Shown here in pieces: positions 1 to 41,077 of a stretch of DNA of 41,077 bases (position 1 is the stretch's first letter; the number at the start of each line of letters is the position of its first letter). Position numbers and translations under genes: made by a program. The notes beneath the pieces were generated by a model, which saw nothing but the letters and a program-made list of their open reading frames with translations, searched no databases and was not told the origin of the DNA. The DNA comes from Bacteroidota bacterium. GTDB taxonomy: Bacteria > Bacteroidota > Bacteroidia > Bacteroidales > B18-G4. The DNA lies in contig JAHJRE010000145.1 in NCBI GenBank assembly GCA_018831055.1, forward strand, positions 1 through 41,077. The letters run 5' to 3'.

Positions 1-1
1 C

Positions 2-319
2 AAAGCGCTGGAATCTGCCTGGATCACAGGCCGCCAGATAGAAGCTGCCCGTCAGGCCGTTACACGTCATATGAAACGTGAAGGTCAGATCTGGATTCGC
101 ATTTTTCCTGATAAACCGGTTACCAAAAAACCTGCGGAAGTCCGTATGGGTAAAGGTAAGGGCGCACCCGAGTATTTTGTGGCAAGGGTAACCCCCGGCA
201 GAATAATGTTCGAAGCCGAAGGCGTTCCCATGGAAATTGCAAAGGAAGCCTTACGTCTTGCCGCACAAAAGCTCCCGATCAAAACAAAATTAATTGTCAG
301 ACGCGATTACGTTGAATAA
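2..319 (+). CDS. rplP: 50S ribosomal protein L16 (5' truncated)
   Basis: The reading frame is open from base 2 and lacks a start, so the first third of the protein lies outside the window; 105 residues are present out of the roughly 137 usual for L16. The visible part reads as typical L16: an [16 protein letters not shown] stretch, then KIWIRIF-like [14 protein letters not shown], then [15 protein letters not shown]16 binds 23S rRNA near the peptidyl-transferase centre and the A-site tRNA. It sits directly before rpmC, the standard S10/spc order. The internal ATG at 71 is not the true start because the upstream codons continue the family sequence. Confidence 0.97.
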
Positions 320-333
320 AAATTTTACCCTAT

Positions 334-534
334 ATGAAAATGGAAGTTATCAGAGAGCTCGGTACGGAAGAACTCAAAGAAAGACTGGATGAGGAAAGAA
401 AACAACTGGTCAGGCTGAAGCTGAACCATGCCGTTTCTCCTCTCGAAAATCCTAATAAAATAAAGGAATACAGAAGGACCATTGCCCGGATGATGACCGA
501 ACTCAGAAAAAGAGAAAAAGAAGCCAATAATTAG
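334..534 (+). CDS. rpmC: 50S ribosomal protein L29
   Basis: A 66-residue basic, helical protein with the L29 pattern: ELGTEELKERLDEERKQLVRLKLNHAVSPLENP, followed by the IKEYRRTIARMMTELRKRE helix. L29 lies at the polypeptide exit tunnel, where chaperones and SRP dock. The length is normal for the family. It follows rplP by 14 bases and precedes rpsQ by 11, so it is co-transcribed with both. Confidence 0.97.
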   Translation: MKMEVIRELGTEELKERLDEERKQLVRLKLNHAVSPLENPNKIKEYRRTIARMMTELRKREKEANN

Positions 535-545
535 ATTAAGAATAC

Positions 546-800
546 ATGGAAAGGAATCTCAGAAAAGAACGCGTTGGTGTTGTAACCAGCAATAAAATGG
601 AAAAATCCATTGTTGTTGAGATCATGCGCCAGGTGAAGCACCCGATCTACGGTAAGATCGTGAAAAAAACTTCCAGGTTCGTTGCTCATGACGAAAAAAA
701 CGATTGTAATATCGGAGATACGGTAAAAATCATGGAAACCCGTCCGCTGAGCAAGAACAAATGTTGGAGATTAGTTGAAATCATTGAAAGAGCGAAGTAA
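546..800 (+). CDS. rpsQ: 30S ribosomal protein S17
   Basis: An 84-residue OB-fold protein. Family features are [19 protein letters not shown] at the N terminus, the [20 protein letters not shown] centre and [23 protein letters not shown] at the C terminus. S17 is a primary 16S rRNA binder of the small-subunit body. The stop is separated from the rplN start by two bases, suggesting translational coupling. Confidence 0.98.
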
Positions 801-802
801 TT

Positions 803-1171
803 ATGATACAGCAGGAATCAAGATTATCGGTGGCTGATAACAGCGGTGCCAAAGAAGTATTGTGCATCCGGGTACTGGGCGGTACTGCCAAGCGTTATGC
901 CACCATCGGCGACAAGATCGTTGTCACCGTAAAGAATGCCTTACCCTCCGGCAACATTAAGAAAGGCACAGTTATCAAGGCCGTTATCGTAAGAACCAAA
1001 AAGGAAATCCGTCGCAACGACGGTTCCTACATCCGTTTCGACGACAATGCCTGCGTTCTGCTGAATAATACCGGAGAAATGATCGGAACTCGTATCTTCG
1101 GGCCGGTTGCCAGAGAATTAAGGGATAAAAAATATATGAAGATCGTTTCATTGGCACCTGAAGTGCTTTAA
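803..1171 (+). CDS. rplN: 50S ribosomal protein L14
   Basis: A 122-residue protein, the standard L14 length. It begins [19 protein letters not shown] and contains [29 protein letters not shown] and the conserved [13 protein letters not shown] near the C terminus. L14 contributes to the subunit interface (bridge B5/B8) and contacts L19. It lies in the invariant rpsQ-rplN-rplX order. Confidence 0.98.
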
Positions 1172-1191
1172 TGATTGAATAAACAAGTAAC

Positions 1192-1515
1192 ATGGCAAGG
1201 AAATTACATATCAAAAAAGGCGACAATGTGATGGTCATTGCAGGCGATTCCAAAGGCCAGCAGGGTAGAGTGCTGGTTCTGGATCCTGAAAAAGAAAGAG
1301 CCATCGTGGAAGGCATCAATATGGTTGCCAAGCATACCCGTCCGAACAAGGATAACCCCAAAGGTGGTATCATCCGCAAAGAAGCGCCCATCCATCTCTC
1401 AAACCTGCTGCTCGTCGACAGCAAAGGCAATGCCACACGCATCCGGCGCAGCAAGGATGAAAAATCAGAAAAAAACGTACGCATCTCTATTAAATCAGGG
1501 GAGGTTATAAAGTAA
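1192..1515 (+). CDS. rplX: 50S ribosomal protein L24
   Basis: A 107-residue protein with an N-terminal KOW motif ([20 protein letters not shown], about residues 8-27) followed by [30 protein letters not shown]24 is an assembly initiator that binds 23S rRNA domain I near the exit tunnel. Its TAA stop shares one base with the ATG of rplE (TAATG at 1513-1517), a reinitiation-type coupling. Confidence 0.98.
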
Positions 1516-2072
1516 TGGCATACATTCCAAGACTTAAAACGAAGTATAAGGAGGAGATCGTTCCCGCGTTGATGAAAGAATTCAACTTCAAGAACGTTAT
1601 GCAGGTCCCGAGACTGCAGAAAATCTCCCTCAACCAGGGTTTGGGTCAGGCTACTGCCGACAAGAAACTCATCGATACCGGTGCAGAGGAAATGTCGATC
1701 ATTGCAGGTCAACTAGCCGTACCTACAAAATCAAGGAAAGACATATCCAACTTCAAGGTTAGAAAAGGCATGCCGATAGGTGTGCGGGTTACTCTCCGGG
1801 GTGACAGGATGTACGAATTCCTCGACCGCCTGGTGTCAGTAGCAATACCCAGGATCAGGGATTTCAGGGGTATTAATGATAAAGGATTCGACGGCCATGG
1901 CAATTATTCCTTCGGAGTATCGGAACAGATCATTTTCCCCGAAATCGATATCGACAAGATCGGAAAGATCAATGGGATGAATATCACTTTTACAACATCC
2001 GCTAAAAACGACAAGGAAGCTTTTGCCCTCCTCAGAGAATTTGGATTACCGTTTAAAAATCAAAAAAGATAG
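1515..2072 (+). CDS. rplE: 50S ribosomal protein L5
   Basis: A 185-residue L5. Typical segments are [32 protein letters not shown], the [36 protein letters not shown] core and the RDFRGI...[21 protein letters not shown]-terminal half. L5 binds 5S rRNA and forms an inter-subunit bridge in the central protuberance. Its start overlaps the rplX stop by one base. Confidence 0.98.
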
Positions 2073-2075
2073 AAC

Positions 2076-2345
2076 ATGGCTAAGGAATCAATGAAGGCAA
2101 GGGAAGTGAAAAGGGCTAAACTGGTTGCCAGGTACGCCGCCAAAAGAGCTGAACTCAAAGCTCAGGGTGACTATATCGGGCTGCAAAAACTGCCGAAAAA
2201 TGCTTCTCCCATTCGTTTACATAACCGTTGCAAATTAACGGGCAGACCGAAAGGTTATATGAGAAAATTCGGTATCTCACGTATCAACTTCAGGGAAATG
2301 GCGCTTCAGGGCCTCATTCCCGGTGTTAAAAAAGCTAGCTGGTAA
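2076..2345 (+). CDS. rpsN: 30S ribosomal protein S14, zinc-free form
   Basis: An 89-residue long-form S14 with the conserved C-terminal half ([19 protein letters not shown], then [17 protein letters not shown]). Only one cysteine is present, so the CxxC...CxxC zinc knuckle of the short form is absent: this is the zinc-independent paralogue type. S14 assembles into the small-subunit head. It follows rplE by three bases. Confidence 0.98.
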
Positions 2346-2362
2346 ATTTTAAGCATAAGGAA

Positions 2363-2761
2363 ATGATCACAGACCCAATTTCAGATTATTTGACCAGAAT
2401 CAGGAATGCCATGATGGCCGGCCACAGAGTAGTGGAAATTCCTGCATCAAATATTAAAAAAGATATCACGAAAATATTGTTCGAGAAAGGGTATATCCTG
2501 AACTATAAGTTCGAGGATGACGGGGTTCAGGGAACCATAAAAATCGCCCTGAAATACCATCCCGTAACCAAACAACCTGCTATCAGCAGACTTGAACGGA
2601 TCAGCAAACCCGGCCTCAGAAAATATGTCAATGCCGATAAATTGCCCAGAGTCTTGAACGGTCTCGGTATTGCCATTATCTCCTCTTCCCAGGGTGTGAT
2701 AACCGATAAGGAAGCCAGGAAGAACAATGTAGGCGGTGAAATTTTATGTTACGTTAGTTAA
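2363..2761 (+). CDS. rpsH: 30S ribosomal protein S8
   Basis: A 132-residue S8 of standard length. It opens [20 protein letters not shown], has the central [11 protein letters not shown] motif and ends with the family signature [23 protein letters not shown]8 binds the central domain of 16S rRNA; in enterobacteria it represses the spc operon, but whether that applies here cannot be seen. Confidence 0.98.
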
Positions 2762-2779
2762 AAAGAAGGGATCAGGAAA

Positions 2780-3334
2780 ATGTCACGTATAGGAAAACTA
2801 CCGATCACCATCCCCCAGGACGTTGAGATCAAAATCTCAAAAGAAAACATTGTTACCGTCAAGGGAAAACTCGGAGAACTGCAACAGGCAGTACATCCCG
2901 ACATCAAATTAGTCGTTGATAACGGAATTCTTACCCTGGAAAGGCCTTCCGAAGAAAAAGACCACAAGGCTATGCATGGCCTTTACCGTGCATTGTTGGC
3001 CAATATGATCAAGGGTGTATCAGAAGGCTTTAAAATCGTTCAGGAGATAGTAGGTGTGGGATATAAAGCACAGGCAACAGGTCAACTCCTGGAAATGTCG
3101 CTTGGTTTTTCACACAACGTTTTCTTCCAGCTTCCTCCGGAAGTTAAGGTGGAAACACTCACCGAAAGAGGGAAAAACCCAACCATTACATTGACATCGT
3201 ATGACAAGCAACTGCTGGGACAGGTAGCCGCCAAGATACGTTCCCTCAGGAAACCCGAACCTTATAAAGGCAAAGGAATCCGATTCCAGGGTGAAGAAGT
3301 CAGGAAAAAAGCAGGTAAGGCTGCTGCTCAGTAA
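2780..3334 (+). CDS. rplF: 50S ribosomal protein L6
   Basis: A 184-residue L6 with the start MSRIGKLPITIPQDVEI. Both duplicated alpha/beta halves are visible, with the C-terminal signature KPEPYKGKGIRFQGEEVRKKAGK. L6 lies near the GTPase centre and stabilises 23S rRNA helix 97. It is 18 bases after rpsH. The C terminus has a short alanine-rich end, which is unremarkable. Confidence 0.98.
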   Translation: MSRIGKLPITIPQDVEIKISKENIVTVKGKLGELQQAVHPDIKLVVDNGILTLERPSEEKDHKAMHGLYRALLANMIKGVSEGFKIVQEIVGVGYKAQATGQLLEMSLGFSHNVFFQLPPEVKVETLTERGKNPTITLTSYDKQLLGQVAAKIRSLRKPEPYKGKGIRFQGEEVRKKAGKAAAQ

Positions 3335-3364
3335 TATCGTTAAACGAAATTAAATCCTACAGGG

Positions 3365-3730
3365 ATGAAGAAGATAAAGGACAGAAAAGAATTCAGAAGG
3401 ATCAGGATCAAAATGAGGATCCGCAAATCGATTCATGGCACAACAGAAAGGCCAAGGATGAGCGTATTCCGCAGTAATAAGCAGATTTACGTTCAACTCA
3501 TCGATGATCTTGACGGAAAAACCTTAGTTTCCGCATCGTCTAAAGAAAAGGGGATTGTGGAAAAAGAAGGCAACAAAATTGAACAGGCAAAACTGGTCGG
3601 ACAACTGATCGCGGAAAAAGCCAGGGAAGCAGGGATCGAATCAGTGGTCTTCGACAGGAACGGATACCTGTATCACGGAAGGGTTAAATCATTAGCAGAA
3701 GCCGCAAGACAAGGCGGATTAAAATTCTAA
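3365..3730 (+). CDS. rplR: 50S ribosomal protein L18
   Basis: A 121-residue L18. Basic N terminus, then [22 protein letters not shown]-type segment, [10 protein letters not shown], and the C-terminal signature [28 protein letters not shown]18 binds 5S rRNA together with L5 in the central protuberance. The ATG at 3365 gives the usual length, and the stop is close to the rpsE start. Confidence 0.97.
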
Positions 3731-3736
3731 TTGAAT

Positions 3737-4255
3737 ATGTCAAGCGCAAACGTAAAAAGAGTAAAATCAAGCGAAATTGAATTTAAAGACCGCCTGGTCA
3801 GCATCAAACGTGTTACCAAGGTCACCAAAGGCGGGCGTACTTTCAGTTTTTCCGCCATAGTAGTGGTGGGCAATGAGAATGGTATTGTTGGTCATGGTCT
3901 TGGTAAAGCCAAAGAAGTAACCTCTGCCATTGCCAAAGGTATCGACGATGCCAAGAAGAATCTCGTGAAGGTACCGGTACTTAAAGGTACCATCCCACAC
4001 GAATCGACAGGCAAATACAGTGGAGCCAGAGTATATATTCAACCTGCTGCACCGGGTACCGGAGTTATCGCTGGTGGTGCCATGCGCGCCGTTATGGAAA
4101 GCGTTGGCATCAAGGATGTGCTTGCCAAATCGAAAGGTTCTTCCAACCCGCATAGCGTAGTGAAAGCAACCATCGACGCCCTCACACGCATGAAAGACCC
4201 TTATACGGTCTCCCAGCTCAGAGGCATCAGCATGGATAAGGTCTTTAACGGTTAA
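3737..4255 (+). CDS. rpsE: 30S ribosomal protein S5
   Basis: A 172-residue S5. I chose the ATG at 3737 rather than the in-frame TTG at 3731, which directly abuts the rplR stop. The double-stranded-RNA-binding-like N-terminal domain ([19 protein letters not shown]) and the C-terminal signature [28 protein letters not shown] are present. S5 works with S4 in decoding accuracy and mRNA helicase activity at the ribosome entry site. It is followed two bases later by rpmD. Confidence 0.96.
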
Positions 4256-4257
4256 CA

Positions 4258-4452
4258 ATGCTCAGAATCATGAAGAAACTCAGGATCAAACAAGTAAGAA
4301 GTGCCATTAAAAGGCCCGCCAGGCAGAAAAAAACCCTGGAAGCCCTTGGCTTCAGAAAACTCAATCAAACTATTGAAGTAACACTTACTCCCCAGATCGA
4401 AGGAATGATTGAGAAGGTAAGACACCTTTTGGAAATTGAAGAAATTAAATAA
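4258..4452 (+). CDS. rpmD: 50S ribosomal protein L30
   Basis: A 64-residue L30 with the family core KLRIKQVRSAIKRPARQKKTLEALGFRKLNQTIE. The second in-frame ATG at 4270 would give 60 residues beginning MKKLRIKQ, which fits the usual family start slightly better; the sequence does not decide between them. L30 binds 23S rRNA helices 38-39. Standard rpsE-rpmD-rplO order. Confidence 0.95.
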   Translation: MLRIMKKLRIKQVRSAIKRPARQKKTLEALGFRKLNQTIEVTLTPQIEGMIEKVRHLLEIEEIK

Positions 4453-4475
4453 GAAACTGATAATATTTTAATATC

Positions 4476-4922
4476 ATGGATTTAAGTAATCTTAAACCAG
4501 CTCCGAATTCAACCGGAAAAAATAAAAGGATAGGTCGCGGACAAGGATCCGGCCGCGGCGGTACATCCACACGCGGCCATAAAGGCGCCGGATCCCGTTC
4601 CGGTTATTCGAAGAAACGCGGCTTTGAAGGCGGTCAGATGCCCCTCTATCGCCGGGTACCCAAATTCGGTTTTAAAAATTTCAACCGGATCGAATACCGC
4701 GGAATTAACATCGATACACTGCAAAGCCTCGCAGAGAAACTTAACCTTTCGGTCATCGACCCCGGAACACTGGTTAGTAACGGACTTGCTTCCAAAAACG
4801 ACCTTATCAAAATCCTGGGTAGAGGAGAACTGAAAGGGAAACTGGAAGTGAAAGCCCATGCCTTTACCGAAAAGGCAAAAAGCGAAATCGAAGCTAAAGG
4901 AGGTATTGCATCAAAAATTTAA
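4476..4922 (+). CDS. rplO: 50S ribosomal protein L15
   Basis: A 148-residue L15. The glycine/arginine-rich N-terminal extension ([22 protein letters not shown]) that threads into 23S rRNA is clear, followed by [17 protein letters not shown] and the globular C-terminal domain. L15 is a late-assembly large-subunit protein. It lies six bases before secY. Confidence 0.98.
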
Positions 4923-4928
4923 GGTTTA

Positions 4929-6293
4929 ATGAAAAGATTAATCCAGACAATACGAAACATTTACAAGATTGAAGACCTCAGGAAAAGGATACTCTATACT
5001 TTGGGAATCATCCTGATTTACCGCCTTGGATCCTATGTGGTGCTTCCCGGTGTTGACCCCGGGATGCTCGCTAATTTAAGGCAGCAAACCAGCGACGGTC
5101 TTCTCGGCTTGTTAAACATGTTCTCAGGAGGAGCCTTCTCCAACGCATCTATCTTTGCCCTGGGGATTATGCCCTATATCTCCGCCTCCATCGTTGTCCA
5201 GCTTCTGGGTATGGCCATCCCCTACTTCCAGAAATTGCAGAAAGAAGGTGAAAGCGGCAGAAAAAAAATCAACCAGATCACTCGGTATCTGACCATACTA
5301 ATCACCGGATTCCAGGCGCCTGCCTATATTACCAACCTCGTTGGCCAATTGAGGAATCCCGACGGTACCATGACAGCCATTATGCCTTTCGACGGTTCGC
5401 CGCCTTCCGCATTCTTCTGGCTGTCGTCAACCATTATCCTGATCTCCGGAACCATGTTCATCATGTGGCTTGGCGAAAGAATCACCGATAAAGGTATTGG
5501 AAACGGTATCTCCCTGATCATTATGATCGGTATCATCGCTCGTCTGCCCTTTGCTCTGTTTAGTGAGTTTATTTCCAGAATGGAAGAACAGGGTGGAGGA
5601 CTGGTTTATTTCGTAATTGAGATTGCTATCCTGATATTCGTCATCCTGCTTACCATACTCCTTGTTCAGGGTACCCGGAGGATACCGGTTCAATACGCCA
5701 AACGCATCGTGGGAAACAAACAATATGGAGGCGTAAGGCAATATATCCCGCTCAAGGTTAATGCAGCCGGTGTTATGCCTATCATCTTCGCACAGGCAAT
5801 TATGTTCCTTCCGATAACCATCGCAGGATTTGCACAGTCGGAAGCCCTTTCGGGATTCGCCGCTGCTTTTACGAATATTAACGGATTCTGGTATAACTTC
5901 GTTTTCTTCCTGATGATCGTGATGTTTACGTATTTCTATACGGCCATCACTGTCAATCCAAATCAAATGGCGGAAGACATGAAGAAAAACGGAGGGTTTA
6001 TCCCGGGGGTCAAACCCGGTAAAAGAACTGCTGACTTTATCGACAACGTAATGTCAAAGATCACTCTTCCCGGTTCTATGTTCCTGGGATTTGTGGCCAT
6101 CATGCCGGCATTGGTTGGTCAGGTGGGAGTCAGCCAGCAATTTGCCCAGTTTTACGGGGGAACGTCCCTGCTGATCCTTGTTGGGGTGGTGCTTGACACC
6201 TTACAACAAATTGAAAGCCACCTCCTGATGAGACATTACGATGGTCTTACCAAATCCGGAAGGATCAAGGGAAGGTCGTCGCTGGGCATGTAA
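4929..6293 (+). CDS. secY: Preprotein translocase subunit SecY
   Basis: A 454-residue polytopic inner-membrane protein with about ten hydrophobic helices, the channel-forming subunit of SecYEG. Visible family features are the RILYTLGIILIYRLGSYV first helix, the plug/TM2 region GLLGLLNMFSGGAFSNASIFALG, and the cytosolic loop with GIGNGISLIIMIGI. The C terminus is the usual basic GRIKGRSSLGM. The genomic position between rplO and map is standard for Bacteroidota. It supplies the export route for the many signal-peptide proteins later in this window. Confidence 0.98.
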   Translation: MKRLIQTIRNIYKIEDLRKRILYTLGIILIYRLGSYVVLPGVDPGMLANLRQQTSDGLLGLLNMFSGGAFSNASIFALGIMPYISASIVVQLLGMAIPYFQKLQKEGESGRKKINQITRYLTILITGFQAPAYITNLVGQLRNPDGTMTAIMPFDGSPPSAFFWLSSTIILISGTMFIMWLGERITDKGIGNGISLIIMIGIIARLPFALFSEFISRMEEQGGGLVYFVIEIAILIFVILLTILLVQGTRRIPVQYAKRIVGNKQYGGVRQYIPLKVNAAGVMPIIFAQAIMFLPITIAGFAQSEALSGFAAAFTNINGFWYNFVFFLMIVMFTYFYTAITVNPNQMAEDMKKNGGFIPGVKPGKRTADFIDNVMSKITLPGSMFLGFVAIMPALVGQVGVSQQFAQFYGGTSLLILVGVVLDTLQQIESHLLMRHYDGLTKSGRIKGRSSLGM

Positions 6294-6304
6294 GATTGTG
6301 TTCG

Positions 6305-7081
6305 ATGAGTTATTGTAAGACTGAAGACGAAATAGAACTATTAAGAGAAAGTTCTTTGCTTGTTGGAAAAACATTGGGTGAAGTGGCTAAGATGCTGAAA
6401 CCCGGTGTACGCACCATAGACCTCGACCGGAGAGCCGAGGAGTTTATCCGGGATAATGGAGCGGTACCGGGATTCAAGGGATATAACGGATTTCCGTTTA
6501 CTCTGTGCATCAGCATCAATGAACAGATCGTTCACGGGTTCCCTTCGGAAAGAGAATTGATAGACGGCGACCTGGTCTCTATTGATTGCGGTGTGCTGAA
6601 AAACGGGTTTTACGGAGATTCGGCTTACAGCTTTGCTATCGGGAATGTATCTGAAGATATCCGTTTGTTGCTCGACAGAACCTTGGCATCCCTTTACAGG
6701 GGTATCGAAATGGCAGTTGACGGAAAACGGATCGGGGATATCGGCCATGCCATACAATCTTTCGTGGAATCCTTCGGATACTCCGTAGTAAGAGATCTGG
6801 TAGGGCACGGACTGGGAAGCAACCTTCACGAAAAACCGGAAGTGCCTAACTACGGCCGTCAGGGAAGCGGAGTAAAACTCCGGGAAGGGATGGTTCTTGC
6901 CATCGAACCCATGATAAATTTAGGAACCCGCTACGTAGTTCAGGAACCCGACGGTTGGACGATAAGAACTGCAGACAGGATGCCTTCGGCTCACTTCGAA
7001 CACGACGTGGTCATCAGAAAAGGTAAAGCGGAGATACTGAGTACATTCAGTTATATTGAAGAGGTCATCAACAAACAATAA
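6305..7081 (+). CDS. map: Methionine aminopeptidase, type I
   Basis: A 258-residue MetAP-1 that removes N-terminal methionine from nascent proteins. The start is taken at the ATG at 6305; an upstream in-frame TTG at 6296 would add only MCS. All metal and catalytic residues are visible: His in EQIVHGFP, the two aspartates in SIDCGV and YGDSAY, His in VGHGLG and LHEKP, Glu in AIEPM and Glu in HFEHDVV. No N-terminal zinc-finger extension is present, so this is the bacterial type Ia. It sits between secY and infA, as usual in this phylum. Confidence 0.97.
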   Translation: MSYCKTEDEIELLRESSLLVGKTLGEVAKMLKPGVRTIDLDRRAEEFIRDNGAVPGFKGYNGFPFTLCISINEQIVHGFPSERELIDGDLVSIDCGVLKNGFYGDSAYSFAIGNVSEDIRLLLDRTLASLYRGIEMAVDGKRIGDIGHAIQSFVESFGYSVVRDLVGHGLGSNLHEKPEVPNYGRQGSGVKLREGMVLAIEPMINLGTRYVVQEPDGWTIRTADRMPSAHFEHDVVIRKGKAEILSTFSYIEEVINKQ

Positions 7082-7084
7082 TAC

Positions 7085-7303
7085 ATGGCAAAACAAAAGT
7101 CGATAGAACAAGACGGGACGGTAATCGAATCATTGGGCAACGCGATGTTCCGCGTTGAACTGGAAAATGGCCATATCATTACGGCCCATATTTCAGGAAA
7201 AATGAGGATGCACTATATCAAGATTTTGCCAGGTGATAAAGTAAAACTTGAAATGTCACCCTACGATTTGACTAAGGGAAGAATTACATACAGGTATAAA
7301 TAG
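7085..7303 (+). CDS. infA: Translation initiation factor IF-1
   Basis: A 72-residue S1-like OB-fold protein of exact family length, with [23 protein letters not shown]-type N terminus, [25 protein letters not shown] and the ending [15 protein letters not shown]-1 binds the A site of the 30S subunit during initiation. It starts three bases after map. Confidence 0.98.
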
Positions 7304-7317
7304 AAAAACAAATAACG

Positions 7318-7434
7318 ATGAAAGTCAGAGCATCAGTTAAAAAAAGAACTCCGGATTGCAAGATCGTTCGCAGGAAAGGCAAGCTGTTCGTTATAAACAA
7401 GAAAAATCCGAAGTACAAACAAAGACAGGGATAA
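7318..7434 (+). CDS. rpmJ: 50S ribosomal protein L36, zinc-free form
   Basis: A 38-residue ORF, short enough to be missed by length-filtered gene finders. It starts [19 protein letters not shown] and ends NPKYKQRQG, the full L36 consensus. Of the three cysteines and one histidine of the zinc ribbon only Cys14 remains (the others are Thr, Asn and Tyr-type substitutions), so zinc binding is not expected. It lies 14 bases after infA and 24 before rpsM, the expected slot. Confidence 0.97.
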
Positions 7435-7458
7435 TATCACAGATAAATTATAACATCT

Positions 7459-7839
<381 letters not shown>

Positions 7840-7874
7840 TAAATTGATTATCCGAGTAGTAATATAAATATATT

Positions 7875-8264
7875 ATGGCAAAATCCACAAGATCGACGAA
7901 AAAAAGAGTCGTTAAGGTTGAACCGGTTGGAAAAGCATTTATCAGTGCTTCTTTCAACAACATCATTATTTCACTCACAAACAGTTCCGGTCAGGTGATT
8001 TCCTGGTCGTCGTCAGGGAAGATGGGATTCAAAGGATCGAAGAAGAACACACCCTATGCAGCACAGATGGCAGCGGAAGACGCATCCAAAGTAGCACACG
8101 ACCAGGGCCTTCGCAAGGTCAAAGTATACGTGAAAGGCCCCGGAGCCGGCAGAGAATCTGCCATCCGCACCATTCACAGTGCCGGAATCGAAGTTATGGA
8201 AATTGTTGATATTACCCCGCTTCCCCACAATGGCTGCCGCCCGCCAAAAAGAAGGCGTGTTTAA
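7875..8264 (+). CDS. rpsK: 30S ribosomal protein S11
   Basis: A 129-residue S11. Conserved segments are [65 protein letters not shown] and the terminal [19 protein letters not shown]11 lies on the platform near the E site and the mRNA exit. A 35-base gap with A/T-rich sequence separates it from rpsM. Confidence 0.98.
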
Positions 8265-8301
8265 TCGTATAGGTTATAATTATTCAATATAAGTAAACAT
8301 T

Positions 8302-8907
8302 ATGGCAAGATACAGAGGACCGAAATCGAAGATAGCCCGCAAATTCCGTGAACCCATTTTCGGCGCAGATAAATCCCTCGAAAAGAAAAATTATCCCCCG
8401 GGTATGCATGGCCCGAATAAAAGAAGAAGAAAGGAGTCGGAATACGGCATCCAGTTGATGGAAAAACAAAAGGCCAAGTATACTTACGGCATCCTGGAAA
8501 GACAATTCAGAAATACTTTCCATGAAGCTGCCAGAAGAAAAGGGGTAACCGGTGAAATCCTGCTCCAACTCTGCGAATCAAGGCTAGACAACATCGTTTT
8601 CCGCCTTGGTATCGCTCCGTCGAGGCAGGCTGCCAGACAGCTCGTTTCACACCGGCATATACTGGTAAACGGCAATGTGGTTAACATACCCTCCTATTTC
8701 GTGAAACCGGGTGAAGTGGTTGGCGTAAGGGAAAAATCCAAATCCCTTGAAGTTGTTTCCAATTCACTCGCAGGAAAAGGCAACAGGCTGCCCTGGCTCG
8801 AATGGGATGAGGAAAACCTCGCAGGTAAATTCCTGCAATACCCTTCCAGGGAAGATATCCCGGAAAATATTAAAGAACAACTTATCGTTGAGTTGTACTC
8901 CAAGTAA
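8302..8907 (+). CDS. rpsD: 30S ribosomal protein S4, cysteine-free form
   Basis: A 201-residue S4. The N terminus [18 protein letters not shown] is followed by [18 protein letters not shown] and the S4 RNA-binding domain ([20 protein letters not shown] then [10 protein letters not shown]). The N-terminal zinc-binding cysteines of the C+ form are absent. S4 is a primary 16S binder and assembly nucleator, and in many bacteria an autoregulator of this operon; no regulatory structure is obvious here. Confidence 0.98.
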
Positions 8908-8952
8908 TAAGTTGTTTAACAAGGATTTGGTCATCAAAATAAAGAGCTCTTT

Positions 8953-9945
8953 ATGGCAACATTAGCGTTTCAGAAACCTGAAAAAGTGATTATGAACGAA
9001 GCCGACGATTTCAAAGGCATCTTTGAATTCCGTCCGCTTGAACCTGGCTTTGGGGTTACCATTGGAAATGCCCTCCGGAGAATACTCCTTTCATCCCTCG
9101 AAGGCTATGCCATCACTTCCATGAAAATCGAAGGGGTTGTCCAGGAATTCTCCACCATCAAGGGGGTTGTTGAAGATGTATCCGAAATCATCCTTAACCT
9201 GAAAAAGATCCGCTTTAAAAGGCAGATCGAGACCGAAACCAGTGAGAAAGTGCATGTTGTGATCGGTGACCAGGATGCCTTTAAAGCAGGGGATATCAAC
9301 AAATTCCTCTCTGTCTTCCAGGTTATCAATCCCGATGAAGTGATCTGCCATATGGATCCTTCTGTAAGGATGGCTTTGGAACTGACCATCAACAAAGGCA
9401 GAGGTTATGTACCGGCAGAGGAAAACAAATCTCTTAATGCATCCATCGACACCATCTCGATCGATTCTATCCACACTCCAATCGTGAATGTTAAGTATTC
9501 TATCGAAAATTGGCGTGTGGAGCAGAAAACCGACTTCGAAAAGCTCATCCTTGAGATCAGCACCGATGGGTCTATTCATCCCAAAGATGCTTTGAAGGAA
9601 GCTGCAAAAATCCTGATACAGCATTTCCTGATGTTCTCCGACGAAAAAATCACACTCGACTCGGAGGAGAAAACAGTTACGGAAGAATTTGACGAAAGTT
9701 CATTACATATTCGCCAGCTCCTGAAAACCAAGCTTGTCGACCTCGACCTCTCCGTCCGCGCTCTGAACTGTCTCAAGGCAGCCGACGTGGAAAGCCTGGG
9801 CGACCTGGTACAATACAACAAAAACGACCTTCTCAAATTCAGGAATTTTGGAAAGAAATCACTTACCGAACTTGAAGAACTGGTAAAAACCAAAGGACTC
9901 GAATTTGGAATGAATATATCAAAGTATAAACTTGATAAGGAATAA
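8953..9945 (+). CDS. rpoA: RNA polymerase alpha subunit
   Basis: A 330-residue alpha subunit. The N-terminal dimerisation domain (about residues 1-230) contains [23 protein letters not shown], the helix that nucleates polymerase assembly. A linker leads to the C-terminal domain (about 255-325) with the helix-hairpin-helix segment [32 protein letters not shown] that contacts UP elements and activators. Length and position before rplQ are standard. Confidence 0.98.
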
Positions 9946-9950
9946 CGGAA

Positions 9951-10553
9951 ATGAGACACGGTAATAAAATCAATCATCTAGGCAGAACCCATTCGCACCG
10001 TAAAGCCATGCTGTCCAATATGGCGGCATCGCTGATCAAACATAAAAGGATCACGACAACCCTGGCCAAAGCAAAGGCCCTCAGGGTTTATGTAGAGCCC
10101 CTGCTCACCAAATCCAAGGATGACACTACGCATTCGAGGAGGGTGGTCTTTAGTTACCTTCAGGATAAAGAAGCCGTAAACGAGCTCTTCCGGGAAATTT
10201 CCCCGAAAATCAGCGAGAGACCGGGCGGTTATACCCGTATCCTGAAAACCGGACCCCGCCAGGGTGATAACGCTGAGATGTGTCTGATCGAGCTGGTAGA
10301 TTATAACGAAAACCTCCTGGGAACCAAGGACACAAAAGCGAAAAAGAGCAGAAGAAGCCGCCGCGGCGCCGGCACAAAAACCGAGGCTGCTGCCAAAACA
10401 ACTCCTGCAGAAAAACCCGTTGAAACTGCACCCAGCGAAGAACCGGTAGCCGAAAAGACGGATGCACCCGAAGCCGAAACCGACAGCACAACGGTTGCAG
10501 AAAACCAGGAAGAACCATCTGCTGAACCGAACGATACAACCAAAGAAAGTTAA
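9951..10553 (+). CDS. rplQ: 50S ribosomal protein L17 with long acidic tail
   Basis: A 200-residue protein. The first about 120 residues are a complete L17 ([21 protein letters not shown], then [19 protein letters not shown] and the [19 protein letters not shown] core). The remainder is a basic patch ([11 protein letters not shown]) followed by about 65 residues of Ala/Glu/Pro/Thr-rich, acidic low-complexity sequence. L17 lies at the tunnel exit, so the tail would be solvent-exposed. Extended L17 tails are common in Bacteroidota; the role is unknown. Five bases after rpoA; a terminator follows. Confidence 0.96.
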
Positions 10554-10571
10554 ATTTCACAAATACTTAAC

Positions 10572-10609
10572 TGAAAGGGATAGGGTTTTTAATAACTTTA
10601 TCCCTTTCA
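10572..10609 (+). terminator. Hairpin terminator after rplQ
   Basis: A perfect 11-bp inverted repeat (TGAAAGGGATA at 10572-10582 with TATCCCTTTCA at 10599-10609) encloses a 16-base T-rich loop. It is followed by a weak T-rich stretch (TTGTTTC). It lies 18 bases after the rplQ stop and 35 bases before eno, where the ribosomal operon should end. The short T tract makes full termination uncertain, so some read-through into eno is possible. Confidence 0.7.
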
Positions 10610-10632
10610 TTGTTTCAACCTTAAAAATTTAA

Positions 10633-11934
<1,302 letters not shown>

Positions 11935-11940
11935 AAACAA

Positions 11941-12783
11941 CTATATCTGGGTAAGGAAATGAACAAGGTTTTCATCCTTACCCAGCTTTAACTTCTTCCT
12001 GAGGCGGGAGCGCGCAGTCTCCAGAGCTCGTGTACTTTGTTTGGTCAACCTGGATATCTCCCGGGTGGTAAGTCCTGCTTTTAAATGACTGCAAAGCCTT
12101 ATTTCATTTGGGGTTAGTCCGGGATACTCCCTGTATAACTTCTTCCTGTAACTTTCATCATCAGATACGGCTCCCGGAGACTGTCCGTCCTCTACATTGA
12201 TTTTCCCTATTTCGGCCATTACCTTGATAATGCTGCTGATCTCCCCGGAAAACCTCCCCGCCGTTTTGTGGTCAATTTGCCTCAGCAACCTTACCGCCTC
12301 TTCAATGAGCTTTAAGGATAGATCCCGGCTGGTCGTCTTCTCCTGCTTAAGCTTTTCCAGCATTTCAACCTCTCTTTTGATCACTTCATACTGAACCCTT
12401 AACGACATATGAGTGCGGATCCTGGCCGTCAGCTCTATCTCATTAAATGGCTTGGTAACATAATCAACTCCTCCCATCCTGAAACCTTTGATCACATTTT
12501 CAATCTCGGTTCGGGCAGTTATAAAAATCACAGGAATATCAGCCGCCCTGGGATTATCTCTCAACAACCGGCAAACCTCGAAACCATCAATATCAGGAAG
12601 CATCACATCAAGTAAAATTAAATCAAACTCCTTGTTATTGATAACTTCCAGGGCCGAATGCCCATCAAGGACATAGGTTACCGAATACTTTGACTTTTCC
12701 AGGATCTTTCCCAAAAGTTGAATGTTGGCCGGCTCGTCATCTACAATCAGAATGTTTCTTCCCTTATCAATCAGCGTACTCAT
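11941..12783 (-). CDS. Response regulator: receiver domain plus LuxR-like HTH
   Basis: A 280-residue two-domain regulator. The receiver domain (residues about 9-128) has the acidic pair Asp15/Asp16, phospho-acceptor Asp59 (ILLDVMLPDIDGFE), Thr89 and Lys111 (VTKPF). A helical linker (about 130-205) leads to a C-terminal helix-turn-helix of LuxR/GerE type (about 225-275: LTPNEIRLCSHLKAGLTTREIS, then STRALETARSRLRKKL). It starts four bases after the hybrid kinase gene, so it is probably the kinase's output, acting as a DNA-binding regulator. Targets are unknown. The linker is longer than in NarL-type regulators. Confidence 0.93.
   Translation of the reverse strand: MSTLIDKGRNILIVDDEPANIQLLGKILEKSKYSVTYVLDGHSALEVINNKEFDLILLDVMLPDIDGFEVCRLLRDNPRAADIPVIFITARTEIENVIKGFRMGGVDYVTKPFNEIELTARIRTHMSLRVQYEVIKREVEMLEKLKQEKTTSRDLSLKLIEEAVRLLRQIDHKTAGRFSGEISSIIKVMAEIGKINVEDGQSPGAVSDDESYRKKLYREYPGLTPNEIRLCSHLKAGLTTREISRLTKQSTRALETARSRLRKKLKLGKDENLVHFLTQI
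11947..11985. terminator. Inverted repeat, likely shared terminator of eno and the regulator gene
   Basis: An 11-bp perfect inverted repeat (CTGGGTAAGGA at 11947-11957, TCCTTACCCAG at 11975-11985) with a 17-base loop. It lies inside the last codons of the minus-strand regulator and 12 bases past the eno stop. On the plus strand the right arm is followed by CTTTAACTTCTTCC, on the minus strand by ATATAGTTGTTTC, neither a strong T tract. Only six bases separate the two genes, so this is the only hairpin candidate I see for ending either transcript. Confidence 0.5.
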
Positions 12784-12787
12784 ATGC

Positions 12788-15742
12788 TTAAACCTTCAGT
12801 GAAATCAGTTTATCAATAAGTCTTGGAAATGCTTCCAGGATAATATTTATATTCTCCACATCATAGTCCTTTGAGTAATTGAAAAGGTCTTCACCATATT
12901 CCGTTATCTCGGCGATGCCGGAAGAAGCACCCACACTCAGAAGTTTCTCAGCAAACCTTTTTATTGAGGCAAATTCCCTTAAAAGTAACAGTTCATTGTA
13001 TTCCCCGGTAAGCTCATTCTGAAGGTGCCCCAGTGCCTGCTTCAATTTTTTCTGGTCTACAGATACAGTAATGGTATGTTCGATATCATCATCGTTATTA
13101 TCCATCTCCTCTGTACCCTTGACAATCAATGGACCTATTTTGTCGAGAAGATCGGTGATGTGAAACGGTTTCAAAAGGTAATCATTAAAACCAAAACCCT
13201 CGATCTTTTCAACATCCTCTTTCATTGCCAGGGCGGTAAGTGCTACAATCGGAATCTCGAATAACTCCGGATTTCCGCGCATAATCCGGGTTGCCTCAAA
13301 ACCATCCATGCGCGGCATGAGAATGTCCATTAAAATAAGATCCGGCCTGTGTTGCTTTGCCATCAGGATGGCTTGCTGACCGTCTTCCGCTTCCAGTATC
13401 TTAACTCCCAAATTCTCAAGATTCTCTTTAACCAGGCGGCGGTTGAAATCCGAATCATCGACAACCAATATCGTTTTTCCCTGATATACATCCTTTGGAA
13501 TGTCACTGCTGGAGCTGTAACTGAGTGTATAATTCTGAACCATGACCTGAGGTAAGGAAACAGTAAATACAGAACCATGCCCCACCGAGCTCTCCACCTG
13601 GATACTTCCATCCATCAACTCAATCAGGCGTTTGGTTATTGCAAGCCCAAGTCCGTAACCTTTGCGCTTGGACCTGTTTTTTTGAACCTGCATAAAAGGC
13701 TCGAAAATATTATTGTACTCCTCCTCCGGGATACCTATACCGGTATCCTCAACCTTAATGCAAAGATCTATCTCTTCACTGCCGAGAACCATATTCTTTC
13801 CTGTAATATATATATCAAGCCTCACCTGCCCATGGTCGGTATACTTGATAGCATTGCTCAATAGATTCGTGATGATTTGTTTTACCCTTACTTCATCCAG
13901 GATCAGCATCTTAGGAATAGACTTTTCTACCCTGATAAGAAATTCAAGTTGCTTCCTGACGACTTTTTCCATGAACATCTGCTTAAGATCTTTAACCATC
14001 TTGTATATGTTCACGGATTTATACTGCAGGTTGAATTTACCGGCTTCGATGCGGGAAATATCCAGGATGTCATCAACCAACCTCACAATGCTATTACTGG
14101 AAGCCTTGATTGAATCAAGATAATCCTTGAAAGTTGGGTCTGTAAGACTGCCATCCAGGAGATCTGTGAAGCCAATAATAACATTCAATGGTGTACGTAT
14201 CTCATGGGAGATATTCGAAAGGAACTCACTCTTGAACCGGTTTGCCTTTTCTGCCATTTCCTTGGCTTTTTTCAGCTCCTCTTCGTATTTACGCTGCACG
14301 GTGACTTCCTGTCCAAATTCAGTAACCCCAATAATATTACCGTCATCGTCAAGAACAGGATAACCGCTGAGTATCCATATCCTGCCGTCACGGGTACGAA
14401 CCTCTCCTTTTTGAGGAACACCGGTATCCAGCACGGCACGTACCGGGCACGGCTCACATTTCCACTCAGTCCCTTGCCATATCTCATCATAATGGTTACC
14501 TGTAAGCTCTGTTGCGTTTATCCCAATACTATTGGCTGCTGTAGAACTTACCCATTGTATGGTAAGGTTCGTGTCGCAAAAAACAAACCATTCCTGCATA
14601 CTGTTGAGAATGGCGGATTTCTCAATTTCTGCCTGACGCAATTCGCGCTGCGTTTTCCGTAAAGCGGTAATATCTACAACCGTACCTTCATAATAGATCG
14701 TCTGCCCGTCAGAATCCCTTACTGCACGGGCATTTTCACGCAAATAACGCTGCTTTCCGTCCAAAGCAGTAATTTTATCTTCATATCCCTGCAAACTTCC
14801 CTTCTGCTCCACTTCCTTAATGAATCGCGACCGGTCATAACCCAATGAAGCTAAAATAACATTCAGGTCAAGCGCTTTGATTTCACTGGAATTATCCAAA
14901 CCCAGTATTTCATAAAACGTATTGTTGGCCATCATGACCTTACCGCCCGGCGTAGTTTTGTATATACCTACGGGTATATTGTCGTACAGCTCACCAAACT
15001 GCTGCTCCGAATATTTGATAACATTTTCAGCTCTCACTCTTTCAGTAATATCATTTACAATAAAAAGAACCTCTTCCGTATCAAGAGGAATAACCATGGC
15101 TTCGAAAGAATGCTCATCCTGCCCATCCTTGCGTAAGGTGTAGGTAAATTCCTGAACATGCTTTTCCTCCAACGCCTTTTTGATTAATTTACCGGCATTA
15201 CGGGAAAGGGATTTATCCAGCCCGATCTCATAAATCGTTTTTCCAATGAATTTCTCGGGAGGAACCGCAAGAAAATCTTCATTAAGCGTATGATAATCAA
15301 GATACCTCCCCTTTTTGTCAAGCCGGAAAATTATTTCCGGTATCATTCTCAGAAAAACTTCCTTTCGTAAAGTCGATGACTTTCCTTCCCTGACTCCAGC
15401 TTCTTTCAGCATGCAATGCATATAACAACCACTGCCTTCCGCACTGCGAATAATGCTGCGATAAAACGGCCTGCTTTGCTTCCGGTGATCAAGAAACTTC
15501 CATACATGCAGAAGTCCTTCACTTTTACAATCATTTAAAATGTTACGAAAATCACCGGCAGTTTCGGTTTCCATGATATCTTCCAACGAAACACCATTCA
15601 GGGAACCTTCTTCAAATCCCAGATTCTGATAAAATAGCTTGTTTGCCCCTATCACCTCCCCTTTGTTACCCACGGATACATACAATACCGGAATATTTTC
15701 AAGAAAGGCCTGAAAGCTGTATCGCAAATTATCCTGAATCAT
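12788..15742 (-). CDS. Hybrid sensor histidine kinase with four PAS-like domains
   Basis: A 984-residue signalling protein without a clear signal peptide or membrane helix, so probably cytosolic. PAS-like domains lie at about 8-110, 125-240, 245-365 and 375-485; the fourth has a CEPCP motif (429-433). The kinase core follows: HisKA with His513 (NISHEIRTPLN), N-box Asn626/Asn630, G1 DTGIGIP (Asp666) and G2 GYGLGLAI. A receiver domain (about 755-870) has Asp806 and Lys858. The last about 90 residues look like a helical HPt-type module but I see no conserved phospho-histidine. Transcribed first in an operon with the adjacent regulator. The signal sensed is unknown. Confidence 0.93.
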   Translation of the reverse strand: MIQDNLRYSFQAFLENIPVLYVSVGNKGEVIGANKLFYQNLGFEEGSLNGVSLEDIMETETAGDFRNILNDCKSEGLLHVWKFLDHRKQSRPFYRSIIRSAEGSGCYMHCMLKEAGVREGKSSTLRKEVFLRMIPEIIFRLDKKGRYLDYHTLNEDFLAVPPEKFIGKTIYEIGLDKSLSRNAGKLIKKALEEKHVQEFTYTLRKDGQDEHSFEAMVIPLDTEEVLFIVNDITERVRAENVIKYSEQQFGELYDNIPVGIYKTTPGGKVMMANNTFYEILGLDNSSEIKALDLNVILASLGYDRSRFIKEVEQKGSLQGYEDKITALDGKQRYLRENARAVRDSDGQTIYYEGTVVDITALRKTQRELRQAEIEKSAILNSMQEWFVFCDTNLTIQWVSSTAANSIGINATELTGNHYDEIWQGTEWKCEPCPVRAVLDTGVPQKGEVRTRDGRIWILSGYPVLDDDGNIIGVTEFGQEVTVQRKYEEELKKAKEMAEKANRFKSEFLSNISHEIRTPLNVIIGFTDLLDGSLTDPTFKDYLDSIKASSNSIVRLVDDILDISRIEAGKFNLQYKSVNIYKMVKDLKQMFMEKVVRKQLEFLIRVEKSIPKMLILDEVRVKQIITNLLSNAIKYTDHGQVRLDIYITGKNMVLGSEEIDLCIKVEDTGIGIPEEEYNNIFEPFMQVQKNRSKRKGYGLGLAITKRLIELMDGSIQVESSVGHGSVFTVSLPQVMVQNYTLSYSSSSDIPKDVYQGKTILVVDDSDFNRRLVKENLENLGVKILEAEDGQQAILMAKQHRPDLILMDILMPRMDGFEATRIMRGNPELFEIPIVALTALAMKEDVEKIEGFGFNDYLLKPFHITDLLDKIGPLIVKGTEEMDNNDDDIEHTITVSVDQKKLKQALGHLQNELTGEYNELLLLREFASIKRFAEKLLSVGASSGIAEITEYGEDLFNYSKDYDVENINIILEAFPRLIDKLISLKV

Positions 15743-15784
15743 TCGTATAAGAATTTATCAGACAAGGCTTTTTGAAATCTTTGC

Positions 15785-15816
15785 TAAAGATAAACAAATA
15801 TCCTGCATAGTTGCAA
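15785..15816 (-). promoter_or_regulatory. Candidate promoter of the hybrid kinase operon
   Basis: Read on the minus strand, a TTG (15816-15814) is followed after 21 bases by TATCTTTA (15792-15785), one mismatch from the Bacteroidota -7 consensus TAnnTTTG. It is 43 bases upstream of the kinase start. The spacing fits, but AT-rich context makes chance matches likely. Confidence 0.4.
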
Positions 15817-15863
15817 GCTTTCCGAAAAAAAATGTAAGGAAATGTGAGGTGGGGCATTAAGTC

Positions 15864-18488
15864 CTACCTGTTTTCCAGGATAATGGAACGTGCGTGTTGC
15901 AAGGCTTTGGAAAGCCCTTCAGGATTCTTCCCTCCTGCAGTAGCATAATGAGGTTGCCCTCCTCCACCTCCCTGAATGTCGGGAGCAATCTGCCGTATGA
16001 TCATTCCTGCATCAAGTCTGTCTTTCCCTGCAATATCACCGGAAATCCCGACGGTTATAAAGGCTTTGTTATTTTCTTTATAGGCTATAACCGCAATCAC
16101 GTCGCTGAACTTCTTCGTTAGCCCGAACACAAGGTCTTTGACCACTTCAGCTCCGGCATCCAGTTCACGAACCAAAAGCCGGAAACGACCGTGCACTTCC
16201 AATTCATTCTCCAGCTCTCCGGTAAGTCCGGCGGCCTTTTCTTTTTTCATCTTCAGAATCTCCTTTTGCAGGATATCGTTTTCCTGCATTAAATTCTGTA
16301 TGCCTTTCACAATATCGCGGTTGCTTTTGAATATCCCCCGTAGTTCCTTCATAATCCTTTCCTGCTCCAGGATGTATTCTTCCGCTTTTCTGCCCGTGAT
16401 AGCTTCAATTCTCCTGACTCCGGCAGCAATGGCACCTTCGGAAATAATCTTGAAAAAAACTATTTGTCCGGTAGCCGCAACATGAGTACCTCCGCAAAGC
16501 TCCACCGAATCACCAAAGCGGATCACCCTCACCTGCTCCCCGTATTTTTCCCCGAAAAAGGCAAGTGCACCCATCGACTTTGCTTCCTTCATGGGTACCG
16601 ACCTATGTTCATTCAGTACGCTATTTAGTCGGATGGCGCGGTTTACCATCATCTCAACCTTTTCAATCTCCTCATCTGACATTTTCTGGTAATGCGAAAA
16701 GTCGAAACGAAGATGCTCGGCATCCACCAGGGAGCCTTTCTGTTCTACATGCGTTCCGAGAACCTTCCGTAACGCATGATGCAGCAGGTGGGTGGCTGAG
16801 TGATTGTTTTCCGTGTCCCTGCGAAGCTCAGTATTTACAGTGGCTTTATAAACTGCGTGAGCGTCCCTGGGTTCCTTTTCCGCCTGGTGAACGATCAGAT
16901 CGTTTTCTTTCACAGTATCAATGATGCGTATGCTTTCTCCTTCCCTGCCCAAGGTCCCGGTATCGCCGACCTGTCCGCCAGACTCCGCATAAAATGGGGT
17001 GCGATCAAGCACAATCTCCCATATCGTTTTCTTCTTGCTTTCCACAGCCCGGTAACGTAAAATCTTTACCTCGGCCTCCGTCTGATCATAACCAACAAAC
17101 TCGGTGGAGCCACCACTCTCATCAACTACTATCCAGTCACCGGCTTCCCGTGAGGCAGCTTGCCTCGACCTTTCCTGTTGCGCTTTTAATCCCTTATTGA
17201 AACCTTCCATGTCGACAGTCCATCCAAGCTCCCGGGCCATCAGTTGTGTAAGGTCAACAGGAAACCCATAGGTATCAAACAATTCAAAAGCAAAGCTTCC
17301 TTCAATAACGTTACTTCCCTTATGATCATTGACATAGGAATCAAAACGGCGTATACCCTGAGAAAGGGTTCTCTGAAAAGATTGCTCCTCCTCTGTGATA
17401 ACGCGCACTATCAAATCCTGCTGACGGCTTAGCTCAGGAAATACATGACCCATCTCGCTGACCAGCACAGGTACCAGAGCTGCAATGAAAGGCTCCTGCT
17501 GATCCAGGAATGTGTAACCATAGCGAACTGCCCTTCTGAGGATACGCCGGATCACATAGCCTGCCCCGGCATTCGAGGGTAACTGGCCATCTGCAATGGC
17601 AAAAGATACTGCCCTCAGGTGATCGGCAACTACCCGCATGGCAACGTCAATATCATCCGATTGACCGTATTTTTTACCGGTTAACTCTTCTGTCTTACAA
17701 ATGATTGGCTGGAAAATATCCGTATCGTAATTGCTTTGCTTACCCTGCAAAACACGGCATAACCTTTCAAATCCCATTCCTGTGTCGATATGCTTTGCAG
17801 GAAGCTGAACCAGCTTGCCATCAGCCTTGCGGTTGAACTCAATGAAAACCAGATTCCATATTTCAATAACTTCAGGGTGGTCTTTATTTACCAGTTCGGC
17901 CCCATCTAACATTTGCCTCTCCTCTCCCGTTCTCATGTCAGCATGGATCTCGGAACAAGGTCCGCATGGACCCGTATCGCCCATTTCCCAAAAATTATCC
18001 TTGCGCGATCCGTATAAAATACGGTTTTCAGGAACAATCCTGCTCCAGCACCGGTGTGCCTCATTGTCAGCAGGAAGCCCATCCTCCTCATCACCTCCGA
18101 AAACAGTAACATACAAACGGTCACGGTCAATACCCAATACACCGGTCAGCAACTCCCATGCCCAGGCAATGGCCTCTTCTTTGAAATAATCGCCAAACGA
18201 CCAGTTCCCCAACATTTCGAACATCGTATGATGATAGGTGTCGTGACCTACCTCCTCCAGGTCATTGTGCTTGCCCGACACACGAAGGCATTTCTGCGTG
18301 TCGGCTATTCTGGGATGCTTAACCGGAGAGTTCCCAAGAAAAATATCCTTGAACTGATTCATCCCTGCATTGGTAAACATCAATGTAGGATCATTCTTAA
18401 CCACCATAGGCGCAGATGGAACAATTTCATGCCCTTTATTCCTGAAAAAATCAAGGAATGCCTGCCTGATCTCTGCGGATTTCATCAT
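15864..18488 (-). CDS. alaS: Alanyl-tRNA synthetase
   Basis: An 874-residue full-length AlaRS. Catalytic domain: TLMFTNAGMNQFKDIFLG, RVSGKHNDLEEVG, EMLGNWSFGDYFK and the GDTGPCGPCSEIH motif. Editing domain: the zinc motif His563xxxHis567 (HSATHLLHH) with Cys665 and His669 (ELCGGTH), which clears Ser- and Gly-tRNA(Ala). A coiled-coil stretch (about 700-760) precedes the DHHA1/C-Ala domain ending GGGGGQPHYATAGG. The start may be the first or second of two adjacent ATG codons (MMKSAEIR). It is divergent from the M23 peptidase gene across 127 bases. Confidence 0.98.
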   Translation of the reverse strand: MMKSAEIRQAFLDFFRNKGHEIVPSAPMVVKNDPTLMFTNAGMNQFKDIFLGNSPVKHPRIADTQKCLRVSGKHNDLEEVGHDTYHHTMFEMLGNWSFGDYFKEEAIAWAWELLTGVLGIDRDRLYVTVFGGDEEDGLPADNEAHRCWSRIVPENRILYGSRKDNFWEMGDTGPCGPCSEIHADMRTGEERQMLDGAELVNKDHPEVIEIWNLVFIEFNRKADGKLVQLPAKHIDTGMGFERLCRVLQGKQSNYDTDIFQPIICKTEELTGKKYGQSDDIDVAMRVVADHLRAVSFAIADGQLPSNAGAGYVIRRILRRAVRYGYTFLDQQEPFIAALVPVLVSEMGHVFPELSRQQDLIVRVITEEEQSFQRTLSQGIRRFDSYVNDHKGSNVIEGSFAFELFDTYGFPVDLTQLMARELGWTVDMEGFNKGLKAQQERSRQAASREAGDWIVVDESGGSTEFVGYDQTEAEVKILRYRAVESKKKTIWEIVLDRTPFYAESGGQVGDTGTLGREGESIRIIDTVKENDLIVHQAEKEPRDAHAVYKATVNTELRRDTENNHSATHLLHHALRKVLGTHVEQKGSLVDAEHLRFDFSHYQKMSDEEIEKVEMMVNRAIRLNSVLNEHRSVPMKEAKSMGALAFFGEKYGEQVRVIRFGDSVELCGGTHVAATGQIVFFKIISEGAIAAGVRRIEAITGRKAEEYILEQERIMKELRGIFKSNRDIVKGIQNLMQENDILQKEILKMKKEKAAGLTGELENELEVHGRFRLLVRELDAGAEVVKDLVFGLTKKFSDVIAVIAYKENNKAFITVGISGDIAGKDRLDAGMIIRQIAPDIQGGGGGQPHYATAGGKNPEGLSKALQHARSIILENR

Positions 18489-18536
18489 AATTATTACAAA
18501 TTTTCAATAAAACAGTGAAAAAGATTTTAAAAAACC

Positions 18537-18566
18537 TTGCAAATTTAGTCTAATAATGTATCTTTG
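18537..18566 (+). promoter_or_regulatory. Bacteroidota-type promoter before the M23 peptidase gene
   Basis: TTG (18537-18539), a 19-base spacer, then TATCTTTG (18559-18566), a perfect fit to the -7 consensus TAnnTTTG of the Bacteroidota primary sigma factor. The predicted transcript starts about 40 bases before the ATG at 18616. Confidence 0.75.
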
Positions 18567-18615
18567 CTTACTTCGTTCGTTAATAAATTGTTGAATTAAA
18601 CACCCGTGGGATTGT

Positions 18616-19581
18616 ATGGCAAAGGTACACTATCGATTTAACCCCAAATCTTTAACGTACGAAAAAGTTAGCCGAACCACCAAATCTGTAATACTTAAAC
18701 TCCTGGGGTACCTGTTAACAGGTACTGCATTTTCTGTTGTTATAATCGCCCTGGCTTTTACATTTTTTGATTCGCCTAAAGAAAAAATGCTTAAGCGCGA
18801 AATTGAACAATACAGGTTCCAGTTTGAAGTAATGAACGACAAGCTTGACCAGATGCAACGCTGGGCTCAGGAACTTCAGGATAGAGACGACAACATCTAC
18901 CGTGTGATCTTTGAGGCTGAACCCATTCCCCAGGAAATGCGTTTCGGAGGTGTTGGAGGTGTTGATATGTACGCCAGACTTGATGGATACCCAAACTCCG
19001 AGATCATCATAGAAACAGCGAAAAAGCTTGACCGACTCAAGGCACAAATGGCTGTCCAGTCGAAATCGTTCGATGAGGTTTACAACTTCGCACGCAATAA
19101 AGCAGATATGATGGCTTGCATCCCTGCCATTGTACCTGTCGAAAAAAACAAAGGGCACATTGTTTCAGGCTATGGAATGCGCTTCCATCCCATCCTGAAA
19201 TACCGGAGAATGCATTGGGGTATCGATATTACCGCTCCTTCAGGAACACCTATATATGCTACCGGCGACGGAACAGTCAAATTTGTCGGCAGAAACGGCG
19301 GTTACGGTAAAACCTGCATGATCGACCATGGCTATGGCTATGAAACCCTTTACGGTCATATGAAAACCATAACTGCAAAACAAGGTCAAAAGGTAAAAAG
19401 AGGAGAAATAATAGGATATGTAGGCAATACAGGACTTTCAAAAGCCCCACATGTTCATTATGAAGTCATATACGATAACAAAAAGATCGATCCGGTGAAT
19501 TACTTCTACAACGATTTTACCCCGGAAGAATTCGAGAAAATCATTGAAATGGCTTCCCGTGATACCCAGGTTCTGTCATAA
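18616..19581 (+). CDS. Membrane-anchored M23 family metallopeptidase
   Basis: A 321-residue protein with a short basic N-terminal cytosolic segment, one membrane helix (about 30-51), a coiled-coil periplasmic stalk (about 55-165) and a C-terminal LytM/M23 domain (about 180-300). The zinc ligands His200 and Asp204 (HWGIDI) and the HxH motif His279/His281 (APHVHYE) are intact, so it is probably an active peptidoglycan endopeptidase rather than a degenerate EnvC/NlpD-type activator. Substrate is not known. The gene lies divergent from alaS and ten bases before the MerR-type gene. Confidence 0.92.
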   Translation: MAKVHYRFNPKSLTYEKVSRTTKSVILKLLGYLLTGTAFSVVIIALAFTFFDSPKEKMLKREIEQYRFQFEVMNDKLDQMQRWAQELQDRDDNIYRVIFEAEPIPQEMRFGGVGGVDMYARLDGYPNSEIIIETAKKLDRLKAQMAVQSKSFDEVYNFARNKADMMACIPAIVPVEKNKGHIVSGYGMRFHPILKYRRMHWGIDITAPSGTPIYATGDGTVKFVGRNGGYGKTCMIDHGYGYETLYGHMKTITAKQGQKVKRGEIIGYVGNTGLSKAPHVHYEVIYDNKKIDPVNYFYNDFTPEEFEKIIEMASRDTQVLS

Positions 19582-19591
19582 TTGACTGCTT

Positions 19592-19942
19592 ATGCCTGAA
19601 TCCCATTCCAGCAACGAAATACAACCTGATAAACTTTATTACACAATTGGTGAAGTAGCGGCTGTTTTCGGATTGAATACTTCCCTTATTCGCTTCTGGG
19701 AGAAAGAATTCGATATCCTCAAACCCAAAAAGAATAAAAAAGGAAACCGACTGTTCACGCAACAGGATATGGAAAATTTCCATCTCATTTACCACCTGGT
19801 GAAAGAAAGGGGATATACTCTTGAGGGTGCACGTAAATACATGAAAAACCATCCGCAAAAAATCCAGGCTGATTTTGAAATACTCAAATCCTTGAAGAAA
19901 ATCAAACAGGATCTTCTGAACATCAGGGAAGAACTAAAATAA
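19592..19942 (+). CDS. MerR family transcriptional regulator
   Basis: A 116-residue protein with a winged-helix DNA-binding domain of MerR type (about 17-85): YYTIGEVAAVFGLNTSLIRFWEKEF, then KKNKKGNRLFTQQDMENF. It lacks an effector-binding domain and has no conserved metal-binding cysteines; the C terminus is a short helix likely used for dimerisation. It follows the M23 peptidase gene by ten bases and is probably co-transcribed. Targets cannot be inferred from sequence. Confidence 0.9.
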   Translation: MPESHSSNEIQPDKLYYTIGEVAAVFGLNTSLIRFWEKEFDILKPKKNKKGNRLFTQQDMENFHLIYHLVKERGYTLEGARKYMKNHPQKIQADFEILKSLKKIKQDLLNIREELK

Positions 19943-19957
19943 TTTCCTGAAAAGCCA

Positions 19958-19995
19958 TTAACATTCCTTAACAGGGCCTTTAACATATTTTAACA
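19958..19995 (+). promoter_or_regulatory. Four phased TTAACA repeats upstream of moxR
   Basis: Exact TTAACA hexamers start at 19958, 19968, 19980 and 19990, spaced 10, 12 and 10 bases, close to one helical turn each. They lie just upstream of the candidate -7 box at 20028 in front of the moxR-bat operon, where an activator would be expected. The function is an inference. Confidence 0.45.
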
Positions 19996-20027
19996 GAAAA
20001 GGCATGATAATTAAGGATTTCCTGAGT

Positions 20028-20035
20028 TATATTTG
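20028..20035 (+). promoter_or_regulatory. Candidate -7 box of the moxR-bat operon
   Basis: TATATTTG matches TAnnTTTG exactly and lies 28 bases before the ATG at 20064. There is no clear TTG at the -33 position, consistent with either activator dependence or a chance match. If real, it places the transcript start downstream of the alternative ATG at 20004, supporting the 20064 start. Confidence 0.45.
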
Positions 20036-20063
20036 CCATCAGAATTTAAACATCCGAAATAAA

Positions 20064-21056
20064 ATGATGGAAACTGATATTAAACAACTGAACGAACGCA
20101 TCGAAAAGGAGAGTGCATTTGTTGACATAATCAACATGGAGATGCACAAGGTCATCGTTGGGCAGAAACAAATGGTGGAAAGGCTGATGATCGGGATGCT
20201 TTCAAACGGGCATATATTGCTGGAAGGGGTACCCGGACTGGCAAAGACCCTTGCGATCAAGTCGCTGGCAAACACCATTGATGCACGTTTCAGCCGGATC
20301 CAGTTCACACCCGACCTGTTACCGGCCGACCTTATCGGAACGCTGATCTACAGCCAGAAAAAAGAAGAATTTATTGTGCGCCGGGGACCAATCTTCGCAA
20401 ACTTCATCCTGGCAGATGAAATAAACCGCTCCCCGGCTAAGGTACAGAGTGCCCTTCTGGAAGCCATGCAGGAAAGACAGGTCACCATCGGAGACCAAAC
20501 CTACCCGCTTGAAGAACCCTTCCTGGTTCTGGCTACTCAAAACCCCATTGAACAGGAAGGTACCTATCCCCTGCCCGAAGCACAGGTCGACCGTTTTATG
20601 CTTAAAGTCGTGATCGGTTACCCGAATAAAGAAGAAGAAAAGCGTATCCTGCGCCAGAACATCACCGGCAATTTCCCCGAAACAAGCAAAATCCTTAAAC
20701 CGGAAGACATCATCAAGGCTCGTGACATCGTACGGCAGGTTTACCTGGATGAAAAAATAGAAAACTATATCACCGATATCGTGTTTTCCTCACGTTACCC
20801 GGCCGAATACAAACTTAAAAACTTTGAGCCACTCATCCAGTACGGCGCATCACCCCGAGCTAGTATCAACCTGGCGCTGGCAGCCAAAGCCTTCGCTTTC
20901 ATCCGTCGCCGCGGCTATGTGATTCCCGAGGATGTCAGAGCCATCGCACATGACGTGATGAGACACCGCATTGGCCTCACTTATGAAGCAGAAGCAGAAA
21001 ACATAACCACAGAAGAAATTATTAGTGAGATACTTAATACGGTGGAGGTGCCATAA
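20064..21056 (+). CDS. moxR: MoxR-family AAA+ ATPase
   Basis: A 330-residue AAA+ ATPase, starting at ATG 20064; an in-frame ATG at 20004 would add 20 residues that do not resemble the family. Walker A is GVPGLAKT (55-62), Walker B ILADEIN (115-121), sensor 1 ATQNP (157-161), and the MoxR-type [15 protein letters not shown] and C-terminal lid follow. MoxR ATPases act as chaperones that mature or activate partner vWA proteins. Here it heads an operon with five vWA or Ig-like partners (DUF58, BatA, BatB, BatD), the expected clients. Confidence 0.93.
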
Positions 21057-21072
21057 GGGGGAATTGGTTACT

Positions 21073-21156
21073 GGGGTGTGGGAGCTGGGAGCTGGGAGCT
21101 GGGGGCTGGGGACTGGGAGTTGGGGACTGGGAGCTGGGGACTGGGAGTTGGGGACT
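21073..21156 (+). repeat. Tandem heptanucleotide array GGG(A/G)(G/A)(C/T)T x12
   Basis: Twelve consecutive 7-base units with no spacing error: GGGGTGT, then eleven variants such as GGGAGCT, GGGGACT and GGGAGTT, ending in a partial GGGA. Every unit begins with at least three G, giving thirteen G-runs in about 87 bases and strong G-quadruplex potential in the non-template strand and RNA. It fills the gap between moxR and the DUF58 gene. Seven is not a multiple of three, so this is not a coding repeat. Confidence 0.95.
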
Positions 21157-21237
21157 GGGAAAAGGAAAAAAGATATATTGATTTGAGTTAGAAGTAATGA
21201 GAGTTAAGACCTGAAACAAGAAGCCTAAATCATGCAA

Positions 21238-21292
21238 CCCAGCCCCCAGCAACCCAGCCCCCAGCAACCCAGAACCCAGTAACCCAGAACCC
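21238..21292 (+). repeat. C-rich 15-bp repeat array, inverted partner of the heptamer array
   Basis: A 15-base unit CCCAG(C/A)(C/A)CCCAG(C/T)AA occurs three times in tandem (21238, 21253, 21268) plus a partial fourth. It is made of alternating 7- and 8-base CCCAG units. It is complementary in part to the G-rich array: GGTTACTGGG at 21066-21075 has an exact inverted copy CCCAGTAACC at 21275-21284. The two arrays could pair over a loop of about 75 bases, ending 34 bases before the DUF58 start. Confidence 0.9.
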
Positions 21293-21326
21293 TGATATTA
21301 TAAAACAGGCAATTTTAATCGAAGCG

Positions 21327-22202
21327 ATGGAAACTACCGATATAATCAAGAAAGTCAGAAAAATTGAGATCAAGACCCGGGGGTTATCGAATCAGATCTT
21401 CTCGGGACAATACCATAGTGCCTTCAAAGGCAGAGGGATGGCTTTCAGTGAGGTCCGGGAGTATCAGTACGGCGATGACATCCGGAATATCGACTGGAAC
21501 GTCACGGCCAGATTTAATCACCCATATGTGAAAATCTTTGATGAAGAAAGGGAACTGACGGTGATGCTGCTGATAGACGTAAGTGGATCCAACGAGTTTG
21601 GAACACAAAAGCAGCTTAAAGAGGAGCAAATGACCGAAATCGCCGCTGTAATTGCATTTTCGGCTATCCATAACAACGACAAGGTAGGTGTGATCTTCTT
21701 CAGCGACCGCATAGAAAAATTTATCCCCCCTAAAAAAGGAACCACTCATATTCTGAGAATCATTCGCGAACTTATCGATTTCAAGCCGGTTAGCCAGAAA
21801 ACAAACATTTCCGAAGCATTACGCTTTCTTACCAATGCCTTGAAAAAGAAATGCACGGCGTTCGTGATCTCCGATTTTATCGACAAAGGATTCGACGACG
21901 CCATCAAAATTGCCGGCAATAAACACGATCTGGTTGCCCTCAGGATCTATGACCGCAGGGAAATGGCCATGCCAAACATAGGCCTGGTGCAGGTTTACTC
22001 CAAGGAAGACAGCCGAAGGATCTGGGTTGACACCTCCAGTCCTTCCAATCGTAAAGCATATTCCGCCTGGTGGAAGGATCATGAAAAATACCTGAATAAC
22101 CTTTTCCTGAGAAGTGGTGTTGATCAGGCCATGATAAGCACTGAGGAGGATTATGTTAAACCTCTTATGAATTTGTTCAAACGGAGAGAAGCGAGATTTT
22201 AG
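21327..22202 (+). CDS. DUF58 / von Willebrand-like protein of the bat operon
   Basis: A 291-residue soluble protein. The DUF58 signature GRGMAFSEVREYQYGDD followed by IRNIDWNVTAR (about residues 37-65) leads into a vWA-like fold with a metal-site motif LLIDVSGSNEFG (about 82-93). There is no signal peptide or membrane helix. DUF58 proteins are nearly always encoded next to moxR and are thought to be its direct partners. The stop is followed two bases later by the next gene. Confidence 0.92.
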   Translation: METTDIIKKVRKIEIKTRGLSNQIFSGQYHSAFKGRGMAFSEVREYQYGDDIRNIDWNVTARFNHPYVKIFDEERELTVMLLIDVSGSNEFGTQKQLKEEQMTEIAAVIAFSAIHNNDKVGVIFFSDRIEKFIPPKKGTTHILRIIRELIDFKPVSQKTNISEALRFLTNALKKKCTAFVISDFIDKGFDDAIKIAGNKHDLVALRIYDRREMAMPNIGLVQVYSKEDSRRIWVDTSSPSNRKAYSAWWKDHEKYLNNLFLRSGVDQAMISTEEDYVKPLMNLFKRREARF

Positions 22203-22204
22203 CC

Positions 22205-23200
22205 ATGGATTCACTGAAAGTAATAATCCCGATACTATTGATACTGGTCTCCTTTACCGGCCGGTCACAGACACCTGTCGTCAGCACCAGGCTCGATACA
22301 AACGATATCCTGATCGGTGACCAGACCGGATTGCTGATAACAGCGTCGTTTCCCAAAAATATGCGTTTGGCCTGGCCTGTTTTCCAGGATACGCTTTCCG
22401 GGAACATAGAAGTCATTAAAATAGAACCTGCCGATACCGCTAACGATAAAAGTGGAAATTTAACCAGGGTCTCCCAAAGGTTGATCATCACTTCCTTCGA
22501 CTCGGGTTATCATAAAATACCTCCATTATCCTTCCTTTATGCTCAGGAAGGAGATACTTCCATACAATACGTGTCAACGTTTCCTTTATACCTGAAAGTT
22601 AATACGGTTGAGGTCGACACAACAGCGGCCATCAAACCCATCAAAGCACCGCTGGGGGCACCGCTTACCTTTCGGGAGGTCTTCCCATGGATAATTGGCG
22701 CATTGCTGATTACCCTGGCAGCCTGGTTTATATATTATTATTTCAGGAAACGAAAAAAACACCAACCGCTGTTTGCACCCAGACTAAAGCCAACCCGTCC
22801 TGCCCATGAGCTTGCCCTCGAAGGACTTGAGAAACTAAGGCACAGGAAACTATGGCAAAGCGGGAAAACCAAGGAATATTACACTGAGATGACCGATATC
22901 GTCAGGGATTATATAGAGAACAGATTCAACGTCAGGGCAGTGGAGATGACAACCGATGAAATACTGGATGGCTTGAAAGAACAGAACATCAATAATGATG
23001 CTTTTGACAAACTCAGACAAACACTCATCCTGGCCGACCTGGTGAAGTTTGCCAAGGAACAGCCTCTACCGCTGGAGAACGACCTTACACTGAACAACAG
23101 CATTGATTTTGTAAGGGAAACCATCCTGAAAATTACGGAAACCGCTGGAACGGGTGAAGATACCCAGGAAGAAACCTTTAAACAAGAGGACCATGTTTAG
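22205..23200 (+). CDS. Signal-peptide, single-TM protein, BatD-like small version
   Basis: A 331-residue protein with a signal peptide (about 1-21), a beta-rich periplasmic domain with an NDILIGDQTGLLITASF start like the Ig-type domains of BatD (about 25-135), one membrane helix (about 160-180) and a basic cytosolic tail of about 150 residues. The tail pattern (LEKLRHRKLWQSGKTKEYYTEM, then VRDYIENRFNVRAVEMTTDEIL) resembles the tail of BatD in this operon (EFYTEISRALWGYLSNKFNIP). Function is unknown; it is probably a membrane partner of the vWA proteins. The 3' end overlaps batA by eight bases. Confidence 0.85.
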   Translation: MDSLKVIIPILLILVSFTGRSQTPVVSTRLDTNDILIGDQTGLLITASFPKNMRLAWPVFQDTLSGNIEVIKIEPADTANDKSGNLTRVSQRLIITSFDSGYHKIPPLSFLYAQEGDTSIQYVSTFPLYLKVNTVEVDTTAAIKPIKAPLGAPLTFREVFPWIIGALLITLAAWFIYYYFRKRKKHQPLFAPRLKPTRPAHELALEGLEKLRHRKLWQSGKTKEYYTEMTDIVRDYIENRFNVRAVEMTTDEILDGLKEQNINNDAFDKLRQTLILADLVKFAKEQPLPLENDLTLNNSIDFVRETILKITETAGTGEDTQEETFKQEDHV

Positions 23201-24188
23201 CAACATAACCTTTGAAGATCCGGGATTCCTTTATCTCCTGCTGGTTCTGCCTGCCATGGGAGCATGGTATTGGTATAAGCTCAAAAAGAACCATGCTGCA
23301 GTCCAGATTTCCAGTACCGGCAGTTTCTCCGGAAAGCGCCGTACCCTTCGCCAAAACATGATCCATGTATTGTTTGCGTTCAGATTACTGGCCATCGGAC
23401 TGCTGATCCTGGTCATGGCAAGACCCCAGTCAAGCCTGAGCCGTCAGGATGTCACCATCGAAGGGATTGATATCGTTATGGCACTTGACGTTTCCGGCAG
23501 CATGCTCGCTCAGGACCTGAAACCCGACAGGCTGGAGGCTGCCAAATCAGTCATCATGGATTTCATCGGAGGACGGCCGGATGACAGGATAGGACTGGTA
23601 ATTTTCAGCGGGGAAACCTTTACTCAGGCCCCGCTGACAACCGATCACAGAATCATACAGAATCTGTTTAAAGATATTAAAAGCGGAATGATAGAAGATG
23701 GAACTGCCATCGGCGACGGACTTGCAACCTCTGTCAACCGGCTGAAAGACAGCGAAGCCATAAGCAAAGTAATCATCCTGGTGACCGATGGGGTGAATAA
23801 TGCCGGATCACTCGATCCACTCTCCTCAGCCGAAATTGCAAAGCTATACGGGATCCGTATCTATACGGTAGGCGTGGGAACCAAAGGAATGGCACCTTAT
23901 CCTGTGCAAACCCCTTTCGGCATCCAGTACCAGAATATGGAGGTAAACATCGATGAAGAACTGCTCCAGGAAGTGGCAGAAATGACTGAAGGAAGATATT
24001 TCCGGGCGACTACAAACCGGAAACTTGAAGAAATTTACCAGGAAATCGACCAAATGGAGAAATCCAAAATCGATGTTACGGAATTCCGTAAGAAAAACGA
24101 GGAATTCCTGCCACTGGCCCTCCTGGCTATGGCATTGATCATCCTGGAAATATTATTAAGAAACACTATATTTAAAACATTGCCATAA
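23193..24188 (+). CDS. batA: BatA, membrane vWA protein
   Basis: A 331-residue protein starting at ATG 23193; the upstream in-frame GTG at 23154 would add 13 residues inside the previous gene and is not favoured. Two N-terminal membrane helices (about 8-28 and 56-76), a vWA domain with MIDAS residues Asp99, Ser101, Ser103 (LDVSGSM), and a C-terminal membrane helix (about 305-325). BatA and BatB are the paired vWA subunits of the Bat (Bacteroides aerotolerance) system. The reading frame overlaps the previous stop by eight bases, which suggests coupled translation. Confidence 0.93.
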   Translation: MFSNITFEDPGFLYLLLVLPAMGAWYWYKLKKNHAAVQISSTGSFSGKRRTLRQNMIHVLFAFRLLAIGLLILVMARPQSSLSRQDVTIEGIDIVMALDVSGSMLAQDLKPDRLEAAKSVIMDFIGGRPDDRIGLVIFSGETFTQAPLTTDHRIIQNLFKDIKSGMIEDGTAIGDGLATSVNRLKDSEAISKVIILVTDGVNNAGSLDPLSSAEIAKLYGIRIYTVGVGTKGMAPYPVQTPFGIQYQNMEVNIDEELLQEVAEMTEGRYFRATTNRKLEEIYQEIDQMEKSKIDVTEFRKKNEEFLPLALLAMALIILEILLRNTIFKTLP

Positions 24189-24192
24189 GAAC

Positions 24193-25236
24193 ATGATCAG
24201 GTTTGAACATACGGAATATTTGTACCTCTTGCTGCTGATCCCGGTTTTTGCCGTCATCTTCGCTTTGATGATGTACTGGAAAAAACAGGCGCTGAAACGC
24301 TTTGGCAATCCTGACCTGCTGACCAGACTAATGCCCGATGCTGTGCATGGCAGGCATTATCTGAAATTCATCATCCTGATGATCGCATTTGGCTTTCTGG
24401 TTTTAGGTATTGCCAACCCCCAGACCGGATCCAGGCTGGAAAAGATCAAGAGGAAAGGCATTGACATAATGATTGCATTAGACGTTTCCAACAGTATGCT
24501 TGCCCAGGATATCAGGCCCGACAGGCTCAGCAGGGCCAAACAAGCCATCGGCCGTCTCATCGATAAACTGGACGGAGACAGGATAGGTATCATTGTATTT
24601 GCAGGAAACGCTTACATGCAATTACCCATTACTACCGATTATGCAGCAGCCAAGTTATTCCTTTCGACCATAAACACCGAGATCGTACCATCACAGGGTA
24701 CAGCTATAGGTGAAGCACTCCGCCTGGCAACCGGAGCTTTCAGCACCGACGACAAGCATAACAAAGCCATCATCGTGATCACCGACGGGGAAAACCACGA
24801 AGGCGACGCTGTGGAAGAAGCCTCGGAAGCATCCGCCCTCGGTATCAGGGTATTCACCATTGGTATGGGATTACCCGAGGGTGCCCCCATACCCGTCTAC
24901 AATGCCCAGGGTGACCGCGTAGGATATAAAAAAGACCGCGACGGACAAACCATCGTGACACGTCTGAACGTTGATATGCTCCGGCAGATAGCCTCAGCAG
25001 GCGACGGCATCTACGTCAATGCAACCAATTCGAACACCGGATTGGATGATGTGCTTGATGAAATAAACCGGATGGAAAAAACAGAACTGGAAACAAGGAT
25101 GTTCGCTGACTATGAAGACCAGTTCCAGTATTTCATCGGTATCGCCCTCATACTCTTTCTTGCAGAATTCTTAATCCTGGAAAGAAAGGGTCGATGGGCA
25201 AGAAAATTCAGGATATTTGAAACGAAAAAGGCATGA
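24193..25236 (+). CDS. batB: BatB, membrane vWA protein
   Basis: A 347-residue paralogue of BatA with the same plan: membrane helices about 9-28 and 56-74, vWA domain with MIDAS Asp97, Ser99, Ser101 (LDVSNSM), and a C-terminal helix (about 312-330). Shared segments with BatA such as LAQDxxPDRL and GTAIGxxL show they arose by duplication. The vWA domains probably face the periplasm or cytosol as a metal-dependent interaction module. Stop and batC start overlap as ATGA. Confidence 0.93.
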   Translation: MIRFEHTEYLYLLLLIPVFAVIFALMMYWKKQALKRFGNPDLLTRLMPDAVHGRHYLKFIILMIAFGFLVLGIANPQTGSRLEKIKRKGIDIMIALDVSNSMLAQDIRPDRLSRAKQAIGRLIDKLDGDRIGIIVFAGNAYMQLPITTDYAAAKLFLSTINTEIVPSQGTAIGEALRLATGAFSTDDKHNKAIIVITDGENHEGDAVEEASEASALGIRVFTIGMGLPEGAPIPVYNAQGDRVGYKKDRDGQTIVTRLNVDMLRQIASAGDGIYVNATNSNTGLDDVLDEINRMEKTELETRMFADYEDQFQYFIGIALILFLAEFLILERKGRWARKFRIFETKKA

Positions 25237-26033
25237 AAACAATACTAAACACCGGAATTTTGCTGGCCGTGTTCATTGGTATCATGGCCTTACCTTCATT
25301 TGGACAAAGCGAGGAAAAACTGATCCGCAAAGGTAACCGGGCATACAAGGATGGCAATTTCCAGGAAGCCGGAATAGACTACCTCAAAGCTGTCCAAAAG
25401 GAAAATGCCACGCACCGGGGACTTTACAACCTGGGTAATGTTACCTATGAACAAAACGAATTTGGTGGAGCCACCGCCATTTACGATTCCGTGCTCACAT
25501 TTAACCTGCAGGAGGAGGTAAAAGCCAAGACCTTCTATAATATGGGTAATTCTTTACTCAGGCTGGCCCAGGACAGTGCGGCTATTGCCGGACAGGCTCT
25601 CCCCGCCAGCATTGAATCCTATAAAAATGCTCTCAGGCTGAATCCAGACGATTTTGATGCTAAATATAATCTTGCCTATGCCCAAAAACTCCTGAAAGAT
25701 CAACAACAACAAAATCAGCAGCAGGATCAACAGGATCAGCAAAAGGACCAGCAACAGGACCAGCAACAGGACCAGCAGCAGGATCAGCAGCAACAAGATC
25801 AGCAGCAACAGGATCAGCAGCAACAGGATCAGCAGCAACAGGATCAGCAGCAACAGGATCAGCAACAACAAGGTCAACAGCAGCAAGGACAACCACAACC
25901 CAAGCAAATCTCAAAGGAAGATGCGGAACGAATGTTGCAGGCATTGAAGAACGACGAAAAAAAAACCATGGAAAAGTTGCAGAAAGTAAAGGCCACACAG
26001 GCAAGAAGCGTTAAATCGGAAAAAGATTGGTAG
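25233..26033 (+). CDS. batC: BatC, TPR protein with long Gln/Asp tract
   Basis: A 266-residue exported protein: signal peptide (about 1-25), TPR repeats (about 30-150, motifs such as YNLGNVTYEQNEFGGA and FYNMGNSLLRLAQD), then a low-complexity tract (156-225) of DQQQQ-type repeats, and a short charged C-terminal helix (about 227-266). TPR domains mediate protein binding, presumably to BatA/BatB/BatD. The Gln/Asp tract is encoded by 15-base tandem repeats, so its length may vary between strains. Start overlaps batB by four bases. Confidence 0.92.
   Translation: MKTILNTGILLAVFIGIMALPSFGQSEEKLIRKGNRAYKDGNFQEAGIDYLKAVQKENATHRGLYNLGNVTYEQNEFGGATAIYDSVLTFNLQEEVKAKTFYNMGNSLLRLAQDSAAIAGQALPASIESYKNALRLNPDDFDAKYNLAYAQKLLKDQQQQNQQQDQQDQQKDQQQDQQQDQQQDQQQQDQQQQDQQQQDQQQQDQQQQDQQQQGQQQQGQPQPKQISKEDAERMLQALKNDEKKTMEKLQKVKATQARSVKSEKDW
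25698..25907 (+). repeat. 15-bp tandem repeats coding Asp-Gln4 in batC
   Basis: The core unit is GATCAGCAGCAACAG, found in four exact consecutive copies (25797, 25812, 25827, 25842) flanked by variants at 25782, 25857 and 25872, and by 9- to 12-base DQQ/DQQQ units upstream. Near-identity at synonymous sites indicates recent expansion by slippage or unequal recombination. The frame is preserved because the unit is a multiple of three. Confidence 0.95.
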
Positions 26034-26071
26034 GAAACAAAAACATAAGGTAAATTCGGGGGATCAAAACC

Positions 26072-27943
26072 ATGCTGAAAAAAATTTTCATCACCGGAAT
26101 TATAACACTGTTATTCACAAGTTTCCCTGCCTTTGCTCAGGATGTTCAATTCAGGGCAAACGCAAAGGAGCAGGTTAGCACCGGAGAACGGTTCCAGGTG
26201 GTATATTCGGTGAATGCTCAGGGCAAAGGTTTTGCACAACCTGATTTTGAGAGTTTCCGCGTTCTGACAGGTCCCAATGTGTCTACCAGCCAGAATTACC
26301 AGATCATCAACGGAAAGATGTCGCAATCGGTCAATGTAAGCTATTCTTTTATCCTGCAGGCAACTCAGGAAGGCACATTTGATATCCCGCCCGCGGTCAT
26401 CTCCATTGACGGGAAGGAATATAAATCCAATCCGCTGAAGATAACTGTTGTTAAAAGTGTATCATCACAAGCACCGGCTACGCAGAGTGGAAGCCCGTCC
26501 TCTACCCGCCAAACTCCTGCCGGACAGCAAGACATGCCGGAAGAAGATGACATTTTCATACGGGCTTATGCTAACAAAACCAACCCCTATCAGGGAGAAC
26601 AGATTATCGTCACATATAAAATTTATACTACCACACAGATATCCGACATACAGCCCGAGAAAGCACCCAGCTTCCAGGGTTTTTGGTACAAAAGCCTGAA
26701 AGAAGATAACCGGCAGATCACAACGTATTCAGAATATGTCAACAACAGGGAATACACGGTGGGCGAATATGCCGCATACGCTATGTTCCCCCAAAAGGCA
26801 GGAGAACTGAAAATAGAACCGGTTATTCTGAATTGTGTAGCAAAAATTCGCAAGCCCGGAGCCAGAAGGGTCAGAGATCCTTTCTTCGACAGTTTCTTCG
26901 ACGATCCATTCTTCAACATGCAATATCAGAACGTGGAAGTGGCGCTGGAATCCAACCCACTTACCATAAATGTAAAACCTTTGCCTTCTGCCGGTAAGCC
27001 TGCCGGGTTTAACGGCGCAGTAGGCAGTTTCCGGATTGACGCTTCAGCAGACAAAACCAGCGTTCAGACCAACGAACCCATCACCTTGAAATACACTATA
27101 AGCGGTAAGGGAAACCTGGAACTGATCAACAACCTCAGCATCTCTTTCCCACCCGACATTGAAAGCTACGAACCAAGGATCCTTAACAATATCCGGACCT
27201 CTTCCTCGGGAATGTCGGGCTCACGCACTTTTGAGTATCTTTTAATCCCCAGGAGAGCGGGTACATTTACTATACCATCTGTTGAATTTTCATGGTTCGA
27301 CCTGGAAAGCCAAAGCTACAAGACTGGCACAACCCCCGAATACACAATCGAGGTGAGCAAAGGCAGCGGTAATGAAGGTGAAATTGTTTACAGTGGAGTA
27401 GCGCAGTCGGATATCCAATATATCGGCAGCGACATCAGGCATATTAAAAGTTTGCCCTTTACCATTTACACTACAGGATATCTTGTTTTCGGCAGCACAT
27501 TGTTCATCGTGTTGCTTATAGCCCCCATTCTGCTATTTATCCTTGTACTTGTTATATGGCGCAGAAGAATCAGACTTCAGCAAAACACAGCCCTCCTGAA
27601 AAACAGAAAAGCTACACGTGTTGCCAGGAAAAACCTGAAAAATGCACACGAGTTCATGAAGAAAAACCAGGAGAAAGAGTTCTACACCGAGATATCCAGG
27701 GCACTTTGGGGGTACCTGAGCAATAAATTCAACATTCCATTATCGGAACTGTCAATGGAGAATGTGCAGCAGAAACTGTCAGCCCGAAAGACAGGCAGCG
27801 ACACGATTAACGCTTTTACTGCCACGCTGGAGCACACTGAATATGCACGCTTTGCTCCGGGTGATGCGGGTTCGCGTATGAATGAAATTTACGGCGAAGC
27901 CCTCGACATTATTACCAGAATTGAAAAGGAACTGAAGAAATAA
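26072..27943 (+). CDS. batD: BatD, large periplasmic Ig-like membrane protein
   Basis: A 623-residue protein with a signal peptide ending FPAFA (about 1-22), several Ig-like beta domains in the periplasm (first opening FRANAKEQVSTGERFQVVYSV; a Ser/Thr/Pro linker at about 130-150), one membrane helix (about 470-493) and a basic cytosolic tail with helices (about 500-623). It matches the BatD 'oxygen tolerance' family. It likely organises the periplasmic side of the BatA/B complex. It begins 38 bases after batC. Confidence 0.92.
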   Translation: MLKKIFITGIITLLFTSFPAFAQDVQFRANAKEQVSTGERFQVVYSVNAQGKGFAQPDFESFRVLTGPNVSTSQNYQIINGKMSQSVNVSYSFILQATQEGTFDIPPAVISIDGKEYKSNPLKITVVKSVSSQAPATQSGSPSSTRQTPAGQQDMPEEDDIFIRAYANKTNPYQGEQIIVTYKIYTTTQISDIQPEKAPSFQGFWYKSLKEDNRQITTYSEYVNNREYTVGEYAAYAMFPQKAGELKIEPVILNCVAKIRKPGARRVRDPFFDSFFDDPFFNMQYQNVEVALESNPLTINVKPLPSAGKPAGFNGAVGSFRIDASADKTSVQTNEPITLKYTISGKGNLELINNLSISFPPDIESYEPRILNNIRTSSSGMSGSRTFEYLLIPRRAGTFTIPSVEFSWFDLESQSYKTGTTPEYTIEVSKGSGNEGEIVYSGVAQSDIQYIGSDIRHIKSLPFTIYTTGYLVFGSTLFIVLLIAPILLFILVLVIWRRRIRLQQNTALLKNRKATRVARKNLKNAHEFMKKNQEKEFYTEISRALWGYLSNKFNIPLSELSMENVQQKLSARKTGSDTINAFTATLEHTEYARFAPGDAGSRMNEIYGEALDIITRIEKELKK

Positions 27944-27955
27944 GGAGAAAGAACC

Positions 27956-28714
27956 ATGAAACCGATGATCATTCTTATTGTACTCATAGCTTCCTGGAAT
28001 CTGACACTAGGGCAACCGGTCAATACACAGTTAATCACCGAGGCAGAAAACGCATACAACCAGGGCAACTACCAAGAGGCTATCGATATCTACCAAGGGA
28101 TACTTGATTCAGGTTACTTTTCACCGGAACTCTATTATAATATGGGTAATGCCAGTTTCAAGGCAGGAAATATCCCCAATGCCATCCTTTATTTTGAAAA
28201 AGCACTGAAGCTTGATCCCGGGAACAAGGACATACAATTCAACCTTAACATTGCAAACAGCAGAATAGTTGACAAAATTGAAAATGTACCCGAGTTATTC
28301 TATGTCGAATGGTGGAAAGCAGCACGCAATCTTCTCACTCCCAATGCCTGGGCATGGTTGACGGTGGTTTTGTTTACACTGATATTTGTTATGGCCATAT
28401 CATTTATGATAAGCAGAAGTGTTTCCGTTAGAAGAACATCTTTCTGGGCCGGAATCATTTTCATCATTCTGTTTCTCTTCGGAATGCTCTTTTCCTGGCA
28501 GGAATATAAGGAATTTCATAACAGAGAGCATGCCATAATATTTACACCTACGGTAACTGTAAAATCGTCACCCTCCGGTAACAGTGTCGATCTCTTCGTT
28601 ATCCATGAAGGGACTAAGGTTCGGATTATTGATCAGGTAGAGGGCTGGTACGAGATCCGGATCGCCAATGGAAGCGAAGGATGGCTTCCGGCATCGGCAA
28701 TGGAATTGATTTGA
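27956..28714 (+). CDS. batE: BatE, TPR and SH3-like membrane protein
   Basis: A 252-residue protein: signal peptide (about 1-19), three TPR-like units (about 24-100; the second contains YYNMGNASFKAGN), two membrane helices (about 131-153 and 162-181) and a C-terminal SH3-type domain (about 193-250, ending EGWYEIRIANGSEGWLPASAMEL). The order TPR-TM-TM-SH3 matches BatE. The SH3 domain may bind peptidoglycan or a peptide. It is the last gene of the operon; no clear terminator hairpin follows. Confidence 0.92.
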   Translation: MKPMIILIVLIASWNLTLGQPVNTQLITEAENAYNQGNYQEAIDIYQGILDSGYFSPELYYNMGNASFKAGNIPNAILYFEKALKLDPGNKDIQFNLNIANSRIVDKIENVPELFYVEWWKAARNLLTPNAWAWLTVVLFTLIFVMAISFMISRSVSVRRTSFWAGIIFIILFLFGMLFSWQEYKEFHNREHAIIFTPTVTVKSSPSGNSVDLFVIHEGTKVRIIDQVEGWYEIRIANGSEGWLPASAMELI

Positions 28715-28744
28715 ATTTGTGAGACGACTACCCTTCCAAACCAG

Positions 28745-28774
28745 CCGTTAACTGATCATTAAGGGCCGTTAACT
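28745..28774 (+). promoter_or_regulatory. Two CCGTTAACT sites 21 bp apart
   Basis: Identical nonamers at 28745-28753 and 28766-28774, spaced exactly two helical turns and ending nine bases before the -33 element of the next promoter. The arrangement is what a dimeric activator would need. The geometry resembles LytTR-type direct repeats, but the match is imperfect and no LytTR gene is in the window. Confidence 0.45.
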
Positions 28775-28783
28775 TATTTCAGC

Positions 28784-28813
28784 TTGAATTTTTTTTTAAA
28801 TCTTTTATCTTTG
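28784..28813 (+). promoter_or_regulatory. Bacteroidota-type promoter before the T9SS cargo genes
   Basis: TTG (28784-28786), a 19-base spacer and TATCTTTG (28806-28813), a perfect -7 box. It implies a 5' leader of about 140 bases before the ATG at 28963. The leader is AT-rich and contains TTAACA twice in direct repeat (28903, 28914) and once inverted (28934). Confidence 0.75.
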
Positions 28814-28962
28814 TGTAGGATAATATTTTAACCTATATTTGTTAATATTTTGTGGTTTTACGGTTTGCACATAATTAAAAAAGGTGTAACTTGTGCCACT
28901 ATTTAACATGTATTTAACACAAAATTAATATTCTGTTAAACCAAAAATCAAACCCATCTAAC

Positions 28963-31761
28963 ATGAAAAATAAAATTTTACCATTTCGCTATTTGGTTTA
29001 TGTAATTGGTTTGTCATTTTTCCTGTTCCTTTCTTTCAGTGCCGGTTTATATGGCCAAACGACCGTAGACTGGGTTGAGCTCGGTCCCAACAATATGGCC
29101 GGCAAAACGAAAGCAGTCATCTTTGACAACCAGGATGCTTCCGCTCAGACCGTTTATGCAGCAAGCACAACCGGTGGTATTTACATTACTACCAACCTGG
29201 GTCAAACCTGGTCAAAACTTGACGGGCCGGAAAATGCCCTTCATGTATCTGCCATGGTACAGGATGCCAGCGGAACCATTTATGCCGGAACCGGAAACAC
29301 TGAATCGAATGATATCGGTAACGGGATTTGGAAATCCACCGATGGAGTGAATTTCATTCAGATACCCTCCACGGTTCCGAATTTTGTTTCCGAAGACTGG
29401 TGGTTCATTTACAAATTAGCTGTTGATCCGGCAGGAAACAGAATATTTGCCGCTACCAATGCCGGCCTGCGATATTCCGGAGACGGCGGAAATACCTGGA
29501 CCCTGGCTAAGACTTCAGACGATGTTGAACTGTCGGGCGAAGGCTTTGACATAGAAGTTGGTTCAAACGGAATACTTCTGGCCGATAACGCTACCCTGGG
29601 TTACTATTCCCCTACCGGCAATCCATCGGCATTCATGCTTATCGACACCCTTCCCGATTACTCCGGAAGAGTTGAATTCGCCATCGCTCCATCCAATCCC
29701 GATATCATGTTTGCTACCGTAGTTACACCAACCGGTGCACTTAACTCGGTTTGGAGAACCAGCAACGGTGGAGGTGATTGGTATGTTGTCGCTCCGGGTG
29801 GATCTACTGCATTGAATTTCTTCAATTCAGGAAACAATGTCGGTGATGGTAACGGCCTAACGAATAACGTGCTAAAAGTTATGGTAGATGATCCGGACAG
29901 GATCCTCCTTGGCGGTGTTAATATGTGGGAAGGAAAGAAAATTGATGATGATGGATTCTTCCAATGGACTATGAGATCCAATGGAGATAACAATAATCCT
30001 GCCAGTCCTTATTATTTTTCATATGTCCGCCCGAATCATTATGATTATGTTTTCCGCCCTACCAACAGCCGGGAAATCATGATCGCCACACAGGGAGGTG
30101 TTTTTGCAGGAATACTTAATTCGATCGAATTTACTTTCGAACCCAAACACAGAAACTACTATTCCACACAGTTTACTTCTGTCGGTGTTTCAGGAGACAA
30201 ACGCAAAGTGATAGGCGGAACCCTTTCTAACGGTACAGTAAGAATTGACGGAGCCGGTAATCAAACTACCGCAAAATACGGCTACGATGTGTATTTCGAT
30301 GCAAATGGTTTTGCCAGTTTATCCTCCGGTGGATATTGCGAAATCCCTATCATTGATCCCATGGTAGCCATCTATTCCCAGGCCGATGGCAATTTCAGAA
30401 GATCAGAAGACCTTGGTGTAAACTGGTCGGCTACCTTCTTCAGCAGCGATGTAAGCGGAACCTTCACCGCCAATGCCGGTTTCTATGCCCCTACCATCCT
30501 GTGGGAAAACTTTGAAGATTATCAAAGCTATGATACCACATGGTTTGTTGCCGATAAACCTTACAACACCGGCGAGAAAATACTTGTTAAAAGCAATAAC
30601 CGTGCATTCCCGTTCTATTCCACAACCCCTGTAGCTCTCTCCCCTGGAGATAGCCTCCCGGTGAAGGATATCATCTCTACCAAATATTTCCTCGGAGCTT
30701 ACGACGATGCCATTTGGATGACCAAGGAAATCCTTTACTTCGGAAAAGAACCCGAATGGTTCAAAATTGCCGACAAATCAAATTCAAATTACGATGGAAC
30801 CCCCAGCAGCCTGGCTCTTTCTGCCGATGCCAACTACCTCTGGGTGGGTACACAGGAAGGCCGGCTTTACCGGATATCTAATCTGCGCAATGCTTATGAT
30901 TATGACCGTGCCGATGTACGCAGCCCCTTCTGTATCGTTTCGGTCACTGAAGTGCCCATCAATTGGGATGCCTCCGGTGATCCAATAGATGTTCCGATCT
31001 CCTCCCTCTATGTTGACCCGAATAATTTTGATAATGTCATTCTTACCCTTGAAGTTTTCGGCGTTCCTCAAACCGTGATGAAAACCACTAATGGATTGGC
31101 CCAAACTCCGGTATTTGCAACAATTCAGGGAAATATTCCCAACTTGCCTGCCTTTGCTTCTCTTATTGAAATGGACAATCCCGATATTGCCTTTGTAGGA
31201 ACAAATCAAGGCATTTTCATGACGGAAAACTTCACATCCGGCAATCCTACCTGGTTTGTACCTGAAGATCCTAGTGGTTTCACCATCGGAACAACCCCTG
31301 TTTATATGTTAAAACAACAATTGATTTCCAAACAGGATTTTACCTATACCTATTGGAATGGTGTGGATTCCCTCAAAGCTACATATAAGGGAACCAACAA
31401 CTACGGTGTGATTTACGCAGCTTCCTATGGAAGAGGATTGTTCCTGTGCGACCAGTTCCAGAAACCCGTTGGTATCTTTGATCCGGGTATAGGCAAAAAA
31501 TCAGGAAATGATCTGCTGATTTATCCAAATCCCGTTTCCAATACGGCCAATGTCATGATTACCATGGAAAAAGCCGGTACGGTCGACCTTTTGGTATTTG
31601 ACCTGAATGGAAAAGTAATCATGCAGGAAAGCATCCGTCAGCAAAACAGCGGAACTTCAACAATTCAGCTGAGTACTGATGACCTGCCCAATGGAACATA
31701 TTTCCTGCAGGTGATCTCCGATCAGCAGAAATCTGTTTCCAAATTTGTTGTGATCAAGTAA
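28963..31761 (+). CDS. Secreted BNR/sortilin-like beta-propeller protein with T9SS sorting domain
   Basis: A 932-residue exported protein. Signal peptide about 1-31 (ending AGLYGQ). The body carries BNR/Asp-box style repeats (NLGQTWSKL, GNGIWKSTDG, GGNTWTLA, RTSNGGGDWYVV), the pattern of VPS10/sialidase-like beta-propellers that bind or cleave glycans or proteins. The last about 80 residues form a T9SS type A sorting domain: LIYPNPVSN, a VFDLNGKV segment and the ending LPNGTYFLQVIS...FVVIK. It is therefore expected to be secreted or surface-anchored through the type IX system. No catalytic residues identified, so the ligand or substrate is unknown. Confidence 0.9.
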   Translation: MKNKILPFRYLVYVIGLSFFLFLSFSAGLYGQTTVDWVELGPNNMAGKTKAVIFDNQDASAQTVYAASTTGGIYITTNLGQTWSKLDGPENALHVSAMVQDASGTIYAGTGNTESNDIGNGIWKSTDGVNFIQIPSTVPNFVSEDWWFIYKLAVDPAGNRIFAATNAGLRYSGDGGNTWTLAKTSDDVELSGEGFDIEVGSNGILLADNATLGYYSPTGNPSAFMLIDTLPDYSGRVEFAIAPSNPDIMFATVVTPTGALNSVWRTSNGGGDWYVVAPGGSTALNFFNSGNNVGDGNGLTNNVLKVMVDDPDRILLGGVNMWEGKKIDDDGFFQWTMRSNGDNNNPASPYYFSYVRPNHYDYVFRPTNSREIMIATQGGVFAGILNSIEFTFEPKHRNYYSTQFTSVGVSGDKRKVIGGTLSNGTVRIDGAGNQTTAKYGYDVYFDANGFASLSSGGYCEIPIIDPMVAIYSQADGNFRRSEDLGVNWSATFFSSDVSGTFTANAGFYAPTILWENFEDYQSYDTTWFVADKPYNTGEKILVKSNNRAFPFYSTTPVALSPGDSLPVKDIISTKYFLGAYDDAIWMTKEILYFGKEPEWFKIADKSNSNYDGTPSSLALSADANYLWVGTQEGRLYRISNLRNAYDYDRADVRSPFCIVSVTEVPINWDASGDPIDVPISSLYVDPNNFDNVILTLEVFGVPQTVMKTTNGLAQTPVFATIQGNIPNLPAFASLIEMDNPDIAFVGTNQGIFMTENFTSGNPTWFVPEDPSGFTIGTTPVYMLKQQLISKQDFTYTYWNGVDSLKATYKGTNNYGVIYAASYGRGLFLCDQFQKPVGIFDPGIGKKSGNDLLIYPNPVSNTANVMITMEKAGTVDLLVFDLNGKVIMQESIRQQNSGTSTIQLSTDDLPNGTYFLQVISDQQKSVSKFVVIK

Positions 31762-31797
31762 ATTATACATTTATTCAATTTCATAAATCCATTGAAT

Positions 31798-34092
31798 ATG
31801 AAAAAACTTTTATCAACACTCATTTTTCTCCTCGTCATAGCCTTGATCCAGTTGGCTGCCCAGAACCGGGTGTATACCCCGAACCTGATCTCACCGGAAA
31901 ATGAGGCCCTGGGCGTAGTACCTGATATCATTCTCAACTGGCAGGCTGTCTCAGGAATCCACGGGGAAGTAACGTATGATGCTCAGCTCGATACGGATCC
32001 GGCTTTTAGTAATCCGGTTACCTTTAATACCAATCTCAGCGGAGCACAGATGGAAGATCTGATATTCGGACAGCAATACTACTGGCGGGTCAGGGCCATC
32101 GACGGCCCGGATATTTCCGACTGGTCTGTAGTTTGGTCGTTTACCGTGCTCAACACCATGAAACTTTTAAAACCGGCTAACTTTAAAATCGACCAGGCAC
32201 CCGATGTAGAACTCGGCTGGACAGGTATCACCGGAGCCGACTACTACGATATCCAGATCGATACTTCATACTACTGGAAAAACCGTAGCGGCATCACCAG
32301 CGTTGACATCAATGATGTTGCCCTTATCAGCGAAACCGAAGCCTGGCTGGTTGGAAACAGCGGCCTCTTGCTCCATTATGCCGGAGACTCTTTTGAAATT
32401 GTCCTCGATACCCTCACGGATAAGAATCTCAACGCCGTATCAATCACTGCCGGTGGTGGATTCGGAGCTGCAGTAGGTGACGACGGAACCGTCGTGTACT
32501 GGGAAGGTACCGAATGGGATATTGAACCGGCTTCAGGTATCACCGAAGATCTGCAATGCGTGGCATTCCTTGCAAACGACAACGGCTGGGCAGGTGGACT
32601 GGGTGGCGCTCTTTACCACTTCGACGGATCTGTCTGGAACGACGCAGGTACTTCCTTTAGCGATGATATTTACGGAATGTATTTCGTTGATGAAAACAAC
32701 GGATGGATCGTCGGTAAAGGCGGATTCATTGCTTACTGGAACGGAACCGAATGGACAGAGCAAAGCTCTCCAATAACAAGAGATATTACCGATGTCTCTT
32801 TCATTGCCGATAATTATGGATGGGCTTGCTCCAAAGGCGGAAAACTTATTCATTATGATGGTTTTGAATGGACAGAAGCAACAAGCGGTATCACAAAAGA
32901 CCTCACTTCCATTGCATTCCTCACTCCTACACTGGGTTATGCCATTGGTATTGAAGGTAACCTTTTGGAATATGATGGTATCAACTGGTTTACATCAACC
33001 ATAGGTTTCCAGACCGATTACTATGCCATCAGATTTTTCGGTGGTGACATGGGCTTTGCAACAGGAAAAAGCGGTACCATCATGAAATATGACCTGGGTG
33101 GATTTGTTACTCCAGGAAACATTATTTCGGTTCCGGGTAATGAAGTCCTGAAAAAGATGCAATACCTCCTCTTCGGAGAAGTCTACGCATGGAGGATCAG
33201 AGCAAGACATGCTACCGATACCTCCGGCTGGTCACAGGCCTGGTCGTTCACAACACAGGCAGCACCGGAATTGCAAAAACCAGCAGAAGACGCAGCAGAC
33301 CTGGGTATGTTTGAAAAGTTTGAATGGAAAAAAATAACCGGAGTTGTTGATTATACACTCGAAATGGACACCGACCCGGCTTTCTCTGCTCCGTTGATCT
33401 ACATCAGCGAAACCAATAGCGATAGTATCGAGTTCTATCACTTCGGGGAAACGATGTACTGGAGAGTCAGGGCCAATCACCTGAAGGATCATTCAGACTG
33501 GTCTGCCGTAAGAATGTTTACCAATATCGACATTGTTTACCTTGACCTGCCCCAGAATGGAGCGATTAACCAAATAGATAAACCCACTCTTTCCTGGGAT
33601 GCCATTTCAGGTGTTGATTTTTATGAAGTACTTTACGACACCCTTCCTGATATGATAAATCCCTGCTGCCAGGAAATTATTGACGCACCCAAAAGCAATT
33701 ATAAGATTGGCTGGGCTTTACGTGCTGGAAAGACGTATTACTGGAAAGTCCGCGCTATAAAAGGTGTTGACACAACACAATATAGTGAAAAGTGGTCTTT
33801 CACGGTTGCCGGGCCTCAGGGAATCCAGGAAATCAGTGAGCAGAATCTGAATATGTATCCTAATCCAAGCAATGGGTATATTTACCTGGACTACAATGCA
33901 CAGCAATCTACAACCCTGCAGGTTTATGTTTTGGACCTCGTCGGTCAGATACTCATGGAACAGGAAGTTACTTTCAGCGAAGGAAGTAATACCCGTAAAC
34001 TGGATCTGAACAACCTCTCAAATGGAATATACATTCTGAGGTTCCAGAACGGAGAACAACACTTCTCCAGAAAGATAAATCTGTTTAAATAA
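31798..34092 (+). CDS. Secreted Fn3/seven-blade propeller protein with T9SS sorting domain
   Basis: A 764-residue exported protein, start at ATG 31798 (an in-frame TTG at 31792 adds only two residues). Signal peptide about 1-22. Four fibronectin-like repeats are marked by YYWRVRA/YWKVRA and WSFT motifs at about 25-118, 124-487 (interrupted), 490-576 and 580-670. The second is interrupted by seven about 40-residue Ycf48-like repeats (about 165-438; motif GW..G.GG.L.hydG.eW). The C-terminal T9SS domain runs about 680-764 (LNMYPNPSNG, LSNGIYILRF). It follows the previous cargo gene by 36 bases, probably in one transcript. Confidence 0.88.
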   Translation: MKKLLSTLIFLLVIALIQLAAQNRVYTPNLISPENEALGVVPDIILNWQAVSGIHGEVTYDAQLDTDPAFSNPVTFNTNLSGAQMEDLIFGQQYYWRVRAIDGPDISDWSVVWSFTVLNTMKLLKPANFKIDQAPDVELGWTGITGADYYDIQIDTSYYWKNRSGITSVDINDVALISETEAWLVGNSGLLLHYAGDSFEIVLDTLTDKNLNAVSITAGGGFGAAVGDDGTVVYWEGTEWDIEPASGITEDLQCVAFLANDNGWAGGLGGALYHFDGSVWNDAGTSFSDDIYGMYFVDENNGWIVGKGGFIAYWNGTEWTEQSSPITRDITDVSFIADNYGWACSKGGKLIHYDGFEWTEATSGITKDLTSIAFLTPTLGYAIGIEGNLLEYDGINWFTSTIGFQTDYYAIRFFGGDMGFATGKSGTIMKYDLGGFVTPGNIISVPGNEVLKKMQYLLFGEVYAWRIRARHATDTSGWSQAWSFTTQAAPELQKPAEDAADLGMFEKFEWKKITGVVDYTLEMDTDPAFSAPLIYISETNSDSIEFYHFGETMYWRVRANHLKDHSDWSAVRMFTNIDIVYLDLPQNGAINQIDKPTLSWDAISGVDFYEVLYDTLPDMINPCCQEIIDAPKSNYKIGWALRAGKTYYWKVRAIKGVDTTQYSEKWSFTVAGPQGIQEISEQNLNMYPNPSNGYIYLDYNAQQSTTLQVYVLDLVGQILMEQEVTFSEGSNTRKLDLNNLSNGIYILRFQNGEQHFSRKINLFK

Positions 34093-34107
34093 AAAATAAA
34101 ACCACAT

Positions 34108-34139
34108 AAAAAACCGGGCTTGAAAAAGTCCGGTTTTTT
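34108..34139. terminator. Bidirectional terminator between convergent genes
   Basis: AAAAAACCGG (34108-34117) pairs with CCGGTTTTTT (34130-34139), extended by a C-G and a G-T pair, with a loop of eight bases. It has T-runs on both strands, so it can end the T9SS cargo transcript and the opposing outer-membrane protein gene. Its T-run reaches the stop codon of the minus-strand gene at 34140. Confidence 0.85.
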
Positions 34140-34928
34140 TTATTTCCCTAAACGGTTGTATCGTTTACCCAGACTGAATGTTAAGTATAAAGTGGGGAAT
34201 ATTTCCTGTTCATCCTGAAATGCCATGATCGGAATACCAATGGGGAAAAATTCCAGAATACCGCCTACTTCAAGAGACTTTATCCTGGAATTATATTCAC
34301 CGAATTCAAAATTGAAACCGAATTTTCCATAAAGACCCGGATAAAAGCGAATTTGATTTAATCCCATTGAAAAAGGGGCACGTCCGTAAATATTATCTAA
34401 AAAATGCTTTTCCGGGTCATATTTCTCAGCATCAATGGTATAATCATAATCGGGCGAATAGAAATTCAAAATATACAAATAAATGGGTTTGGTGATGGCT
34501 ACCGATAATCCGGCAAAATATAAAACCCGAACCTCAACTCCACCCCATGCAGGCTTTCGGTTAAGCAAATGGTCGAAACCAACCCCGCCACGAAGCATAT
34601 AAACATGATTCAGCTTACCATATACATAACTTCTTGCATTGCTGAAATAAGGATTGATGATTCGCACCTGCTTGGGAGATTTCATGCTTACTGCCTGCAC
34701 TTCCCATAAAAATGTCCTGAAATAGGTAACGTTCTTTCCTTTTCTGAATTGAAGCCCCATTCCGAGATTGTGAAGCACCAAACCACCGCTGAACTGCTTC
34801 TTTAACAAAACTGTATTGAGGATGCTGTCCTCTTCCCAGTTATTTTGTGCCGCCACCCGGCCGCTGGCAATAAGAAAGAGACCACAAAGAAAGATGAGCT
34901 TGAGTCTTGATAACATTAATCCATCCAT
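34140..34928 (-). CDS. Putative outer-membrane beta-barrel protein
   Basis: A 262-residue exported protein with a signal peptide (about 1-27, ending GRVAAQ) and alternating amphipathic beta strands rich in aromatic residues with glycine turns (for example GGVGFDHLL, VEVRVLYFAGLSVAI, GLYGKFGFNFEFGE, LYLTFSLGKRY), typical of an outer-membrane barrel of about 10-12 strands. I do not recognise a named family. The start could also be Met5 (MLSRLK). It follows the small lipoprotein gene by 51 bases on the same strand, so the pair is probably co-transcribed. Confidence 0.75.
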   Translation of the reverse strand: MDGLMLSRLKLIFLCGLFLIASGRVAAQNNWEEDSILNTVLLKKQFSGGLVLHNLGMGLQFRKGKNVTYFRTFLWEVQAVSMKSPKQVRIINPYFSNARSYVYGKLNHVYMLRGGVGFDHLLNRKPAWGGVEVRVLYFAGLSVAITKPIYLYILNFYSPDYDYTIDAEKYDPEKHFLDNIYGRAPFSMGLNQIRFYPGLYGKFGFNFEFGEYNSRIKSLEVGGILEFFPIGIPIMAFQDEQEIFPTLYLTFSLGKRYNRLGK

Positions 34929-34979
34929 TGTCAGATATAGAAACGGAGGATTACATGTCTGAAATTACCTGTAATCCAA

Positions 34980-35108
34980 TTAATAATTCTGTTGCTTCTG
35001 ATATTTATAAGACTCCCCGTAGGCGGCGCAACGGTTGCCGGAACCACAGGAGGAAAGAAGAACGACAGCAATGATTGCTACAGTAATGATAATAGCCAGT
35101 TTTTTCAT
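34980..35108 (-). CDS. Small lipoprotein, 42 residues
   Basis: An ORF below common length cut-offs. It reads MKKLAIIITVAIIAVVLLSS then Cys21, a textbook lipoprotein signal peptide with LSSC lipobox, and a 22-residue mature part containing CGSGNRCAAYGESYKYQK. The mature peptide would have a lipidated Cys and one further Cys. A candidate promoter lies just upstream. The function is unknown; it precedes the outer-membrane protein gene in the same direction. Confidence 0.75.
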   Translation of the reverse strand: MKKLAIIITVAIIAVVLLSSCGSGNRCAAYGESYKYQKQQNY

Positions 35109-35147
35109 ATTTTTACCTTTTGATCAAAGCAGATAGATTTTACAATA

Positions 35148-35178
35148 CAAAGTAAAATTATTTTTCTTTTAATAACAA
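35148..35178 (-). promoter_or_regulatory. Candidate promoter of the small lipoprotein
   Basis: On the minus strand, TTG (35178-35176), a 20-base spacer and TTACTTTG (35155-35148), one mismatch from TAnnTTTG. It is about 40 bases upstream of the lipoprotein start. The surrounding 120 bases between divergent genes are very A/T rich. Confidence 0.4.
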
Positions 35179-35231
35179 CAATTACTTCAAGATATTGTTA
35201 TTGAAACTCAGGTAATTATTTATAAATCAGG

Positions 35232-35912
35232 ATGAACAGGATAAACCCAGATATTGAGCCATCCTGGAAGGCATTGCTCATAGAAGAATTTAACCAGCCA
35301 TATTTCCTATCCCTGAAAGAATTTCTGGTTGAAGAAAAGAAGAAACACACAGTTTACCCTCCTGGGAAACTCATTTTCAATGCCTTTAACCTGACACCTT
35401 TTGATGATGTGAGGGTGGTAATCCTTGGCCAGGATCCCTACCATGGAAGCGGACAGGCGCATGGGCTTTGTTTTTCAGTGCCCGTTGGGGTTCCTCCTCC
35501 TCCCTCTCTGGTAAATATTTTCAAAGAAATTGAAAGCGATCTTGGTATCAGGGCTCCTAAGCACGGAAATCTCGAAAAATGGGCCCGCCAGGGAGTATTG
35601 CTTATTAACGCCACGCTTACGGTCAGAGCTAATCAGGCAGGGTCGCACCAGAACAAAGGCTGGGAGAAATTTACCGACTCAGTGATAAAAGATTTATCAG
35701 ATAGAAAGGACAACCTTGTATTCCTGCTTTGGGGGAATTATGCTCTCGCTAAGGCTGCCATCATAGATGGTTCAAAGCATCATATCCTGAAAGCACCCCA
35801 TCCTTCGCCCCTTTCAGCAAGCAGAGGATTTTTTGGCTGCCGGCATTTTAGCAAGACTAACGAAATACTCCGGCAAAACGGCCTTAAGGAAATAGACTGG
35901 AGATTAGAATAA
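35232..35912 (+). CDS. ung: Uracil-DNA glycosylase, family 1
   Basis: A 226-residue UNG that excises uracil from DNA in base excision repair. The water-activating motif GQDPYH (Asp68), the uracil-binding [24 protein letters not shown] and the catalytic-loop HPSPLSA (His190) followed by [13 protein letters not shown] are all present. Length fits the family. It is divergent from the lipoprotein gene and is followed closely by the Omp85-like gene. Confidence 0.97.
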
Positions 35913-35940
35913 GAACCTCTTGATTTCGTTTCTATTTTGC

Positions 35941-37695
35941 ATGTTTCAGGAAAGACTTAAAATAGCGTTTATCCTGTTTCTGGTCCTCCAAACAGGGATG
36001 TACCTGCATTCACAGGAGTCATTTACATTGGAGATCAGGTATTCGTATATGCAGGAATCCAGGTTGCCTTCTCTCCGTTATGAAAGCAGCTTTGCCAGTA
36101 TTGAATGGCGTGATCATGAAACAGGGAAAGCACTTTCTTTTCTTTATGGACAAGGATTTCCCGAAGCTTATATAGATTCTTCCAATTACGACTCTACGCA
36201 TCAGACAATCTGGATTAATCCCGGACCGCGTTATCAATTCACAGGATTAAGACCCGGAAATGCCGATCCCGAAATACTCCGTGGAGCAGGATACAGGAAA
36301 TCCATGAATTACCGGAATACCATATTTAATTATAATAATCTTTCATCCTTCCTGGAAAAAATACTCATTTATCTGGAAAACCATGGATACCCCTTTGCCA
36401 CGGTGAAACTCGACTCTATTAGTATAAACCACGGAGAAATTTCCGCGGCGCTAAATATCGACAGGAATATACCGGTAAGCATCGACAGTATACATATAAA
36501 AGGGGATGCTCGCATCACACGAAATTATATTTACCAGTATCTTGGCATCAAACCCGGTGATGCTTATAACGAATCAAGAATTCGGAAAATCGGCAGCAGG
36601 ATAAACAGCATTCCTTTTATCTCAAATCTGTCGCCCCACGAAGTAGCCTTTACGCCCGAAGCAGCATCCCTATACCTGTACCTTGGAAAGAAAAAAGCAA
36701 GCCAGTTCGATGGTATTATCGGACTGGCCCCCAACGATAAGACCAGCGGCAAGCTTTTGTTAACCGGCGATGTTAAACTGAAACTGATAAATATTATTGG
36801 TAAAGGTGAATTGATTGATATCAACTGGAAGAAGCTGGAGGAAAGCTCACAAGACCTGCGCCTCCATTTCAATATCCCATACCTATTCAAAACGCCCTTT
36901 GGGCTGGATTACCAATTCCAGCTTTATAAAAAAGACACCAGTTATATCCGCTTAAACAACAATATCGGAATCCAGTATCTTTTTTATGGGAATAATTATA
37001 TAAAAGCCTATTACGAAGCTGGTAATTCCTCATTGATCAGTACATACGGATTGGAGTTCGCCACCACACTGCCCCCCTGGGCAGATGTGAAAACAGGATA
37101 CTACGGATTGGAAGCCTCCACAGAAAACCTGGATTACCGGTTTAACCCGCGTTCAGGATACACAATCCTCGTAAGCGGAGCAGCCGGTAATAAGAATATA
37201 AGAAAAAATGATGCTATCAACCCGGTATTGTACGACAATATGGATCTTTCCGGCACTCAGTACAAAACCTATTTACGCATGTCGGGATTTATCCCCTTGG
37301 CCCGGAAATTCACTGTGATGGCTTCTACAGAGGGAGCATGGCTGAGTGGCGACAATTTATTTGAGAATGAGCTTTTCCGCTTCGGAGGATTAAAAACCTT
37401 ACGGGGATTTGATGAGGAATCCCTCAGTGCAAACATATATAATATCCTTACTGCCGAAGTCCGTTATCTCTTTGAGCGCAACTCCTATGTAAGTCTTTTC
37501 TGGAACGGGGCCTATTACGAAAAAACAACGCATGAAGAAGATATTATCGACAGGCCATATGGATTCGGAGCAGGGCTGAGTTTTGCCACCCGCGCAGGGA
37601 TTTTTTCAGTAAGCTATGCATTGGGAAAGGAATTCAACAATCCCATCGACCTTAAAAGTGCAAAGATCCACTTCGGCATAACAGCCGCCTTTTAA
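35941..37695 (+). CDS. Small Omp85/BamA-superfamily outer-membrane protein
   Basis: A 584-residue protein starting at ATG 35941 (the in-frame TTG at 35920 adds seven residues). Signal peptide about 1-25. One POTRA-like domain (about 175-245: IDSIHIKGDARITRNYIYQYLGIKPGDAY) precedes a C-terminal 16-strand-type barrel (about 255-584). The conserved loop-6 motif is visible in GGLKTLRGFDEES (about residue 488), and the last residue is Phe, the usual barrel signal. Shorter than BamA (which has five POTRA), it resembles TamA-like members. It may insert or export outer-membrane proteins; the partner is not evident. Confidence 0.85.
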   Translation: MFQERLKIAFILFLVLQTGMYLHSQESFTLEIRYSYMQESRLPSLRYESSFASIEWRDHETGKALSFLYGQGFPEAYIDSSNYDSTHQTIWINPGPRYQFTGLRPGNADPEILRGAGYRKSMNYRNTIFNYNNLSSFLEKILIYLENHGYPFATVKLDSISINHGEISAALNIDRNIPVSIDSIHIKGDARITRNYIYQYLGIKPGDAYNESRIRKIGSRINSIPFISNLSPHEVAFTPEAASLYLYLGKKKASQFDGIIGLAPNDKTSGKLLLTGDVKLKLINIIGKGELIDINWKKLEESSQDLRLHFNIPYLFKTPFGLDYQFQLYKKDTSYIRLNNNIGIQYLFYGNNYIKAYYEAGNSSLISTYGLEFATTLPPWADVKTGYYGLEASTENLDYRFNPRSGYTILVSGAAGNKNIRKNDAINPVLYDNMDLSGTQYKTYLRMSGFIPLARKFTVMASTEGAWLSGDNLFENELFRFGGLKTLRGFDEESLSANIYNILTAEVRYLFERNSYVSLFWNGAYYEKTTHEEDIIDRPYGFGAGLSFATRAGIFSVSYALGKEFNNPIDLKSAKIHFGITAAF

Positions 37696-37798
37696 CATTT
37701 ACCGGCAAATCATACGGAGAAAAAATCAATATCCTCAGACTTATCATTGCACTTAAAAAAATGCTATCTTGCATCGTTTATTAACCAAAATTTGTGCT

Positions 37799-39046
37799 AT
37801 GAAGAGAATTACTTTTACCATTTTGCTGACTGCGGCCTTATGTTGGGTTGCCACTGCCGGTGGTTACCAGGTAAGGTTACAGGGGCAAAAGCAGACAGGG
37901 ATGGGCCTGGTTGGCTCACCACTGAGCTTTGGAGCTAGCAGCATTTTTTACAATCCTGCGGGTTTGTCGTTCATGAAAACCGACTTCAGCATTTCAGCCG
38001 GTGTAAGTGCTATCATGTCGAATATTGCGTTTCAGAAATCCGGCACAGAGGATATCTTCCGCAGTGACAATCCCATGAGTACTCCATTCTACCTTTACGG
38101 CGCCGGGAAGATAGGAGAAAACATCACCCTGGGACTCGGAGTTTATACACCCTATGGCAGTTCCACCAAATGGGAAGAAGAAAATGAAGACGGGATTCCA
38201 TGGGCCGGTAAGTATATCATCCAGGATATTTCCTTCTTTTCCATTTTCATCCAGCCTACCATCGCATACAAAATCAGCGACAAAATAAGCATTGGCGCCG
38301 GCTTTATCTATGCCTATGGAAAAGTAAGCCTCAGTAAAGCATTGAACTACAATGAGGACTCAAAGGCAGAACTGGAAGGGAGCACCGGTAATATTGGCTT
38401 CAATGTGGGTCTTCAATACCGGCCTACTGAAAAACTCAGTGTTGGTATAGATTACCGTTCAAAGATTGCCATGAAAGTTACCGACGGTGATGCCACTTTC
38501 ACCATCCCCGAACTGGTGACGCAGCAAATCCCGAAAGATAATAAGTTTGATGCTGAACTTCCGCTTCCTGCCAACCTCGATTTCGGCGTTTCTTTCCAGG
38601 CTACCGAAAAACTGTTACTCGGCCTCGAAGTAAACTGGGTTCAGTGGAGCACTTACGAAGAACTTGAATTCACCTTCAAGGAAAGCGGAGAAATGTTGAA
38701 TAACACCAGCTACAAAGAATACAAAGACAGCTGGATCACCCGTATCGGCGCCCAGTACACCCTGAACAAAACCTTTGATTTCAGGCTCGGTGCCTATTAC
38801 GATCCCTCCCCGGTCAACGACGACTATTTCAACCCTGAAACCGTTAGCATGAATACGATAGCATGGACTGCCGGTATTTCAATCCGTCCCATTGAAAAGC
38901 TCTCCATCGATCTGTCCTTCCTGCAACTCCACGGCCTGAAGGGAGAAAGAAAGCTCCTGAACAAGGAAACCGGTGAAGACACCTTCAGCGGGACCTATAA
39001 GGTGCTGACCAATATCCCGGGCATCGGTATCAGTTATAATTTCTAA
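37799..39046 (+). CDS. OmpP1/FadL-family outer-membrane transporter
   Basis: A 415-residue outer-membrane protein, start at ATG 37799 (an in-frame TTG at 37769 is less likely because it precedes the signal peptide by ten residues). Signal peptide about 1-20 (ending ATAGG). The FadL hallmark NPAG (IFYNPAGLSFM) lies near residue 55, followed by beta-strands with FadL-like segments such as GLGVYTPYGSSTKWEE and SVGIDYRSKIAMKV. FadL proteins take up hydrophobic compounds such as long-chain fatty acids. The next gene, 17 bases on, encodes a lipase-like lipoprotein, suggesting a shared lipid-use role. Confidence 0.9.
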   Translation: MKRITFTILLTAALCWVATAGGYQVRLQGQKQTGMGLVGSPLSFGASSIFYNPAGLSFMKTDFSISAGVSAIMSNIAFQKSGTEDIFRSDNPMSTPFYLYGAGKIGENITLGLGVYTPYGSSTKWEEENEDGIPWAGKYIIQDISFFSIFIQPTIAYKISDKISIGAGFIYAYGKVSLSKALNYNEDSKAELEGSTGNIGFNVGLQYRPTEKLSVGIDYRSKIAMKVTDGDATFTIPELVTQQIPKDNKFDAELPLPANLDFGVSFQATEKLLLGLEVNWVQWSTYEELEFTFKESGEMLNNTSYKEYKDSWITRIGAQYTLNKTFDFRLGAYYDPSPVNDDYFNPETVSMNTIAWTAGISIRPIEKLSIDLSFLQLHGLKGERKLLNKETGEDTFSGTYKVLTNIPGIGISYNF

Positions 39047-39063
39047 CCAAAAAGTGAAAAGTC

Positions 39064-40449
39064 ATGAAGTACAAATATTTTATCTACCTATTGATCATTG
39101 CGTTCATCGGTTCCTGTAAGCCGGAACTGGATGAATTTACACCTGATAAGGGCTCAGCCGACTTCTCCAAATATGTTTCCGTAGGAAACTCCCTCACTGC
39201 AGGATTTACCGATGGAGCGCTTTACGAACAGGGCCAGCTGAACTCTTATGCCAACATCCTGGCAACACAGTTTAAAGCCGTTGGTGGCGGGGAATTTAAA
39301 ACACCGCTATTGACTTATCCGGGCGGTATAGGTACTCAGACCGTTGGCGGCCAAACCCTGCTTATCCCCTACCTTAAGCTGACACTGCTGATGACATGTA
39401 TGGGTGAGGAATACAAACCCTATCCCTCCGATCCCAATTTTATCCAGAAACAACCTGAGATGCAGGCTGCACTCGCTGCTTCCGTAGCAGCACAGGGCCC
39501 TTTTAATAATATTGGGGTACCGGGCGCTAAATCGTATCATGTGATCACTCCGGGTTATGCAACTTTGAATCCATTCTTCGGCCGTTTTGCAAGTAATGCT
39601 AACAATACTGTATTGAACGAAGCGGCTCCCATCGCTCCTACTTTCTTTAGTATCTGGCTTGGCTCCAATGACGTTCTTGATTATGCACTCTCCGGTGGTG
39701 ATGAAGCCGGTCCTGCACATGCAATAACAACCATGGGACCGGATCCCATCATTGGTCATCCGGGGTTCTCAGCCGCTATGGACGCTGTTATCGGTTCTAT
39801 GGTCCAAATAGGCGCTACAGACTCTAAAGGAGTGCTTCTAAATGTCCCTGATGTGTTGGCTGCGCCGTATTTCACTGCAATACCTTATAATGGCATCTAC
39901 CTTACCCAGGAAGAAGCCGACCAGCTCAACGGATTCTGGCAAATGCACCAGGTACCGGGGATACAGTTCAACGCAGGACTGAATCCACCCGTTGTGATGA
40001 ATGCCGATAGCAGCATCCGCCAACTGAACCAAGGTGAAATCATCCTGGCCATACTCAGCGACTCTATCCAGTGCGGTAAATTCCTGGGACGTTATGCGCC
40101 TATTCCTGGAAATTATTTCCTTTCCATACCTGAAATACAGAAAATCGATTCGGCCGTCACTAATTACAACACCGAAATCAACAACCTTCTTACAAAATAC
40201 AATGCAAATGTTGCTTTTGTCGACATACATAAACTGTTGAAAGATGCAGAAAAAGGCATTTTTGTTGAAGGTATCTCCTTCTCCACTGCCGGTGTGGAAG
40301 GCAATATTTTCGGACTCGACGGGCTTCATCTGAGTCCGCAGGGAAATGCGCTCATTGCTCACTTCATCATTGAAAAAATCAACGCGACTTTTGGCGCTAA
40401 AGTGCCTCAGGTCAATATTGCGGCATACCCCTCCATATTTTATCCGTAA
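39064..40449 (+). CDS. SGNH-hydrolase-like lipoprotein
   Basis: A 461-residue lipoprotein with lipobox FIGSC (Cys18). SGNH blocks are visible: block I GNSLT with Ser43 (Asn replaces the usual Asp of GDSL), a block II glycine near GVPGAK (about 151-156), block III Gly-Ser-Asn202-Asp203 (WLGSNDVLD), and block V Asp419-Gly-Leu-His422 (LDGLHLSPQG). It is probably an esterase or lipase anchored to the outer membrane. The large insertion between blocks III and V (about 215 residues) is longer than in simple GDSL enzymes. Encoded after the FadL-type channel and probably co-transcribed. Confidence 0.86.
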   Translation: MKYKYFIYLLIIAFIGSCKPELDEFTPDKGSADFSKYVSVGNSLTAGFTDGALYEQGQLNSYANILATQFKAVGGGEFKTPLLTYPGGIGTQTVGGQTLLIPYLKLTLLMTCMGEEYKPYPSDPNFIQKQPEMQAALAASVAAQGPFNNIGVPGAKSYHVITPGYATLNPFFGRFASNANNTVLNEAAPIAPTFFSIWLGSNDVLDYALSGGDEAGPAHAITTMGPDPIIGHPGFSAAMDAVIGSMVQIGATDSKGVLLNVPDVLAAPYFTAIPYNGIYLTQEEADQLNGFWQMHQVPGIQFNAGLNPPVVMNADSSIRQLNQGEIILAILSDSIQCGKFLGRYAPIPGNYFLSIPEIQKIDSAVTNYNTEINNLLTKYNANVAFVDIHKLLKDAEKGIFVEGISFSTAGVEGNIFGLDGLHLSPQGNALIAHFIIEKINATFGAKVPQVNIAAYPSIFYP

Positions 40450-40471
40450 TAATTTAATGATAATTACAATT

Positions 40472-40506
40472 AAAAAAGCTGCCTTGCTACCAGGGCAGCT
40501 TTTTTT
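40472..40506 (+). terminator. Rho-independent terminator after the SGNH lipoprotein
   Basis: AAAAAAGCTGCC (40472-40483) pairs perfectly over 12 bases with GGCAGCTTTTTT, loop of ten bases, followed by a run of seven T (40500-40506). It is 22 bases after the stop and marks the end of the FadL/SGNH transcript. Confidence 0.92.
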
Positions 40507-40537
40507 GTTGTAAAGCCTGCCAATGCTGAATTTTTAT

Positions 40538-40545
40538 TACTTTTG
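40538..40545 (+). promoter_or_regulatory. Candidate -7 box of rdgB
   Basis: TACTTTTG fits TAnnTTTG exactly and ends only four bases before the ATG at 40550. If used, the transcript would start at or next to the initiation codon, that is, an almost leaderless mRNA. The nearest upstream TTG is 27 bases away, too far for an ideal -33. Confidence 0.4.
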
Positions 40546-40549
40546 GGAT

Positions 40550-41077
40550 ATGAACAAACTGATATTTGCAACCAATAATCCGCATAAACTGAGGGAAATC
40601 CGCCAAATCCTCAAAGATAAGTTTGAAGTCGACAGCTTACAGGATATAGGTTTCCAGGAAGAAATCGCAGAAACATCCCATACCCTTGAAGGTAATGCCA
40701 TCCTGAAAGCCAGGATCATACAGCAACGCTACCGGCGCGATTGCTTTGCCGACGATACAGGATTGGAGATCCATGCCCTGGGTGGAAAGCCCGGAGTACA
40801 TTCCGCCCGTTATGCCGGGGAGGATTGCATCGCGGAAAATAATATCCAAAAAGTACTATCGGAACTAAATGGCGCTACTGACCGCAAAGCAAGGTTCCGC
40901 GCTGTCATCGCATTGATCCTCGATGGAAAAGAATATCTTTTTGAAGGAATAGTCAACGGAACCATTATCGATACCAAACGAGGGAAAGACGGATTCGGCT
41001 ATGATCCCATCTTTGTTCCTGATGGAAAAGAACTCACCTTCGCAGAAATGAGTCCGGAAGAAAAGAACAAGATCAGC
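40550..41077 (+). CDS. rdgB: RdgB/HAM1 dITP/XTP pyrophosphatase (3' truncated)
   Basis: The frame is open from ATG 40550 to the window end, giving 176 residues of a protein usually about 190-200 long. It hydrolyses dITP, XTP and dXTP to prevent their use in DNA and RNA. Family motifs are the N-terminal FATNNPHK (Thr8-Lys13), the ADDTGLEI acidic site (Asp68, Asp69), SARYAG (85-90) and GFGYDPIF (148-155). The sequence stops just before the conserved SHR near the C terminus. Confidence 0.96.

Follow-up and report, generated by a model that had tools for sequence, protein, structure and literature searches.

Introduction

To our knowledge, no explanation has been given for the heptamer arrays that decades of reports have placed in gene gaps, and the S23p proteins (PF05635) form an orphan family known mainly from insertions in rRNA. 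The STRR sequences of filamentous cyanobacteria, whose purpose is unexplained, are tandem heptamers, as is the G-rich array described here; they are defined by fixed units and used for fingerprinting. G-rich heptamers of the types GGGAATC and GGGGA(C/T)T were described in Xanthomonas and Nostoc by Rehm et al. in 2015, with the same stop- and start-related placement that we report below, which was left unexplained; few of the Nostoc repeats were paired, and neither a function nor a link to mobile elements or S23p was given (PMC4692102). In the same year, MacGregor described TAACTGA direct repeats between genes of Beggiatoaceae, Cyanobacteria and Bacteroidetes and read them as sites of a translational regulator (PMC4679880). 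The 23S rRNA intervening sequence (IVS) of Coxiella burnetii contains an S23p open reading frame (ORF) with tandem heptamers (GACAGAT, variable copy number) just upstream of its start, and it is only for the rRNA IVS, in Coxiella, that excision by RNase III has been shown (PMC4990558). S23p itself is similar to Avd, which serves as accessory protein in diversity-generating retroelements (PMC10053308). Our literature search, which had partial coverage, returned no paper tying heptamer arrays, STRR sequences included, to S23p.

Here we analyse an inverted pair of short tandem arrays in the bat operon of a Bacteroidales genome, contained in a stretch of 41,077 nucleotides (the window). The array shares with the heptamers of Rehm et al. 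a GGG-containing seven-base tandem unit, dispersed intergenic occurrence, sense orientation within 50 bp of stop codons, occasional inverted pairing and G-quadruplex potential, whereas its host belongs to the Bacteroidales and its window copy faces a full complementary arm. The likeness to cyanobacterial arrays suggested in the original prediction is thus supported. The TAACTGA repeats are likewise intergenic heptamer arrays, although the unit in the window differs from theirs. As in the Coxiella IVS, the ends are complementary and would form a stem, and loci related to this one contain an S23p gene between such ends; unlike the IVS, the window element is located between protein-coding genes of an operon rather than inside an rRNA gene, and no PF05635 ORF lies between its arms.

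Two facing arrays between moxR and DUF58

The gap is bounded by moxR, which encodes an AAA_3 ATPase (ORF at 20004-21056; PF07726, E 8e-66), and by a DUF58/VWA gene of the bat operon (ORF at 21327-22202; PF01882, E 2e-75), all features being on the forward strand; the names of both genes and of the downstream bat genes are backed by Pfam matches. The left arm (21057-21160), a G-rich array of GGGRRYT heptamers, begins directly 3' of the moxR stop codon TAA (21054-21056). Tandem Repeats Finder calls it at 21079-21160 with period 7 and 11.7 copies. Of the twelve exact-period units originally described, the period stands, whereas the units (GGG-R-R-Y-T) are non-identical, with 74% matches, so that exactness applies to the period only. 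An A-rich spacer of about 75 bases (21161-21235) leads to the right arm (21236-21292), a C-rich array complementary to the left arm and built from alternating 8- and 7-base units (CAACCCAG and CCCCCAG), which is called at 21234-21287 with period 15 and 3.6 copies. By the Tandem Repeats Finder limits the two tracts are 73 bases apart. The C-rich arm ends at about 21292, and the DUF58 start codon, ATG at 21327, follows 34 bases further on.

The arms share inverted matches, such as GGTTACTGGG at 21066 and CCCAGTAACC at 21275, each of which occurs a single time within the window. The segment 21057-21160 contains 14 runs of GGG or longer, and canonical four-tract G-quadruplex motifs are found in it on the sense strand, as judged by sequence motif only. 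The predicted RNA fold of the whole segment has an energy of -116.6 kcal/mol, compared with -87.8 (sd 4.3) for shuffled sequences (z -6.7). The facing arrays, their inverted matches, their distance from DUF58 and their potential to form a quadruplex or a hairpin were therefore all predicted correctly. No PF05635 remnant was detected in the spacer of about 75 bp, an Rfam search gave nothing relevant in the gap region, and a plasmid DNA search with the gap sequence found no similarity. Elsewhere in the window, the TPR gene of the bat operon contains an in-frame 15-bp tandem repeat (CAGCAACAGGATCAG; 25729-25882), which gives its product a Gln/Asp-rich stretch.

The strong predicted fold, the canonical quadruplex motif on the sense strand and the position within an operon all speak for the proposal, made at the outset, that the segment is a local switch setting the ratio of moxR to DUF58. 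The two comparisons that follow, across the genome and across orthologous gaps, make this reading improbable.

Dispersal of the arrays through the genome

A pattern search of the 4.19-Mb draft genome located GGGRRYT arrays at more than a dozen sites beside unrelated genes, with no link to moxR. Arrays of any unit were then counted in a 1.36-Mb sample of this genome, whose contigs were partly picked for arrays, the contigs outside that choice showing the same period-7 excess; gene calls came from a home-made hexamer model, and single start positions are approximate. The sample contains 107 period-7 arrays, in about 80 of 608 gaps (104 kb of gaps), compared with 13 arrays of period 8, three of period 9, one of period 6 and none of periods 5 and 10. 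In an earlier 1.04-Mb sample, 943 kb of coding sequence had three period-7 arrays, and the composition-shuffled gaps had none; the window array is therefore not a product of chance. Several unit families occur side by side in the genome, including GGGAGCT, CAGGTTG, AAGATCG, ATAACCC, TTTAGGG and GAACAAT.

The placement of the arrays is polar. In co-directional gaps, 28 arrays lie no more than 50 bp from the upstream stop codon, and 25 of them are G-rich on the sense strand (25:3); at the same maximum distance from the downstream start, all five arrays are C-rich (0:5). Telomere-like addition of G-rich sequence at both edges of a gap was considered and rejected; convergent and divergent gaps obey the edge rule weakly or not at all, and polarity therefore follows the direction of transcription and not the gap edges.

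Two kinds of mobile palindrome were compared with the window feature. REP/BIME elements moved by a Y1 (RAYT) transposase are also palindromic, extragenic and multi-copy, and often lie directly after stop codons, but the arms in the window are tandem heptamers with no associated Y1 transposase. Behind the only Y1 transposase gene of this genome (contig C221, 1884-2228, locus L043) lie REP-like palindromes of its own in tandem, ATGCGACCCCGCCGGGGTCG, which differ from the heptamer arrays; the latter are absent around the gene, and the window palindrome does not flank it. We rejected REP/RAYT membership, and such an origin is very improbable.

The genome also harbours a dispersed palindromic element of 110-160 bp with three ATTCTGT/ACAGAAT heptamers at each end and a conserved core (..ATTGTCAATGCATTGTAAATAG..), found at C4:7103-7311, C4:9792-9901, C70:3519-3677, C170:17695, C180:3592, and C225:5930 and 7601. 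This element is MITE-like, unlike the other heptamer arrays of the genome, whose spacers differ. That such a family exists, together with the inverted ends of the window feature, would fit a defective MITE of an unidentified transposon. We regard this as quite improbable: the blastn matches of the window feature in the sampled genome are to the repeat arms, none covering the spacer among the matches listed, the arms differ between sites, and a target duplication was not recognised.

The same gap in relatives

The exact GGGRRYT pattern is present in five of 99 genomes, this one included, and absent from the two genomes of the same genus and the six of the same family that were searched. Comparison of 67 orthologous moxR-DUF58 gaps in relatives yielded period-7/8 arrays in 12, with units different from that of the window. 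In the nearest relatives no array was called in the gap, which measures 83, 26 or 0 bp; the 83-bp gap has a weak AGCAGG-like stretch. The site is thus not conserved, even within the genus, and the same arrays adjoin many unrelated genes; the comparison rules out operon-specific regulation as the main reading. The window feature adds a new member to a class of dispersed heptamer arrays; it is not a proven regulator of moxR-bat.

The same comparison revealed S23p genes, or what is left of them, at this very position. Two are intact: one lies in the gap between 8-base arrays (L076), and the other is directly upstream of DUF58, where the contig ends (L080). Two are remnants: an 88-bp piece of an S23p gene, 75% identical (E 2e-14; L077), and an S23p fragment between inverted arms of TAACTG-type heptamers (L232), which recall the TAACTGA repeats. 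The 88-bp remnant shows loss of an S23p gene within the moxR-DUF58 gap.

Inverted arrays around S23p genes

There are five PF05635 genes in the whole genome under study. The arms of one (C13:7321) are of the GGGRRYT type (GGGNNCT) and align with those of the window at E 1.5e-17 and 9e-10. Another (C24) has CAGATCG/CGATCTG (GATC-type) arms, a type also seen as gene-less arrays; a third (C149) has GAGTGTG-type arms, the arms of the fourth (C37) are weaker, and the fifth has none.

We extended the analysis to 35 S23p loci at the level of the order, 30 from relatives and the five above. The score of the left flank against the inverted right flank had a median of 18.5; control genes had a median of 8 (p 5e-11), and so had permuted flanks (p 9e-10). 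In the left flank the array periods were 7 (21 loci) and 8 (9 loci), with no other, and in the right flank they were 7 (19) and 8 (8), with single calls at 6, 11 and 12. A second, independent set of 30 genomes drawn across the phylum Bacteroidota gave a similar picture: a score of at least 12 was reached by 17 of 30 S23p genes, 4 of 35 neighbouring ORFs at the same loci and 3 of 80 permuted pairs, and the array periods were 7 and 8 only. Altogether, by the same score, an inverted pair of short arrays is found at 44 of 65 Bacteroidota S23p genes, as against 14 of 295 genes with gaps on both sides in the genome under study; three of these 14 are themselves S23p genes, and 11 of about 292 (about 4%) remain without them. 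S23p sampling leans to the best PF05635 matches per genome, and about a third of the S23p genes in the two sets have no clear inverted arms. Finally, 16 plasmid-borne S23p genes (15 of them cyanobacterial), retrieved with a consensus-like query, again showed period-7 arrays and inverted arms (p 7e-5); the search of phages for S23p gave no match. The association is strong, was replicated in independent samples and is new to us, although we do not claim priority. It sets apart a variant among the IVS-like elements, one that is found in the gaps of operons.

These elements have a polarity of their own. The 5' arm is G-rich at 39 of 41 S23p genes (p 8e-10), and S23p genes between co-directional neighbours are sense in 43 cases and antisense in 4 (p 3e-9). 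One of the few antisense genes, on the Nostoc edaphicum plasmid pNe_5 (L315), has AGTAGGG/TCCCTAC arms and sits between two ribonucleotide reductase genes. At another locus (L258, G006:C221) a shortened S23p start (MKIKKFEDLEVWKES...) in the upstream flank runs into the arm just 5' of an intact S23p gene and looks like a decaying tandem S23p copy. Three S23p genes on cyanobacterial plasmids (L309, L312, L313) lie in sense orientation in CRISPR operons, in the orders cas6-S23-cas4 and Cmr2-S23-Cmr3, and two of the three have clear inverted arms. PF05635 or 23S_rRNA_IVP genes are on record as CRISPR/cas-associated (PMC3936711, PMC10910872); such reports may reflect hitchhiking by inserts that have arms of their own and lie within cas operons.

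Arm units differ among the S23p loci of a single genome, and the arms are thus not fixed transposon ends; their appearance is that of inverted pairs generated on the spot. In one genome (G001) the arm unit occurs only at the S23p locus, in both arms, while in another (G054) it is also present on three contigs without a listed S23p match.

A possible alternative is that the host makes the arrays, as functionless simple-sequence repeats arising by period-7 slippage or template switching, and that S23p elements only insert into or survive in such sites. In the third of the genome that was sampled, gene-less arrays occupy about 80 gaps, compared with five S23p genes in the genome as a whole, and this count, which is evidence against an S23p origin, means that arrays could be a general host feature where S23p genes settle. 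Units that vary by locus and species, presence in only 12 of the 67 orthologous gaps and a position close to stop codons with promoter-side positions avoided, as for tolerated junk, agree with this, as does the length difference between close strains noted by Rehm et al. (PMC4692102). Yet the host-made reading needs an extra explanation for the near-exclusive period of 7 or 8, the G-first polarity and the inverted pairs at S23p genes (44 of 65 versus about 4%), and insertion into a pre-existing dispersed repeat misfits the genome whose arm unit is confined to its two S23p arms.

It had been foreseen that arrays unlinked to moxR and absent in close relatives would be ordinary simple-sequence repeats. 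Both circumstances largely hold; the conclusion is nevertheless too simple, because period 7 is almost exclusive, polarity is set relative to genes, and inverted pairs mark S23p genes.

Discussion

Our preferred reading, to which we give a probability of about one half, is that the window segment is the pair of arms, with no gene, of an S23p/IVS-like operon element. It consists of inverted 7/8-base tandem arrays of the same kind as those at S23p genes of Bacteroidota and Cyanobacteria, here without a gene inside, and elements of this kind occupy the gaps of operons, the G-rich arm leading. Once transcribed, the two arms would form a long hairpin by pairing, like the ends of the 23S rRNA IVS, and this hairpin would probably be cleaved by an enzyme of the RNase III type, parting the moxR mRNA from the DUF58 mRNA. 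Such a cut would leave both proteins intact, and the operon would therefore tolerate the insert between two of its genes. Loss of the S23p gene from such an element would leave gene-less arrays, G first in the direction of the operon; the polarity of S23p elements, with a G-rich 5' arm and sense orientation in operons, thus explains why gene-less arrays are G-rich after stop codons and C-rich before starts. The window copy may have originated from an S23p element or may once have carried one, and elements of this type may be mobile. Whether S23p causes the arrays or benefits from them, both readings would be compatible with the sequences.

A broader generalisation, which we consider doubtful, is that the intergenic heptamer arrays of Bacteroidota and Cyanobacteria, those of the STRR, GGGGAYT and TAACTGA types included, belong to a single widespread class of IVS-like operon elements, as their arms or footprints. 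The elements of this class would be built around S23p, a four-helix bundle like Avd, and this protein would help to create inverted 7/8-base arrays at each new site, perhaps together with a polymerase or a reverse transcriptase, as Avd does; the role of a polymerase beside S23p is speculation.

The association, which extends across two phyla, offers a simple reason for the recurring reports of CRISPR-associated 23S_rRNA_IVP genes, some of which would be sense inserts in cas operons. It also joins two old puzzles, the heptamer arrays and the S23p proteins, into a single question: do S23p elements make, spread or need heptamer arrays?
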